Assembly (NCBI GenBank): GCA_003281635.1
Contig: QCBK01000008.1
Location: forward strand, 1 to 62,570
Direction: 5' to 3'
Length of the DNA stretch: 62,570 nt
From: Prochlorococcus sp. AG-347-G22
GTDB lineage: Bacteria; Cyanobacteriota; Cyanobacteriia; PCC-6307; Cyanobiaceae
Shown piece by piece: positions 1 through 62,570 of the stretch. The notes beneath the pieces were generated by a model. The model was not told where the DNA came from and did not search any database. It worked only from the letters and a program-made list of their open reading frames with translations. A program made the translations under genes and the position numbers. Within the stretch, counting starts at the first letter, position 1. Every line of letters starts with the position of its first letter.

Positions 1-1671
1 CATTATTCCACTTACGAAGAGCCTTTCATTAATTATGATTCTCAAATTTTTGATAGTGAGATTTCAGAAAACAGTACATCTAAAAAAATTATGATTCTAG
101 GAGGAGGTCCAAACAGAATTGGTCAGGGAATCGAATTTGATTACTGTTGTTGTCATGCTTCATATCAAGCTTCTACAAATGGTTATAAAACAATAATGGT
201 TAATAGCAACCCTGAAACTGTATCAACAGATTATGATACCAGCGATATTTTGTATTTTGAACCTTTAACTTTAGAGGATGTACTTAACATCATAGAAGCT
301 GAGAATCCTTATGGTTTGATTGTTCAATTTGGAGGCCAAACCCCACTTAAATTATCATTACCTTTATTTGAATGGCTTAAATCTAATGATGGGGTCAGAA
401 CTGGATCAAAAATTCTTGGGACATCTCCAATATCCATAGATTTAGCAGAAGATAGAGAGGAATTTACAAAAATACTTAAAGAATTAAGTATTAGACAACC
501 TTTAAATGGTATTGCACGTAATCAAAATGAAGCAGAAATAGTAGCAAAAAATATAGGGTTCCCTTTGGTTGTAAGACCCTCTTATGTTTTAGGAGGAAGA
601 GCAATGGAAATTGTTAAAGATGAGGATGAATTATCGAGATATATTTCTGAAGCAGTTAAGGTATCGCCTGATCATCCAATTCTTCTTGATCAATATTTGA
701 ATAATGCTATTGAGATAGATGTTGATGCTTTGTGTGATTCAAAAGGTTCAGTTGTAATTGCTGGTTTAATGGAACATGTGGAACCTGCAGGAATTCATTC
801 AGGAGACTCAGCTTGTTGTTTGCCATCTATTTCTCTTTCAAAATCCACAATAGAAAATGTAAAGAACTGGACTAAATTAATTGCACAAAGATTAAATGTT
901 ATTGGTTTAATTAATTTGCAATTTGCCGTAACAAATGCCAATAACAAAGAAAATAAGGTATTTATTCTTGAAGCAAATCCAAGAGCATCAAGGACAGTAC
1001 CATTTGTTTCAAAAGCCATAGGTAAACCGGTTGCAAAATTAGCTACCCAGTTAATGCAAGGTTTTACATTAGAAGATGTTAATTTTACCCAAGAATTATC
1101 TCCAAAATATCAGGCTGTGAAAGAGGCTGTTTTACCTTTCAAAAGATTTCCTGGATCTGATACATTACTTGGTCCTGAAATGAGATCTACTGGTGAAGTA
1201 ATGGGTTTAGCTAAGGATTTTGGAATTGCTTATGCCAAGTCGGAATTGGCAGCAGGCAATGGTTTACCTTCAGAAGGAGTAGCTTTTTTGTCAACAAATG
1301 ATTTAGATAAAAAAAATCTTGAGGAAGTTGCTAGAGAACTTTTGATTTTAGGATTTGAATTAATTGCAACAAAGGGTACAGCTTCATATTTGGTGAATTT
1401 AGGAATGAAAGTTGACGAAGTGCTAAAAGTTCATGAAGGCAGACCAAATATCGAGGATCTAATTCGTTCAGGACTAGTTCAATTAATAATTAATACGCCA
1501 ATCGGCTCTCAGGCTCTACATGATGACGCTTATTTAAGACGTGCTGCTCTGGAATATAATATTCCAACTTTTACAACTATTCCTGGAGCAAAGGCAGCCA
1601 TTAAAGCTATCAAAGCTTTGCAAAGTAAAAAAATTGATGTTTACTCTCTACAAGAAATCAATAATTATTAG
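1..1671 (+). CDS. carB: carbamoyl-phosphate synthase large subunit, 3' part
   Basis: The large subunit makes carbamoyl phosphate from bicarbonate, ammonia (passed from CarA) and two ATP, feeding arginine and pyrimidine synthesis. The frame is open from base 1, so the gene starts outside the window. The visible part begins just before the motif MILGGGPNRIGQGIEFDYCC, which opens the second synthetase half. It then shows the ATP-grasp core (VVRPSYVLGGRAMEI, then VFILEANPRASRTVPF) and ends with the MGS-like allosteric domain (ATKGTASYLVNLGMKV, TTIPGAKAAIKAI). No frameshift is seen. The next gene is convergent, 4 bases from the stop. Identity is very secure; only the 5' half is missing. Confidence 0.97.
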   Translation, partial: HYSTYEEPFINYDSQIFDSEISENSTSKKIMILGGGPNRIGQGIEFDYCCCHASYQASTNGYKTIMVNSNPETVSTDYDTSDILYFEPLTLEDVLNIIEAENPYGLIVQFGGQTPLKLSLPLFEWLKSNDGVRTGSKILGTSPISIDLAEDREEFTKILKELSIRQPLNGIARNQNEAEIVAKNIGFPLVVRPSYVLGGRAMEIVKDEDELSRYISEAVKVSPDHPILLDQYLNNAIEIDVDALCDSKGSVVIAGLMEHVEPAGIHSGDSACCLPSISLSKSTIENVKNWTKLIAQRLNVIGLINLQFAVTNANNKENKVFILEANPRASRTVPFVSKAIGKPVAKLATQLMQGFTLEDVNFTQELSPKYQAVKEAVLPFKRFPGSDTLLGPEMRSTGEVMGLAKDFGIAYAKSELAAGNGLPSEGVAFLSTNDLDKKNLEEVARELLILGFELIATKGTASYLVNLGMKVDEVLKVHEGRPNIEDLIRSGLVQLIINTPIGSQALHDDAYLRRAALEYNIPTFTTIPGAKAAIKAIKALQSKKIDVYSLQEINNY

Positions 1672-1675
1672 ATCT

Positions 1676-1894
1676 TCACTCTATGGTTTTTAGTTTTTCT
1701 CTTAATTGATTAGCTAAAGTATTACGGCTAATTGAAAGTAATTTGAGGGTGTCTTGATGCAATTTAAGTTGTGTTTCAGCTATTTGTAATACTTTTATAG
1801 ATTCTTTTATTTCATTCGAAAGTTCATTTATTAAATATTTTTTCCCTTCAAAGGTTAAAACTGGATTTGAAGAATCATTTGTGTTTTCGCTCAT
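1676..1894 (-). CDS. small conserved protein, DUF6447-like
   Basis: This 72-residue soluble protein has a short acidic N-terminus, the segment LTFEGKKYLINELSNEIKES, and then a long helical region rich in Leu, Lys and Gln that could form a coiled coil. The pattern resembles the small family annotated DUF6447 in marine cyanobacteria, recalled from memory and not searched. No function is known. It lies convergent to carB and 28 bases downstream of the ABC exporter's stop would-be promoter side, reading the same way as that exporter. A gene is likely because the start ATG and length fit the family. Confidence 0.7.
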   Translation of the reverse strand: MSENTNDSSNPVLTFEGKKYLINELSNEIKESIKVLQIAETQLKLHQDTLKLLSISRNTLANQLREKLKTIE

Positions 1895-1922
1895 TGGCTT
1901 TTTTTTAATAACTAAAATAGAA

Positions 1923-3629
1923 TTATAGTTTTTTAATCAATTGTTTTTCACATAATTCTTTATAAATTCCAGATTTATTTATTAGATCAATATGTTTTCC
2001 CACTTCAATAATTTCGCCTTTATCGAAAACAACTATTTTATTGGCCTCTTGTGTAGTGGCTAATCTATGAGCAATTACAATAACTGTTCTATCTTTCATA
2101 GCACTATTAAGTCCTTTTTGTACTTCAGATTCTGATTCTGCATCTAAAGCACTTGTGGCCTCATCTAAAAGAAGAATTGAGGGGTTCCCGAGTATTGCTC
2201 TTGCAATTGCTATCCTCTGAATCTGACCACCTGATAAACTTGATCCTCTTTCAGTTATCTCAGTTTCATATTTATCAGGAAGCTTTTGAATGAAGTTGTG
2301 AGCGTTTGCTTTTCTTGTAGATTCTATAACTTCTTCTTTGGTGAAATTTCTGCCCATTCTTATTACATCAATAATTTTTCCTGAAAACAAAAAAGGCTGT
2401 TGTTGTACTAATGCAATGTTTTTTCTAATATCTTTTGTATTTAATATTTTGAGATTTTTATCATCTATAAAAATCTCTCCATTATTTGGAGTTATAAACT
2501 TTAATATCAAAGCCAACATTGTACTTTTACCAGCTCCAGAAGCTCCAACAAATGCTGTGACTTCTCCTCTTTTAATTTCTAAATTGATATTTTTAAGTAC
2601 TTGATTATCTTTTTTGTAAGCAAAATTAACTTTATTGAAACTTATTTTGCCTTCAAAATTAGAGATCCTTCGTGAATTTCCATTATCATCTTCTACAGGT
2701 TCTTGATTTATGTTTTTCAACCTTTTTATTGAGGCTTCTGCCTGTTTATAGTCATTAAAATTTGTACTTACATGGCTTATTGGATCAATAAGCATTAATA
2801 TTGCTGCAAAAAAACTACTAAATTCTTCGCTTGTTAGAAGGCCTAGATTGATTCTTGCGGCTCCTAAACCTAATATTGCTAATATTCCAAATGCCTCAAC
2901 AAATCCTACAACTGGATGTTGAAATGCAAGTAGTTTTAATGTTTTATATTTTGCTTTTTTATTTGCACTTAATCTTTTATAAAATCTTTTCTCAATCCAA
3001 TTTTCTGCAGCAAAAGCTCTTATGGTGGACATTCCATTTATAGATTCACCTATTAAACCTGCTAAATTACTTGTTGATTCTTGACTTTTTTCTGATGCTA
3101 TTAAAACTCTTCTTCCAAAACTGTTAACCGAAAGAATAATCAATGGTGCTAAAACGAATGTTGATACTGTTAGTGACCAGTCTAAATAAAACATGTAGAT
3201 TATTACCGTTAACAACTGTAAAGTGCATGGAATAGTATCTTGAGCTGTTTTATAAATAACTTCGCTTACCCTGTCGGCATCTTCTGTAAGTCTATATGTG
3301 ATGTCCCCGGCTGAAATATTTTCAACAGAATTCATCTTTATTTTTTGAATTCTGCTAAATAAATTTCCTCTCATAACTTCACTAATTTCTAAAGATGGTT
3401 TTGCTATGAATACATCCTGTCCAAATTGTGCAGTTTTCTGAACTAAAAATACAAATAAAGACTTAATTATAATGCCAGAAACTTTTGAGAGATCACCTGA
3501 GCCAATTGCTGGGATTAAGTTTCCAGCGAAATAAGCTAATAAAGGCCAACATGCTACGTAAATAAGCATGCATATAAAACCCTTGATAAACCTGTTTGAA
3601 TATGGTCTGACTGATGGTATTAGTCTCAA
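1923..3629 (-). CDS. ABC exporter, fused membrane and ATPase domains (MsbA-like)
   Basis: This 568-residue half-transporter would work as a homodimer exporting a lipid or other hydrophobic substrate. The N-terminal ~300 residues form the six-helix membrane domain; the ATPase follows with Walker A GASGAGKST (362-370), signature LSGGQ (465-469), Walker B ILLLDEAT (485-492) and an H-loop in VIVIAHRLAT. All ATPase residues look intact. The start is TTG; an in-frame TAA lies a few codons upstream and the next Met is at residue 21, so TTG is the best choice. The gene reads away from the divergent S4 gene. The substrate cannot be read from sequence; lipid A-type or peptide export are the usual options. 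Confidence 0.88.
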   Translation of the reverse strand: MRLIPSVRPYSNRFIKGFICMLIYVACWPLLAYFAGNLIPAIGSGDLSKVSGIIIKSLFVFLVQKTAQFGQDVFIAKPSLEISEVMRGNLFSRIQKIKMNSVENISAGDITYRLTEDADRVSEVIYKTAQDTIPCTLQLLTVIIYMFYLDWSLTVSTFVLAPLIILSVNSFGRRVLIASEKSQESTSNLAGLIGESINGMSTIRAFAAENWIEKRFYKRLSANKKAKYKTLKLLAFQHPVVGFVEAFGILAILGLGAARINLGLLTSEEFSSFFAAILMLIDPISHVSTNFNDYKQAEASIKRLKNINQEPVEDDNGNSRRISNFEGKISFNKVNFAYKKDNQVLKNINLEIKRGEVTAFVGASGAGKSTMLALILKFITPNNGEIFIDDKNLKILNTKDIRKNIALVQQQPFLFSGKIIDVIRMGRNFTKEEVIESTRKANAHNFIQKLPDKYETEITERGSSLSGGQIQRIAIARAILGNPSILLLDEATSALDAESESEVQKGLNSAMKDRTVIVIAHRLATTQEANKIVVFDKGEIIEVGKHIDLINKSGIYKELCEKQLIKKL

Positions 3630-3687
3630 GATATTATATATTTAATTGCTTATCCTACTTTATCAATATCTTTGGGGATAAAAAACA

Positions 3688-3864
3688 ATGAAATTGGATC
3701 AATTCTTAAAATGGAAAAATTTGGTATCTTCTGGTGGCGAAGCAAAAATTTTTATTAAATCCGGTTCTGTAAAGGTTAATGGTTTAATTGAGACTAGGAG
3801 AGGAAGGAAGTTAAACAAGGGAGATAAAGTAATATTTCTAAAAAATGAATTAATTTTTGAATAG
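3688..3864 (+). CDS. S4-domain RNA-binding protein (YaaA/RlbA type)
   Basis: A 58-residue protein made of little more than one S4 RNA-binding fold: MKLDQFLKWKNLVSSGGEAK, then IKSGSVKVNGLIETRRGRKL and a closing GDKV strand. The glycine/lysine-rich turn and the VKVNG segment are the usual S4 signature. Stand-alone S4 proteins of this size bind structured RNA, often ribosomal or tRNA. It starts 58 bases from the divergent ABC exporter and is followed 52 bases later by tpiA on the same strand. It is a short gene but clear by family. Confidence 0.85.
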   Translation: MKLDQFLKWKNLVSSGGEAKIFIKSGSVKVNGLIETRRGRKLNKGDKVIFLKNELIFE

Positions 3865-3916
3865 TTAACTTATTCAACTCACTTTGTATTAGTATATTTT
3901 TCTTGGAGATAGTATT

Positions 3917-4642
3917 TTGAGAAAATCTGTAATTGCTGGTAATTGGAAAATGCACATGACTTGTGCCGAAGCTAAATCCTATTTAGAAGAGTTTATTCCC
4001 TTAATAAAAAACATTAAAGACGATCGTAAAGTTGTTATTGCTCCACCTTTTACAGCTATTTCAACCTTTTCGGATCATTCTGATTTTGAATATTTAGATA
4101 TTTCTAGTCAAAATATTCATTGGGAAGATCAAGGGGCATTTACTGCAGAAATATCTCCAAAAATGCTTCTTGAACATGGTGTCTCATATGCAATCGTTGG
4201 ACATAGTGAGCCAAGGAAATATTTTAGTGAAAGTGATGAACAAATTAATAAAAGAGCAGTTTTTGCTCAATCTAGTGGACTTACTCCAATAGTTTGTGTT
4301 GGTGAAACATTAGAACAAAGAGAGAGAGGGGAAGCTGATAGAGTTATTACTAGACAGGTTGAACAAGGATTAGAAAATGCAGATCCATCTAATTTAATTG
4401 TTGCCTATGAACCAATATGGGCTATTGGCACTGGTAAAACATGTGAGGCAGAAGACGCTAATAAGATATGTTCTTTGATTCGGAAATTAATAGGTTTTGA
4501 TGATGTAATTATTCAATATGGAGGATCTGTTAAACCTAATAATATTGACGAAATTATGTCAATGAGTGATATAGATGGGGTCCTAGTTGGAGGGGCTTCA
4601 TTAGATCCGAATAGTTTCGCGAGAATTGCAAATTATCAATAA
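3917..4642 (+). CDS. tpiA: triosephosphate isomerase
   Basis: It interconverts dihydroxyacetone phosphate and glyceraldehyde 3-phosphate in the Calvin cycle and glycolysis. The 241-residue length is normal. Catalytic residues are visible: Lys11 in AGNWKMH, His96 in IVGHSEPR and Glu165 in [13 protein letters not shown], plus the phosphate-binding loop [11 protein letters not shown] and the closing LVGGASLD. The start is TTG, preceded 8 bases upstream by a clear GGAG ribosome site at 3905-3908, which supports this start. The last 17 bases overlap folP, suggesting translational coupling. Confidence 0.97.
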
Positions 4643-5471
4643 GAAAAATCCATGGCCAAAAGGCTGGGGCCAAAAAACTTCAATTATGGGAGTTATTAAT
4701 TTAACTCCTGATTCATTTAGTGATGGAGGGGAATTAAACTCTCCAAAAAAAGTTTTAGATCAAGTTACCCATTTCTTGAGCAATGGTGTTGATGTTATTG
4801 ATCTTGGTGCTCAAAGTACGAGACCTGGGGCTGAAGAAGTTGGATCTAGTATAGAAATAAAAAGATTGATCCCATATCTAAAATTAATAAAATCTGAATT
4901 TCCAGATGTTTTAATTTCTATTGATACTTTTAATTCTGAAGTGGCTTACGAAGGTCTTTTAAATGGTGCTAATTGGATAAATGATGTCACGGGAGGAAGA
5001 AGAGATATAAAAATTTTGGATGTTGTATCAAAATTCAACTGTCCCTATGTCATAACTCATAGTCGTGGTAATAGTCAAAATATGAATCAGCTCTCCAATT
5101 ACCAGAATGTGTTGAATGATGTTAAGTGCTCGCTTGATAATTTAATAAAAAATGCTTTAGAAAAAAATATATCTGAAAGAAATATAATATTGGATCCTGG
5201 AATTGGTTTTTCAAAGGATATTATTCATAATTTAGAAATCTTGAGAAATTTAGATGTATTTAAAAAATGGAATTTGCCAATTTTGATAGGTGCATCTAGG
5301 AAAAGATTTATAGGAGAAATTTTGAATGAGAAAAATCCAAAAGAAAGAGATATAGGAACACTTGCAATAAGTTGTATTTGTTCTCAATTTAATATTGACA
5401 TTGTGAGAGTTCACAACGTCAAACTAAATTATCAAATCCTGAAAGTAGCTGATAGGATTTACAGAAAATAA
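4626..5471 (+). CDS. folP: dihydropteroate synthase
   Basis: It condenses p-aminobenzoate with dihydropterin pyrophosphate to dihydropteroate in folate synthesis. The 281-residue TIM barrel shows the family marks in order: [49 protein letters not shown] and GASRKRFIG. The start chosen is TTG at 4626, inside the end of tpiA; it gives the usual short leader before the first strand. An ATG at 4652 is in another frame, so it is not an alternative. Convergent chlH begins its 3' end 8 bases later. Folate made here could serve metH further along the window. Confidence 0.95.
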
Positions 5472-5479
5472 TAAATTTA

Positions 5480-8400
5480 TTATTCTTTAACTCCTTCAAT
5501 TTTATCCTCTACCTCTTGGTATAGTTCTTTCAACTGTTCAATATTTTCATCTGAAGTTTCCCAATATCCCCTACCATTGACTTCTAGCAAAGTTCCTACA
5601 ATTCTTCTGAAACTATTAGGATTAAGATCCATTAACCTTTTCCTCATCTCTTCATCATTTATAAATGTTTCATTAGTTTCTTCATATACAAAATTATCTA
5701 CTTGACCACTTGTCGCACTCCAACCAAGGGTGTAATTAAGTCTGTTAGAAAGTTCTCTAACTCCTTCATAACCAGATTTGAGCATACCTTCATACCACTT
5801 AGGATTTAAAAGTTTTGTCCTTGAATCTAATCTGATGGTTTCTCCAAGTGTTCTGACTTGAGCATTAGAAGTTGTGGTATCTGCTATGAAACTACTTGGT
5901 TCTTTTCCGTCATCTCTAAGTGTCTTAATCAATTTTGTTGGATCTGAATCAAAATAATGACTTACATCTGTTAATGAAATCTCTGAGGAATCAAGGTTTT
6001 GAAATGTAACATCCGCTGTCTTCATTACTGACTCAAATACATCTCTTTTTTGATTCATCTCACCTGGATTATCAGCATTAAAAGCATATGTTTTGCGTGA
6101 TAAATACATTTCTTGTAATTCATTTTCTTCCTCCCATGTTGAGTTTTCTACAGCTAAATTAACATTTGAACTGTAGCTTCCACTTGCGTTAGAGAATACT
6201 CTCGCTGAAGCTTCTCTGATAGAGGTACCTTCTTTTTCTGCTTGTTCTAGTGAATGTTTCCTTACAAAATTAGATTCCAATGGTTCATCAGCCTCAGCCG
6301 CTAATTTAACCGCCTGATCTATTAATGCCATCTGATTTATAAATAGATCTCTAAAAACTCCTGAGCAGTTTACGACAACATCTATTCTTGGCCTACCTAA
6401 TTCTTCTAAAGGAATTAATTCTAATTTATTGATTCTTCCAACCGAATCTGGTTTCGGTTTTACACCAACAAACCATAAGATTTGAGCAAGTGATTCACCA
6501 TAAGTTTTGATGTTATCAGTACCCCATAAAACACAAGCAATTGTTTCAGGCCAGGACCCTTGTTCTTCCTTCTGTCTCTCAATTAATTTGTCAACAACCG
6601 ACTTTGCAGCAGCTACTGCTGCAGTAGTGGGGATTGATTGTGGATCAAGTGCATGGATATTTTTACCACTGGGTAAAACACCTGGATTTCTTATAGGATC
6701 TCCACCTGGTCCAGGTAAAACATAATTTCCATCTAATGCCTTAATAAGGCTTTCCATTTCTTTATCAGCGCAGACCTGTTCCAAACAGAAAAGTAAGTAA
6801 TCAAATAATTTATTTAATTCCTTCTGGTTAACTTCATTAAATCCATTTAAGTTACAAACCCTTAGCCAAGGAGTAGGTAAATTCAAACCAAATACTTTAA
6901 GAAAGTCAAACAATTTGGAAAGAAGTGATTTCTCTAAATAAACTCTGCCATCAACAATTTTTAAAGAGTTGACCATCGCAAAAATTGACTCTCTGGCTGT
7001 CTTTATGATTTTTTCATTTAGCTCTACAAACTTGAGTTCACCTTTATTATTTCCATCATAAATTTCTTCAATAGTCAGCCCGATGGATTCAGCAAGCAAT
7101 CCAGGAAGAGATCTTAATCCCTCTTGCTCTCTCTCTAATGATGCAATATTTACAAGAGTTGCAACAGCTTCTTCTGCTGTTGGGGCTTCTCCTATAGTAT
7201 GAAGACCGCAAGGTAATAATCTACTTTCAATTTCCATCAACTGTTTATAGATATTACCAACAAATAAATCTCTTTCATCTATTGAGAGTTCTTCTACATC
7301 TTTTGAAGGGAGCTCAACATCTTTGTCAAGATTACATTGTTTAGAAGTCTCGACTATTGCATTAACTATTTGAATACCCCTACTACTTTCTCTTAATTGT
7401 TGATAAGAACCAACAAGTTCACTTAGTTCTTTAAGTCCTTTGTAGAGTCCTGCATTTTCTGCTGGAGGAGTTAGATAGCTAATGGTTGAGGCGTAGCCTC
7501 TTCTTTTAGCGATTGTTGCTTCAGAAGGATTATTAGCAGCATAGTAATACAAGTTAGGTAATGATCCAATAAGAGAGTCCGGATAACATGTTTCACTCAT
7601 GCCCATCTGTTTACCAGGCATAAATTCAAGTGATCCATGAGTTCCAAAATGAAGAACAGCATCAGCTCCCCAGATTTTTTCTACGTAGGTGTAATATGCG
7701 GCAAAACCATGATGAGGGCTCGCACTTCTTGAATATAGTAACCTCATTGGATCGCCTTCGTAACCGAATGTAGGTTGAACACCTATAAAAACATTTCCAA
7801 AATGTTTTCCATAAATAAGTAAATTTTGACCGTCACTATTTAAGTTTCCAGGAGGTTTACCCCAATTTTCTTCAAGTCTTTGTGAATATGGTGTGAACTC
7901 TTCGTATTCTTTTACTGACATTTTATGAGCAATATTTAACTCGGGAGAGCCGTCCATTGCTTCAGGGTTATTAATTACTTTTTCCATTAATTCTTTTGAA
8001 TTACTTGGAAGTTCATCTATTTGATATCCTTTCGACTTCATTTCAAGAAGAACTCTATAAATTGAACCGAAAACATTTAAGTATGCTGCCGTACCAACAT
8101 TTCCTTTGTCTGGTGGAAAACTAAATACCGTGATGGCTAATTTTTTGTCCTTTCTTTGCTTAACCCTTAAAGTTGACCATTTTATGGCTCTTTCAGCTAT
8201 TACATCAACTCGATCTTGGAGCGTATGCGCCTTACCTGTAGCATCATCACGACCTGAGAGAATAATAGGTTCAATAGCACCATCAAGCTCTGGAATTGCA
8301 ATTTGAAGTGCTACTTGAACTGGGTGTAACCCTAGATCACTATCTTCCCATTCTTGTGTGGTTTGGAAGACTAATGGAAGTGCAACCATATAGGGTCTGT

Positions 8401-9490
8401 TTAACCTTTTTAGGGCTTCAATAGCTTTAGGATGATCTTGTCTTGCTGGCCCACCAACTAGTGCAAATCCTGTTAGAGATACAACTCCGTCTACTATAGG
8501 TTTGTCCTTACTTATGGAATCATAATAAAATTCATTAACTGGTTTAGAAAAATCTAGACCTCCACAGAAAATAGGTAGTACTCTCGCACCTCGGTATTCC
8601 AATTCTTGAATAACAGCAACGTAATGAGCATCATCTCCAGTGACGATATGACTCCTTTGCAGCACTAAACCTATTGTTGGAGTTTTGTCATCTTTATGAT
8701 TTATATCTTTCCTATTATTTTCCCAATTTTGATATTCTTTAAGACTTTCAAACATGCAAGGAGCTAGAGGATGCCAAATTCCTAAATCTGGGAATGTTTC
8801 TGGGTCTTGAATTTTGAATTCTTCTATTTGATCTTTTATAATCTCTGAAACAGCATACTTTTCAGAAATCATTAACAAGAAGTTTTTTAAGTTCTCAGTG
8901 GTACCACCTAACCAGTACTGAAAACTCAGAATAAATGTTCTAGCATCTTGAGCTTTTTCTACTGGTAGATATTTAAGTATTGAAGGTAGTGTATTTAATA
9001 ACTTCAACATTGAATCTTGGAAACTTGCTCCATCAGATTCTTTTTTCTTTTTTATTAAATCTCCAATAATACTTTTAGATTGACCTAGTTGGGCCATGCT
9101 AAATGAACCTAACTTATTTAATCTCATTACCTCTGGCATGGAGGGAAAAACTATTGATGCTTTTAGTTTGTCTTTAAATGGAGATACTGCATCAACCACT
9201 TTTTGAGCAAGGTCCTCAATGAAAATTAGAGAAGCTACGAATATATCTGCATTAGCTATATCTTCTTTGAAATCTTCAAAATTACTATCATTCCTAAGTT
9301 CTTCGATGAGATAGCCGCTAAGGTCTATACCTATTGGCCCATTCATTTTATTTATTGACTTTGCAGCTTCCGTTAAGGAATTTTGGTATTGTGGCTCAAG
9401 GACAACATAAACTGCTTTTATTACAACTTTGTGTTTGTTATCCTCAACAGGAGATACTCTGCGGTTTGCTGAGCGGACCTGCGTAAACAT
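5480..9490 (-). CDS. chlH: magnesium chelatase subunit H
   Basis: ChlH is the porphyrin-binding catalytic subunit that, with the ChlI/ChlD AAA+ motor, inserts Mg into protoporphyrin IX, the first committed step of (divinyl-)chlorophyll synthesis. At 1336 residues it is full length. Typical segments include [58 protein letters not shown], and [18 protein letters not shown] near the C-terminus. ChlI and ChlD are not in the window. It is divergent from dapB across about 100 bases that must hold both promoters. The paralogous cobN lies at 54-57.8 kb; the chlH identity rests on the longer chlorophyll-type C-terminus and motif spelling. Confidence 0.97.
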
Positions 9491-9592
9491 TGATTTTCTT
9501 TAAGTATTTCTACCAGCCTACGAGTGAAAAGACGTTATTGTGTGCAATATAAATAGCGTGTAACAACCTTTAAAAAAAATTTTTTTAAAAAA
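9491..9592. promoter_or_regulatory. divergent promoter region chlH / dapB
   Basis: This 102-base gap separates the chlH and dapB start codons and must carry promoters in both directions. On the + strand TATAAAT (around 9549-9555) is a reasonable -10 element for dapB. No convincing -35 box or operator is visible. Homopolymer A/T runs fill the dapB leader. The assignment comes from gene layout more than from motif strength. Confidence 0.35.
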
Positions 9593-10441
9593 ATGATTGA
9601 AAATTCCAAAAAACCCGTACCAGTACTAGTTTCCGGAGCTTTAGGCAGAATGGGTAGCGAAGTTGTTAATACTGTATTAAATTCTACCGATTGTGAACTT
9701 GTCGCAGCAGTCGACATAAACGAAAAGAACAATGGCTCAAATATTTCTGAATTATTGAAGGTAAAAAATTGTGATGTTTTTGTTTCAAATGATTTTGAAG
9801 GAACTTTATGTTCCGTTAGTCAAAATTATAGAAATGAAAAAATCAAACCTGTTTTGGTTGATTTTACTCATCCTGATTCTGTATATGAAAATACCAGATC
9901 AGCAATTGCATATGGGGTATCTCCAGTAGTAGGAACTACAGGTCTAAGCCCTTCGCAAATACAAGATTTGTCTGTTTTTGCTCAGAAAGCATCGGTTGGT
10001 TGTGCAATAATTCCCAATTTTTCTGTAGGTATGGTTCTTCTTCAGCAGGCGGCATCTGTAGCTGCAAGGTTTTACGACAATATTGAATTAATTGAGATGC
10101 ATCATAATCAAAAAGCTGATTCTCCTAGTGGTACATGTATAAAAACTGCAGAAATGATTGAAGAATATCCAAAGGAATTTAATCAGAATTTAGTAAAAGA
10201 GTCTGAGTCATTGAAAGGTGTACGCGGTGGGCTCAGAGATTCAGGAATTAATATACATTCTGTACGATTACCAGGATTACTCGCTCATCAATTAGTAATT
10301 ATGGGATCTCCAGGTGAAACTTACACAATTAAACATGACACTATTGATAGAAAGGCATATATGCCAGGAGTTTTACAGGCTATTAAAAAAATTGGTAATT
10401 ATGAAACTTTAGTTTACGGACTTGAAAAATTGATTTTTTAA
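9593..10441 (+). CDS. dapB: 4-hydroxy-tetrahydrodipicolinate reductase
   Basis: DapB reduces hydroxy-tetrahydrodipicolinate with NAD(P)H in lysine and diaminopimelate synthesis, supplying peptidoglycan. The 282-residue protein has the nucleotide-binding loop [11 protein letters not shown], the VVGTTGLSP segment, the catalytic stretch [19 protein letters not shown], and the C-terminal substrate domain with [11 protein letters not shown]. The ATG start sits after a long A-rich leader without a strong ribosome site. The next gene starts 2 bases after the stop, so the two are probably co-transcribed. Confidence 0.96.
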
Positions 10442-10442
10442 A

Positions 10443-11084
10443 ATGATAATTCCAATTAATTCAAGTCAAATTTCAAAACTTATTCCTGCAGTTGGTACAG
10501 GAAGTCAATTTAAGTACGCGTTGGGGAATCCTAGAAAAATTCTTCAAAGAGTAATAGTTTCTTCAATAGGTGGATTTATCTCATTAATTATTAGTTCGAC
10601 TGGAGATCAAACTAATAATTTCTGGTTGTTCCTATGCGTAGGTTTCTTTTTGTATATCATCTGGGGCCCTATTCTTGAATCAAGTAGAAAAAACTTGCAA
10701 TTAAGAAAATATAAATTTTTTTCTATATTTGATGGCTATGTATCAGATATTTATAAAACAGAAAAGATTGAAAGTTCAAGAGAACAATCTAATAGGCAAG
10801 GTCGATTAGAAGTTATCGAAAACAAAAGGACTTGGCTAGTACTTGAATTAGAAGATGAAGATGGTTACTTGGAAAAGTTAAGTTTTCCTATGGAAAATAA
10901 GCACAGTCAAATTAGGGTTGGTTCGAGTATTAGATGTTTAATTACATCTGATAACCGTAATTTTGACAAGGATTTTTATTTGACCGATGCTTGGCTTCCT
11001 GAAATTAACCTATGGGTGGGTGAGTACCCTTATTTATTAAGGCCAGCATTTGAGGAAATTTGTTATATTTATTTGAATAGATAG
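10443..11084 (+). CDS. conserved cyanobacterial membrane protein, unknown function
   Basis: 213 residues. A soluble N-terminus (GSQFKYALGNPRKILQRVIV) leads into two closely spaced hydrophobic segments around residues 37-80, the second containing FWLFLCVGFFLYIIWGPILE. A soluble region follows with a basic stretch and the acidic turn LVLELEDEDGYLEKLSFPM. Cyanobacterial homologues are sometimes labelled phosphate ABC transporter permease, but I see no permease fold here and do not endorse that. It is tightly linked to dapB upstream and followed 19 bases later by the UbiH-like gene. Confidence 0.75.
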   Translation: MIIPINSSQISKLIPAVGTGSQFKYALGNPRKILQRVIVSSIGGFISLIISSTGDQTNNFWLFLCVGFFLYIIWGPILESSRKNLQLRKYKFFSIFDGYVSDIYKTEKIESSREQSNRQGRLEVIENKRTWLVLELEDEDGYLEKLSFPMENKHSQIRVGSSIRCLITSDNRNFDKDFYLTDAWLPEINLWVGEYPYLLRPAFEEICYIYLNR

Positions 11085-11103
11085 TTGATACTTATATAAG
11101 CTA

Positions 11104-12258
11104 ATGAAAAATAAATTCAATTTTAAAATTGTTGGATCCGGTCCCACAGGTTTATTACTTTCAATTGCACTTTCAAAATTTGATTGCAATATTTTTTTAA
11201 CTGATTTATTAACAAAAGATAGATTAATTGAAAAAGATAAAACTTATGCAATTACTCACTCAACAAGAAAAATCTTATCTAAATTCAGACTTTGGGAAAA
11301 ATTAGAACCATTTTTATTTGGCTTTGACACCCTTTCAATTTCAGATAGCGTAACATCTGCTTTTACCAATTTATCTACGTCTGACTTAGATGATGATATA
11401 AGTTCTGCTGAAAATATTGGCTGGGTAGTTAGACATTCGGATCTCATGAACGTATTTTTTCAAGAGATTGATAATTATGAAAATATTTTTTTTATGACAC
11501 CAAAGAGATTGTTACGTAGAAAAATATTATTTGATTATCAATTCTTTTCAACAGGAGCAAACTCACTTGATAAAAAATTCTCAGATTTTGTTGATATAAG
11601 AAAATCATATGGTCAGTCTTGTTTAACTTTTAAAGTTTCTCTAAGAGGTCATTGTGAAAAGCGCGCTTATGAAATTTTTAGAAAAGAAGGACCCCTTGCA
11701 TTATTACCTTTAGAAAAAAACTTATATCAAGTGATTTGGACTTCCAGCACATTAAAGGCCACTGAAAGGTTAAATTCTGATAAGAATTTTTTAATGGATA
11801 ATTTATCAACTATTTTGCCGGATGAATTTAAGTTGGATCAAATAATTGGCGAATTTAATATTTTCCCTGTTTCATTATCTTTAAATTTACCAGTTTTAAA
11901 TTTTAAAAAATTAGTTTTTGTAGGAGATGCATTTCATACATTTCATCCGGTTGGTGGTCAGGGTCTAAATAGTTGTTGGCGAGATGTTAATACTATTTAT
12001 GATCTTTTAAATAAAAATACTCGTATTACTAAAATGCAATTGCTATTATTTAAATTTAAGTACTTTTCAAGCAGAGTTTTAGATATTACGGTTACCATTT
12101 TCATAACTGACACATTGATATCTATTTTTACTAATAGAAACTTTTTTTTATTCCCAATAAGGAAATTATCATTTGCACTTTTAAATAACTTTCTTTTTAT
12201 AAGAAAATTAGTCCTCAATCAAATGACTAAATCTCTCATTTACTCTAGTATTAAGTAA
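11104..12258 (+). CDS. FAD-dependent aromatic hydroxylase, UbiH/Coq6 family
   Basis: This is a class A flavoprotein monooxygenase of 384 residues. The FAD site is seen in IVGSGPTGLLLSIALSKF near the N-terminus and in VFVGDAFHTFHPVGGQGLN around residue 280, the usual GD motif. Between them lies the UbiH-type linker (AITHSTRKILSKFRLWEKL). The family hydroxylates quinone rings; cyanobacterial members may act in plastoquinone or related quinone metabolism, but the substrate is an inference. The tail after residue ~310 is lysine- and phenylalanine-rich and poorly conserved. It precedes the DUF2949 gene by 5 bases. Confidence 0.85.
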   Translation: MKNKFNFKIVGSGPTGLLLSIALSKFDCNIFLTDLLTKDRLIEKDKTYAITHSTRKILSKFRLWEKLEPFLFGFDTLSISDSVTSAFTNLSTSDLDDDISSAENIGWVVRHSDLMNVFFQEIDNYENIFFMTPKRLLRRKILFDYQFFSTGANSLDKKFSDFVDIRKSYGQSCLTFKVSLRGHCEKRAYEIFRKEGPLALLPLEKNLYQVIWTSSTLKATERLNSDKNFLMDNLSTILPDEFKLDQIIGEFNIFPVSLSLNLPVLNFKKLVFVGDAFHTFHPVGGQGLNSCWRDVNTIYDLLNKNTRITKMQLLLFKFKYFSSRVLDITVTIFITDTLISIFTNRNFFLFPIRKLSFALLNNFLFIRKLVLNQMTKSLIYSSIK

Positions 12259-12263
12259 AAATA

Positions 12264-12461
12264 ATGAATAATTATATATCTAATGAATTGATAATTTATT
12301 TATTTAATGTGGTCGGTTTAGAGGAGTCTTCTATTGAACTTGGTATAAAATTATCTTTAAAAAATAACACTCCATTACCAATTTTATTATGGAGTTACGG
12401 AATGCTAACTATAGAAGAACTTGATAAGTTATATTCATTTTTATTTCAAAAAATGGATTAA
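12264..12461 (+). CDS. DUF2949-like small protein
   Basis: A 65-residue protein with the pattern I recall for the cyanobacterial DUF2949 family: a short helix, a variable middle, then ILLWSYGMLTIEELDKLYSF, close to the LW-YG-(I/L/V)-T-EQLD signature. There is no membrane helix and the function is unknown. It is 5 bases downstream of the monooxygenase and probably in the same transcript. Confidence 0.75.
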   Translation: MNNYISNELIIYLFNVVGLEESSIELGIKLSLKNNTPLPILLWSYGMLTIEELDKLYSFLFQKMD

Positions 12462-12500
12462 TAATTCTGTTATAATTTTTCCATATTTTATTAAAGAACA

Positions 12501-13025
12501 ATTACAGTTTTAACTAGAGAAAATCAGGTATCAAGAAAATCTATAGAGAAGCTTGATTTATTATTATTAATACTAGAAACTATTGACTTAAATGGTATAC
12601 AGTCCCTTTACGCATTATCAAATAGACTTAATTTAAATAATTTACTGCCAAATAAAATTACTATCTGGAAATTAAGAAATAACAATCCATTGAGAAAATC
12701 TTTTGTAAAGAACAAAATTAGACCTAAGGAATTCGATGCCTTAATTAAAATTACAGTTGAAATGTCTAAATATTTATATCCTTATATCAGAGAGATACTG
12801 AAATCTAAAGAAGATATTAAAGAGAATTCAATTATTTGGAATGATTTTAATAAGAGATTTATTGAGTTGATTAAAGAGAGATTTAATGTAGATAGTATGA
12901 GAGTGCAAAAGCTTTTAAATCAAGCTGAAAATGATGAAATTATCATAAAATCTTTGCTTACTTTATCTTTTTGCATTTCAAATCAGGGTTTTCAAAAGTT
13001 GAAGAAATTTTTATACGATTTTTAA
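12501..13025 (+). CDS. DUF3038-like protein with non-canonical start
   Basis: The frame is open from 12495 (after TAA at 12492-12494), and the upstream part encodes conserved-looking sequence: EKLDLLLLILETIDLNG, then NKITIWKLRNNNPLRKS. This matches the pattern I recall for the cyanobacterial DUF3038 family, usually about 170-190 residues. The first ATG, GTG or TTG in frame is TTG at 12690, which would cut off this core. An ATT at 12501 would give 174 residues; I use it as the provisional start. The adjacent DUF4335 gene is the usual DUF3038 partner and starts 1 base after the stop. Function unknown. The gene is likely real; the start is uncertain. Confidence 0.65.
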   Translation: MTVLTRENQVSRKSIEKLDLLLLILETIDLNGIQSLYALSNRLNLNNLLPNKITIWKLRNNNPLRKSFVKNKIRPKEFDALIKITVEMSKYLYPYIREILKSKEDIKENSIIWNDFNKRFIELIKERFNVDSMRVQKLLNQAENDEIIIKSLLTLSFCISNQGFQKLKKFLYDF

Positions 13026-13026
13026 A

Positions 13027-13617
13027 ATGATACAAAATAAATTGTTATTTAATCAATCTTCAGTAAGCCTCGAAATAATCGGATTGCCAGATTATTCAAA
13101 TAATGAAAATAAAGATCAAATATCTATAATTTCACAATGGAAATTAACCATAGTTGATAAACCACTGATTGAAGGCAAAATTGAACATTTAGGGCCTATT
13201 ATGAATGCTTTCTATATTTATTCAAATCTTTTAATCAAAAACGAAGTCCCAATATATGAGTCTAAATTAATTGATATAAAAGCTGATAATCTCTACATAC
13301 ATAATATTGTTCTCAAGAGCTCAAAACCAAATGTAAAACCATTAAATATAAAGATTGGTAATACATCTTTGTCAGACACCATAAATTGTTTTGATCAGTT
13401 AAATGAATCATCAAAAGTAAGTATAAAGAAAAGCGTGGAATCGAATTACATTCCTAAAAAAGTAAGATTTGTTTTAAACAACAAAGTTAAATTTTTTGAT
13501 TTCATTATGCCTCCTTTTATTGCAATTTTTTCCCTAATTTTATTCTCCTCTTCTTTTATTTATTTTTATAATCCTCTTAAAGATAAAGAAAAAAATGAAC
13601 TAATAAATCCAGAATAA
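13027..13617 (+). CDS. DUF4335-like membrane-anchored protein
   Basis: 196 residues. The N-terminal ~120 residues form a soluble domain beginning LLFNQSSVSLEIIGLP, resembling cyanobacterial DUF4335, which normally sits directly after DUF3038 as it does here. A single strong membrane helix lies near residues 158-180 (PPFIAIFSLILFSSSFIYFY), followed by a short charged tail. The 1-base spacing from the upstream gene implies co-translation and probably a shared, still unknown, role. Confidence 0.72.
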   Translation: MIQNKLLFNQSSVSLEIIGLPDYSNNENKDQISIISQWKLTIVDKPLIEGKIEHLGPIMNAFYIYSNLLIKNEVPIYESKLIDIKADNLYIHNIVLKSSKPNVKPLNIKIGNTSLSDTINCFDQLNESSKVSIKKSVESNYIPKKVRFVLNNKVKFFDFIMPPFIAIFSLILFSSSFIYFYNPLKDKEKNELINPE

Positions 13618-13705
13618 TGAGCCATTAGCATCTTGAATACAAACACGATATTATAGGTTAATTTCTTTTAAGAGTAATTCAAATTTATTCATTGAACTTT
13701 GATGT

Positions 13706-14074
13706 ATGGCAGATTTAAACATCCCAAATTTGAATATTAAGTCTGATAAGTATATTTTTAAAAAAAAATTAAATTTAAGAAGAAAATCTAAAAGAAGACT
13801 ATTTACCGAATCTTTCTTTTTGTTTATTTTTAGTGTTTTATTAGTTTATGTAAATTATTTAATTCCTAATAAAAATTTGCTAATACAAAATCTTCCAACT
13901 GTATTGAATAAATCTTTTTTATTAATTATTGAGCTCTTTTCGTATCTCTACGAAATATTTTTAGTGGTTTTTATTTTTGTCTCTTTATTTGCAGCTCTGG
14001 TTTTAATGATAGGTTGTTTTTATAGATTGTTAAGAGTCTCTAAAAGAAAGTCAAAACAAATCATTTATAAATAA
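13706..14074 (+). CDS. small two-helix membrane protein, unknown
   Basis: 122 residues. A lysine/arginine-rich N-terminus (KKKLNLRRKSKRR) is followed by two membrane helices, around residues 38-54 and 85-112, and a basic tail (RVSKRKSKQ). The positive-inside rule puts both ends in the cytoplasm. I recognise no family. It faces the 14077-14238 gene, with only 2 bases between stop codons. Confidence 0.65.
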   Translation: MADLNIPNLNIKSDKYIFKKKLNLRRKSKRRLFTESFFLFIFSVLLVYVNYLIPNKNLLIQNLPTVLNKSFLLIIELFSYLYEIFLVVFIFVSLFAALVLMIGCFYRLLRVSKRKSKQIIYK

Positions 14075-14076
14075 TT

Positions 14077-14238
14077 TCAAATAGGCTGCATTAGTCCACC
14101 ACTTCCTGAATCTGAATCATCATCATCATTTTCTGTTTCAACTCCAAATAATGCATATATACCAAGTACAATTGATGAAAGAATAATTGATAAGGGTAAA
14201 ATCGAAGATTGTATTCCCACGTCTATATATTCACCCAT
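14077..14238 (-). CDS. small single-helix protein with acidic tail
   Basis: I start this at ATG 14236-14238, giving 53 residues: a short N-terminus (MGEYIDVGIQ), one membrane helix (LPLSIILSSIVLGIYALFGV) and the acidic, Gly-rich tail DDDDSDSGSGGLMQPI. A longer frame starting at 14277 would add 13 basic, hydrophobic residues that look unlike the rest. Small proteins of this layout are common in picocyanobacterial thylakoids, but no function can be assigned. Confidence 0.65.
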   Translation of the reverse strand: MGEYIDVGIQSSILPLSIILSSIVLGIYALFGVETENDDDDSDSGSGGLMQPI

Positions 14239-14312
14239 AAAAATAAAATAAATTTTTATAAACCTAACCGAAATCAAACTATTTCGCGGATTTTAAATAA
14301 TTATTTAATAAT

Positions 14313-17300
14313 TTATCCTTTTTTAATAAAAAGTTCTTTATCGAAATTATCTATTTCTCTTTCAAAAGAACCGAACCACAACATTAGTTGATCAATTTGA
14401 TTTTGAATTTCAGTTGCACCTAAACCCCTTATTGTGATAGTAGATAATTGTTCGCCTTCATTAAAATTAAATTTATTTTGAACACTACTTGCCAAAGAAT
14501 TTTTAAGCATTTTAAAAGTAGAATTTTTTAATTTTGTCTCTATCAAGATGTTTGGCTTTTTGAGCTTTATCTTATTAAAACCACATTTTTTAGCTAGTAA
14601 TTTTAGTCTCATTATCATAATTAGGGACTCAACAGGTTTAGGTAAGTTTCCATATCTATTTACCCAGTCTGTAGCTAATTCAGTTAATTCGTCATTATTT
14701 GAACATTCAGTAGCAGATTTGTAAGCCTCAAGCTTCTCTTCTCTGTTTAATATCCATGTTGCAGGTATAAATGCATTTATTGGCAGATCAATTTGAGTGT
14801 CGTTAACTTCAGGTATTTCTTGCCCGCTGATTTCTGAAATAGCCTCATGGAGCATTTCTATATATAAATCATATCCAATAGCATTAACCTTTCCACTTTG
14901 TTCTTCTCCTAGTAAACTACCAACACCTCTTATTTCCATATCTTTCATTGCAAGTTGGTATCCACTACCTAGTTCTGAAAAGTCTTTTATCGCTTTTAAT
15001 CTTTGTTTTGCAGCGTCATTAATTTTATTTATATTTGGATAAAATAACCAAGCATGTGCTTGTACACCGCTTCTACCAACTCTTCCTCTAAGTTGATAAA
15101 GTTGTGAAAGGCCAAATTTGTGAGAATCTTCAATAATGATTGTATTTACTTTAGGGATGTCTAATCCACTTTCAATTATCGTTGTGCATATCATTAGATT
15201 TACTTCTCCATTATTAAAAGCAATCATTGCATTTTCTAGCTCTGTTTCGTTCATTTGCCCATGAGCAATAATAAATTTTAAGCTGGGGAACATATTTTTT
15301 AATTTGTTTACAGCTTGATCTATATCAGAAATTCTTGGAAGAACATAAAAAATTTGGCCTCCTCTATCAAGTTCTTGATTAATTGCAGTTCTTATAACAT
15401 CCATATCTATTTCAGATAAATATGTTTTTATTGATCTTCTTGATGGTGGAGGAGTATTTAGTAAGCTCATTTGTCTTAGTCCAGATAAGCTCATATAAAG
15501 AGTTCTTGGAATTGGAGTTGCCGAGAGAGTTAAAACGTCTATGTTGGTTTTGATTTTTTTTATTTTCTCCTTTTGCCTTACTCCAAATCTTTGTTCTTCA
15601 TCAATAACTAGTAGTCCTAAGTTTTTAATTTCTATTTCTTTTCCTAAAATTTGGTGCGTTGCGACAACTAAATCAATTTTGTTATTTTTCAAACCTGCAT
15701 AGATTTCCTTTCTTTCATTAACGGTTTTGAATCTATTGAGTAATGATACTTTTATTGGGTAAGGTGAAAATCTATTATTTATTGTTCTCCAATGTTGCTG
15801 AGCAAGGATTGTTGTGGGTGCTAGTAATATTACCTGTTTGCCTGATGTAATAGCCTTAAAAATAGCCCGAACAGCTACTTCTGTTTTGCCAAATCCTACA
15901 TCTCCACAAACTAGCCTATCCATTGGCTTATCGCTTTCCATATCAGATTTTATTTCTTCTACAGCAGTAATTTGATCAGGTGTTGGTTTATAAGGGAATG
16001 ATTCCTCTAATTCATCTTGCCAAGGACCATCTTCTGGGTAGATGTAACCCTTTAATTTTTCTCTCTTTGCATAAAGTTTTAATATATCGACAGCAACTTT
16101 TTTGATTTGTTTCTTATTTTTTTCTTTTATTTTTTCCCATTCTGTCCCTCCTAATTTATTTATTTTCGGTTTTATTTTTCCGCTTGATCTATATCTGTTA
16201 ACACTACCAAGTTGATCAGCGGCAACACTTATCTTCCCATCTTGATACTGAATGACTAAATAATCTCTTGAATCTCCAGTTATATTTATTTTTTCTATTT
16301 TTAAAAATTTTCCTATTCCATGATTTTTATGAACTATAAAATCACCGGGACTAATCTTATTTACATTTATATTTGAATTGACACTTCTTTTTTTTCTTCT
16401 TATGAATACATTATTAAAAAGAGATTGTTGTGAAAATAATTCTTTATCTGTTATTAGGACAACTTTCCATATCGGAAGATAAAACCCCTCTATTTCGTAA
16501 TTGTTTTTATTTTTTAAAATCAGAGGAGTTGAATTATTAATTGACTTAAATGCTTCATCAATATCACTAGGATTGTTTAAGAAGTTTGCATTACATTCGT
16601 GCTCAAAAAGTAAAGTCCTAGTTCTCAATGGTTGTGCTGATAATATCCATACTTTTTCATTATTTTTTATATTTTTGTTTATATCATTGGATAATTTCCC
16701 TACATTTTTAGAGTATGAATTTAATCTTTTATCGTTTAACAAAAATCTATTGTCAATATTGATTTTAGATTCAAATTCATAAAATTTTATTAAATTAAAA
16801 TTTCTTAGTGAAATTAATATTTCGTCAAACTTTAAATGCAAATTAGGTTTTGCTTCCAATTTAATATCATTATTTTTAAGGTTCTCATTTAATTCATTCG
16901 TAGAATTATCAAAATTACTTTCTGAATCTAGATACCAATTATTTGCAAATTTTTTACAATCTTCTAATTCATCAATTACAAGAATTGTTTCACTATTTAT
17001 GAAATCTATTATGTTTGATGGTTCTTCTTCAATTATTCCTAAATAACGATCAAGATTGTTTTTATTTATATCTTCTGAATTAAAAAGATTGTTCCTAGAT
17101 AAATTATTTAACTTATCTTTTATTAGCAAATCAAATCCAGACTGTATTATTTCAATATTATTTATACTTTCTAATGTTTTCTGTGTATGGGGATCATATT
17201 CTCTTATTTTCTCAATAACATTATCAAAAAATTCTAATCTTATAGGAAACTCATTATTGACAGGATAAATATCTATTATTTCCCCTCTCCTACTCCAGAA

Positions 17301-17825
17301 ACCTTCTGTTGAAGTTACATTATCCTTCGTATAACCCAGCAAAGTAAGTTTATTTGCTAATTCTTGAATCTCGATTTGAACACCTTTTTGCAAATCTAAC
17401 TTGTTTTCAATAAGCAGGTTTTTATTTATTAGATGAGGTTGTAGTGATCTCTCAGTTGATATAACAATATTAAGTTCATTTTTCTCTTTTTTTATTAATT
17501 TGGATAAAACAGTAAGCTGACTAAATTCAATCTCTTTGGATTTGTTAATTGATGAGTATGGCAGATGTTCTGTTGGAGGATAATATAAAACTTCTTTATC
17601 ATTTATACTTTCAAAATAACCAATCCATTTGTAGGCAATTTCTACATTAGGACAAATTAATAATATATTTTTTTTTTCTTTTTTTGCGATGCTATCTAAT
17701 ATTATTGATTTTGCATATCTACTTGACCCAACAATATTTAATTCATTATTTTTTGAAATTCTTTTTATTAACTCAGAAGTAATTTGTGAGTTCGAAATAT
17801 AATCAACTAAAGTATTTAAACTCAT
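14313..17825 (-). CDS. mfd: transcription-repair coupling factor
   Basis: Mfd removes RNA polymerase stalled at DNA lesions and recruits UvrA; uvrC of the same pathway is at 59-61 kb. The 1170-residue protein has the UvrB-like N-terminal module, the RNA-polymerase-interacting domain (SPGDFIVHKNHGIGKFLKIE), the translocase with Walker A GDVGFGKTEVAVRA and DEEQ box DEEQRFGVRQKEK, the second RecA-like domain with QLRGRVGRSG, and the C-terminal TRCF domain. All helicase motifs appear intact. The start is ATG, 74 bases from the divergent TerC gene. Confidence 0.97.
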   Translation of the reverse strand: MSLNTLVDYISNSQITSELIKRISKNNELNIVGSSRYAKSIILDSIAKKEKKNILLICPNVEIAYKWIGYFESINDKEVLYYPPTEHLPYSSINKSKEIEFSQLTVLSKLIKKEKNELNIVISTERSLQPHLINKNLLIENKLDLQKGVQIEIQELANKLTLLGYTKDNVTSTEGFWSRRGEIIDIYPVNNEFPIRLEFFDNVIEKIREYDPHTQKTLESINNIEIIQSGFDLLIKDKLNNLSRNNLFNSEDINKNNLDRYLGIIEEEPSNIIDFINSETILVIDELEDCKKFANNWYLDSESNFDNSTNELNENLKNNDIKLEAKPNLHLKFDEILISLRNFNLIKFYEFESKINIDNRFLLNDKRLNSYSKNVGKLSNDINKNIKNNEKVWILSAQPLRTRTLLFEHECNANFLNNPSDIDEAFKSINNSTPLILKNKNNYEIEGFYLPIWKVVLITDKELFSQQSLFNNVFIRRKKRSVNSNINVNKISPGDFIVHKNHGIGKFLKIEKINITGDSRDYLVIQYQDGKISVAADQLGSVNRYRSSGKIKPKINKLGGTEWEKIKEKNKKQIKKVAVDILKLYAKREKLKGYIYPEDGPWQDELEESFPYKPTPDQITAVEEIKSDMESDKPMDRLVCGDVGFGKTEVAVRAIFKAITSGKQVILLAPTTILAQQHWRTINNRFSPYPIKVSLLNRFKTVNERKEIYAGLKNNKIDLVVATHQILGKEIEIKNLGLLVIDEEQRFGVRQKEKIKKIKTNIDVLTLSATPIPRTLYMSLSGLRQMSLLNTPPPSRRSIKTYLSEIDMDVIRTAINQELDRGGQIFYVLPRISDIDQAVNKLKNMFPSLKFIIAHGQMNETELENAMIAFNNGEVNLMICTTIIESGLDIPKVNTIIIEDSHKFGLSQLYQLRGRVGRSGVQAHAWLFYPNINKINDAAKQRLKAIKDFSELGSGYQLAMKDMEIRGVGSLLGEEQSGKVNAIGYDLYIEMLHEAISEISGQEIPEVNDTQIDLPINAFIPATWILNREEKLEAYKSATECSNNDELTELATDWVNRYGNLPKPVESLIMIMRLKLLAKKCGFNKIKLKKPNILIETKLKNSTFKMLKNSLASSVQNKFNFNEGEQLSTITIRGLGATEIQNQIDQLMLWFGSFEREIDNFDKELFIKKG

Positions 17826-17899
17826 TTATAGCTATCAATCTTGATTACAAATAACCGATACATTATATTAGATTTTATACTGATTGTGAATAATATTTA

Positions 17900-18610
17900 A
17901 TGGATTCAGCCGCAATAAATTCATTTATACCCACACTAGATCAGGTAGACAGTTGGTACGAAATCTTTACACTTTTACCAATATTAATTGCTCTAGAATT
18001 ATTATTATCGGCAGATAATGCTGTAGCACTAGCTTCTCTTACTAAATCCCTCGATAGTTCAGAATTAAGGTCAAAAGCCTTAAATATTGGTATAACAATA
18101 TCTTTATTATTTAGAATTATTCTAATCATATTATCTAAGGTTCTTCTAAAGTTTATTTTCATTAGAGTGTTTGCTGGTTTTTATTTAATATATTTATTCT
18201 TCTCTAATGTTTTTTTTAATTCAGATGTAGAAAACGCTGAAAATGGTACAGACAAAAATAAAAATAATTTTAGGTTTTTAAGGGTTGTAGCGCTTCTTTC
18301 AATTACTGATTTTGCTTTTTCAATAGACAGTATCACTACTGCAGTAGCTATTAGTGATCAATACATATTAATTATATTTGGAGCAGTGATTGGAGTATTA
18401 GCCTTAAGATTTACATCGGGGATTTTTCTAAAACTTCTGGATATATTTTCAAGATTAGAAACAGCCGGTTACGTAGCAATTTTGATTGTTGGGATTAAAC
18501 TTTTACTAAATACGTTGATTAAAGAGTCTATTCTTCCAGACTATTATTTTTATATATTGATTCTTTTTGCTTTCATTTGGGGATTCTCTAAAAAAGAATC
18601 TAAAACTTAA
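17900..18610 (+). CDS. TerC-family integral membrane protein
   Basis: 236 residues with about seven membrane helices. Family marks are the acidic motif LELLLSADNAVALASL and the repeat ITDFAFSIDSITTAVAIS, with conserved Asp residues within membrane segments. TerC proteins relate to metal ion (Mn) efflux in bacteria and thylakoid membrane protein assembly in plants; either role is plausible beside the photosynthesis genes here. Its last 4 bases overlap the convergent fmt stop. Confidence 0.88.
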   Translation: MDSAAINSFIPTLDQVDSWYEIFTLLPILIALELLLSADNAVALASLTKSLDSSELRSKALNIGITISLLFRIILIILSKVLLKFIFIRVFAGFYLIYLFFSNVFFNSDVENAENGTDKNKNNFRFLRVVALLSITDFAFSIDSITTAVAISDQYILIIFGAVIGVLALRFTSGIFLKLLDIFSRLETAGYVAILIVGIKLLLNTLIKESILPDYYFYILILFAFIWGFSKKESKT

Positions 18611-19593
18611 TCTGAGAAATATTCACCTACTGTTGGCTTTAACTGTTGTATCAATTGCTTTTTACTAGAAATGTTTTTGCCTTCAAGTTTTGCTTCTAAC
18701 AAAATAATCGGATCAGTTTTAGTTGAAATTATTATTCCTTCATTTTCTATTACAGCAAGAATAATACCTGGTCTTGAATAATTGCTCGTGAAATGTTTTT
18801 TTTTATTTTTAATTTCATCACTACTCAAAACTTTGATTTTAAGTATTTTTAGGTTCTTACCTCCAAAAGTTGTATTTGCTCGTGGGTATAATCCTTTAAT
18901 TTTTTGAGAAATTTTAATTGCCTCATTACTCCAATCAACTCTGAAGTCTGATTTTTCAATCATTCTTGCGTAAGTAATTTCTCTCCTAAGGGTATTTTGT
19001 TTTGTTAATTGCGCATTAGTATTTTTATATATTTTTTTTTCGAGTATTGATGTGGCATTTAATAATAATTTTGCAGATAAAATACTAAGTTTTTCTGATA
19101 GTGTATTAAAATTATCGTCAATCTCTATTTTAATTTTTTCTTCCAATAATAAGTCGCCAGTATCTAGTCCCTCATTCATTTTCATAATTCCTACCCCAGT
19201 AAATTCATCGCCTTTTAGTAGGGACCATTGGATTGGAGCTGCACCACGCCATCTTGGAAGTAATGAAGCATGTGCGTTCCAACATCCAAATTTTGGGATT
19301 TCCAATATCTCTTTGGGTAATATTTTCCCGTAAGCTATAACAATAAATAAATCACAAGATAGTGATTTAAGTTCATTTATAAAATGTATATTGTCCCTAA
19401 TTTTTGCTGGAGTATAAATCTTTATTGATTCTTGCTCTGCAAAGCTTTTAACAGGTGAGGACATTAATTTATTTCCCCTAGATCTTTTCTTATCGGGTTG
19501 GCTAACTACTCCAATTACCTCATGCTTAGATTTAATAAAAATATCAAGGCTGGCAATTGAATATTCAGGTGTTCCCCAGAATATAATTCTCAC
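18607..19593 (-). CDS. fmt: methionyl-tRNA formyltransferase
   Basis: It formylates initiator Met-tRNA with 10-formyl-THF for translation start. The 328-residue enzyme shows IIFWGTPEYSIASLD at the N-terminus, the catalytic Asn-His region GCWNAHASLLPRWRGAAPIQ, and GVGIMKMNEGLDTGDLL with the conserved Asp, followed by the C-terminal OB-like domain. The start codon overlaps the stop of the TldE gene by 4 bases, so translation is probably coupled. Confidence 0.96.
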   Translation of the reverse strand: MRIIFWGTPEYSIASLDIFIKSKHEVIGVVSQPDKKRSRGNKLMSSPVKSFAEQESIKIYTPAKIRDNIHFINELKSLSCDLFIVIAYGKILPKEILEIPKFGCWNAHASLLPRWRGAAPIQWSLLKGDEFTGVGIMKMNEGLDTGDLLLEEKIKIEIDDNFNTLSEKLSILSAKLLLNATSILEKKIYKNTNAQLTKQNTLRREITYARMIEKSDFRVDWSNEAIKISQKIKGLYPRANTTFGGKNLKILKIKVLSSDEIKNKKKHFTSNYSRPGIILAVIENEGIIISTKTDPIILLEAKLEGKNISSKKQLIQQLKPTVGEYFSD

Positions 19594-20942
19594 GCGTCAC
19601 CAGTTATTGATAATTCATCTACCCATATATGTGGAGAAATTCCACTTGTTGTTACTTCCTGGTTTGATTCAATATTTACTATATTTTTCAAAAGATATTT
19701 GATATCCCCTGCTACTGTTGCAGATTCTATTGAGATTTTTTTACCGTTTTTATAAAGCCATCCATCAAATGGAAGAGAGAATGAACCTTGACTTGCTCTC
19801 ACACCTGCATGGATTGCATTTAATTCTTCAATATAAACAAATTCCCCCTCATAAGTAGAATGATCTAATGATGTTTTGAGATCAAAGTTTTCCTCTGATT
19901 TCTCAACTACTATCCAATCAGGAGATACTGAGACTTTTGAACCTAGTCCAGCGTGGCCTGTGGGGATTGTTTTAAATATTCTTGCAGTAGATTCAGAATG
20001 TAAAAAATTTTCAAGTCTCCCTTTGTTAATTAAACATAGTCTTTTGGTGGGAGTTCCCTCTCCATCAAATGGAGATGAAGAAATATTCTTTTCGTGAAGA
20101 CCATCATCATAAATATTAAGTGCTTCTGTAGATAATTTCTCTCCAATAGAATTTTTATTAGATAAGCTAACTCCATCTAAAATGCTTCTAGCATTAAACA
20201 TTGAACTAAAAGCATTAATGATCGTTAAAAAAGAATCTGGGGAAAAACATATTAAATATTTATCAGTTTTAATAAATGAATAATTTAAATGAGAAATTGT
20301 TTTATTAGAAGCGTCTTTAATACAAGACTCTATATCTATATCTTCAACTCCATATCCAAGTTTTACAGAACCTGAGCTACGAGGTTTCTTATTTTTTTCT
20401 TCTGCTCTTGCATATAAATAAAGTGCAGCTTGACTTTTGATAAAACTCCTGAAGGCACCATCACTATTTGCATATACTCTCTCATAAAAACTCTCAGATA
20501 GACCATTATACGGAACGGATTTTATGGATTCATGGCTTTCTAATAGTTTTACCTCTGCTTCTCTTAAAAGCGTAAGTAATTTTTTTATTCCAACAGGATT
20601 TCTTTTTTTTGAGTCTTTAACTTCAATCGGATCCTTGGCTAGTGGTGAGAAATCTGTTCTTTCATTCTTGTTGCCAAAATCAGATGCGATACTTGCTTGA
20701 TTAAGAGCTTTTTTAATACCAGATTTACTGATATCACTAGTTGTTGTAATACCAACTAAATTAGATTCGTTCCAAACTCTAATAGTTAAAATTTGCTTTT
20801 GTGATGCCTTAAGTTGTTTAGCCTCACCCTTATCTACTTGCACAGAATAATCATTAGAAAAACTTGCACCATAATCCCATTTTTTAAGATTCAGAGAATC
20901 TGCAGCTTCAGAGATTTGAGTTGTTATTTCTTTTGAATTCAT
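19590..20942 (-). CDS. pmbA: TldE/PmbA-type subunit of the TldD/TldE protease
   Basis: 450 residues. TldE (PmbA) is the partner without a zinc site in the TldD/TldE heterodimer, which degrades or matures unfolded and modified peptides. The protein has the family core (KWDYGASFSNDYSVQVDKGE, then SSSPFDGEGTPTKRLCLINKG) and no HExxxH motif, as expected for the E subunit. The tldD gene ends 3 bases upstream, confirming the pair. In enterobacteria the complex cuts microcin and CcdA; some Prochlorococcus make lanthipeptides, but no peptide cluster is in this window. Confidence 0.9.
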   Translation of the reverse strand: MNSKEITTQISEAADSLNLKKWDYGASFSNDYSVQVDKGEAKQLKASQKQILTIRVWNESNLVGITTTSDISKSGIKKALNQASIASDFGNKNERTDFSPLAKDPIEVKDSKKRNPVGIKKLLTLLREAEVKLLESHESIKSVPYNGLSESFYERVYANSDGAFRSFIKSQAALYLYARAEEKNKKPRSSGSVKLGYGVEDIDIESCIKDASNKTISHLNYSFIKTDKYLICFSPDSFLTIINAFSSMFNARSILDGVSLSNKNSIGEKLSTEALNIYDDGLHEKNISSSPFDGEGTPTKRLCLINKGRLENFLHSESTARIFKTIPTGHAGLGSKVSVSPDWIVVEKSEENFDLKTSLDHSTYEGEFVYIEELNAIHAGVRASQGSFSLPFDGWLYKNGKKISIESATVAGDIKYLLKNIVNIESNQEVTTSGISPHIWVDELSITGDA

Positions 20943-20945
20943 ATC

Positions 20946-22370
20946 CTATCTTCCGCCAACAGTAATTGAATCAACCTTAATATGAGGTTGGCCAACAGTT
21001 ACGTTGACGCTTCCACTAATGGATCCACAGAATCCAGGAGCTAATTCGAGGTCATTTCCGCACATTGATATTTTTGGCATAACTTCTTTAGCCTCACCAA
21101 TTAAAGTTGCTCCCTTTACTGGATTAGTTAATTTTCCATTTTTAATAAGATATCCTTCTTCTACAGCAAAATTAAATTGTCCTGTAGCACCTACACTGCC
21201 ACCACCCATTGATTTGCAGTAAAGACCATCAGTAATACTATTGATTAAATCCTCTCTCGAGTGCTCACCTTTAGCTATATAAGTATTTCTCATTCGTGAA
21301 GCTGCAGCAAAAGAATAATTTTGTCTTCTCCCACTTCCTGTTCTTTTATGGCCAGTCCTTAATTCACCTGCCCTGTCGGATATGAATTTTTTTAAAATTC
21401 CATCTTTTATAAGAATTGATTTTTCGGGTTCCATACCTTCATCATCTACTGATAATGAACCAAAGGATCCTTCTGAAATTCCTTCATCTATTGCAGTTAC
21501 AGATTCATGTGCAATTTTTTCATTCAATTTATTCTCGAATGGTGTAGTTCCTCTTTCTATTTGTGTAGTTTCAAGTAAATGACCACAGGCTTCGTGGAAT
21601 ATAACTCCACCAAATTTATTAGCTAATACAACGGGCATTTGTCCTGCATCAACATAATCTGCATACAACATATTCATTGAACTTTCAAAGACATCATTGG
21701 CTGCTTGTTCGTGATCCCACAATCTGAATTCATTAGGCATTCCTGATGATCCAAATCTTCTACTACCACTAGATCTATATTGGGCATCACTAGCAATTAC
21801 GTTGAGTCCAACTGTTTGATGCAATCTAATATCAGAGACATAGGTACCATCGCTGGAGGCTATAATTACTTCTTGGAGATTTCTTGAGTAACTGCCTTTT
21901 CTAGTTATTATTTTGTTATTTTTTTTAAGAGATTCAGTGCTAAGTAATAGTTTTTCACCTATCTCATGAATCGATGGTACTTCATCAATCCATGTTTTCT
22001 TGGATAAACTATAATCCCTATGTTTATCTAAACCGTTAAATACTTCTCTTTTTTTGTTGTCTGTTATGTCTAACATCTCAACAGCCTGAGATACTGACCT
22101 CATCAATCCATGCTTTGTTAAATCATTTGTACTTACAAAGCCATCTTTTTTGTCTTTGAAGATTCTAATACCAGCACCCCTTCCAAATGATGGACTTACA
22201 CTTGTAATAAAATCTTCTTCAGCTAGAACACTCGAATTGTCAGTATTCTCAATAAATACTTCTACAAAATCGGCCCCAAGACCCATTCCATAGAAAATAA
22301 TTTCTTCTAATAAATTTTTATTGCAACTACCAAAAACGATTTCATTTGATTTGATTTGTGAAGAAAGCAT
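20946..22370 (-). CDS. tldD: TldD metalloprotease subunit
   Basis: 474 residues. TldD is the zinc-binding half of the TldD/TldE complex. The HExxxH motif is intact in GGVIFHEACGHLLETTQIER, and the glycine-rich C-terminal segments GGGSVGATGQFNF and GFCGSISGSVNVTVGQPHIK are typical. It starts with ATG and is followed by tldE 3 bases later and fmt after that, probably one transcript. It lies 30 bases downstream of acsF on the same strand, so read-through from acsF is possible. Confidence 0.93.
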   Translation of the reverse strand: MLSSQIKSNEIVFGSCNKNLLEEIIFYGMGLGADFVEVFIENTDNSSVLAEEDFITSVSPSFGRGAGIRIFKDKKDGFVSTNDLTKHGLMRSVSQAVEMLDITDNKKREVFNGLDKHRDYSLSKKTWIDEVPSIHEIGEKLLLSTESLKKNNKIITRKGSYSRNLQEVIIASSDGTYVSDIRLHQTVGLNVIASDAQYRSSGSRRFGSSGMPNEFRLWDHEQAANDVFESSMNMLYADYVDAGQMPVVLANKFGGVIFHEACGHLLETTQIERGTTPFENKLNEKIAHESVTAIDEGISEGSFGSLSVDDEGMEPEKSILIKDGILKKFISDRAGELRTGHKRTGSGRRQNYSFAAASRMRNTYIAKGEHSREDLINSITDGLYCKSMGGGSVGATGQFNFAVEEGYLIKNGKLTNPVKGATLIGEAKEVMPKISMCGNDLELAPGFCGSISGSVNVTVGQPHIKVDSITVGGR

Positions 22371-22400
22371 ATGAGTCTATAAATCTTCTCTGTGTAAAGA

Positions 22401-23576
22401 TTATCTAATCGAAGGTTGGAAATCTTTGCTATCAAGAGGTTTTAATAAGTATAGTCTTAATAACTGGTAACCGTTTGATAAATATTTAGGTAATTTTTTA
22501 AAAGTTTTAGATACTTTATTTCCATCACTACTGTTGGCGATATCGGAAAGAACCTTATTATTCTCTACTATTTTATCTAGTCGTCCATAAAAAGATTTAT
22601 CATAAACGTCCATAACTACAGGGAAAACTCTAGCTGCAGTTTCATTTGTTTTATTAATGACAAACTGGTCGTAATCTCTGGCATCTAAACCTAATGAATT
22701 GTAGAAATCTTTTTTAACTCCCAAATCCCTTGCATACATAGTTGCAAATACAGCGAGTAGGAAAAACCTTGACCATAATTTGGATGTTAATGGTAGATTG
22801 TTCAAAAAGTATCTAAATCTATGGAAATAGTCAAATATTGGGTGTGTAAAGGTAGAGCCACCTATAGTAATTTTTTGGCTTAATGATTTTACGGTACGTG
22901 GTTGTGCTTTCATCAATGCGTCAAAGAAATCTCCATGCCTATTTTCATCTTGACACCAATTCTCAAAGTAATTAAATAGTGGAAAAATCTTGCTATCTGG
23001 GTTCTTTTCGAGATGCCTATAAATTGCTATATATCTCCAATATCCTATTTTTTCGGATAAATAAGTGGCGTAAAAAATACTTCTTGGTGGGAAATAAGTA
23101 TAATCTTTATTGGCTGTTAAAAATCCTAAATCTAACTGTAGTCCAAAGTCACTCATTGATTTATTCAAAAAACCTGCATGTCTTGCTTCATCTCTTGCCA
23201 TATGAGCAAAACATTCAGCAAGAAGAGGGTTTTTGACTTTAATCCTCTTGCTAAGTTCCTTGTAAAGTAAAAAACCTGAGAATTCTGAAGTACAACTTCC
23301 TTCGAGAAAATCAACAAAGAGCTCTCTTGTCTCAGGATCTAATTTTTCTGCAGCGCCTTCAAATTCACTATTCCTTACAAAATGATGTCTATTGTAATCT
23401 TTCCTAAATTCTTCACATATAGCTTCCAATTCCTCCTCATTTATTGATAAATCCATATTTTCCATTGCCTCAAAGTCTGTTGTATAAAATCTTGGAGACA
23501 AAATTGTTTCTTTTGCTGGTATCTTCCCATTGTTAATATCTTTTTTATTTTTTGATTCAACAGTTGATTGAGCCAT
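22401..23576 (-). CDS. acsF: Mg-protoporphyrin IX monomethyl ester oxidative cyclase
   Basis: AcsF (ChlE, CycI) forms the fifth ring of chlorophyll aerobically, giving protochlorophyllide. The 391-residue length is normal for the oxygen-dependent enzyme. Diiron ligands are seen as two ExxH-type motifs: [13 protein letters not shown] and [13 protein letters not shown], with further acidic residues in [18 protein letters not shown]. The ATG start is about 80 bases from the next upstream gene, leaving room for its own promoter. With chlH it gives the window two steps of the same branch. Confidence 0.97.
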
Positions 23577-23656
23577 CTTTTATTTTATTTATTAATACTA
23601 TTATTTACTATGATTTGTATTTTCGAGGGAAAAGTTAACTTGGTGTTATTGTTTTT

Positions 23657-24196
23657 TTAATTAACTCCAATTAACTTTTGCCCATTCAATCTTTGAAGTA
23701 CTCTTGAAATAATTAATTTTAGGGTAATTCTTTTTTCGTCAATAAGAAAAGATTCGATAATACTGGGTTTTTGATTAGGTTTTGATAAAGAAATACTTTT
23801 TAATGAACTAATGTCATCTTTCTCAAAGGATAGCCAAAAGTTACATGTATCTTTAATTTCACAATTTATTACCCAACATTTATCTCCAGCAATAGGTCTA
23901 TTAGTGTTTGTGAGGTTAATGTTGTTTATTTCTAATCCTCTTTGATTAATTTCATCTGTAAGTTCAGGAATTAGATGTATGTTAATAAATTCTTGGAAAG
24001 GCTTTTTCTCTACTGGGAGTTCTTTTTTTGGTTTGGTAATAGGTTTGTCGACAGTATCAATTTCATTTTTTTTAACAGCTTTAGATGCAGAATTACTTTC
24101 AGAATTGCCATTATTTATTTCCTCAGTGTTTGAATTTTTGGTGTTGGTAGATATTTCTTTATTAACTTCATTATTTTTGTCTGTATTTTCTTCCAT
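23657..24196 (-). CDS. DUF2996 protein, LPA3-like photosystem II assembly candidate
   Basis: 179 residues in two parts. The first ~60 are low complexity (Glu, Asn, Ser, Lys). The rest is the DUF2996 domain: PFQEFINIHLIPELTDEINQ, a middle with PIAGDKCWVINCE, and the closing SFLIDEKRITLKLIISRVLQ RLNGQK region (split here by a space). Plant relatives include LPA3, needed for photosystem II assembly; transfer of that role is inference. Like acsF it reads on the minus strand, 80 bases upstream of it. Confidence 0.8.
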   Translation of the reverse strand: MEENTDKNNEVNKEISTNTKNSNTEEINNGNSESNSASKAVKKNEIDTVDKPITKPKKELPVEKKPFQEFINIHLIPELTDEINQRGLEINNINLTNTNRPIAGDKCWVINCEIKDTCNFWLSFEKDDISSLKSISLSKPNQKPSIIESFLIDEKRITLKLIISRVLQRLNGQKLIGVN

Positions 24197-24255
24197 AAAA
24201 AAAAACTATCTGATTCATTATAAATTAAAAAAACATTTTTTAATTAATTAATTTT

Positions 24256-24696
24256 TTACCAATCATTATCCGTGTTATCCCAGTCATCTTTATTGTCTGG
24301 ATTTGAATAATTTATATCTTTTTTTAAATTATTATCATTCATATCTTTGACTACTCTGTAATTAACAGAAATTGTTGGTTGAGTTTCCCTAATATCCCTT
24401 TGTGGTGGCATCTCAACGTTTGGTTCCATATCTTCCTCATTATGAGAAACAAAATCATCTTCAACATTATCCAATGTTTTTTTTCTGACACTAGTACTAG
24501 TAATTGTTGTATTCATTAAAGTGCTCATAAATAAACCAGAAAAAAACGAAATACTGATTAACTTACCTATGCTTACTTCTTGGAGAGTCCATTTAAAGTA
24601 TCTAAATGAAGTCTTCTGATTATTATTTGTATATAATAAAATTTGGAAAATAATTATAAAAATAAGAGTTAATAAAAAATATTTTTTTTTAAACAT
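24256..24696 (-). CDS. LapA/DUF1049-like membrane protein
   Basis: 146 residues: two N-terminal membrane helices (about residues 6-24 and 43-65) joined by the loop FRYFKWTLQEVSIGKLI, then an acidic hydrophilic tail ending in Asp/Asn/Trp repeats. The loop and second helix (EVSIGKLISISFFSGLF) resemble the LapA domain (DUF1049) of lipopolysaccharide assembly proteins; cyanobacterial versions have no proven role. It lies between the RNB protein and the DUF2996 gene on the same strand. Confidence 0.7.
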   Translation of the reverse strand: MFKKKYFLLTLIFIIIFQILLYTNNNQKTSFRYFKWTLQEVSIGKLISISFFSGLFMSTLMNTTITSTSVRKKTLDNVEDDFVSHNEEDMEPNVEMPPQRDIRETQPTISVNYRVVKDMNDNNLKKDINYSNPDNKDDWDNTDNDW

Positions 24697-24736
24697 AATC
24701 CTAAAAAGTTATCTCAAATTTTTTGTGAATAGTTAT

Positions 24737-26959
24737 TTATGTTAATTCTAAATCAATTTGATATTTAAGAATATCCACTTTTATGATTTTTACTTCTATT
24801 GGATCTCCAACTTTATATGATTTTTTAGATTTTCTTCCAATCAATAGATTTTGCCTTGATCTATATTCATACCAATCATTATTAAGAGTGCTGACGTGTA
24901 CTAAACCCTCTACATTTAGTTCTGATATCTCAACAAAGAAACCATATGTTTGCACTGATAATATAAAACCACTATAAACATTACCTAGTAATTTTTCTGC
25001 TTTTCTCACTTTTTTAATATTTATCATATTAGATTTATATTGATTAACTTTGCACTTGGATTCATTAAGTTTATCTATTACAAACTTATTAAATAATGTT
25101 TCTAGATTCTTTGAAATTGATGAATTAAATATATCCCAATTTACAAAGTCTAATGAACTACTTTCCGATATATTGATTGCATTAATGTTAGTTTTCCTTG
25201 TTTTCTTACCGTTTATTATCATATTAAAAATACAGTACTGGTTTATAAGATTAGTGATGTCAAATCCAGGTATTGTCCATGGAGAAATAAATAATTTTTC
25301 TGATTCATCATTATCAGAATTATTAGATATCAAAATTATTTCATTGTCCTTAAATTCATTAATTAGAAGTTTATGTAAGATTCTTTTTTTATTATCGTCG
25401 CCACATAATTTAATTACTTGACTAAATGTCAAATTGCCATCTTCATTAAGCTCAATATCACTATCAATAAATTCTGAATATTTGATGATTTCATTTGCAT
25501 TAACGTAATCTATCCCATTTGAGATGTATCCTGCACTTTTTAATCCATATTGATTTGAATGTTTGAACCATATTAAATTAGCTTCGTATAATATTGGTGA
25601 AAGATAAGTTTGGCAATCTTCTTTATTTAGTGATTCAAAATACCCTTTTGAATGTTCAGCTGGATTATGAATAAAAAATTCTTCTAGTGCTTCTATTTTA
25701 TTACGAGGCGCAGGGATTTCAACTTTACCCTCCAAAAGATGTTGTTGTCTGAATGAAGATGAAATTTCCAGTATTTTATCTAAATCTTCTATATATTCCT
25801 TTATAGGTTTTAATATTCGAGAGGTTATTCTTGTTTTACTTTTTCTAGATAGAAGCGCGTCAGTATGGTCGCTTCCAACGATAAGAGCGCATCTTACTAA
25901 AGTAAGATGAAATGACCAATCAGTTATTTTATTATCGCTATTTAAATGTAAACAAAGGCTTATTGCTTCATTCTTTTCACCAGATTTAAATTCAGAATTA
26001 TTTGTTATGGCTTCACTAAGGTAGTTTTGCCAATCATTTAACAGGGGTAATGATTCAAAAGCTTTAAATAATATTTCTAGAGATTTTTTACTATTTAGAT
26101 CTACTCTTTCTGCAAGATTATTTGTATGTATCCATAATTTAGTACTTTTATTTTCTCCGTGCTCTATTTGAATCATTGGAAGCATTGGAGAATTATTAGA
26201 TTTCCAACTTTTGAATAAATAAGAGTTTCTTCCTGTAAGGTCTATTCTCTCCCTCTTTTCTATTTTTTTTGATTCAATATGATTTAAATTGTATGATTTG
26301 ACGATATTGCTTTTAGATAAAACAAAGTCAGTATCATACTCCTCGTTATTGTTTAGTTTTAGTTCTTGTATCACATGACCTAGTCCTTCTTCTTGACCAA
26401 TGGGAAATCTATCAATCTCAACTTTTACTATATTCTTATTTTCTGGTATGAAAGTGTATTTTTTATTATCTTTTGGAAGTTTAATTTTGGAAAGGATCCT
26501 ATCGTCTATGGGGATTGCATATACATCATTGTTTATTATTTCTACTTTAGAAAGAAGTATTTGATTTGATCTTTCAAGAATACAATCAACTATTCCTTCA
26601 GGTGATCTTCTTCTATATCCCTCTTTTATTATCCTTACTAAAACTTTATCTCCATTCCATGCATAGTTAAGTAGATTTTCTTTAATGTAGATATCTTCTT
26701 TGTCTTTTCCTCTTACAGCAAAGCAATAGCCTTTGCTACTACATCTTATTTTGGCGACAAGATGATCATTATCCTTTATGCAAGTATATTCATCATTTTC
26801 ATTTTTATTAATTATTTCAAGTTTTTCTAGAGCTGTTAAAGCAATATCTAATTTATCCTTATCAGATTTCTTTGTAATTTTTAATAATCTGCATAATTTT
26901 TTATATTCTAATCCTTCTGACTGATTAAGATTATCAATTATTGAAGATGATGTGAACAT
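24737..26959 (-). CDS. RNase R-like protein with a lost catalytic site
   Basis: 740 residues with RNase R architecture: a winged-helix-like N-terminus (to ~50), cold-shock-type RNA-binding region (~65-200), RNB-fold region (~235-590) and a C-terminal S1 domain (657-740, GNVYSGFILSVQTYGFFVEI). In active enzymes RxDLxx is followed by the metal-binding Asp cluster ending DDA; here residues 238-260 read RIDLTGRNSYLFKSW then NSPML, with no Asp cluster. The later TSPxRRY motif is replaced by SPWTIPGF (559-566). Length, frame and RNA-binding ends are intact, so this looks like a kept gene with a non-nuclease role. A catalytically intact short RNB protein is at 41583-42767. Confidence 0.85.
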   Translation of the reverse strand: MFTSSSIIDNLNQSEGLEYKKLCRLLKITKKSDKDKLDIALTALEKLEIINKNENDEYTCIKDNDHLVAKIRCSSKGYCFAVRGKDKEDIYIKENLLNYAWNGDKVLVRIIKEGYRRRSPEGIVDCILERSNQILLSKVEIINNDVYAIPIDDRILSKIKLPKDNKKYTFIPENKNIVKVEIDRFPIGQEEGLGHVIQELKLNNNEEYDTDFVLSKSNIVKSYNLNHIESKKIEKRERIDLTGRNSYLFKSWKSNNSPMLPMIQIEHGENKSTKLWIHTNNLAERVDLNSKKSLEILFKAFESLPLLNDWQNYLSEAITNNSEFKSGEKNEAISLCLHLNSDNKITDWSFHLTLVRCALIVGSDHTDALLSRKSKTRITSRILKPIKEYIEDLDKILEISSSFRQQHLLEGKVEIPAPRNKIEALEEFFIHNPAEHSKGYFESLNKEDCQTYLSPILYEANLIWFKHSNQYGLKSAGYISNGIDYVNANEIIKYSEFIDSDIELNEDGNLTFSQVIKLCGDDNKKRILHKLLINEFKDNEIILISNNSDNDESEKLFISPWTIPGFDITNLINQYCIFNMIINGKKTRKTNINAINISESSSLDFVNWDIFNSSISKNLETLFNKFVIDKLNESKCKVNQYKSNMINIKKVRKAEKLLGNVYSGFILSVQTYGFFVEISELNVEGLVHVSTLNNDWYEYRSRQNLLIGRKSKKSYKVGDPIEVKIIKVDILKYQIDLELT

Positions 26960-27031
26960 GATCTAAATGAAATTATTAATTAATTTAGGGGTATACACTT
27001 CATTATTACACCTTATTATCCAAGCTTAAAA

Positions 27032-27343
27032 CTAATTATTTTCTTTCTCTTCTTTTTCTTCTTTTTCGATGGTGAAAGAGTTAATAAAAAGCCTTATACC
27101 AATGATGAAAAATGTAATGGAAGCTATTGACTTAAGAACTACTTCGGGTAAAAAACTTGAAATAGAACCACCTGTTAAAGCTCCTAGTAAACTTGCAAAA
27201 ACAAGTGCTGAAGAAGATCCTAAAAAAACTGCTAATGGTTTATTTGAAGTGCCACTTATAGTTAAAGTAGCTAGTTGAGTTTTGTCACCTAATTCAGCTA
27301 TGAAAACGGTTAGAAATGTTGATAGTAATAAACTTAAAACCAT
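27032..27343 (-). CDS. Mnx/GDT1 (UPF0016) manganese exporter, half-protein 2
   Basis: 103 residues with three predicted helices and one signature motif, FIAELGDKTQLATL. UPF0016 proteins (plant GDT1/PAM71, human TMEM165, cyanobacterial Mnx) normally carry two copies of ExGD(K/R)(T/S) in one chain and move Mn out of the cytosol. Here the two halves are separate genes: the stop codon of the first (TAA) is directly followed by the ATG of this one. The C-terminus is a short Glu/Lys run. The likely product is a heterodimer that protects against Mn overload or supplies Mn to photosystem II. Confidence 0.87.
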   Translation of the reverse strand: MVLSLLLSTFLTVFIAELGDKTQLATLTISGTSNKPLAVFLGSSSALVFASLLGALTGGSISSFLPEVVLKSIASITFFIIGIRLFINSFTIEKEEKEEKENN

Positions 27344-27670
27344 TTAAAAATAATTTTTGAATGTTTCATAAGCTAAAAATATACTTATAAATATCATTAA
27401 AGTACCAGTAGATAAAGCAAATTTTCTAGGAGATATTTTTTTTGATACCCATTTACCAATAAGAACTCCTACTATGCTAGAACTTATTAATGCTAGAGAA
27501 CTTCCAAGAAAAACAACTATTGGCCTACCCGATTCGGCAGAAAGCATTAATGTTGCTATTTGAGTTTTATCGCCAAGTTCAGCAATAAAAATTGTTGTAA
27601 AAGTCGTTATAAATATTGAAAAAAAACTTTTTTCTAAATTGTTTTCTTTTTTTTCTAATTTACTATTCAT
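27344..27670 (-). CDS. Mnx/GDT1 (UPF0016) manganese exporter, half-protein 1
   Basis: 108 residues, homologous to the next gene downstream, with the motif FIAELGDKTQIATL in the first helix and VFLGSSLALISSSIVGVLIG in the second. Its start overlaps the stop of the YkgJ-like gene by 4 bases, and its stop abuts the ATG of the second half, so all three are probably translated from one mRNA. The motif pair suggests cation/proton exchange. A role in Mn handling is inferred from the family. Confidence 0.87.
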   Translation of the reverse strand: MNSKLEKKENNLEKSFFSIFITTFTTIFIAELGDKTQIATLMLSAESGRPIVVFLGSSLALISSSIVGVLIGKWVSKKISPRKFALSTGTLMIFISIFLAYETFKNYF

Positions 27671-28014
27671 TTTCCTGAAACAGCAATTCTAAAAGATTTC
27701 ATTTCTTTACTTTGGTATCCATAATTTGATGAAATATGTTGTTTGCAGCAATCTATCAAAAATTTATCACCAGATTTCAAATATCCTTTAAATGAAGTTG
27801 AAAATTCACTTACACGGCAAAAATGTGGTCTGGTTTCATAAATTAAGCATTTTTTATTTTCTCTGTCCAGGTTTTTACACCAACCGTCTTTAGCCGTCAT
27901 CGAATTTATCAAAGCTATATCTTCTTTGTTAAGTTTGTTAGCCAAATCGCTTCTTTCGTTCAAGTCGAATTTACAACAAGCTCCACAATTTTCTATACAT
28001 GTCCATGATTTCAT
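27667..28014 (-). CDS. YkgJ-family cysteine cluster protein
   Basis: 115 residues carrying the family's cysteine pattern: CIENCGACCKF near the N-terminus, then WCKNLDRENKKCLIYETRPHFC and a CC pair near residue 89. YkgJ proteins are thought to bind a Zn or Fe ion or Fe-S cluster through these cysteines; the biochemical role is unknown. The stop overlaps the start of the first Mnx half. It is divergent from psb30, about 80 bases apart. Confidence 0.85.
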   Translation of the reverse strand: MKSWTCIENCGACCKFDLNERSDLANKLNKEDIALINSMTAKDGWCKNLDRENKKCLIYETRPHFCRVSEFSTSFKGYLKSGDKFLIDCCKQHISSNYGYQSKEMKSFRIAVSGK

Positions 28015-28096
28015 AATTTAATTCAATCTTGTAACTTATCAGTACAGTTTCATCATTTATTTGTAAAAATAGTATCACAAAACATATTCATTAATC

Positions 28097-28174
28097 ATGG
28101 CAACACTTATTCCTTTGGCTGTAGTTGCGTTAGCAGGACCAGCAATAATTGCTCTTGTTTTTTACCGCAAATAA
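28097..28174 (+). CDS. psb30: photosystem II protein Psb30 (Ycf12)
   Basis: This is a 25-residue single-helix protein: MATLIPLAVVALAGP then AIIALVFYRK. The core AGPxxIxLxxxR matches Psb30/Ycf12, a peripheral one-helix subunit of photosystem II near cytochrome b559. Other cyanobacterial versions are longer (about 33-46 residues), so this is a short form. It lies beside the Mn transporter genes on the opposite strand and 12 bases before the HAD gene. It is too short to stand on coding statistics; the call rests on the motif, ATG start and clean stop. Confidence 0.75.
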   Translation: MATLIPLAVVALAGPAIIALVFYRK

Positions 28175-28186
28175 AAGAAATTCTTT

Positions 28187-28951
28187 TTGGTGACTTATCT
28201 GGAGGGTGTTTATTGGGATTTAGATGGGACCATCGCAAATACAGAATTAGAGGCCCATTTACCTGCTTTTAATAATGCTTTTAATGACCTTGGCATTGAT
28301 TGGAATTGGGATACTAATACTTACATAAAACTTCTGAAGATAAATGGGGGCAAAAATAGGATTGCTTATTACGCTAAATATAATAATGATAATTTCTCAG
28401 AAGATTTAATTCTCAAAATTCATGAAACAAAGCAGTTTCATTATTTAGAAATTATAAAAAAAAATTACGTTAGTTTGAAAACTGGTGTTTTTAGATTAAT
28501 AAATGAATTACATAGAAAAAAAGTAAGACAATTTATTGTTACTTCAAGTTCAAGAATTCAAGCCAATCTTCTTGTTGATTATCTTTTTAATGGCTTGAAC
28601 CCTTTTGAGTTCATTATTTCAAGCGAAGACGTTGAATTAAAGAAACCAAATCCATTACCATATTTAAAGGCTGTCCAATTAAGTGGTATAAACAAAAACA
28701 ACTCAATTGTTTTTGAAGACTCTAATCCAGGATTAAAATCTTCCTTGGCAGCTAACTTGCCAACAATTTTTGTTCCTTCAAATATCCCAATTGTTCTTGA
28801 GGAAAATATTAAATTAGATTGTATTTTAGACAGTCTTGGTGATCAGAATAATGTGGCAAATGTAATCAAAGGCCCTAAACTAAAAAAATCATACATTGAC
28901 TATAACTTTCTAAGTGATTATTTAGTATCTTTTAGTAATGCAAAAAACTAA
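28187..28951 (+). CDS. HAD-family phosphatase, CbbY-like
   Basis: 254 residues. HAD motifs are visible: GVYWDLDGTIANTELEAH (motif I, nucleophile Asp in DLDGT), FIVTSSSRIQ (motif II Ser/Thr), Lys in ELKKPNPLPYLKA, and IVFEDSNPGLKSSLAA (motif IV). CbbY-like members hydrolyse sugar phosphates such as xylulose-1,5-bisphosphate, an inhibitor of Rubisco; substrate here is inferred. The start is TTG at 28187 or GTG one codon later. The last 14 bases overlap ycf20. Confidence 0.85.
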   Translation: MVTYLEGVYWDLDGTIANTELEAHLPAFNNAFNDLGIDWNWDTNTYIKLLKINGGKNRIAYYAKYNNDNFSEDLILKIHETKQFHYLEIIKKNYVSLKTGVFRLINELHRKKVRQFIVTSSSRIQANLLVDYLFNGLNPFEFIISSEDVELKKPNPLPYLKAVQLSGINKNNSIVFEDSNPGLKSSLAANLPTIFVPSNIPIVLEENIKLDCILDSLGDQNNVANVIKGPKLKKSYIDYNFLSDYLVSFSNAKN

Positions 28952-29264
28952 TTTTTCAAGAATTACCTACCAGTTAAATAATTTATTTTTTGGTTTTCTA
29001 AGTGATACTTGGAGAACAAAATCTATTGGTCTAATTTCTGTTTTGACAGGTTATTTTTTGTTCGCAAATTTTATTACAAAATTTATATCTGAAGGTAAAA
29101 ATGAGTTAATAATGGTCCCAATAATCATTATTTTTATTGAAATCATTATAAGAATTAAACCTGCCGCAAGTTCAAAGTTTTATTATCTATGGACCGTAGT
29201 TGATAAATTAAGAATTGGTGCAATTTATGCCGTTATACTTGAAGCATTTAAATTAGGATCTTAA
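28938..29264 (+). CDS. ycf20: Ycf20-like (DUF565) membrane protein
   Basis: 108 residues: a soluble N-terminus with NLFFGFLSDTWRTKSIGLIS, two membrane helices around residues 30-50 and 58-73, and the closing segment GAIYAVILEAFKLGS, which is the hallmark C-terminus of Ycf20. In the green alga Chlamydomonas Ycf20 relates to non-photochemical quenching; the cyanobacterial role is open. It starts inside the end of the HAD gene (14-base overlap), so the two are coupled. Convergent rpmF ends 3 bases away. Confidence 0.85.
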   Translation: MQKTNFSRITYQLNNLFFGFLSDTWRTKSIGLISVLTGYFLFANFITKFISEGKNELIMVPIIIIFIEIIIRIKPAASSKFYYLWTVVDKLRIGAIYAVILEAFKLGS

Positions 29265-29267
29265 AAG

Positions 29268-29438
29268 CTACTCTTCTTCTTCTTCCTCAATAGGATAAAC
29301 AAATCCTTGAGCTTTCCCAGTTAAAACTGATTTACCTAAAGATATAGCTTTTTGAGCTGCTATTGCTGCTTTTCCTTTCCAAACAGCGTGCCTTTGGTTC
29401 CTTTTGCTCTTTGATTTTTTCTTCTTTGGTACAGCCAT
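29268..29438 (-). CDS. rpmF: 50S ribosomal protein L32
   Basis: 56 residues. The N-terminus [20 protein letters not shown] is a standard cyanobacterial L32 start, followed by [20 protein letters not shown] and an acidic end of six glutamates. The zinc-binding cysteines found in some bacterial L32 proteins are absent, as usual for cyanobacteria. It is a single gene convergent with ycf20 and about 130 bases from the divergent FtsH homologue. Confidence 0.95.
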
Positions 29439-29569
29439 TCTGTTTCTTTATTTCCATATAATAATATAACCTTTAACTGGTTATCTCCAAAACTTTTTAG
29501 TATATTTTGTTTATATACGTCAATTTTTTAAATAAGCATATATGCTTTATTAATCACTTATAAAGATTA

Positions 29570-31324
29570 GTGTTTAGATCAAAATTCTCATATTCAGATT
29601 CTAAATCAAGTTATTCGGATCTTCTAGAAGATATAGAGACGGGGAAAATAGAATCAATATTTTTCTATCCAAGGCAGAGAGAAATTGATGTTCTGTATAA
29701 AAATGGAGATAAATTTAAAATACCTATCCTTTACAACGATCAATTAATCCTTGAAAAGGCTACTGAAAATAGGGTAGATCTAACTATTAACAATAGTAGA
29801 AAAGAAGCCTCAGCTGCTAATTCATTCGCTTCAATAAGTCTTTTTCTGATTTTCATATTAGCTATAGTCTTAATCTTGAGGAGTACATCAAAATTGGCCT
29901 CTAGAGCTTTTGGTTTTACCAAAAATCAATCTAAATTTGTAACTATTGATGATGTAGAAACGAGATTCGATGATGTAGCTGGCGTCCCTGAAGCCGCAGA
30001 GGAATTAAAAGAGGTAATAACATTTTTGAAAGAACCAAAGAAATTTGAAAATCTTGGAGCGAAAGTTCCTAAGGGAGTTCTTCTAATAGGCCCACCAGGG
30101 ACAGGAAAAACATTATTAGCTAAAGCAATTGCTGGTGAATCAGGAGTACCTTTTCTCTCAATATCGGCTTCAGAGTTTGTAGAACTTTTTGTTGGTGTTG
30201 GAGCAAGCCGAGTTCGTGATCTGTTCTCTAAGGCCAAGGAAAAATCTCCTTGTATAATTTTTATTGATGAAATTGATTCCATTGGTAGGCAAAGAGGTTC
30301 TGGGATCGGAGGTGGAAATGATGAAAGAGAACAAACCCTTAATCAGCTTCTAACTGAATTAGATGGTTTTGCTGATAATTCTGGGATTATTGTTTTAGCA
30401 GCAACAAATAGACCAGATATTTTGGATGCAGCATTATTAAGACCAGGTAGATTTGATAGGAAAATTGAAGTAATGCTTCCAGATTTAGATGGAAGAAAAA
30501 AAATTCTTTCAGTTCACTCACTTTCCAAACCACTTTCAAGCGAGGTTGACTTAGGATATTGGGCTTCTAGAACAGTCGGATTTTCCGGAGCAGATCTTGC
30601 AAACTTGATGAACGAGAGTGCTATCCACTGTGCAAGAGACGAATCTAAATTAATCAATGATCTTCATATAGAAAATGCACTTGATAAAATTACCATTGGC
30701 TTGAGAAGTTCATTAATAACTTCTCCTAATATGAAAAAAATTATTGCTTATAACGAAGTAGGTAGAGCAATTGTATCTGCTGTTAGAAATGGAATTGAAT
30801 CAGTTGATAAAATTACGATTTTACCTAGATCTGGATCTATAGGAGGATATACAAAAATATGCCCTGACGAAGATGTAATTTCTAGTGGATTGATTTCAAA
30901 AAAATTATTATTTTCAAAAATTGAAATTGCTCTAGCTGGAAGAGCAGCAGAAACGATAGTTTTTGGTGAAGGTGAAATTACACAATGCTCCATAAATGAT
31001 ATCTCTTATGCGACAAATATCGTAAGGGAAATGGTTACAAAATATGGATTTTCAATTATTGGTCCAATTTCAATGGACTCTGATAATAATGAAATGTATT
31101 TAGGAGATGGATTATTTAGAAGAAAGCCTCTTATAGCAGAAAATACCAGTTCTAGAATAGATAATGAAATCATAAATATTTCTAAAATTTCATTAAATAA
31201 TTCAATAAAAATATTGAAAAAAAATAGAGTCTTACTTGATAAATTAGTTGATATACTTTTAAATCAAGAAACTATAGATAAAAAAGTTTTTAAATTAACA
31301 ACTTCTAAATTGTTGAAAGTTTGA
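29570..31324 (+). CDS. FtsH homologue lacking the zinc protease site
   Basis: 584 residues. The AAA+ motor looks functional: Walker A GPPGTGKT (174-181), Walker [10 protein letters not shown], and second region of homology [20 protein letters not shown] with both arginines. The M41 protease motif HExxH is replaced by NEVGR (395-399), so both His zinc ligands are gone; the third ligand Asp in SINDIS remains. The N-terminus is also unusual: only one membrane helix (about 86-105) is present, and the usual first helix is missing. An in-frame TAA just upstream rules out a longer start; GTG at 29570 is used. Chloroplast FtsHi proteins are similarly inactive as proteases and act in import or assembly complexes. 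Its partner is unknown. Confidence 0.93.
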
Positions 31325-31356
31325 TTTAATTGCTTTAAATTAAAAAAAATATTTTC

Positions 31357-32109
31357 TTGATAATTAAAAACAATACATCGAAGTTATTAGTTACAATTTC
31401 ATTTTTACTTATTCTTCCATTTGTACAAAAACAATGGTTTAATTTGTATTCACTCAATATTAATGATATTTCCTTTTATTTAATCCTTTACTATTTGAGC
31501 GGAGCAATATGTCCATCTTTGGTGTATATGAACTCTTTAAAAAACTATACAGATTATAGTTTTACTAAGGATAAAATCGATAGTAAAAAAATAATTAAAG
31601 GAAAAAGATTATTATTCTTAGTAGCAATAAATTTAATATTTCTCTCTTTCTTAATAGCTGATTATATATATATAAATTTTGATCTTATAAATAATTTATT
31701 TCTTGTAGGAATTAATGTCCTAAAACCGGATATTCCACAGTTATGTTTTTTCATATTTTTAATTTCTATCCTATTAATTTTTAAGAAATCTAGGTTTCTT
31801 TTAAAAAAAATAATATTGGTAAATTTTATTTTGATTTCTCTCTATCTTTGGCATCTTCAAATTATTAATATTAGTGTTGATGATCAGTTTCATATTTATA
31901 GATATTTTGGTTTAAATGACCTAAATTTAATTAATATTTTTTTCCTAGTCGCAATAGAAATTTCTTTTTATACGTGGTCCTTTTTATCATATAAAACTAA
32001 TTTGAGCGATTGGATCGTGCCCAAACCTCAAAAAGGGGATCTTATCCCCTTTTTGAATATATTTATTTTTTATTTTTTTATAATTATTTACTACTCATTA
32101 CTTACTTAA
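31357..32109 (+). CDS. multi-helix membrane protein, unknown
   Basis: 250 residues with about six or seven hydrophobic segments (for example FYLILYYLSGAICPSLVYMN and LLFLVAINLIFLSFLIADYI) and short basic loops. I recognise no family. The start is TTG, 32 bases after the FtsH homologue, so it could share its transcript. The codons near residues 225-233 (KPQKGDLIPF) are made of a perfect 12-bp terminator hairpin (32029-32055), which probably serves the convergent peroxiredoxin gene. The end of this protein may therefore be poorly transcribed or recently extended. Confidence 0.7.
   Translation: MIIKNNTSKLLVTISFLLILPFVQKQWFNLYSLNINDISFYLILYYLSGAICPSLVYMNSLKNYTDYSFTKDKIDSKKIIKGKRLLFLVAINLIFLSFLIADYIYINFDLINNLFLVGINVLKPDIPQLCFFIFLISILLIFKKSRFLLKKIILVNFILISLYLWHLQIINISVDDQFHIYRYFGLNDLNLINIFFLVAIEISFYTWSFLSYKTNLSDWIVPKPQKGDLIPFLNIFIFYFFIIIYYSLLT
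32029..32055 (-). terminator. Rho-independent terminator for the peroxiredoxin gene, inside a coding region
   Basis: A perfect 12-bp stem (left arm 32029-32040, right arm 32044-32055) with a 3-base CTT loop and arms of five A/T pairs next to a G4/C4 core. On the minus strand it ends in TTTTT, 70 bases after the peroxiredoxin stop, so it fits that gene. It also has a T-run on the plus strand and could act both ways. It lies wholly inside the 31357-32109 coding frame. Confidence 0.8.
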
Positions 32110-32124
32110 ATGTTTCTAATTCTC

Positions 32125-32709
32125 CTATAGCGCAGAAAAATATTCCTTACTACCTTTTGGGTCCTCTAACATTGTTTTCTCCCCGGGGGTCCAGTTTGCT
32201 GGACACACTTCATCGGGGTTTGCCGCAACGTATTGATAGCCTTGAAGAATTCTAAGCGTTTCATCAACATTTCTACCTACAGGAGCCTTGTTAACAGTCG
32301 TATGCATAACTACTCCTTCGGGATTGATAAGAAATAAACCTCTATCAGCCTCCCCATCATCATTTAGAACATTATAAGCCTGGCAAATTTCCCTTTTTAA
32401 GTCAGAAACTAACGGATAGTTAATATCACCTATACCACCTTCATTTCTTGGGGTTTGTATCCAAGCCAAATGACAGTGCTTGCTATCAACTGATACACCG
32501 AGTATTTCCGTATTAAGAGCCGAGAAATCTTGGTATCTATCACTAAATGCTGTGATTTCAGTTGGACATACAAATGTAAAATCTAGTGGGTAAAAGAATA
32601 GAACAACCCATTTACCTCTTAGACCTGAAAGTGTAATCTCCTTAAACTCCTGATCATATACTGCTGTAGCACTAAAGTCTGGTGCTTCTTGGCCTACTTT
32701 TAAGCTCAT
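32125..32709 (-). CDS. 2-Cys peroxiredoxin
   Basis: 194 residues, a typical 2-Cys peroxiredoxin (AhpC/TSA) that reduces H2O2 and organic peroxides. The peroxidatic cysteine is in [19 protein letters not shown] and the resolving cysteine in [14 protein letters not shown]. The order and spacing match the chloroplast/cyanobacterial class, which uses thioredoxin or NTRC as reductant. It has its own promoter region upstream and its own terminator downstream. Prochlorococcus lacks catalase, so this enzyme is probably a main peroxide defence (family and lineage knowledge). Confidence 0.96.
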
Positions 32710-32736
32710 GAAAAAATTGTCCTTATTTAAATTATG

Positions 32737-32767
32737 TATGGTCTTTTTGACCGTAATAAGTATTATA
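32737..32767 (-). promoter_or_regulatory. peroxiredoxin promoter with inverted repeat
   Basis: On the minus strand a TATAAT -10 box (32762-32767) is followed at once by the inverted repeat TACGGTC-AAAAA-GACCATA (32737-32755), which would overlap the transcription start. An AAGGA ribosome site lies about 12 bases before the ATG. The position of the repeat suits an operator or a 5'-UTR hairpin. No -35 box is evident. Confidence 0.35.
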
Positions 32768-32807
32768 ATTTTATTAATAATGAATTAGCAAGTTTTTTTT
32801 TAATTCA

Positions 32808-32933
32808 ATGAAATGGCATTATTCCTTTACTAGGAAATTTACAATTTTGAATCACAATAAACTTTTAAAAAATCTCAAAAAGGAGTTAGTTAAATATCCC
32901 ATTAACAGGCGTGACAATAAAAATTCGAATTAA
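32808..32933 (+). CDS. possible small basic protein
   Basis: A 41-residue ORF, MKWHYSFTRKFTILNHNKLL followed by a lysine-rich tail (KNLKKELVKYPINRR). It is basic, has no membrane helix, and fills an otherwise empty gap. It has no recognisable family and no clear ribosome site, so it may be chance. It is listed because small genes are dense in this stretch. Confidence 0.3.
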   Translation: MKWHYSFTRKFTILNHNKLLKNLKKELVKYPINRRDNKNSN

Positions 32934-33011
32934 AAGAAATTTTATTTTATTTAAGATTCCTTAAAATTTAACTCTCTATAATTAGAAATATTCTTTTTAA
33001 TATTTTTAATT

Positions 33012-33170
33012 ATGGCTAAATATATTGAAAGACTAAAGGAAAAAGTTAAAATAAAAAAATTTGATTCTAATCAGCCAATTGGAGCATGGATTTTCGTTGT
33101 AATTCTGAATATAGTTGGATTTGCGGGTTATTTTTACTTAAAGGTAAATCATATACAATTAGGTAGTTAA
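33012..33170 (+). CDS. small single-helix membrane protein
   Basis: 52 residues: a charged, helical N-terminus (YIERLKEKVKIKKFDSNQPI) and one membrane helix (AWIFVVILNIVGFAGYFYL) with a short polar end. The clean helix and positive-inside charge pattern argue for a real gene. The layout is like the small stress-related membrane proteins of marine cyanobacteria, but the chlorophyll-binding ExxNxR motif of Hli proteins is absent. Function unknown. Confidence 0.6.
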   Translation: MAKYIERLKEKVKIKKFDSNQPIGAWIFVVILNIVGFAGYFYLKVNHIQLGS

Positions 33171-33174
33171 AAAA

Positions 33175-33396
33175 TTATCTTATTTCCTTCTTAATTGAGC
33201 GACAAAAATTTTTTAGTCTTTCATTGCTCGTCAAGTCAGGCAAAGTCCATATTGATTCTGTTTCAGGTAATGGATCTTTGCTCCATTCTTTGAATTCTTC
33301 CATTATCGAAGCATTATTTAAATTTGATGTATACTTTTTTCGTTTTTTTAAATATTTTCTTATCACTGTAAGATTTGCCTTTATATATTCCCTCAT
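33175..33396 (-). CDS. small protein, unknown
   Basis: 73 residues, very basic at the N-terminus (REYIKANLTVIRKYLKKRKK) and with tryptophans in the middle (FKEWSKDPLPETESIWTLPD). It is soluble and of no family I recognise. Its stop is 4 bases from the stop of the convergent small membrane gene. The composition looks protein-like, not random. Confidence 0.5.
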   Translation of the reverse strand: MREYIKANLTVIRKYLKKRKKYTSNLNNASIMEEFKEWSKDPLPETESIWTLPDLTSNERLKNFCRSIKKEIR

Positions 33397-33459
33397 AAAA
33401 AATAATTAGTCTTATATTAATTTATCATTTAGGAAGATCTTATTTAAAGAAAAGATTAA

Positions 33460-33630
33460 TTAGACATTTTGAACTGCTTGAAAAAGTCCAAACGAATAAC
33501 CTCCAATTAAGATCCAGCCAAGTACGCTTGATATTATTGTAGATCTTCTATTATGTCTCCTTAAAGCTGATTCAATCATTTCATTAACTTCATCTCTATT
33601 AAGGTAATCTTTCTTGGAGTTTTTTTTCAT
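33460..33630 (-). CDS. small single-helix membrane protein
   Basis: 56 residues. The N-terminal half is charged and helical (NRDEVNEMIESALRRHNRRS); the second half is a membrane helix (TIISSVLGWILIGGYSFGLF). The sharp boundary and positive charges before the helix support a real gene with the N-terminus in the cytoplasm. No known family. Confidence 0.6.
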   Translation of the reverse strand: MKKNSKKDYLNRDEVNEMIESALRRHNRRSTIISSVLGWILIGGYSFGLFQAVQNV

Positions 33631-33815
33631 TTTTTTCTTTTTACAATAAACGAATTTATAAGAAACTGAGCTTAAGATATTTTCATATAAGTAAAAGTTT
33701 TATTTTGGATGATTTTATAAATATTTTTTATATTTAGCATAAAAAATATAATGAAATTTTTAAGAATATAATATAAAGTATTTGAATTGAAGGACCATAG
33801 CTTTTTATACAAATA

Positions 33816-33992
33816 ATGAATATTAATGATAAATCTGTTTTAGAAATGCTTAATAAACTGATTGTTATTAATAGGCTAAATAAAAGTCAAATTCTTCAAA
33901 TGGTTAATTTAGTTTCAATATCAAATGATATCAATGATTTAAAGGATAACTTGAAATGGGAAAGTTCTAAATCATTTAATCAAAATATTTAA
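33816..33992 (+). CDS. small helical protein, unknown
   Basis: 58 residues, soluble, with amphipathic leucine/isoleucine spacing (VLEMLNKLIVINRLNKSQIL) that suggests a coiled-coil or helical hairpin. ATG start and clean stop; no convincing ribosome site. No family recognised. Confidence 0.5.
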   Translation: MNINDKSVLEMLNKLIVINRLNKSQILQMVNLVSISNDINDLKDNLKWESSKSFNQNI

Positions 33993-34102
33993 AATACATA
34001 AACTCATTTTTTGATGATATTTAATTCTTGAAATTTACATAAGATATACTTAATAGTTAATTCAATTAATTAAAAGTTTTATAAATAATTTATATAAGCT
34101 AT

Positions 34103-34276
34103 TCAAATAAATTTGTGATAGTAATTTTCCTTATAAGAAACTTGCTCTTGATTACTATAATTAAGTGTTGTTTTCTTATCCTTGCTAAATGATTTAATTA
34201 ATATTGTAGAAGTGATTATTATTATTAGTATTATTAGTAAATCTCCAACAGTAATCCCTCTCTCCTTTAGATTCAT
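34103..34276 (-). CDS. small membrane protein, unknown
   Basis: 57 residues: a short N-terminus (MNLKERGITVGD), one long isoleucine-rich helix (LLIILIIIITSTILIKSF), then a polar tail with several tyrosines. The stretch reads as one anchored peptide facing the cytoplasm or lumen. No family recognised. Confidence 0.55.
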   Translation of the reverse strand: MNLKERGITVGDLLIILIIIITSTILIKSFSKDKKTTLNYSNQEQVSYKENYYHKFI

Positions 34277-34460
34277 GATAAAACATATATTTTGTTTAAA
34301 TATAGCCTTTATTATTTAATAAACTAATATTTTTTACAAACGTGCTAAAAACACATATGAAGGAAATATAAAAAGAATATAAAAATATTGAGACTATAAC
34401 CTTTTAAGTCATATAAAAAAAATAGATAAATTCATTAAATGGAAGTCAAAAAAAAAAATT

Positions 34461-34486
34461 AGGAGTTCTGACACTCCTTATTTTTT
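34461..34486 (+). terminator. Rho-independent terminator without an annotated gene upstream
   Basis: Stem AGGAGT (34461-34466) pairs with ACTCCT (34473-34478) around the loop TCTGAC and is followed by TATTTTTTC; an A10 run precedes it, so the A/T pairs can lengthen the stem. No coding gene on the plus strand ends just before it; the nearest is at 33992. It may close a small untranslated RNA. Confidence 0.65.
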
Positions 34487-34496
34487 CTCTAAAGAG

Positions 34497-34619
34497 ATGA
34501 TTATCACAAAAAAATCACTTAACGAAAATAAACTCAAATTTACTTATCAAAAACAGTTAATCTCAGATCTAGATAATAAGCATAAGGAATGGTCAAAATC
34601 GATTAACAGTAAATTTTAG
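34497..34619 (+). CDS. possible small soluble protein
   Basis: 40 residues, polar and lysine-rich (MIITKKSLNENKLKFTYQKQ at the N-terminus). It starts 11 bases after the terminator T-run with AAAGAG in front of the ATG. Its stop overlaps the stop of the convergent gene by two bases. No family; could be chance. Confidence 0.35.
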   Translation: MIITKKSLNENKLKFTYQKQLISDLDNKHKEWSKSINSKF

Positions 34620-34768
34620 AAGCTTTCGTTGATTATATTTAAAAGTTTATTTCTTTTAATTGTATTTTTTTCTTCCCAATTAAGTGTTACTTCATCATTA
34701 ATGATAGGTTTTGCTTCATAAGCTAGATACCAAAGAATAAATCCGACAGGAAATAAAAAAATATGCAT
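34616..34768 (-). CDS. small membrane-anchored protein, unknown
   Basis: 50 residues. The N-terminus is a membrane helix or signal anchor (MHIFLFPVGFILWYLAYEAK), followed by a polar region with the tryptophan-containing segment NDEVTLNWEEKN and a basic end. It is divergent from the RHH gene, so the region 34769-34844 carries both promoters. No family recognised. Confidence 0.55.
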   Translation of the reverse strand: MHIFLFPVGFILWYLAYEAKPIINDEVTLNWEEKNTIKRNKLLNIINESF

Positions 34769-34808
34769 AGCAAAATTAGTTGACTTAAATCAAATATAGT
34801 GCAACACT

Positions 34809-34830
34809 TATAATGTGCAAGTGTCACACT
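34809..34830 (+). promoter_or_regulatory. RHH gene promoter with putative operator
   Basis: TATAAT (34809-34814) is a good -10 element for the RHH gene at 34845. Five bases later comes the inverted repeat AGTGTCACACT (34820-34830), placed over the expected transcription start. The same 11-mer occurs just after the gene. This is where a ribbon-helix-helix autorepressor would be expected to bind. Confidence 0.5.
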
Positions 34831-34844
34831 AATTTTTTTTTATT

Positions 34845-35207
34845 ATGCCCTCTCCGAGGAAAAGAATTGGTTTTTTGCCAAGTGAAGAAGTGCATAAAAT
34901 TATTGAAAAATTGTGCACAGCTAATGAGTTTAGTCAGTCAAAAGTCACAGGCTTGTTGGTTGAGGAAGCGTTAAGGTCTCGAGGAGTGTTAAATGAATCT
35001 TATGGACAAAATCATAATAATAGCGATTTCATAAACTTTTCTTTTGATCACGAGACATTTTATGAAAATAATAGTTCTTCACTTAATGTGGACGAATATG
35101 CAGTTAATAAAAAAGTTTTATCTGATGATATTAAAATGATGCATGAATTTATTGAGTTTAAGTATTTTAAGAAAGTTATGAAGCAAAATAACAACATTAT
35201 TGAATAA
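34845..35207 (+). CDS. ribbon-helix-helix (CopG-like) DNA-binding protein
   Basis: 120 residues. The N-terminal ~47 residues match the RHH fold: a basic strand (SPRKRIGFLPS) then two helices (EEVHKIIEKLCTANEF and SQSKVTGLLVEEALRSRG). The remaining part is polar and acidic and ends in a helix (FIEFKYFKKVMK). RHH proteins bind DNA as dimers and often repress their own gene. Here the same palindrome AGTGTCACACT lies over the promoter and over the stop codon, a strong hint of autoregulation. No toxin gene is adjacent on the same strand, so this is not an obvious antitoxin. Confidence 0.7.
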   Translation: MPSPRKRIGFLPSEEVHKIIEKLCTANEFSQSKVTGLLVEEALRSRGVLNESYGQNHNNSDFINFSFDHETFYENNSSSLNVDEYAVNKKVLSDDIKMMHEFIEFKYFKKVMKQNNNIIE

Positions 35208-35223
35208 ATAGTGTCACACTATT
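35207..35223. promoter_or_regulatory. 17-bp palindrome after the RHH gene
   Basis: AATAGTGTCACACTATT is a perfect inverted repeat with 8-base arms around a central C; its core is the 11-mer also found in the RHH promoter. It begins at the last base of the RHH stop codon. It is followed by no T-run, so it fits an operator better than a terminator. Confidence 0.45.
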
Positions 35224-35343
35224 AATGTTTATATAAGAATGCTTTTCAATGGAATTTAGATATTAAACATAGATAAATATTTTCTAATATTTCTAATCAA
35301 TTTCTTTAAGAAGGATCCAATATAAATTGAATCATTAAAAATT

Positions 35344-35386
35344 AAGCGGACTAAATCCTCGTGGAGATATGAACCTTAGCCCGCTT
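35344..35386. other. structured intergenic element
   Basis: An 11-bp stem with one mismatch (35344-35354 against 35376-35386) encloses a small second hairpin, CTC-GTG-GAG (35358-35366). It is much richer in G and C than its surroundings. Neither strand has a long T-run right after the stem; the minus strand has TTAATTTTTAATG, so a weak terminator is possible. It may instead be a small RNA or a dispersed intergenic repeat. Confidence 0.45.
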
Positions 35387-35475
35387 TAAAAAAATAGCAA
35401 TAAAAAAATATAAATACAATAATTATGTAAATTTACTTTTGATTTAAAATTGGAATATAAAAACTCTAAAAATAA

Positions 35476-35628
35476 ATGGCAGTAAGTGAATTAAATGAAG
35501 ATACACAGGATCAAATATGTGATCTTCTTGAAAATCTTCAGCAAATAGAGAAACTTAAAAATAAAGATATACGAATTTTGCTTGATAAGGTAGTAAGAAA
35601 ATATGGAGGAAAAGTAGTAAATAAATGA
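35476..35628 (+). CDS. small soluble protein coupled to the thioredoxin gene
   Basis: 50 residues: an acidic N-terminal helix (SELNEDTQDQICDLLENLQQ) and a basic second helix (IEKLKNKDIRILLDKVVRKY) with one cysteine. Its stop overlaps the start of the VKOR-type thioredoxin in the sequence ATGA, a strong sign of translational coupling and of a real gene. No family recognised. Confidence 0.6.
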   Translation: MAVSELNEDTQDQICDLLENLQQIEKLKNKDIRILLDKVVRKYGGKVVNK

Positions 35629-36014
35629 AACACCTATTAATCCCACTATTAGTTTTGCTTCCTTTCTCAAATGTTGTAAATAGCTCCCACTTAAATAATC
35701 AGAGGGAACTTATAGTCACCTCAGAAAGTACTAGGGAATCAATCGAGTTGGCAAAATACCTCAAAGATAATGGTGTAGTTAAATATTCAGCATATTGGTG
35801 TCCTAATTGCCTTAATCAAAGTGAATTATTTGGTAAGCAAGCTTATAGAGAACTTAATGTGGTTGAATGTGCAAGAGATGGCATAAACAGTCAAACTCAG
35901 TTATGTATTGATAAAGAAATTAAAGGGTTTCCCACATGGGAAATAAATGGAAAACTAATTTTAGGTGTACTTTCACTAAAAGAGTTATCAAAGTTGACTG
36001 GATTTAAGAATTAA
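35625..36014 (+). CDS. exported thioredoxin-like protein, VKOR-domain type
   Basis: 129 residues: a signal peptide or anchor (MKHLLIPLLVLLPFSNVVNS) and one thioredoxin-like domain with CPNC in VKYSAYWCPNCLNQSELFGK, a second cysteine pair (VVECARDG, TQLCIDKEI) and the cis-Pro region GFPTWEINGK. The spelling matches the thioredoxin half that is fused to VKOR in cyanobacteria and to LTO1 in plants, which makes disulfides on the luminal side. Here the VKOR membrane half is missing. It could receive or donate electrons with a VKOR encoded elsewhere. It overlaps the upstream small gene by 4 bases. Confidence 0.82.
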   Translation: MKHLLIPLLVLLPFSNVVNSSHLNNQRELIVTSESTRESIELAKYLKDNGVVKYSAYWCPNCLNQSELFGKQAYRELNVVECARDGINSQTQLCIDKEIKGFPTWEINGKLILGVLSLKELSKLTGFKN

Positions 36015-36037
36015 GAAAAATGTAAGATGATTAATGG

Positions 36038-36187
36038 CTAGATATTAAAGGTTATTTCTTGAGTACCTTTCATACATCCTCCAGTTTGATAGTTAATTAC
36101 TTTTTTTGATATTAATCCAATACTTATAGCAACTATTCCAATACCAAATAAAGTTCTTGATCTTTTGCTTGTGATGAGATATTTCAT
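36038..36187 (-). CDS. small single-helix membrane protein, unknown
   Basis: 49 residues: a basic start (MKYLITSKRSR), a membrane helix (TLFGIGIVAISIGLI), and a polar end with one cysteine (YQTGGCMKGTQE). It is convergent with the thioredoxin gene, 23 bases apart. No family recognised. Confidence 0.5.
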   Translation of the reverse strand: MKYLITSKRSRTLFGIGIVAISIGLISKKVINYQTGGCMKGTQEITFNI

Positions 36188-36411
36188 TGGGTATTTATTA
36201 AGAAATAAATAGTAGGTATCATTAAATTATAACGTTTATTTTTTTGTTAAAAAAAACAAGTAACCCTAAATCTATAATTTTTTAAAATAAGTTTTAGATA
36301 TTAGTTATCTAGAAAATCCTTAATCAATAAATGCTTATGTATCTTTTTTTTATTATTTTTAGTTTGTATTTGACAGTCTTTTTATAATTAAAATGAGACT
36401 TTTATTTTTTT

Positions 36412-36543
36412 ATGAAAAATAAAGAATTTAATGTGACTCAAGGAATGGCTTTGTTACTTTTGAAGCCATTAAATTTACCCGCTAACTATGTCCTAAATCT
36501 CATAATCTATATAACTAATCCCCGTAACAATATTGGATACTAA
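36412..36543 (+). CDS. possible small hydrophobic protein
   Basis: 43 residues with a moderately hydrophobic middle (QGMALLLLKPLNLPANYVLN). The stop overlaps the stop of the convergent DUF1651 gene. There is no clear ribosome site and no known family, so this call is tentative. Confidence 0.35.
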   Translation: MKNKEFNVTQGMALLLLKPLNLPANYVLNLIIYITNPRNNIGY

Positions 36544-36791
36544 TAGTCTTCCCAAACTGGTTTGGTTCTCCTCCAACCATGAGCGATTAGCTTTCTCCAT
36601 TCATCTCTAGCTTTATCAACTTTAAGTTCTTCTCTGGTTGTCATAACAGGTGGTTCTTTTCCTAAAACACTAATAATTCTTCCAGAGTCAATAAACATAT
36701 ATTCAAAAAATTTATCTTTATTTTGATTATTCTTTGAAAACCTTTTAACCCTTGAACGATTCGAATTTATAAGCCAATAATTTTCTGTCAA
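36540..36791 (-). CDS. DUF1651-like protein
   Basis: 83 residues with the pattern of DUF1651, a family largely confined to Prochlorococcus and marine Synechococcus: WLINSNRSRVKRFSKN at the start, GKEPPVMTTREELKVDKARD in the middle and WRKLIAHGWRRTKPVWEDY at the end. Members are often present in several copies per genome. Function unknown. It lies 11 bases after clpS on the same strand. Confidence 0.78.
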   Translation of the reverse strand: MTENYWLINSNRSRVKRFSKNNQNKDKFFEYMFIDSGRIISVLGKEPPVMTTREELKVDKARDEWRKLIAHGWRRTKPVWEDY

Positions 36792-36802
36792 TCTTAATTA
36801 TT

Positions 36803-37090
36803 TTATGTTTTCTCAATTGGAGCCATTGTTAATCCTTTGCTGGATAGTTGCTCATGATATAGTTCTGCTTGTTCAAGATTACCTCTCCACACCTCTGCAG
36901 ATCCTGTCTTGTCAACTTTAATGGTTAGATCCCATGCCCTTTGTTCACTTATGCTTGGGATTATTGTTAGAAGACAATTTGCGACATGCTGAAAAGTGTT
37001 AAAATTGTCATCAAGAACTATAACTCTTGCTTCTGGATATTTTGCTTTAGATTTTTTTGGATCTAAGACTGTGCCGAGTGAATTAACCAT
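36803..37090 (-). CDS. clpS: ATP-dependent Clp protease adaptor ClpS
   Basis: ClpS delivers N-degron proteins to the ClpC/ClpP machine. The 95-residue protein has the adaptor core: ARVIVLDDNFNTFQHVANCL (Asp-Asp-Asn substrate pocket), then IIPSISEQRAWDLTIKVDKT and the closing EQAELYHEQLSSKGLTMAPI. It is the cyanobacterial/plastid form. It starts with ATG and is followed by the DUF1651 gene. Confidence 0.94.
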   Translation of the reverse strand: MVNSLGTVLDPKKSKAKYPEARVIVLDDNFNTFQHVANCLLTIIPSISEQRAWDLTIKVDKTGSAEVWRGNLEQAELYHEQLSSKGLTMAPIEKT

Positions 37091-37157
37091 TATTGTCTTT
37101 AATAGTTTAATTAAATTAAAATATCACCTAATTTCTACAATTGAAAAGTATAGAAAA

Positions 37158-37231
<74 letters not shown>

Positions 37232-37260
37232 ATGGGAATATTGTAAGACATTGGTTGTAC

Positions 37261-37743
37261 TTAATTACCATTTTGAAAATTTATTTGTTTGTAGGCCTCA
37301 TATATAGCAATTCCGCATGCTACAGAAAGGTTTAGACTTCTAACACCTTTTTGATCATTTTTTTCAGTCTGTATATTCGGCATAAATATTGATATTAAAA
37401 AGTCGCTTTTATCAATAATGGAATCGGGTAATCCTAAATCTTCTCTTCCAAATAGCAAAATATCATCTTGCTTGAATTTAAAATCCTTCAAATATAATCC
37501 ATTTTTTTTACTAAAAGAGATTATTCTTTTTGTGGATTTTGACGCTAAAAATTTTTCAAAATTCTCATATTGATTAACAGTTACTAAAGGCCAATAGTCT
37601 AAACCTGCTCTTTTTAAATATTTATCTTCTAGTTTAAAACCCAAGGGCTCTATAAGATTTAAAGGTATATTAAATGCAGCACATGATCTGGCAATATTAC
37701 CAGTATTTTGTGGGATTCTAGGTTCAAAAAGAGCGATTTCCAA
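37261..37743 (-). CDS. trmL: tRNA (cytidine(34)-2'-O)-methyltransferase
   Basis: 160 residues, a minimal SPOUT methyltransferase that modifies the wobble base of tRNA-Leu. Motifs: ALFEPRIPQNTGNIARSCAA (start), LLFGREDLGLPDSII (the Gly-Arg-Glu loop) and the knot LNLSVACGIAIYEAYKQ. The length is the usual TrmL size with no extra domain. Two bases separate it from the upstream cobU. Confidence 0.93.
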   Translation of the reverse strand: MEIALFEPRIPQNTGNIARSCAAFNIPLNLIEPLGFKLEDKYLKRAGLDYWPLVTVNQYENFEKFLASKSTKRIISFSKKNGLYLKDFKFKQDDILLFGREDLGLPDSIIDKSDFLISIFMPNIQTEKNDQKGVRSLNLSVACGIAIYEAYKQINFQNGN

Positions 37744-37745
37744 TT

Positions 37746-38306
37746 TTAAGTAGGTATTTCAATACTTATTTCATCTATTTTGATTGCTCTGCCGTTTATG
37801 GCCAGCCAATTATCTTTTGATATTTTGGTTATTCTCTTTTGAAGTTCGCCGATTCTCTCAATATATGTATTACCAATTTTATATTCAGAGACCAAACTCC
37901 AACCTACTTGTTCTCCAACAATAATTGTTATGCTTTTTCTTTTCATTAAGAGACTTATAAGTGAATTCATTTTTGTTGACCATTCATTTTGTTCCTTGCC
38001 AATACTTTTCATAACGAATCCCCCAATAGAATCTATTAATAATGGACCTTCTTCATTCCTTAATGTATTTAATAGATCTGTCGTTTCTATTAATTTCCAA
38101 TCTTTTGGTCTTCTTTTTCGATGTAAATTAATTTTATCTTGCCATTCTTTATCATCCAAATTGTTTTCAGATAAGGCAACATATGATAATTTTTCTACCT
38201 CCTTTGCAAGATGCTCCGCGAATTCACTTTTCCCACTCTTTGTCCCCCCTGTAATTAAAACTATATGAGATGAATATTCACTAATATTTAAAACCTTGGC
38301 ATTCAT
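37746..38306 (-). CDS. cobU: adenosylcobinamide kinase / guanylyltransferase
   Basis: 186 residues. The bifunctional enzyme phosphorylates adenosylcobinamide and adds GMP, late in corrinoid (B12 or pseudo-B12) synthesis. The N-terminus carries the P-loop VLITGGTKSGKSEFAEHLA; further family segments are HRKRRPKDWKLIET (His and Arg region) and IIVGEQVGWSLV. Together with cobN and metH it shows that the organism makes and uses corrinoids. ATG start; trmL follows. Confidence 0.93.
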   Translation of the reverse strand: MNAKVLNISEYSSHIVLITGGTKSGKSEFAEHLAKEVEKLSYVALSENNLDDKEWQDKINLHRKRRPKDWKLIETTDLLNTLRNEEGPLLIDSIGGFVMKSIGKEQNEWSTKMNSLISLLMKRKSITIIVGEQVGWSLVSEYKIGNTYIERIGELQKRITKISKDNWLAINGRAIKIDEISIEIPT

Positions 38307-38316
38307 AAATTCTCTA

Positions 38317-38628
38317 TTATTTAGAGAAATACCACCATGTCGCTAGAGGAATAATTGTGGCAGCAATTAACAAACCTATAACTATATAAGTAGCAGTTGA
38401 ACTCTCAGTATCTTTTGATCTCATAGTGTTAAAATTTGGATCCACTACAGGATTATCGATAGATGAGGGCTGACTTTTTTCGTAATTTATAACAGTCTTC
38501 TGTTGAGTAATACCAAAATATTTATTTATATTATTAATTTCATTAGCGTATGTAGTCGAAGGGATAAGAATAAAAATAAAGCCAGTAAAGATAAGGGAAA
38601 GAATATATTTATTGATGTTTAGGTTCAT
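38317..38628 (-). CDS. exported protein with C-terminal membrane helix, unknown
   Basis: 103 residues: an N-terminal signal peptide (LSLIFTGFIFILIPSTTYAN, likely cut after TYA), a polar middle of about 50 residues and a C-terminal helix (YIVIGLLIAATIIPLATWWY) followed by FSK. The layout puts the polar part outside the cytoplasm, anchored at its end. It is 10 bases from cobU on the same strand. No family recognised. Confidence 0.65.
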   Translation of the reverse strand: MNLNINKYILSLIFTGFIFILIPSTTYANEINNINKYFGITQQKTVINYEKSQPSSIDNPVVDPNFNTMRSKDTESSTATYIVIGLLIAATIIPLATWWYFSK

Positions 38629-38739
38629 TTTGAGAGGTTTTGGTTAATTATATATTAAAAACCATATGTTTGAGTAATTTTAAATCTACTAAACAATATA
38701 ATATTTGCATAATTTAATTAGAAATAACATATTTAAAAT

Positions 38740-39366
38740 ATGGGATTCAATGGGAAATCATTAATATCAGTCGGTGTAATACTCTTTATTTTTCAGATAG
38801 CAAATTTCATTTCAATAGAAACAATCACTCCTGAGCTTGAAAGAGCACAAGTGTTAGCTGCAATAGCTTCGTTAATTATTATTTTGATTGGTTTTTTATT
38901 TAAACAATTCCAACCCATAGCTGGTGAGAAAGCTGTTTTAAAAGGAGAAAATATGTTTCTCTTCGATAAAAACATGCCGGATGAAGTTATTGATGAACTT
39001 GCATGGGGTTCTGAAGCGATATTAACTTCTACAGCAGCAGCAGCAATATTAATCCACAATGATGGCGTTAATATATTGAGGAGGGGTATCACTTCAAGTA
39101 ATGATTTTAAACCTGGGGAAACTTGTCTGAGATCTATTAAAGATATGAAATTAATATCATTGGCAAACACTAAATTTTATCCTGGAAGAGATGAATTTAA
39201 TAATTTTTGCGCTGAAATCCCATCTATTTTAGTTGTACCTATTAATAATAAGGCTTTCATATTGATAGGAGGCTGGAGTGCTAAGTGTTTTACGAAGTCT
39301 GATGAAAAATGGATTAATAACTGGTCCAAAAAAATTAATAATATTTTCTCAAAAAATAAAATTTAA
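38740..39366 (+). CDS. CCB2/CCB4-like factor for cytochrome b6f haem attachment
   Basis: 208 residues: two membrane helices near the N-terminus (about 9-28 and 38-54), then a soluble domain beginning GEKAVLKGENMFLFDKNMPD and ELAWGSEAILTSTAAAAILI. This is the pattern of the 'cofactor assembly of complex C subunit B' family, related to plant CCB2/CCB4, which attaches haem ci to cytochrome b6. The end overlaps the convergent lptC-like gene by 4 bases. Identification by recalled motif spelling. Confidence 0.85.
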   Translation: MGFNGKSLISVGVILFIFQIANFISIETITPELERAQVLAAIASLIIILIGFLFKQFQPIAGEKAVLKGENMFLFDKNMPDEVIDELAWGSEAILTSTAAAAILIHNDGVNILRRGITSSNDFKPGETCLRSIKDMKLISLANTKFYPGRDEFNNFCAEIPSILVVPINNKAFILIGGWSAKCFTKSDEKWINNWSKKINNIFSKNKI

Positions 39367-39986
39367 AAATATATTATTGATTTAACTCTTTTGTCTTTTG
39401 CTTCAAAGCTTACTGATTCAGTTTTTAAATTATAGAAAGCATTTTCTGAGTTTATTTCATATTTATTTTCGTTATTTTCATCTTTAATTATATATTTCAC
39501 TGGATTGAAAAATTCAATTATGTTATCTGAACTCAAAATGGCTTTTCCTGAATTTAAGATGATATTTTGATTTTCAAATCTTATATTTCCCTCTAATAGA
39601 TAGTTAGTATTTTCTATATTCCAAATAAAATTATCAGCATTTATGATATCTTCATTCTTTTTTAAAGTTTTTAATTTAACATTCCCTTTCAATTTCAAGA
39701 GTTTATTATTGTCTGATAATGTAGATTCCTCCGAACTAATAATATATTTAGTTTCTTTCCCATCAAGAATATTAATAATAGGTTTTTTTAATACGAATTT
39801 TAATTCAATATTGTCATAACTTGAATTTGGACTGGTAATAGAATATATTTTATCTCCACTTTTAGAGAATATAGTCATATCTAAACTGTCTATTTTTTGG
39901 ATAACTTTATTTTCTTCAATTAAACTTGGAGCGCAACCAAGCATAAATAATGTAAGGAAAATTATTAATCTATAATTTTTGCTCAT
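39363..39986 (-). CDS. lptC: LptC-like lipoprotein, LPS export
   Basis: About 207 residues from ATG 39986 (a TTG two codons upstream is possible). The N-terminus is a lipoprotein signal peptide ending in the lipobox LGCAPSL. The rest is repetitive beta strands of the OstA/LptC kind (SEESTLSDNNKLLKLKGNVK, NTNYLLEGNIRFEN), which carry lipopolysaccharide across the periplasm between LptB2FG and LptA. It overlaps the end of metG by 17 bases, so the two are co-transcribed. Confidence 0.8.
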   Translation of the reverse strand: MSKNYRLIIFLTLFMLGCAPSLIEENKVIQKIDSLDMTIFSKSGDKIYSITSPNSSYDNIELKFVLKKPIINILDGKETKYIISSEESTLSDNNKLLKLKGNVKLKTLKKNEDIINADNFIWNIENTNYLLEGNIRFENQNIILNSGKAILSSDNIIEFFNPVKYIIKDENNENKYEINSENAFYNLKTESVSFEAKDKRVKSIIYF

Positions 39987-41514
39987 ACTCAAGTTTATTT
40001 ATGATTGGAGTGGGTTTAGGAAGAATTGAGTTGCTAACTAATAATCCCCAAATTAATTGTTTTTTCCAAGAAATTTCCTCTCTGTATATAGAACCAAGTT
40101 GTTCATTAATTTTTATAGATAATTCGGGCAATAAGGGTAGTAATAATAATCCTATTATTCTGGTACTTTCTAAAACGTTATAAATAATTTCTTTAACTAG
40201 AGTTAGATTATCTTTCTCTTTTATTAGCAGCCATGGCTGATTTTCATTCAAATACAAATTTGTATTAATTGCTAGGCTAAGTACTTCATTAGCTGCTAAA
40301 TCTAATTTGTAGTTATCAAAGTTATAAATATAGTTTTCAACTGCAATTTTGGCATAATTCTCTAATTTATTTTCACTTGAAATTTTTTCATTATTTGGCA
40401 CTTTATTATCAAACCATTTTCTAGACATAGATGATGTTCTATTTAATAAATTACCAATTGTATTAGCTAAGTCATTATTGATGATGTCAACAAATCTTTT
40501 ATCTTGAAAATCTCCATCATTTCCTAATGATATGTCTTTAATGAGATACCACCTTACAGGATCATTTCCATATTTTGTAAGCAATAAATCAGGGTCTAGT
40601 ACATTTCCTAAGCTTTTACCCATTTTTTGCCCCTCTCTTGTAAGAAATCCGTGCCCAAAAACCTTCTTAGGAACTTTCATTTTGGCAGAAATGAGCATTG
40701 CAGGCCAATATACAGCATGGAATCTCAGTATATCCTTACCAATTAAATGAACATCAGCTGGCCATCCTCCATTAATTGATTTTTCCAATGAATGTTCTGT
40801 CGCATCAGAGCTAATGGCACTTACATATCCAAGTAAAGCATCAAACCACACATAAAAGGTATGGTTATCGTAACCAGGGACTGGTATTCCCCATGTAACA
40901 TTTGTTCTTGAAATTGAAAAATCCTTTAAACCTCTAGAAACAAAATTTATAATTTCATTCTTTCTTTCTATTGGCTCTATAAAAGAAGGTTCGTTGATTA
41001 TTTTTTCGATTTCTTTTTGATATTTTGAAAGCCTAAAAAAGAGATTCTCTTCATTTTTCCATTCTAGATTTTTTTGATGTATTGGACACTTGTATGTTGA
41101 TGAATTTTCTGGATTATCTTTAAATTCTTCGCAACCGACGCAATACCAACCTTTTTGAACTCCCATATAGATATCATCTGATGCTTTTACTCTTTCATAA
41201 AATTCATTAACAACAAATTCATGATTTTTTGAGCTTGTTCTTATAAATTTGTCAAAGGATATATTCCAATCTTTCCAATTATTATTAAAGACTTCTGAGA
41301 TTTCATCACAATGTGATTTTGGAGCAATACCCTTTTCATTAGCTGTTCTTTGTATTTTTAAACCATGTTCATCAACACCAGTGATGAAAATAACTTCTTC
41401 ACCTGCAAGCCTTTTATACCTAGCTATTGAGTCACAAATTATTGTTGTATATACACTTCCTAAATGAGGTTTATCATTAACATAGTATAAAGGTGTAGTA
41501 ATGACAAAAGTCAT
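39970..41514 (-). CDS. metG: methionyl-tRNA synthetase
   Basis: 514 residues, charging tRNA-Met. Class I marks are TTPLYYVNDKPHLGSVYTTI (HIGH-like, here HLGS), the zinc-type cysteines in GWYCVGCEEF and YKCPIHQ, and GQKMGKSLGN (KMSKS-like). The C-terminal dimerisation domain of some enzymes is absent, as is usual for cyanobacteria. It is downstream of the RNB gene and overlaps lptC. Confidence 0.96.
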   Translation of the reverse strand: MTFVITTPLYYVNDKPHLGSVYTTIICDSIARYKRLAGEEVIFITGVDEHGLKIQRTANEKGIAPKSHCDEISEVFNNNWKDWNISFDKFIRTSSKNHEFVVNEFYERVKASDDIYMGVQKGWYCVGCEEFKDNPENSSTYKCPIHQKNLEWKNEENLFFRLSKYQKEIEKIINEPSFIEPIERKNEIINFVSRGLKDFSISRTNVTWGIPVPGYDNHTFYVWFDALLGYVSAISSDATEHSLEKSINGGWPADVHLIGKDILRFHAVYWPAMLISAKMKVPKKVFGHGFLTREGQKMGKSLGNVLDPDLLLTKYGNDPVRWYLIKDISLGNDGDFQDKRFVDIINNDLANTIGNLLNRTSSMSRKWFDNKVPNNEKISSENKLENYAKIAVENYIYNFDNYKLDLAANEVLSLAINTNLYLNENQPWLLIKEKDNLTLVKEIIYNVLESTRIIGLLLLPLLPELSIKINEQLGSIYREEISWKKQLIWGLLVSNSILPKPTPIINKLEYEQKL

Positions 41515-41582
41515 AAAGCTTTTTTATTTATACTAACAGATATTTTTTAAACTAATAACAACCCATTATATTAATTATCTTA

Positions 41583-42767
41583 TTAATAAATAAATTCTAA
41601 AAGATTACTATCATTTATAATATATTTAACTTTATATATTTTATTACTGTATATATCTATTGATACAAAAAGTGTAATAAGTATTTCTAGTGAATAATCT
41701 GGAAAATAAACCAAAGCAATATTTTTTTTATGATTAATCCACTTAACGAATATAATTTTATAAAAAGCTTTTTTTTCATTCTTAAAAAATAATTTCAAAT
41801 ACTTAAATTTATCATTTTTAAATATATTATTATTTTCTGATTGTCTATTTTTTGAATAATCAATAATCTTAGAGACTGAATCTTTACTAAGAACTTCGTA
41901 ATTATTAATTTTGTTATAGACTTGCCTTTGTATAATCAAATCAAGATATCTTCGTAGTGGTGATGTACATTGTACATACATTTTAAGGCCTAACGATTCA
42001 TGGATTCCTGGCTTAGTAGTTATGTAACTTTTTCCCATATATTGTTTTAATATTATATATTTAATATCACTATCATTATATCTATTGAGTATTTCAGATG
42101 GATTACAGTTTATTTTTTGAATCCTAAATGCAGCCGCTAAATCATATTTATCTATAAATAAACTTGTTACATAACCCATTAATATCATTGATTCTGCAAT
42201 TATAATTTGTGATATTGTTTTCTCTAATTTAGTTAGTTTAATCTTATCCTCATATAATTTAATTTTATTATTAGGACTTTCAAATATAATTGCTCCTTGT
42301 TTCTTTCTAAATTTAATACTTTTTTCTAATAATTTTTTAATCTCAATTAATTCTATTTCTTCTTTGGGTTCTATTTCTAATATTTCATTTGCATCTTCAT
42401 ATGTTAATTGATATTTTGGTTTTATTATTGCCTCAGTTATTTCATATTTATTAATTGATCCATCATCATTGAATTCTATGCCTGCACTAATAGTTTCTGA
42501 AACTTTATTTTGAGCTAGATTTGCCTTTTCAATAATATCTTTAGGAAGCATTGGGACATATTGATCAATTAAATATAAACTGCTATTTCTCTTTCTTGCA
42601 TTTAAATCAACATTGGAGTCATGTAAAAAGAGTTTGCATGGATTACTAATATGTATCCATAAATTTTTTTTATTTCCTTCTTTTATTTCTAATGAAATAG
42701 CATCATCAACCTCATGTGGATCATCAGAGTCAATAATATATGTTTTTAAATCAGTTAAATCTTTCAA
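41583..42767 (-). CDS. short RNB-family exoribonuclease with intact active site
   Basis: 394 residues, about half the usual RNase II/R length. It begins directly with the catalytic domain. The metal-binding cluster is complete: Asp13, Glu19, Asp21 and Asp22 in IIDSDDPHEVDDAI, and the motif CTSPLRRYLDLI (Arg272, Arg273) is present. No N-terminal cold-shock domains are seen, and the C-terminal ~90 residues do not resemble a clear S1 domain. It lies 45 bases after rpsR, in a translation operon. The RNase R-like protein at 24.7 kb shows the reverse pattern: RNA-binding ends kept, active site lost. Confidence 0.87.
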   Translation of the reverse strand: MKDLTDLKTYIIDSDDPHEVDDAISLEIKEGNKKNLWIHISNPCKLFLHDSNVDLNARKRNSSLYLIDQYVPMLPKDIIEKANLAQNKVSETISAGIEFNDDGSINKYEITEAIIKPKYQLTYEDANEILEIEPKEEIELIEIKKLLEKSIKFRKKQGAIIFESPNNKIKLYEDKIKLTKLEKTISQIIIAESMILMGYVTSLFIDKYDLAAAFRIQKINCNPSEILNRYNDSDIKYIILKQYMGKSYITTKPGIHESLGLKMYVQCTSPLRRYLDLIIQRQVYNKINNYEVLSKDSVSKIIDYSKNRQSENNNIFKNDKFKYLKLFFKNEKKAFYKIIFVKWINHKKNIALVYFPDYSLEILITLFVSIDIYSNKIYKVKYIINDSNLLEFIY

Positions 42768-42812
42768 ATATTTGAAATATTAATTATAGTGCCAACTATA
42801 TTCAATATGAAA

Positions 42813-43034
42813 TTATCCTTCAGGATTTACAAAGGGTAAAAGAGCAACAATTCTGGCTCTCTTAACAGCTAATGTGAGATCTCTTTGTTGCTTAGAGGTT
42901 AAACCTGTCATTCTTCTTGGTAGGATTTTGCCCCTCTCAGTTATGAATTTTTTTAGTAGTTCTACATCCTTATAGTCAATAGGATCACCTGGTTTGATAG
43001 GCGATAATTGTTTTTTGAAAATTGAATTAGGCAT
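42813..43034 (-). CDS. rpsR: 30S ribosomal protein S18
   Basis: 73 residues with the S18 core: [40 protein letters not shown] and [12 protein letters not shown]. It follows rpmG by 17 bases, the standard cyanobacterial and plastid order rpl33-rps18. Confidence 0.97.
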
Positions 43035-43051
43035 GATTTAATTTGATTTGA

Positions 43052-43246
43052 TTACTTAATTTCTTTGTGAATTGTCATTCTGTTTAAATGAGGATTAAAC
43101 TTTTTTAGTTCTAATCTTTCTGTTGTATTTCTACGATTCTTTTCAGTAGTATATCTTGAGACACCATTTGATCTCTTAGGATCTGTGCTTGTCCTAGCTT
43201 CAGTACATTCCAGGGTCACTACAACTCTTGTCCCTTTTTTGGCCAT
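43052..43246 (-). CDS. rpmG: 50S ribosomal protein L33
   Basis: 64 residues from the ATG at 43246: [20 protein letters not shown], then [20 protein letters not shown] and [14 protein letters not shown]. An upstream in-frame ATG would add 16 residues (MLKMYNRK...) that no L33 has, so the shorter start is used. It heads the operon rpmG-rpsR-RNB-metG-lptC and is divergent from pheT. Confidence 0.96.
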
Positions 43247-43347
43247 TTTAATTAATACTTTATTGTATAATTTTCTATTGTACATCTTCAACAAACTTTT
43301 TTGAAGATATACTTATTTCTTTTATTATCATTGATTAAAAAATATAT

Positions 43348-45792
43348 ATGAAAGTTTCTCAAAATTGGTTGAAAAATTTAGTAGAAATTACTTCTACTCC
43401 AGAAGATCTCTCTGAGAAATTATCTATTGGTGGATTTGAGGTTGAATCATTAGAAGATTGTTCAAAAAATATAAATGGTGTTGTTTTAGGAAAGGTATTA
43501 TCTGTTTTAAAACACGAAGGATCTGACAAACTTTCAATTTGCCAAGTCGATATTGGTAATTCAAAGAATTTACAAATTATCTGTGGTGCGCGCAACATTA
43601 AACCAAATATTTATGTTTATGTTGCTACTGTCGGCGCTAAATTAAATGCAGTTGATTTAATTATTAAAAGAAGTGAAATTAGAGGTGTCATGAGTGAAGG
43701 AATGATATGTTCACTGCAGGAACTGGGTTTAGAGTGCTCTAGCGAAGGGATAGAGATCATTGATGAAGATTTGGCCCTAAAACATGAATTGGGCACTCCA
43801 GGGTCTGACTTGCTTCAATTAAATGATTTTATATATGATTTAGCCATTACAGCTAATAGACCTGATGGAATGTCTGTTATGGGTATAGCCCGTGAGATTT
43901 CTGCTCTTTTAGAATCCACCTTAAATTTTCCAGAATTAAACCATAAATATAATATTCATTTACTTAAGGGAATTAAACTTTGTCCAGAGGCTATAGAATC
44001 TAATTGCATTTATACAATAAGCTGCATTGATGGAGTAAATGGAGAGAAATTATCGCCAAATTGGCTTAAAGACCGTATAGAAAAATCAGGTATAAAATCT
44101 ATTAATCTTCTTGTTGATTTGACAAATTATATTCTATTAGAACAAGGTCAACCTTTGCATGCGTTTGATAAAGATAAATTGTCAAACTTAATTGGTAAGG
44201 AAGTTTCTCCAGAAGATTTCTCTGTAAGAAAAGGGAAGGATAACGAAAGCCTTATTTGCTTAGATGGTAAAGAATATTACTTAAATGACAATATCACAGT
44301 TATTACTTGTTGTGATAAACCTGTTGCTATTGCAGGGGTTATAGGCGGTTTAGAGACTTCTGTAAGTAATACTACCTCATCTATTTACCTTGAAGGCGCT
44401 GTTTTTAATCCAGTTATTATAAGAAAATCTTCCAAGGCGGCTGGCATAAGAACAGAATCTAGCAGCAGGTATGAAAAAGGGATTTCATCAAAAAATACAA
44501 TAAGTGCAGTAACAAGGGCAATTAATCTTTTAGAAGAATATTTTTCTATTAATTCACCAATCATCAATACTTCAAATTTAATAAGTAATGAGGATATTTT
44601 TATTAAACTACGGAGAAATAGAATACATAAAATTCTTGGTCCATTAATAATTAACGATAAATTTGAAAAAAGAAATTTATCTGATAATGAAATAGTTGAT
44701 AAATTAACACTCATAGGTTGTACTTTAAAGAATAAAGAATATGGCTGGGATGTAGCAGTAATTCCAAATAGATCTCATGATTTAACAAGAGAAATAGATT
44801 TAATTGAAGAAATAGCAAGATTAATAGGGTATGACAGATTTGACTTAAAACTTCCTAATCCAATTAAGCCTGGAAAATTGTCATCAGAACAGTTGGCATT
44901 GAGAAAAGTAAAAAATGGTTTTATAGAAAATGGTTTTAACGAGGTACTAAGCTACTCTCTTGTTCCTGAAGATGATGAAAAACTTATAAAGATTTCTAAT
45001 CCTTTGTTATTAGAAACAAGCTGTCTTAGAGATAATATCTGGAAAGAACATTTGGAGATAGTGAACCGTAATATAAAAGCTGGACAAGCAAGTTGTTATA
45101 TATTTGAAATTGGAAATGTTTTTCAAAGGAAAACTGAGTTCATTCAAGAAGAAGTTCTGAATGGTGCGATATATGGTAATAAAAAATTTGGAAAATGGAT
45201 AAATTCGAGTAAAGATAACGATCTTAATTATTTCCAGGCCAGAGGAAAGTTAAAGGAGGCTTTATCATCTTTGAACATAAAAATTGATGATAAACCTTCT
45301 GATTCAATTGATTTTCTTCATCCAGGAAGAACCGCAAAATTAGTTATTGAAGGGAAAGATGCAGGTTATTTTGGTGAAATACATCCCAAACTAATATTAG
45401 AAAAGAAGTCATTAAAAAAAGTTTATTTATTTAAAATAAATGTTTCTAACCTCTTGGGAGCTAGTACAAGAAAAAATAAATGGATTCCAATATATAAGCA
45501 ATACCCAATTGTTCCGAAAATGGAAAGGGATATAAATTTTGTTTTCAGTAAGAAATTTTTAATTAGCGAAATAACATCACAAATAAGAAAAACAGGAAAA
45601 AATCTCTTAGAGGATGTAAATTTACTTGATGTTTTTGAAGATACTAAATTTGGAGATGATCATATAAGTTATACATTTAGATTATCTTATAGAGATAAAG
45701 ATAAAACATTACTGGACTCTGACATTACATCAATACATTCAAATATCATTTCTAATGTTGAAAAATGTTTTAACACTAAATTGAGAAATTAA
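43348..45792 (+). CDS. pheT: phenylalanyl-tRNA synthetase beta subunit
   Basis: 814 residues, the full-length beta chain. In order: the EMAP-like tRNA-binding domain (LSICQVDIGNSKNLQIICGA), the B3/B4 editing region (LLVDLTNYILLEQGQPLHAF), B5, the catalytic-like core (SLVPEDDEKLIKISNPL) and the C-terminal anticodon-binding domain (YPIVPKMERDINFVF). PheS is not in the window. ATG start; the promoter lies in the 100 bases shared with divergent rpmG. Confidence 0.97.
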   Translation: MKVSQNWLKNLVEITSTPEDLSEKLSIGGFEVESLEDCSKNINGVVLGKVLSVLKHEGSDKLSICQVDIGNSKNLQIICGARNIKPNIYVYVATVGAKLNAVDLIIKRSEIRGVMSEGMICSLQELGLECSSEGIEIIDEDLALKHELGTPGSDLLQLNDFIYDLAITANRPDGMSVMGIAREISALLESTLNFPELNHKYNIHLLKGIKLCPEAIESNCIYTISCIDGVNGEKLSPNWLKDRIEKSGIKSINLLVDLTNYILLEQGQPLHAFDKDKLSNLIGKEVSPEDFSVRKGKDNESLICLDGKEYYLNDNITVITCCDKPVAIAGVIGGLETSVSNTTSSIYLEGAVFNPVIIRKSSKAAGIRTESSSRYEKGISSKNTISAVTRAINLLEEYFSINSPIINTSNLISNEDIFIKLRRNRIHKILGPLIINDKFEKRNLSDNEIVDKLTLIGCTLKNKEYGWDVAVIPNRSHDLTREIDLIEEIARLIGYDRFDLKLPNPIKPGKLSSEQLALRKVKNGFIENGFNEVLSYSLVPEDDEKLIKISNPLLLETSCLRDNIWKEHLEIVNRNIKAGQASCYIFEIGNVFQRKTEFIQEEVLNGAIYGNKKFGKWINSSKDNDLNYFQARGKLKEALSSLNIKIDDKPSDSIDFLHPGRTAKLVIEGKDAGYFGEIHPKLILEKKSLKKVYLFKINVSNLLGASTRKNKWIPIYKQYPIVPKMERDINFVFSKKFLISEITSQIRKTGKNLLEDVNLLDVFEDTKFGDDHISYTFRLSYRDKDKTLLDSDITSIHSNIISNVEKCFNTKLRN

Positions 45793-45813
45793 TCGTATTG
45801 CTAATCTCATATA

Positions 45814-45830
45814 AGACTATAAATAAGTCT
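45814..45830. repeat. imperfect copy of the AGACTTA palindrome
   Basis: AGACTATAAATAAGTCT: outer arms AGACT and AGTCT as in the copies at 46354 and 46531, with a changed middle. It lies between the pheT stop and the next small gene, where a terminator or a promoter would be. The arms are A/T-rich. Confidence 0.4.
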
Positions 45831-45885
45831 ATATATGATTCTTATATTAGATAAATAATAATCCTATAAAAGTAATTAATGTTGT

Positions 45886-46146
45886 ATGATTAAGATCATG
45901 ATCAATCTACTATCTCTACTTCTATCTTCAGTGCTGTGGGTTCAAGTCCCTCAGTGGTCAGATGATTGGTCAAAATGTGCTGTTGACATACCAGATGCAT
46001 CTTGTCACTGGTATATAACTGCACCAGATAATACTTTTGGCGAAGGTTTTGATTGGGCTAGCGCCCCTTGGTTTGATGCTAATGGATTAAGTGATGTCCC
46101 TAGTATTGATAGACAAACTGCAATTGAGAAGCTTCAATCTAAGTAG
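45886..46146 (+). CDS. small exported protein, unknown
   Basis: 86 residues: a signal-like hydrophobic start (MIKIMINLLSLLLSSVLWVQ) and a compact domain with two cysteines and several tryptophans (DDWSKCAVDIPDASCHWYIT, GEGFDWASAPWFDA). The two cysteines probably form a disulfide outside the cytoplasm. No family recognised. The DNA around residues 19-22 is identical to a tRNA T-arm core (45939-45950). The gene is flanked by AGACTTA-type repeats. Confidence 0.65.
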   Translation: MIKIMINLLSLLLSSVLWVQVPQWSDDWSKCAVDIPDASCHWYITAPDNTFGEGFDWASAPWFDANGLSDVPSIDRQTAIEKLQSK

Positions 46147-46166
46147 TACTGTCTATAAGGCAGTAC
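46146..46166 (+). terminator. hairpin after the 45886-46146 gene
   Basis: GTACTG (46146-46151) pairs with CAGTAC (46161-46166) around a 9-base loop, beginning at the last base of the stop codon. There is no T-run directly after it, so termination strength is doubtful. Confidence 0.4.
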
Positions 46167-46353
46167 GGATAAGAATAAGATTCAGTTATAACAGTATTTT
46201 TTAAGCATTATTATTTTCTTGGACATCGAAAGGACTTAATTTATTTATTTATTATTCATTTTTTTAATTTTTTTCAGGTATTAATCATTTCGGCATGTTT
46301 TATTCAAACTGATAAATTAATATATCTTATTTATCTATTATAGGACTTATTAA

Positions 46354-46382
46354 TAGACTTATAATAAGTCTTATATAAGAAT
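46354..46382. repeat. AGACTTA palindromic repeat, copy A
   Basis: The 17-base core AGACTTATAATAAGTCT has perfect 7-base arms around TAA; a second short palindrome, TCTTATATAAGA, overlaps its right side. The whole 29-base unit is 27/29 identical to copy B at 46531-46559. Confidence 0.6.
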
Positions 46383-46530
46383 AATTAGAAAAAACATAAT
46401 TTATTTTTAAAAGTAAATATTATTCTAATTTCCATTTATACATAATGACTTTTGTCATAATTTTGAATGATAATGATTCGAGAAGATAAGGAAATTCTTC
46501 TTCCCAGTTATCTTATATGAGTCTGTAAAA

Positions 46531-46559
46531 TAGACTTATATTAAGTCTTATTTAAGAAT
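46531..46559. repeat. AGACTTA palindromic repeat, copy B
   Basis: Core AGACTTATATTAAGTCT, same arms as copy A with two A/T changes in 29 bases. It ends 7 bases before the stop codon of the RHH/J-domain gene and could be part of that gene's 3' end, but lacks a G/C core for a strong terminator. Confidence 0.6.
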
Positions 46560-46566
46560 TAGTATA

Positions 46567-47577
46567 CTATTTTCTATATAGATTTTTAAGCAATTGATAC
46601 GCTTCGTTTAATTTCCTCATTTGATCTGTTGATCCTCCAGCATCTGGATGCGTCTCTAAGGCTATTGATTTATAGGCCTCCCTTATTTTACGGAACGTAT
46701 GAGCTGATCCTGCGGATGTTGACAAATTCAATAATTTTAGTGCTCCATGCACTGTCATTGTTGAGTCCAAAGTTTCAAATGAATTTGATCTATTATTTCG
46801 CTTAAATCTACTTACAAACCTTCTCATAAGTGTTGGTATTCTATTAATCAGGTCTGATGTAGCAAAAGGGTCTTCTAAAACGCCAATCATTAATAAAACA
46901 ATTTCAAGGGATGGATTTTTTTTTATCCAAAATGGGCATAATTCTGACATTAATTTATTGGCTGCACTCCACGTAAAGGGTAGATTTTCAGTTCCATCAA
47001 GATTTGGCCATATATCCCTTTCAAACCAATCCATCGAAGCTTCTACTACATGATTATTAGGAACTGATCCATATAAGGTTTTCCAATGACTAATTAACTC
47101 AATTCGACATTTTATTATTTCAGTTTCTTTAATTGTATTAATTTGAATATCATTAATATTCTCCCTTAATTTTTCACTATTAATACTTCTTCTTAGATTC
47201 TTTACTTTTTTTTCAACAAAATTGGGAAGGCTTATGTTTAAGTTGGCTTTTTCTTTATATTGATTTTTATTTGTAAATCTTTTATTCAGAGATATCTCAT
47301 TAACTTCTTTTTTTACGTCTGATTTAATTAATACCAATGCAGTATCTTCATCAATATTTAAATTTTCTTTATTATTATTTTCGTTGAAGTCTATTTCTTG
47401 CTGTTGGTTCTTAGGTAGTAAATCATCTTCTTGAAGAAGTTCTTTAAGTATCTTTTCTATTACAGGTCCTCTTGCTTTAAATCCCCACTCTTTTCGTAAT
47501 TGATCAAACCTGGAAATTAGTTCCTCAGGTAAATCAATTGAAATTCTTTTTGTATTTGAATTTTCAGGAATATTCAA
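46567..47577 (-). CDS. RHH plus J-domain fusion protein
   Basis: 336 residues with an unusual combination. Residues 8-48 look like a ribbon-helix-helix DNA-binding domain (TKRISIDLPEELISRFDQLR then a second helix). Residues ~50-150 are a polar, lysine/asparagine-rich linker. A middle helical region (~155-265) contains tryptophans (HWKTLYGSVPNNHVVEASMD). Residues ~276-336 form a J-domain with intact HPD (310-312) in ALETHPDAGGSTDQMRKLNE. J-domains stimulate Hsp70, so this protein could recruit DnaK to a DNA site or partner. The HPD argues for activity. It lies alone between two repeat-bearing gaps. Confidence 0.78.
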   Translation of the reverse strand: MNIPENSNTKRISIDLPEELISRFDQLRKEWGFKARGPVIEKILKELLQEDDLLPKNQQQEIDFNENNNKENLNIDEDTALVLIKSDVKKEVNEISLNKRFTNKNQYKEKANLNISLPNFVEKKVKNLRRSINSEKLRENINDIQINTIKETEIIKCRIELISHWKTLYGSVPNNHVVEASMDWFERDIWPNLDGTENLPFTWSAANKLMSELCPFWIKKNPSLEIVLLMIGVLEDPFATSDLINRIPTLMRRFVSRFKRNNRSNSFETLDSTMTVHGALKLLNLSTSAGSAHTFRKIREAYKSIALETHPDAGGSTDQMRKLNEAYQLLKNLYRK

Positions 47578-47721
47578 TAATATTTTCTTTAATAGTATGG
47601 AATTTACTTAATTTTATTCAAAAATAATTGAAAGTCCATACGGAATATTGTTTTTAAATTAAAACCAATTTATTTTTATGTCACAAGTCAATTAAGCATC
47701 TATTTATAATAAAAAACAAAA

Positions 47722-47901
47722 ATGTTTAATTGTTATTTCAAGTCATCTAAAGAAAAAAAGAGTTTTTATCAACATAAGAAATTAGAAATGCTCAATTACA
47801 TTAAGGATTCACTTGAACGTAAAATTGCCTCAGTTACAGCATCTATAGAAGTTCTAGAAAGCCAAATAGGTAGGGATAAGGAAGCTGAAGTAACTAACTA
47901 G
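47722..47901 (+). CDS. small coiled-coil protein, unknown
   Basis: 59 residues from ATG 47722, or 37 from the internal Met23 (MLNYIKDSLERKIASVTASI). The C-terminal part is a regular amphipathic helix (IEVLESQIGRDKEAEV) typical of coiled coils. The sequence from Met23 resembles small conserved picocyanobacterial proteins, so the later start may be the real one. Its stop is 3 bases from the convergent Ap4A phosphorylase stop. Confidence 0.6.
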   Translation: MFNCYFKSSKEKKSFYQHKKLEMLNYIKDSLERKIASVTASIEVLESQIGRDKEAEVTN

Positions 47902-47904
47902 TAT

Positions 47905-48735
47905 TCAAACAAAACATTCTAGAAGTTTTTCAGGGCCAAATTTCTTTAAATAATTAATATTTGAATTTTCAGTTACTAATAGATATCCTGCAAATCCTAA
48001 ACCGTTAATACTGAAACCATGAATATGATCATTTTTTCTTTTTATAATAGCGATCCATTTATTAGTTATTAAAATATTGTAAGGATATATTGGTTTCTTA
48101 TCACTAATAGGGTCCCCAAGTCCTAATTTCTTGCATAATTCCAAGTAAAATTCAAAAAGACATGATGGATTTTCCAAAAAATTAAATTTTGATACAACAA
48201 TATTTTTTTTAAGCTTACTATCTAGATCATGATATGAGTTCATCTCTAAAAACCAATTTTCTCTAGGGCATGATATCTGACCTTTAGATCTACGCAGAAG
48301 TTGAAAATGCCTGTGAGGTTGACTTGCTCCCGCAATTGGAGAACTATTGAAAAACCATAATCCACTAGTATCTTTATTAACTTGTTGGATCGCTGTCCAA
48401 TCTTTAAAATCTAACCATCCATTTTGAGGTTTCCATTCATTTGTAATAAGTAAAATATGACCTTTTTGTACAGGGTACTTATTTAATATTAGTTGATGAT
48501 TATCACCAATTTTATCAATTTCTAGTATCTTTTCCCAAGGACAAAATGGATTTTGCTTAGGACCATAAATTTTTTTTTTATTAAATTTTGAAGTATCGAG
48601 TTTCCTAATTATGAAGTCGTCTTTTTCATATAAATCTCTTGTAATAATATCAGTTTTGAGAGGATATAAAGATTTATCATCAATTGATAATCGAGTTTGT
48701 TCTAGCGCTTTTTTCCAATATATTTCTAAACTCAT
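47905..48735 (-). CDS. ATP adenylyltransferase (Ap4A phosphorylase)
   Basis: 276 residues. The enzyme splits diadenosine tetraphosphate with phosphate to ATP and ADP, removing an alarmone-like by-product of tRNA synthetases. The HIT-like active site is in SSPIAGASQPHRHFQLLRRS, with FNSSPIAGASQPH preceding the catalytic His; upstream NPFCPWEK and KGHILLIT complete the fold. The length fits the APA2-type family in cyanobacteria. ATG start. Confidence 0.88.
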   Translation of the reverse strand: MSLEIYWKKALEQTRLSIDDKSLYPLKTDIITRDLYEKDDFIIRKLDTSKFNKKKIYGPKQNPFCPWEKILEIDKIGDNHQLILNKYPVQKGHILLITNEWKPQNGWLDFKDWTAIQQVNKDTSGLWFFNSSPIAGASQPHRHFQLLRRSKGQISCPRENWFLEMNSYHDLDSKLKKNIVVSKFNFLENPSCLFEFYLELCKKLGLGDPISDKKPIYPYNILITNKWIAIIKRKNDHIHGFSINGLGFAGYLLVTENSNINYLKKFGPEKLLECFV

Positions 48736-48783
48736 TTAAAAAAAATTATCATTATCATTTTAAAAAAAAAAATGAACTTGTAA

Positions 48784-49167
48784 TTACTTTTTATTAAATT
48801 GATATTCTTTCAATTTTTCCAGAGGTACTGATTCTAAGACTACAATATTCGTTGATTCTAATATGACTTTTGGTGCAAGACCGTCTAATAATGCTTGCTT
48901 CCACCTATCAAGACAAATACACCAATGATCACCATCCTTTAGTCCTGGGAAGGAATAAATAGGCATGGGAGTTATTAAATCATTACCTTGTGATTTACTA
49001 TATTTCAGGAAATTATCATCCATTACACAGCATATGGAATGATTCCCTCCATCATTTTTGTCATAGTTGCAAAATCCATCCCTGAACCACCCTGTCATAG
49101 GTGCGCAACTACAAATCTCAATTTCTTTTCCAAGGACATTTAACTGATTTTGATTATTTATGGTCAT
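48784..49167 (-). CDS. DUF2237 protein
   Basis: 127 residues with the DUF2237 pattern: LGKEIEICSCAPMTGWFRDG, then GNHSICCVMDDNFLKYSKSQ GND (split) and PGLKDGDHWCICLDRWKQAL ending LESTNIVVLE. Several conserved cysteines could bind metal. The function is unknown. It is followed by the Ap4A phosphorylase on the same strand. Confidence 0.88.
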   Translation of the reverse strand: MTINNQNQLNVLGKEIEICSCAPMTGWFRDGFCNYDKNDGGNHSICCVMDDNFLKYSKSQGNDLITPMPIYSFPGLKDGDHWCICLDRWKQALLDGLAPKVILESTNIVVLESVPLEKLKEYQFNKK

Positions 49168-49265
49168 AGATTTTTTTATAATAATAAAACACCAACATTT
49201 CTTTAAAAAAGGTTGACGAGTATGGGGGGTAAGGAGGTAATAATTCTAATAAGGTTTTTTTCATT

Positions 49266-49484
49266 ATGGATTGGGACTTTACTGAAAACATTGCATTTAA
49301 AGCTCTTTATGAAGCTTTTAAAGATAGTGATGAAACTTCCGCATTAGAATTTTTATCTAGTGATGGTGCCTCATATTATCTTGAGTTAACACAGGATGCC
49401 GCGGGAGAGGGACTTGATCTGGGTGATAATGAAACGATGGAAGAACTACAGGAAGAAATTATTGAATATTTAGAAAATAACTAA
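49266..49484 (+). CDS. small acidic protein, unknown
   Basis: 72 residues, very acidic (about 19 Asp/Glu, few basic residues): MDWDFTENIAFKALYEAFKD, then ASYYLELTQDAAGEGLDLGD and a Glu-rich helical end. It is soluble and probably folded, given the mix of aromatics. A perfect AAGGAGGT lies at 49231-49238, 28 bases upstream of the ATG, too far for normal spacing. Convergent with metH, 9 bases apart. Confidence 0.65.
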   Translation: MDWDFTENIAFKALYEAFKDSDETSALEFLSSDGASYYLELTQDAAGEGLDLGDNETMEELQEEIIEYLENN

Positions 49485-49493
49485 AAATTTTGC

Positions 49494-52400
49494 TTAAGCG
49501 CTGAAATATTTAGCTTTTGAGTGTAGTGAAATGATGGCTGTAGTACTTTGTTCTGGATGAAGTTGTTCAGATTCATCCATGGTCAAGTTTATTCTTTTTG
49601 CATCCAACAATGATAATTGTATGTTTGAATCAGATACTTTTGGACATGCAGGATAACCAAAGGAATATCTAGCTCCTCTATATTTTTGAGCTAATATTTC
49701 TCTATTTTTGTCTGGTTCTTCAGACCTAAAACCACATTCAATACGAATTAATGCATGGACATACTCAGCTAGGGCTTCTGCTAATTGCACTGTAAGTCCA
49801 TGGAATAACAAATAATCGCTATATTTATCTTCTTTAAATAATTTTTGAGAATATTCACTAGCAATATCGCCCATTGTTACTGCCTGCATGGGAAATATAT
49901 CTATAGGTTTATCATTTTTTAAATCACAATAAAAATCAGCTATGCATAAATTATTCCCAGATTTTTGTCGTGGAAAATTAAATTGGGAAATTTTATTTAA
50001 TGATTTCTCATCAAATAAGAAAATACTATTATCTTTTCTCCCGCATCTGAAATATCCATAAACTGCTTTGGGTGATATAAGTTTTTTCTCTATAATTGTC
50101 TCTAACCATTTATCTAACAATGGTTTAGCATATGTATCTAAATAGTTATTGTATTCATCTAAGCTTTGGTTTTTTCCTTTTTTTATTTGCCATTGCCCGC
50201 TAAATAGAGCTTTTGTATCTAAAAAAAATATTAACTTATTTAAATCTATATCAAAATCGTTCAAGACTTTTGTTCCCAAGAAAGGGGCTTGAATTGGATC
50301 TTCTTCATTTATAAATTTAGATCTTATAAAATTTTCTTTTAAATTTAATTTGGAAGTCTCGTTATGTATGGATATTGATTTTTTAACAGCTTGAGAGTTT
50401 GATTTTGATGAGGCTAAATTAATATTTATACCCTCATTGTTAATGAAACCCTCTGTGTTTGACCAATTACCCTTTTTCTTATTATCCATATATTCATTCA
50501 TAAATTTAAGATCAGTGAACGCATCTTTTCCGTACAATATTTTCCCTTTATATATTTTACTGCAGTCCTCATTTACAAATTTTGGGGTTAAGGCTGCGCC
50601 TCCTAATATTACTGGTACACTAATATTTTCATTGTTAAAAGCTTCTAAATTATCTTTCATAAAAGCAGTTGACTTAACAAGTAATCCGCTCATAGCGATG
50701 CAATCTGCATTGTGCTTTTTTTGTGCATCTATAATAGCTGAAACATCTTGCTTTATTCCTAGATTTATTACGTCATAACCATTATTTGTAAGTATTATAT
50801 CTACTAAATTTTTCCCAATATCATGTACATCGCCTTTGACAGTTGCAATTAAGAGTTTTCCATTTGATATGTTTTCGTCTACAGTTTCCATATATGGTTC
50901 TAAAATTGAAACAGCAAATTTCATTGTTTCAGCGGATTGGAGTACAAATGGCAATTGCATTTGACCTGACCCAAATAAATCTCCTACAACTTTCATCCCA
51001 TCTAGTAAAAAGGTATTAATTATTTCAAGAGGTTTATATTTTTTTAACGCTTTATTTAATTGATCCTCTAATCCTATTTTTTCTCCATCTATAATATGAT
51101 TTTTCAGACTTTCTTCAAGAGTTAGGTATTTATTTTCTGAAGATGCTTTTTTGAAATCTTGAATAGATAAATCTTGAAAAGCCTTTGTTAATTCTACTAA
51201 TGGATCATAAATACAAATATCATCATCAAATTTTCTTTTATCATAAATCAAATCTAAGCAAAGCTTTTTAGTTTCTTCTGAAATTTTTGATAATGGCAAT
51301 ATTTTATTTGGTGCGATGATAGCAGAATCTAATCCTGCTTTAATGCATTCATCTAAAAATATTGAATTTAGACTAATTCTTGATAATGGTGAAAGACCAA
51401 AACTAATGTTTGATATCCCAAGTATGATATGAATATCTGGGAAATTTTCACGAATTTTTAATATAGCATTAATAGTTTCTTTAGCGTTTAATCTATCTTC
51501 TTCTATCCCTGTAGATATTGGCAGAGCTAATGGATCAAAAAATAGCTCATAATCTGATAAACCACATTCTCTTGTTCTATTAATCGCTCTTTTGACAATC
51601 TTATATTTTTTTTCTGAATTCCTTGCCATTCCATCTTCATCAATTGTTCCTACAACAAGACCTGATCCATACCCTAAGGCTAAATTTAGAACTTGATCAA
51701 ACCTTTCATTGCCATCTTCGTAATTGGTCGAATTTATAATACATTTACCACCAGCTGACTTTAATCCACTTTCCATTTTGTCAGCATCTGTTGAGTCAAT
51801 CATTAATGGTAAATTTATATTGGTAACTAGTCTTGAAGTTATTTCTTTCATATCTTTAACTCCGTCTCTGCCTACATAATCGACATTTACATCAAGAACG
51901 TGAGCATTTTCTTTTTGTTGTTGCTTGGCAATTGCAACTAAGCCATCCCAATCGTCGTCATTTAATAACTCCCTTACCTTTTTCGATCCACTTGCATTTA
52001 ATCTTTCTCCTACTATCAAAATTGAATTGTCTTGTTTATATGGCACAGAGTTATATATTGATGAGGCAGATGGAACAAAACCGCTTGAATTTTTCTTAAC
52101 ATTGTTGTAGGTCCTTTCATTATCAGTAATTTCATCGATTATTGAAGACAGGTATTTTATATGTTCAGGTGTTGTCCCACAACATCCACCTATTAATTGA
52201 ACATTAAAGTCATATATAAAATTCATTAACTGCATCTTTAATTCTATTGGCTTTAATCTATAGTGCGCCACACCACCAATATTTTCAGGAAGACCTGCAT
52301 TGGGAATACAGCTTATAGCGAAGGGGGAATTTTCAGACAAATATTTAATATGTTCCTTCATTTGCTCAGGACCAGTTGCACAATTAAGTCCAAGGATATC

Positions 52401-53060
52401 TATATTAAATGGTTCTAATATTGTTAATGCAGAAGCAATATCAGATCCAACAAGCATAGTACCTGTTGTTTCCATTGTTATAGATACCATTAAAGGTATA
52501 TCAATATTTTTACCTTCAAGAATTTCTTTTGATGCTAATAAGGCAGATTTAATTTGTAAAACATCCTGACAAGTTTCAATCAAAAGAAGATCAACTCCTC
52601 CATCTATAAGACCATAAATTTGTTCTTTATATGATTGCTTTAATTCATCAAAATCTATATGTCCTAATGTGGGTAATTTAGTTGTTGGCCCAATTGAACC
52701 TGCTACAAACCTTGGTTTATCAAATGATGAGTATTGGGCAGCAGCTTTTTTTGCTATAAATGCTGCATTTTTATTTATCTCATAAGCCTTATCCGCAATA
52801 TCATATTCATCAAGAACTATTGATGAGGCACCAAATGTATTAGTTTCTATAACATGACAACCTGCTTCTAAAAATGAATTATGAACCTTCTCAACTACCT
52901 CTGGCGATGATAAAACAAGGTTTTCATTACATCCCTCTAATTCTTTTCCTCCAAATTCATCTGCAGTAAGATTTAAGTTCTGAAAAGATGTTCCAGTACC
53001 TCCGTCAAAAATAATTAATGGTTTTTCATCTCTATTAAGATAGGTTCTGAAAGATTCCAT
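49494..53060 (-). CDS. metH: cobalamin-dependent methionine synthase
   Basis: 1188 residues, all four modules present. The homocysteine domain (to ~330) has zinc cysteines in GLNCATGPEQM and IGGCCGTTPEH; the methyl-folate barrel follows (~345-620, IVGERLNASGSKKVRELLND); the cobalamin domain contains DVHDIGKNLVDIIL with the axial His (around residue 745); the C-terminal activation domain has YFRCGRKDNS and ARYSFGYPACPKVSD. It is B12-dependent, and cobN and cobU in this window supply corrin steps. ilvE lies 18 bases upstream, so there is no space for a B12 riboswitch directly before it. Confidence 0.97.
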   Translation of the reverse strand: MESFRTYLNRDEKPLIIFDGGTGTSFQNLNLTADEFGGKELEGCNENLVLSSPEVVEKVHNSFLEAGCHVIETNTFGASSIVLDEYDIADKAYEINKNAAFIAKKAAAQYSSFDKPRFVAGSIGPTTKLPTLGHIDFDELKQSYKEQIYGLIDGGVDLLLIETCQDVLQIKSALLASKEILEGKNIDIPLMVSITMETTGTMLVGSDIASALTILEPFNIDILGLNCATGPEQMKEHIKYLSENSPFAISCIPNAGLPENIGGVAHYRLKPIELKMQLMNFIYDFNVQLIGGCCGTTPEHIKYLSSIIDEITDNERTYNNVKKNSSGFVPSASSIYNSVPYKQDNSILIVGERLNASGSKKVRELLNDDDWDGLVAIAKQQQKENAHVLDVNVDYVGRDGVKDMKEITSRLVTNINLPLMIDSTDADKMESGLKSAGGKCIINSTNYEDGNERFDQVLNLALGYGSGLVVGTIDEDGMARNSEKKYKIVKRAINRTRECGLSDYELFFDPLALPISTGIEEDRLNAKETINAILKIRENFPDIHIILGISNISFGLSPLSRISLNSIFLDECIKAGLDSAIIAPNKILPLSKISEETKKLCLDLIYDKRKFDDDICIYDPLVELTKAFQDLSIQDFKKASSENKYLTLEESLKNHIIDGEKIGLEDQLNKALKKYKPLEIINTFLLDGMKVVGDLFGSGQMQLPFVLQSAETMKFAVSILEPYMETVDENISNGKLLIATVKGDVHDIGKNLVDIILTNNGYDVINLGIKQDVSAIIDAQKKHNADCIAMSGLLVKSTAFMKDNLEAFNNENISVPVILGGAALTPKFVNEDCSKIYKGKILYGKDAFTDLKFMNEYMDNKKKGNWSNTEGFINNEGININLASSKSNSQAVKKSISIHNETSKLNLKENFIRSKFINEEDPIQAPFLGTKVLNDFDIDLNKLIFFLDTKALFSGQWQIKKGKNQSLDEYNNYLDTYAKPLLDKWLETIIEKKLISPKAVYGYFRCGRKDNSIFLFDEKSLNKISQFNFPRQKSGNNLCIADFYCDLKNDKPIDIFPMQAVTMGDIASEYSQKLFKEDKYSDYLLFHGLTVQLAEALAEYVHALIRIECGFRSEEPDKNREILAQKYRGARYSFGYPACPKVSDSNIQLSLLDAKRINLTMDESEQLHPEQSTTAIISLHSKAKYFSA

Positions 53061-53078
53061 TTTTAGATAAAAATTATT

Positions 53079-53993
53079 TTATTTTAGTGAAATTCTTGTT
53101 ACCCAATTATCATAGTCTTGAGAACGACCTTCTGTTATTTCTATAAGCTTACTTTTTAATTTATTCATTATTGGTCTTTCAACATTTAATTCAGTTGATT
53201 CAATTTTTTTGACTGGTGTAATTTTAGCTGCTGTACCAGTTAGAAAAACTTCATCTGCTATTAATAATTCTGTTTTATCAACAGGCCTCTCAATTACATT
53301 TATACCAAATGATTTTGCTAATTCAATTACACTAGCTCTAGTAATCCCCTCAAGGATATCTTGATCAACACCAGGAGTGATTAAGTCTCCATTCCTTACA
53401 ATAAATAAATTCATACCACTAGCTTCGCTTACCTTACCACTTGAATTTAATAGCAGGGCTTCATCAAAACCAGATAAACTAGCTTCTGTTTTGGCTAATG
53501 AACTAGTAATATATGCTCCACTTATTTTTCCTCTTAAGGGAAGAGATCTATCTTCTTGTCTTGTCCAACTACTCATTCTACAAGAAACACCATCTGGGGA
53601 TAGATAATCTCCTAGTTCAATACAATAAATAAAGAAATCTGTTTCAATATTGTGTAACCTTGGCGCTATACCTAAATCGCTTGTATATACAAATGGTCTT
53701 ATATAGATAGGTTTTTCTGGCTTGTTTATTTTTATAACTTCTTCTAAGGCTTTAAAAATATATTCTTCAGAAATTTCAGTTAAGAGTAATTTTGCACTTT
53801 GAGATAATCTTTTTATATGTTTATCAGTTCTAAACAAAAGGAATTCCTCTTTGTTTGTTGGGTTAGGTATCGCTCGCATTCCTCCAAATGCAGCAGTACC
53901 GTAATGTAGTGCATGAGTAGCTATTGATATTTTTGCTTCTTTAAATGGAATACATTTACCTTCGAACCAGGCGTATGGAAGAAATTCATGCAT
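53079..53993 (-). CDS. ilvE: branched-chain amino acid aminotransferase
   Basis: 304 residues, a fold-type IV PLP enzyme for the last step of Leu, Ile and Val synthesis. Family segments: YAWFEGKCIPFKEAKISIAT, HYGTAAFGGMRAIPN, the cofactor region RGKISGAYITSSLAKTEASL, DEALLLNSSGKVSEASGMNL and EVFLTGTAAKITPV. metH follows 18 bases downstream on the same strand. It is divergent from cobN. Confidence 0.96.
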   Translation of the reverse strand: MHEFLPYAWFEGKCIPFKEAKISIATHALHYGTAAFGGMRAIPNPTNKEEFLLFRTDKHIKRLSQSAKLLLTEISEEYIFKALEEVIKINKPEKPIYIRPFVYTSDLGIAPRLHNIETDFFIYCIELGDYLSPDGVSCRMSSWTRQEDRSLPLRGKISGAYITSSLAKTEASLSGFDEALLLNSSGKVSEASGMNLFIVRNGDLITPGVDQDILEGITRASVIELAKSFGINVIERPVDKTELLIADEVFLTGTAAKITPVKKIESTELNVERPIMNKLKSKLIEITEGRSQDYDNWVTRISLK

Positions 53994-54065
53994 ATTTAAT
54001 TTATTTAATTAAGGTAAACTTGTTTTAACCTACTTACGTATTCTAAACCTTATTTATATATAAAA

Positions 54066-57000
54066 ATGCACAGGATATTAAATATAGCAGGAAATGAAAA
54101 GAATAAGGATGATTTAATTGAGCAACCAGCTGCAGATTTTATTTTTATAACAAGTGTCAAGGCTGATTTAAATCTTATATCAAACTTAGTCTTAGAAAAA
54201 GAATTTGCTTCATTAAAAAATAATATAAGAGCTTTAGAAATTTCTAATTTAAATTCCTCCGCTCAAATAGATAATTATTTACTAAAAACAATAAATTATG
54301 CAAAAGTTGTCGTACTTAGAATATTTGGAGATAAAGGTACATGGAACTATGGAATTGAACAACTTGTAAATTGGCAAGCAGTTAATAAAAAAAGGAAGTT
54401 AGTAATCCTATCAGGTACCATTGATCAGGAAATTTCCTTATGTGAAATAAGTAGTATAGATAAAAATATTGCATTAAATATTTCTAGATTACTAAGATCT
54501 GGAGGAGTGGATAATTATAGAAAGTTTCTTAATTGTTTAAATTATTTAGTTTTAGATGAAAAATTTATTCCTGATGATTTTTTGAATATTACTTTTTATG
54601 CAGATCCCTATTTACATGATTGGAAAAATGAAAAAGGCGAAAAGATAGGAATAATATCCTATAAATCACTTTTTTTGGCTAATGAAATTGAAGTAAACGA
54701 TAAACTTAACTTGCAATTAAGAAAATGCGGATTAGCTCCTAAAACATTTTTTATTTCAACACTAAAAGATCATATTATTCAAAAGAAATTAATAGACATT
54801 TTTCAAAAAGAAGATATTAAACTAATAATTACCACAACTTCATTTTCTTCATCTCAAATCAAAAATAATGATTTAATTGAAAATTCAACAAATATTTTTA
54901 CTTCTCTTAAAATTCCAATTTTACAGCTTCTTTCTTCTAATAGATCAAGAAAAAATTGGTTAAATTCATCTATTGGAATGAATTCATCAGATTTATTAAT
55001 GCAAATAATTATTCCTGAATTTGATGGAAGAATTACTACCTGTCCTTCAGCATTTAAAGAAATAATTTCTAAGAAAAATACACTTTATAGTGAAATAACT
55101 AGTTACAAAGCTGATCAAGTAGGTATTCAATGGATTTCAAAATTGGCAACAAATTATGTGAAACTTCAGAAACTTAAAAATTTTGACAAAAGAATTTGTT
55201 TAGTAATAAGTAATTATCCAGTAAAGAACGGAAGAATCGGTAATGGCGTTGGTCTAAATACACCATCCTCAATAATTAATATTCTTAATTGGTTAAAAGA
55301 AGAAGGTTATGACCTTGGAAATTGTAATTATCCTCAAGATTCTTCGGAATTAATGTCAATGCTTATAAAAACTAGAACTAATGATATTGAATCTCAAAAT
55401 AATAAACCACTAGATTACTTACCACTTAGTGAATATTTTAAATATTGGAATAATTTAGAACTTGATCCTAAAAATATTATTGTTAGTCGTTGGGGTAAAC
55501 CATCTGACGCGATCGATCTAGATAATAAAGGGTTCTCAATAAATGGTATTAGATTTGGAAAAATAACATTATTGATTCAACCTCAACGAGGTTATGACGC
55601 TTTCACTGATAGAGATATTCATTCTCCCGATCTTCCACCTCCCCATAGATATTTAGCACAATATTTTTGGATTGAAAAAGTTTTTAATGCAAACGCTATG
55701 TGCCATATTGGTAAACATGGGACTGTTGAATGGTTACCTGGTAAATCTATAGGTCTCAGCAATAAATGTTTTCCAAATATTATTTGTCCAGCAATACCAA
55801 ACATATATCCCTTTATCGTAAATGATCCTGGAGAAGGATCCCAAGCTAAAAGAAGAACTGCTGCAACAATAATTGATCATTTAACCCCTCCTTTGGATAG
55901 GTCAGAATTATATGGGAAATATTCAATATTAGAAAATTATTTAGACGAATATTTTGAAGCAAAATTATTAAATTCTAATCGGATTGAAATACTAGAAAAT
56001 TCCATTTTGGAATTAATTAAAAAAGATTTTAGCGAAATTACATTAAAGAATAAAAATATTCAAATAGAAGAAATTGATTCCTTTCTTTGCAAAATTAAAG
56101 AATCTCAAATTAGGACAGGCTTGCATATTTTTGGCAATAGGCAGAATAATATTAATGAAATAAATTTATTCTTGTGTATTGCTAGAGTACCAAATACGAA
56201 CCGAATTGGTGTTACTCAATATATAGCAAAACATTTAAAACTAGATTTGAATCCTTGGACAAATCAATATGATCAAATGTTAAGTGAAAAGGATAAAAAA
56301 ATATTATTGACTTTTTCCAACAAAAACATTTTAAACTTTAGAATGGCTATTGATTTTTTGGAACAACAAGCAAAGTATTTAATATATTTGTTTTTTTACA
56401 AAAAGAATATCAATATAAAAAATCTAGAAAAATATAAAAATCAGAATATAATAAACTATTTCTTTAATGAAAAAAAACATAATAAGTATTTTTTATTATT
56501 AAAAAAAGAGATTCTAATTCCAATCATTAATTCTTCATATAATGAGAAATTATCATTTATTAATTCATTAAAGGGTCAATATGTAAAAAGTGGTCCATCT
56601 GGAGCTCCTACGAGAGGTAAAACTGAAACTTTACCCACTGGTAAAAATTTCTTTTCAGTTGATTCGAGAGGACTGCCAACTGAATCAGCATGGAGTGTTG
56701 GTTGTCAGTCTGCTTCACAAATACTTGATTTATACAAACAAGATAATGGAGAAGATTTAAAAAATATAGCAATATCTGTATGGGCAACATCCACAATGAG
56801 AAATGGTGGTGAAGACATTTGTCAAATACTATATTTATTAGGAGTAAAGCCTATTTGGGATGGTCCTTCAAGAAGAGTAGTTGATCTAGAAATCATTCCT
56901 TTATCTGTTCTCGAAAGACCAAGGGTTGATGTTACTTTAAGGATTTCGGGAATGTTTAGAGATGCATTTCCACAGTTAATTAAATTAACTTCTAAAGCAA

Positions 57001-57803
57001 TAAATCTTGTTTCTAATCTTAATGAGGATGATAAATTTAACCCTCTCGCTGGGGCATTAAGGGATGGTGTTTCAATTAATCGTATATTTGGGTCAGCGCC
57101 AGGTTCATATGGAGCTGGTCTGCAAGAACTAATTTCAAATTCTAATTGGGAAAATATTGATGATTTTGGAGAATCTTTTCTTAATTGGAGTAAGTGGATT
57201 TACAGTGATAATCTTGAACCTATAGAGGATAAAAAATCATTAGAAAATGCTCTTAAAAATGTTCAGTTAGTTGTTCATAACCAAGATAATAAGGAACATG
57301 ATATTTTAGATTCTGATGATTATTATCAGTTTCAGGGTGGATTATCTTCAGCAGTAAAAAAATTGAGCGGTAAATTTCCTGAAATGTATCATGGTGATTT
57401 ATCAAAATTTGGATTATCCAAAATTTCAAAATTACAAGATGAAATTAATAAAGTTGTTATATCAAGAGTACTTAACCCTAAATGGATAAATGGAATGAAG
57501 GATAATGGTTATAAAGGAGCGTTTGAATTTTCAGCTACACTAGATTACTTATATGCTTTTGATGCTTCTACAGAAGTAGTCTCAGATTGGTGTTATGAAG
57601 AAGTTTATAAATCATGGTTATGTGATCTGGATCTTAGGAATTTCTTTCTAGAGAATAATCCATGGGCTTTAAGAGATATTGCACAAAGATTTCTTGAAAT
57701 TGTCAATAGAAAAATGTGGAATAATTGTTCATCAGATGTCATTGAAAATTTAAAGAACATAATTATTAATACTGATTCAATAATTGAAAAAAACGAATTC
57801 TGA
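54066..57803 (+). CDS. cobN: cobaltochelatase CobN subunit
   Basis: 1245 residues. CobN is the large subunit that, with ATPase partners, puts Co into hydrogenobyrinic acid a,c-diamide in aerobic corrin synthesis; cyanobacteria often share ChlI/ChlD as partners. Core segments: [60 protein letters not shown] and [20 protein letters not shown]. It is a paralogue of chlH at 5.5-9.5 kb, with the same GKHGTxExLPG region. It is divergent from ilvE by 72 bases. Confidence 0.95.
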   Translation: [1245 protein letters not shown]

Positions 57804-57804
57804 A

Positions 57805-58452
57805 TTATCTACCTAATAGCGAAAATCCATGACTATCTGTTCCGCATGTTTTTAGCATTGAATATTTATCTGCTAATCTATCTATTTCTGAACATACAAA
57901 TAAACTAGGATTCCATACTTCATTAAGTTCATAATCGTACCAAACCTCTATTCCATCAATACCTTGTATTTTGGCCTCTGGAATTAATTTATAAAAGGGA
58001 ATCCTGTATCTCGCTGGATGTGCAAGAAATGATAAACCACCAGCTAAATTTATTGCTTTTATAACTGATTTAATATTTAAATCATTACCTATTGGAGACT
58101 CTCCAAGGATGTATGGATTGAGGTATTTACTTTTTATATCTATTCCCAATCCAATTACATGTACTAAACATCCTAAAATCAAACAATTAATTTCTATTCC
58201 CGAAATTAATGTAAAAGAATCTTTAGGATAATTTTTGAGCATATTATTTTTTTTTATATATTCATGAGCTTTAATTGTATGATGATCGGTTATTGATAAA
58301 AATTTCAAGTTATTTTTATAAGCTTGTTCTAAAAGTTCATATGGTTCTAAACTACCATCACTAAATTTTGTATGACAGTGAAAATTAATATTTTTAGGAC
58401 AACTATTTTTATTAATATTGGAAGTTAATTTTACTAAGTCTTCCCTATTCAT
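57805..58452 (-). CDS. PHP-domain metal-dependent phosphoesterase
   Basis: 215 residues. Metal ligands of the PHP fold are visible: NFHCHTKFSDGSLEPYELL, then FLSITDHHTIKAHEYI, GIEINC, GLSFLAHPARYRIPF and the closing CGTDSHGFSLLG. The substrate is unknown; related YciV/RnmA proteins degrade 3'-phosphate nucleotides or short RNA. The start overlaps the stop of the hemJ gene by 8 bases. Convergent with cobN, 1 base apart. Confidence 0.88.
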   Translation of the reverse strand: MNREDLVKLTSNINKNSCPKNINFHCHTKFSDGSLEPYELLEQAYKNNLKFLSITDHHTIKAHEYIKKNNMLKNYPKDSFTLISGIEINCLILGCLVHVIGLGIDIKSKYLNPYILGESPIGNDLNIKSVIKAINLAGGLSFLAHPARYRIPFYKLIPEAKIQGIDGIEVWYDYELNEVWNPSLFVCSEIDRLADKYSMLKTCGTDSHGFSLLGR

Positions 58453-59011
58453 TACTTAATGAATTCTCATTTTTCTTTCTAATCTTTGCATATAATTGTA
58501 TAGAAGCCAACATGAAAATAATTAGTCCAACTATGCTCCATGTAGCAACACTAGTTGGAAAATTATTTTTAAAAATAACTAAAAGTACAATTATAAATAA
58601 TAATAAAGTAGGCAATTCATTTAATAATCTAAGGTTTTTTGCTGAAATAGTTGAAGTACCATTATGTAATGAATACATTATTTTATAACAATAAGAATGA
58701 TAAATTACTAATCCCAAAACAAAAGAAATTTTAATTTGCAACCACTTCTCACTTAACCAACTTGGTTGCATAATAACCATGCAAATAGCCATACTTAAAG
58801 CTAATATCATCCCAGGTGTTGTGATTATATTCGCCAGCCTTTTTTCCATCAAGGTGTATTGTTTATTAAAGGCAATTTTTAATTCATTATCCATATTTTT
58901 AGATTCTTCATGATATATAAAAAGTCTTACTAAATAAAAAAGTCCCGCAAACCAAACGATTACACCAATAATGTGAAGTGATTTAAACCAGAGATATGCT
59001 TCAGCTGCCAA
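58445..59011 (-). CDS. hemJ: HemJ-type protoporphyrinogen IX oxidase
   Basis: 188 residues with four or five membrane helices. HemJ oxidises protoporphyrinogen IX to protoporphyrin IX in most cyanobacteria, just upstream of the chelatases. The family's conserved His and Arg are in WFKSLHIIGVIVWFAGLFYL, RLFIYHEE and TLMEKRLANIITTPGM, with LKISF-like KWLQIKISFVLGLVIYHSYC. Confidence is good because all these elements align in order. The tail is a short charged cytoplasmic end. Confidence 0.88.
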   Translation of the reverse strand: MAAEAYLWFKSLHIIGVIVWFAGLFYLVRLFIYHEESKNMDNELKIAFNKQYTLMEKRLANIITTPGMILALSMAICMVIMQPSWLSEKWLQIKISFVLGLVIYHSYCYKIMYSLHNGTSTISAKNLRLLNELPTLLLFIIVLLVIFKNNFPTSVATWSIVGLIIFMLASIQLYAKIRKKNENSLSNE

Positions 59012-59099
59012 ATTACTAGATTAATTTAAAAATATATATTTTTAATATAGTTATATTTAACAATTTCAATAAATCTATTTTTCAAAAATTAATTAATAT

Positions 59100-61058
59100 T
59101 TATAACTCGTTAAAATATTCATATATATCATTTACTGAATTTTTTCCAAGTCCTTTAACTTTTGATAAATCCTCTTTACTAGCTATTCTTATCGCGTCTA
59201 TTGATTTAAAATGCTCAAGCAATTCTCTTATTCTTGATGGTCCTAATCCACTGATTTGGGACAATTGAGATCTATTCATTCTTTTAGATCTTTTGTCCCT
59301 ATGAAAAGATAATGCAAATCTATGTGCTTCATCTCTTACCCTTCTTAATAGAAGAACTCCTTTTTGATTTTCATCGGTATCAAGAGACTTAGTAAATCCT
59401 GGAATAAATATTTCTTCATTTTTTTTTGCCAATGAACATATAGTTACTTCTTCCTCAAGATTTAACTCTTTTAATGCTTTAATAGCTGCATTTAACTGTC
59501 CTTTTCCTCCATCAATCATTATTAAATCAGGCCAATCTGATAGAAGTTCATTGTCTAATTTACTATTCGTTTTATCATTTAATATTGAAAAATCACCTCC
59601 GCTTTTTTTAAATCTTGACCATTTTTTAAACCTTCTATGTATTACTTCATATATCGAAGCAAAATCATCACTATGTCCTACAAAAACGTTTGGATCTTTA
59701 ATTTTATATTTCCTATAATCCTGTTTAGAAGGAATCCCATCAATAAAAACAACTTGTGATGCTACTGGGTCACTACCTTGAATATGGCTTATATCATAAC
59801 CTTCAATTCTTTTAGGTTGTTCGCTTAATTCAAGTATTTGGGCAAGATCCTCAATTGATGATTCATTATCTTGTATCCCATTTAATATTCTATCTAATTC
59901 CAATTTCGCATTTTTTAAAACCATTTCTACAGTTTCATGCTTTTTATTTCTTTTTGGGATTAAGATTTTTACTTTCTTTTTTCTTAGCTCCGTTAACCAA
60001 TCCTCAATGGTTGCTTGTTTTGGAAGGTTATATTGAATAAGAATTTCTGATGGTATTTCTACAGGTTCAACATTCATATAATGCTCTTCTAATATCTTTT
60101 GTAAAATAAGATTTTCATCTTCATTATTTAATTTTTGACTATAGCCAATTCTCCCAATGAGTTTACCAGATCTCATTTGGAAAATTTGTATACTAGCTAC
60201 ATTTTTTTCTGAAACTATTCCAAAGATATCTCTATTAATTGAAGAATCTGGTATTGATATTTTTTGTGATTCAGTTAATAATTTTAAACCTGAAATTTGG
60301 TCCCTTATTTTTGCTGCATTCTCATAATCTAAATCATTTGAAAATTGCAGCATTTTTTTTTGTAAAAATATTTCTAAGTCATCATTTCTTCCCTGAAATA
60401 TCATAGATACTTGTTTCATTATTTTTTTATAATCGTCAGATGATATAACTTCTTGGCAAACACCTGGACATCTTCCTATTGAATAATTCAAACAAGTTCT
60501 ATCTTTATAGACTGGCCTTGGTCTTTGTCTAAGTGGAAATATTTTTTTTATCGTAAATAATGTTCTCCTTAATAATCCGACATCTACATAAGGTCCATAA
60601 TATCTATCTATATTATTTCTATTTCTTCTTCTTCTTGTAATAAATATTCGAGGATATTTTTCACTCCAAGTTATACAAAGATATGGATATTTCTTATCAT
60701 CCTTTAAAAGAATATTAAAATATGGTTTGTTTGTTTTAATTAAATTTGACTCTAAATTTAATGCTTCATATTCGCTATCGGTGACTATTATTTCTATTTC
60801 AGTTATTTGACGAACCATCAAACTTAATCGGGGAGTTAAATCTGAATAATTATTGAAATAACTACTTACTCTACTGCGTAGTTTTTTAGATTTACCGATA
60901 TAAAGTAAGTTATTATCGATATCTTTAAAAAGATAACAACCAGATGACTTTGGAATTTCGGATAATCTTGATTTTAATAACTCCTTATTATTAATTAATT
61001 TATATTCAATTTTAAAATTATATTTGTTATTTATTTTTTCGATAGAGGAATTACTCAT
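59100..61058 (-). CDS. uvrC: excinuclease ABC subunit C
   Basis: 652 residues. UvrC cuts DNA on both sides of a lesion. The GIY-YIG domain is at residues ~35-115 (SGCYLFKDIDNNLLYIGKSK), the UVR motif near 240-260 (FSNDLDYENAAKIRDQISGL), the RNase H-like nuclease in the middle (IEGYDISHIQGSDPVASQVV, LIMIDGGKGQLNAAI), and helix-hairpin-helix repeats at the end (LSQISGLGPSRIRELLEHFK). All parts are present. With mfd it serves repair of UV damage, important in surface water. Confidence 0.97.
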   Translation of the reverse strand: MSNSSIEKINNKYNFKIEYKLINNKELLKSRLSEIPKSSGCYLFKDIDNNLLYIGKSKKLRSRVSSYFNNYSDLTPRLSLMVRQITEIEIIVTDSEYEALNLESNLIKTNKPYFNILLKDDKKYPYLCITWSEKYPRIFITRRRRNRNNIDRYYGPYVDVGLLRRTLFTIKKIFPLRQRPRPVYKDRTCLNYSIGRCPGVCQEVISSDDYKKIMKQVSMIFQGRNDDLEIFLQKKMLQFSNDLDYENAAKIRDQISGLKLLTESQKISIPDSSINRDIFGIVSEKNVASIQIFQMRSGKLIGRIGYSQKLNNEDENLILQKILEEHYMNVEPVEIPSEILIQYNLPKQATIEDWLTELRKKKVKILIPKRNKKHETVEMVLKNAKLELDRILNGIQDNESSIEDLAQILELSEQPKRIEGYDISHIQGSDPVASQVVFIDGIPSKQDYRKYKIKDPNVFVGHSDDFASIYEVIHRRFKKWSRFKKSGGDFSILNDKTNSKLDNELLSDWPDLIMIDGGKGQLNAAIKALKELNLEEEVTICSLAKKNEEIFIPGFTKSLDTDENQKGVLLLRRVRDEAHRFALSFHRDKRSKRMNRSQLSQISGLGPSRIRELLEHFKSIDAIRIASKEDLSKVKGLGKNSVNDIYEYFNEL

Positions 61059-61067
61059 ATATAAAGA

Positions 61068-61556
61068 TTAACCTCCATAATTCCAGCCAGTTGAAGATAA
61101 ATTTAGTGAGTCAACATCATTATTCAGATAAGCAGATTGAACCTCTCCTACAAAAACGGTATGGTCTCCATGCATAACATTTCCGACAACAAGACATTCA
61201 ACACCACCAACACTATCAACTAAAATAGGCAATCCAAGCTCACCTAAATTAAATTCAACAGATTCAAATCTACCTCCTAATGCTTTTTGAGGTTTAAAGA
61301 AAACAGCTGCTAGATCCTTTTGATCACTTTTGAGCACGTTTAATGAGAACTTATTGGTTGACTTTATTATTTCATGACTAGAACCCTCTGCTCTAACAGC
61401 CATTACAACTAATGGTGGGGTGAAAGAACCTTGAGTCACCCAACTTGCAGTAAATCCATTTACTTCATTTTTATCCTCATCTCTAACGCCACAAATAAAT
61501 AATCCGTGAGGTATTTTTCTTAATAAGATTTTTTTTGCTTCTAGATTTAATGTCAT
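61068..61556 (-). CDS. flavin reductase-like protein
   Basis: 162 residues with the FMN-binding flavin reductase fold: ARKIP-like LRKIPHGLFICGVRDED, VNGFTASWVTQGSFTPPLVV, HEIIKSTNKFSLNVLKSDQK and a C-terminal GDHTVFVGEV. Such domains are found alone or at the end of cyanobacterial flavodiiron proteins; here it is alone. The partner and substrate are unknown. It lies 9 bases upstream of uvrC on the same strand. Confidence 0.85.
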   Translation of the reverse strand: MTLNLEAKKILLRKIPHGLFICGVRDEDKNEVNGFTASWVTQGSFTPPLVVMAVRAEGSSHEIIKSTNKFSLNVLKSDQKDLAAVFFKPQKALGGRFESVEFNLGELGLPILVDSVGGVECLVVGNVMHGDHTVFVGEVQSAYLNNDVDSLNLSSTGWNYGG

Positions 61557-61615
61557 AATTGATTTAACTAATAATCTTATTTTAACTAAATTTCTTATTC
61601 GATCATAATAAATTC

Positions 61616-62089
61616 ATGAAAATTCTTTATCCAGGTACATTTGATCCTTTAACAAATGGGCATCTTGATTTAATAGAAAGGGCTCAAAAAATATTTGGCA
61701 ATCTAGTAGTCGCTGTTTTAGAAAATACCTCTAAAACACCAACATTTAATCTTGAAAGAAGAATAATACAGATAAAAAATTCTCTTTCTCATTTACCCAA
61801 TATTGAAGTTATTTCTTATTCTGGTCTAACTGTTGATTGTGCAAATGATCTAAAAGCTAATCTTATTCTTAGAGGCTTAAGAGCAATGAGTGATTTTGAG
61901 TATGAACTTCAGATTGCTCATACAAATAAATCTCTTAATAATGATATTGAAACTATATTTTTATCGACAAATACAAATTATAGTTTTCTTAGTAGTTCTT
62001 TAGTAAAAGAAGTTGCAAAATTTGGTGGTGAAATTAACCACATGGTACCCCCCTCTGTTGAGAGGGATTTAAAAGAATATTTTAAATAA
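61616..62089 (+). CDS. coaD: phosphopantetheine adenylyltransferase
   Basis: 157 residues, the fourth step of coenzyme A synthesis. The nucleotidyl transferase motif TxGH is in [20 protein letters not shown], with the C-terminal signature [15 protein letters not shown] (S-S-S loop) and [15 protein letters not shown] in the middle. The length is normal. Divergent from the flavin reductase gene; convergent with dacB, 8 bases apart. Confidence 0.97.
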
Positions 62090-62097
62090 TATTTTTG

Positions 62098-62570
62098 TTA
62101 ACAAGATTTCAAGTAATAAAGATCACGTAATAATTTAAAAGCTTTTTCTTTATCAATTTTATTAGAATTTTGGATAATGCTTATAATTATTGGCTTTTCA
62201 TTTTTATATAAAAAGCCAGATAATGCAAAGACATTTGAAAGAGTCCCAGTTTTGCCAAAAAACTTTCCAGACAATTCACTATTTACAAATCTTTTAGCTA
62301 AAGTTCCCCTCACTCCCGTAATTGAAAGTGTAGATTGATAAGCTTTAAAATCATTAAAATATCTCATTTTATCTAAAAACAATACAACTAACTTTGTTGT
62401 AATTTTATTTTTTCGAGACAATCCACTAGCATCTGCAAAGTATGCATTAGTTGCTGGGAGGCCTTTATTTTCAAGCCATCTTTTCAATTTTATATAGTTA
62501 TTATCGTTCCATGTATTTGAGGCATTTTTAAAAAGAGATTCAGCCGTAAAATTATGGCTTTCAGAATTTG
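62098..62570 (-). CDS. dacB: D-alanyl-D-alanine carboxypeptidase, PBP4 type, 3' part
   Basis: The frame is open to the last base of the window, so the N-terminal part lies beyond it. The visible ~156 residues contain the SxN motif region (SESHNFTAESLFKNASNT), FADASGLSRKNKITTK, and a late KTG motif in GKFFGKTGTLSNVFALSGFL. These are the second and third active-site motifs of PBP4 (DacB), which trims peptidoglycan stem peptides in the periplasm. A TTG at 62487 could be mistaken for a start, but the conserved sequence runs through it. Confidence 0.9.
   Translation of the reverse strand, partial: NSESHNFTAESLFKNASNTWNDNNYIKLKRWLENKGLPATNAYFADASGLSRKNKITTKLVVLFLDKMRYFNDFKAYQSTLSITGVRGTLAKRFVNSELSGKFFGKTGTLSNVFALSGFLYKNEKPIIISIIQNSNKIDKEKAFKLLRDLYYLKSC

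Follow-up and report, generated by a model that had tools for sequence, protein, structure and literature searches.

What remains for an FtsH protein to do when its AAA+ motor is kept and the zinc site of its peptidase domain is gone? The question is raised by a gene of Prochlorococcus sp. AG-347-G22 that lies at positions 29570 to 31324 of the forward strand (1755 bases, 584 codons, GTG start) of the window, the whole stretch of 62,570 nucleotides that was analysed. The gene is an orthologue of FtsH1, a protein called “FtsH4” in Prochlorococcus, and its product comprises FtsH_ext (residues 14-72, 29609 to 29785; 26.5 bits in Pfam, cut-off 25.5), an AAA domain with its lid, and Peptidase_M41 (residues 384-574, 30719 to 31291; profile score 151.7 bits, cut-off 29.9), Pfam finding no added domain. 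Alignment locates Walker A (GPPGTGKT, residues 174-181, 30089 to 30112), the pore loop (FVELFVGVG, residues 203-211, 30176 to 30202), Walker B (IIFIDEID, residues 229-236, 30254 to 30277) and the arginine fingers (LRPGRFDR, residues 290-297, 30437 to 30460), all of them intact, as an earlier note on this DNA had stated for the Walker motifs and the fingers. In an alignment with the FtsH of T. maritima (2ce7), the HEAGH motif of the latter falls on NEVGR (residues 395-399, 30752 to 30766) and the Asp of its ANDI stretch, the third zinc ligand, falls on Asp477 (30998 to 31000), so that two of the three ligands are lost and one is left; the absence of both His ligands, read earlier from the letters, is confirmed by this comparison. 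FtsH proteins are further recognized by two N-terminal transmembrane helices, of which this one has a single member, with none before the ext domain; its position at approximately residues 86-105 (29825 to 29884) agrees with hydrophobicity and with a modelled helix spanning residues 77-113. The source assembly, approximately 85% complete, holds four M41 genes, and the other three keep HExxH. Sequencing error or chance was rejected as the origin of NEVGR because N-E-x-G-R is found in 29 of 29 HL sequences of the tree described below (28 NEVGR, one NEGGR), and a frameshift or wrong start that would restore HExxH or the first helix was rejected because the HL orthologues agree; three further HL loci kept out of the tree (L061-L063) also read NEVGR.

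A tree built from 139 FtsH sequences places the gene with the FtsH1 of its family, a group whose neighbours are outgroup FtsH1 and FtsH2 and which stands apart from FtsH3 and FtsH4; the gene is also separate from the FtsH2, FtsH3 and FtsH4 of its own genome. The FtsH1 name was taken from two papers (PMC6300248, PMC11262661), Slr1390 itself being absent from the trees. A passage of Bonisteel et al. equates the picocyanobacterial FtsH4 with FtsH1 (Slr1390) of Synechocystis PCC 6803 and regards this correspondence as less evident than the other three pairings (PMC6300248), and Prochlorococcus FtsH4 is likewise placed with Slr1390 in part of a second study (PMC11262661); a protein of MIT 9515 with 84% identity to the present one bears the FtsH4 name. 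Synechocystis FtsH1 is described as type B, as is FtsH2, and as forming a complex with FtsH3 (PMC9020784), with which it is also said to occur in a section of another paper (PMC4949578), while FtsH1/3 is given as essential in that organism (PMC11287208). The Prochlorococcus protein resembles Slr1390 in its published orthologous group, in its AAA+ plus M41 layout and in the presence of a zinc-site-bearing FtsH3, but it is devoid of the zinc site and of the N-terminal signal-like helix, and its membership of a complex is only predicted.

The genes around FtsH1 are consistent with this assignment, HAD and/or DUF565 being matched beside most of the loci compared; no such match was seen at L047, L159, L054 and L057, and the short locus L143 gave a peroxiredoxin only. 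HAD and DUF565 (ycf20-type) genes upstream of FtsH1 are common to intact and dead relatives. In the window, the psb30, ycf20 and Mn exporter genes that the earlier note had listed as neighbours do adjoin FtsH1, in the form of psb30/Ycf12, DUF565 (the ycf20 family) and two GDT1 genes. The GDT1 pair (27032 to 27670, reverse strand) consists of adjacent genes of 103 and 108 amino acids with one GDT1 domain each, which together represent an Mn exporter-type protein divided between two genes of half size, and the PSII_Ycf12 match (psb30) lies in a 25-amino acid frame (28097 to 28174, forward strand) whose score narrowly exceeds the Pfam cut-off and falls short of that of NCBIfam. Between DUF565 and FtsH1 lies a gene for ribosomal protein L32, on the opposite strand (29268 to 29438) and previously unmentioned. 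Directly 3' of FtsH1 there is a membrane-like frame of 250 amino acids (31357 to 32109, forward strand) with no Pfam or NCBIfam match, present in five HL loci and unmatched in the other dead-site lineages.

Among 157 genomes matched, 69 were opened; four g71 genomes (G095, G125, G185 and G199) matched but were left out, and only L061-L073 and L077 were used from one set of 80 loci. The zinc site is kept in none of the 49 FtsH1 sequences of what is here called the dead group, which spans seven genera (HL, SS120, MIT9211 and NATL2A types) and is made up of 29 HL sequences and 20 from six other genera. HExxH and the Asp are kept in 35 of 35 other family FtsH1, in 46 of 46 other FtsH and in all nine outgroup sequences taken as FtsH1, one of which (L033) branches towards FtsH2. 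A further 20 family loci, scored for the motif only, also keep HExxH, as does the partial L163 (HEVGH); in all, the motif is kept in the 56 other family FtsH1 that reach it and in 55 other FtsH. Besides L061-L063, the partial L163, L166 (cut before the motif), L191-L194 and L197 (copies) and L152 (a 2-base placeholder) were excluded from the tree. In G215, FtsH1-like fragments lie at contig ends, and in G078 one TAA was counted within the match, its own frame being open for 581 codons and the stop taken as lying just upstream. The FtsH1 of L196 (G042, genus-19, a single-contig genome of 1.8 Mb) is extremely diverged, with a branch of 1.31 and the motif RNASK, although its frame of 574 codons is still full-length.

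The motif takes many forms in the dead group: NEVGR, NEGGR, NEVGK, NEAGK (the form of G049, presumably strain SS120), NEIGR, NEIGI and YEIGR, and also HEIGK, HQIGK, HEAGR, QIIGK, QQVGR, RESAR and RNASK. The second His is lost in 49/49 and the first in 41/49, the first position (395) being N, H, Q, R or Y, while at position 399 there are 34 Arg, 14 Lys and one Ile (basic in 48/49). In a set of 15 lineage representatives, 14 have a basic residue at 399 and two have one at 395, with a P of 2e-5 that serves as a guide only because the lineages are related. Every one of the 48 sequences with a basic 399 carries D, E, N or Q at residue 477, and the lone Ile399 pairs with His477. That D477 is kept in 38/49 and E396 in 41/49 could be taken to mean that FtsH1 still cuts, whether through a metal site that has moved or is unusual or through a different nucleophile; set against the His losses, and against the absence of any His among the 15 M41 columns that are invariant across dead and intact representatives, this reading is barely credible. 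The Walker A Lys/Thr and Walker B Asp/Glu are present in all 49 dead sequences. A rare change of the second Walker A residue was seen in one locus of each type (GSPGTGKT in L143, dead; GLPGTGKT in L154, intact).

The variety of these motifs might suggest several independent losses. In the 139-sequence tree, built on AAA plus M41, all dead sequences form one group (aLRT 98.9), as do 27 of 27 in a tree of full-length FtsH1 (99.1/100). The organism tree was represented by RpoB, which is independent of FtsH and was usable in 28 of 30 genomes. Its protein tree places the 17 dead-site genomes together and apart from 11 intact ones (97.8/100), and its codon positions 1+2 give the same grouping (99.4/100) with the intact G045 as sister (95.7/98). 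In an AAA-only tree, by contrast, the dead sequences are not one group, the intact L059 lying among them with low support (41.9/51); supports of the full-length, AAA-only and RpoB trees were read by bipartition from unrooted trees. The full-length FtsH1 and both RpoB trees make several losses less likely, and because these trees group the dead-site lineages, the zinc site was likely lost once, in their common ancestor. One old clade of NEVGR-type losses, which the earlier note had asked about, finds support in the FtsH1 and RpoB trees and none in the AAA-only tree.

The missing first helix has a different distribution. In the source genome, an in-frame TAA (29561 to 29563) lies shortly before the start, and therefore no upstream helix is readable in that frame; none was found upstream in 28 other HL loci. 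By a hydrophobicity threshold, a stretch before the ext domain is absent from all 49 dead sequences and also from 34 of 35 intact family FtsH1, the sole exception (L161) having its stretch in an unverified upstream extension. Such a stretch is present in 46 of 46 other FtsH and in seven of nine outgroup cyanobacterial FtsH1, where it looks like a cleavable signal peptide because A-x-A-like sites come next. The observation that an N-terminal helix is missing was correct, and its tie to the zinc-site loss was not: since intact relatives are also without it, the helix was likely lost separately, earlier and for another cause. The history proposed here begins with an early loss of the first helix or signal in the family; a single loss of the zinc site would have followed in the ancestor shared by the HL, NATL2A, SS120 and MIT9211 type lineages. 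A mature plant thylakoid FtsH, according to one published passage, may also carry a single helix (PMC9020784).

Is the gene simply on its way to being lost, its decay tolerated since FtsH2, FtsH3 and FtsH4 do what it once did? It is the fastest-evolving of the four FtsH of its genome (dN of 0.113 against 0.047, 0.023 and 0.023 for the others, own genome versus MED4), and positions 395, 396 and 477 drift. A passage on MED4 in low light describes an ftsH transcript pool balanced among annotated isoforms 1-3 (PMC6300248), which points to a low transcript share for the isoform named FtsH4, so that it seems a minor one; only FtsH1-3 appear in a figure on an ocean metaproteome (PMC11262661). FtsH1 was also unidentified in 29 of 44 genomes of one set, most of them 53-89% complete, and three HL genomes (G011, G016, G018; 65-83% complete) gave no orthologue. 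Against decay stand the pooled dN/dS values (Nei-Gojobori, pairs not independent): among 23 HLII sequences AAA has 0.039 and M41 has 0.115, and among six HLI sequences the two domains have 0.055 and 0.159, a range of 0.04-0.16 by domain. The motor is under strong purifying selection and the peptidase domain is looser; the dN/dS check on the motor that had been proposed beforehand, at 0.039-0.055, reveals no relaxed selection across it. No interruption of the frame was seen in any of the 12 single-contig dead-site genomes opened, and each of the 28 other HL loci likewise has a full-length open frame, although a contig end truncates one of these. Gene loss is unsupported in the three most complete genomes without FtsH1, which were the ones checked, with G042 as positive control: in G065 and G112 the neighbouring HAD gene was not found either, and in G222 it lies at a contig end. 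Among the genomes opened, no closed one was seen in which the flanking genes abut with no FtsH1 between them. Taken with these observations, decay is decidedly improbable. Columns invariant in 31 intact representatives remain invariant in 14 dead ones in 95 of 126 cases for AAA and 15 of 40 for M41 (P=1.9e-5), and the M41/AAA distance ratio is 2.73 in the dead group and 2.01 in the intact family, a measure that alone proves little because the outgroup reaches 3.65. These comparisons speak in part for a general relaxation of M41 in the dead group.

The reading that we favour, and consider rather probable, is that FtsH1 serves a mixed ring as a subunit that unfolds without cutting, all of the cutting being left to its partner FtsH3. 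FtsH1 would be anchored N-out/C-in through its one helix; alternating with FtsH3 in the manner of the FtsH1/3 complex of Synechocystis, it would leave the ring with three working peptidase sites rather than six, and it would hydrolyse ATP, membrane and regulatory proteins being threaded through the shared pore. The Lys/Arg at 399 may replace the charge of the zinc through a salt bridge to residue 477 and so keep the metal-free M41 domain folded. FtsH3 retains HEAGH in all 23 dead-site genomes in which it was found, 24 having been searched, with no match at 1e-230 in G155. One review passage indicates that inactivation of the type-B protease is tolerated in PSII repair and that of the ATPase is not (PMC9020784). 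Pairing with FtsH3 is a prediction carried over from Synechocystis. The fast evolution of FtsH1, its less conserved M41 columns and its apparently low expression weigh against this reading, as does the fact that an 85-residue tail would have to be inserted N-out by a protein with a single helix and without a signal. In the earlier note a regulatory subunit of a mixed ring had been proposed alongside an assembly factor; placement near type-B FtsH, published orthology and an active FtsH3 in 23 of 24 genomes favour the former, and the latter gained no support of its own. FtsH1 could instead form a homo-hexamer that acts as a pure membrane unfoldase or dislocase, assembling or extracting membrane proteins in the absence of proteolysis. 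The motor motifs conserved throughout the dead group and the looser M41 would suit such a ring, the missing first helix could set FtsH1 apart from FtsH3, and chloroplasts have FtsH-type rings with dead subunits, Ycf2-FtsHi motor chains being among the best structural matches. The occurrence of Synechocystis FtsH1 with FtsH3 and the lack of an added domain render the homo-hexamer unlikely; the M41 fold is under purifying selection, which ring packing would explain equally in either ring.

Comparable systems are known from plants. FtsHi1-5 of Arabidopsis (the FtsH12/FtsHi/Ycf2 motor) share the FtsH fold, the lost HExxH and the kept AAA+ motifs, and the parallel drawn previously stands as a functional likeness, not as a claim of descent; there is no import complex here, and the Prochlorococcus loss sits within the FtsH1 group. 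Zinc-site mutants of Arabidopsis FtsH2 (type B) are reported to rescue var2 (Zhang 2010, via passages in PMC9020784 and PMC6019477), and are likewise type-B subunits without peptidase activity working in a mixed ring, but they are laboratory products in a thylakoid complex, whereas the state of Prochlorococcus FtsH1 is natural and fixed. For cyanobacteria, one passage reports a presumed inactive FtsH in Prochlorococcus marinus SS120 and none in chlorophyll-a cyanobacteria (PMC6460958), and a review repeats the SS120 case (PMC8197885). The presumed FtsHi of SS120 is very likely the same gene as FtsH1 (G049, NEAGK). In their accessible portions, these reports cover one strain, without the FtsH1 identity, the placement of the loss, a selection test or the missing helix (PMC6460958, PMC8197885), and no other paper on an inactive Prochlorococcus or cyanobacterial FtsH was found in the open-licence full-text literature, as far as its accessible portions go. 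Relative to that literature, several points appear to be new: the FtsH1 identity, how far the loss extends, its likely single origin, the fixation of Lys/Arg, the selection profile and the sequence in which helix and zinc site were lost.

Automatic annotation still names the dead-site FtsH1 a zinc metalloprotease (NCBIfam calls the present frame ATP-dependent zinc metalloprotease FtsH, with 645.8 bits against a cut-off of 600), and a published table assigns it the FtsH1 function unchanged (PMC11262661). Although FtsH1 is described as essential in a model cyanobacterium (PMC11287208), many lineages of Prochlorococcus, which is stated to dominate open-ocean phytoplankton by number (PMC5271679), have lost its peptidase site. 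It is conceivable, if on balance doubtful, that many Prochlorococcus carry a half-armed or wholly unarmed FtsH ring, in which Lys/Arg would stand in for zinc, a once essential protease would have become an unfoldase and zinc would be spared in zinc-poor water. If FtsH1 is indeed a non-cutting subunit, the state produced in plant type-B mutants would exist in Prochlorococcus as a natural and fixed one, and the number of working sites that an AAA protease ring requires could be studied with the close intact relatives as controls.
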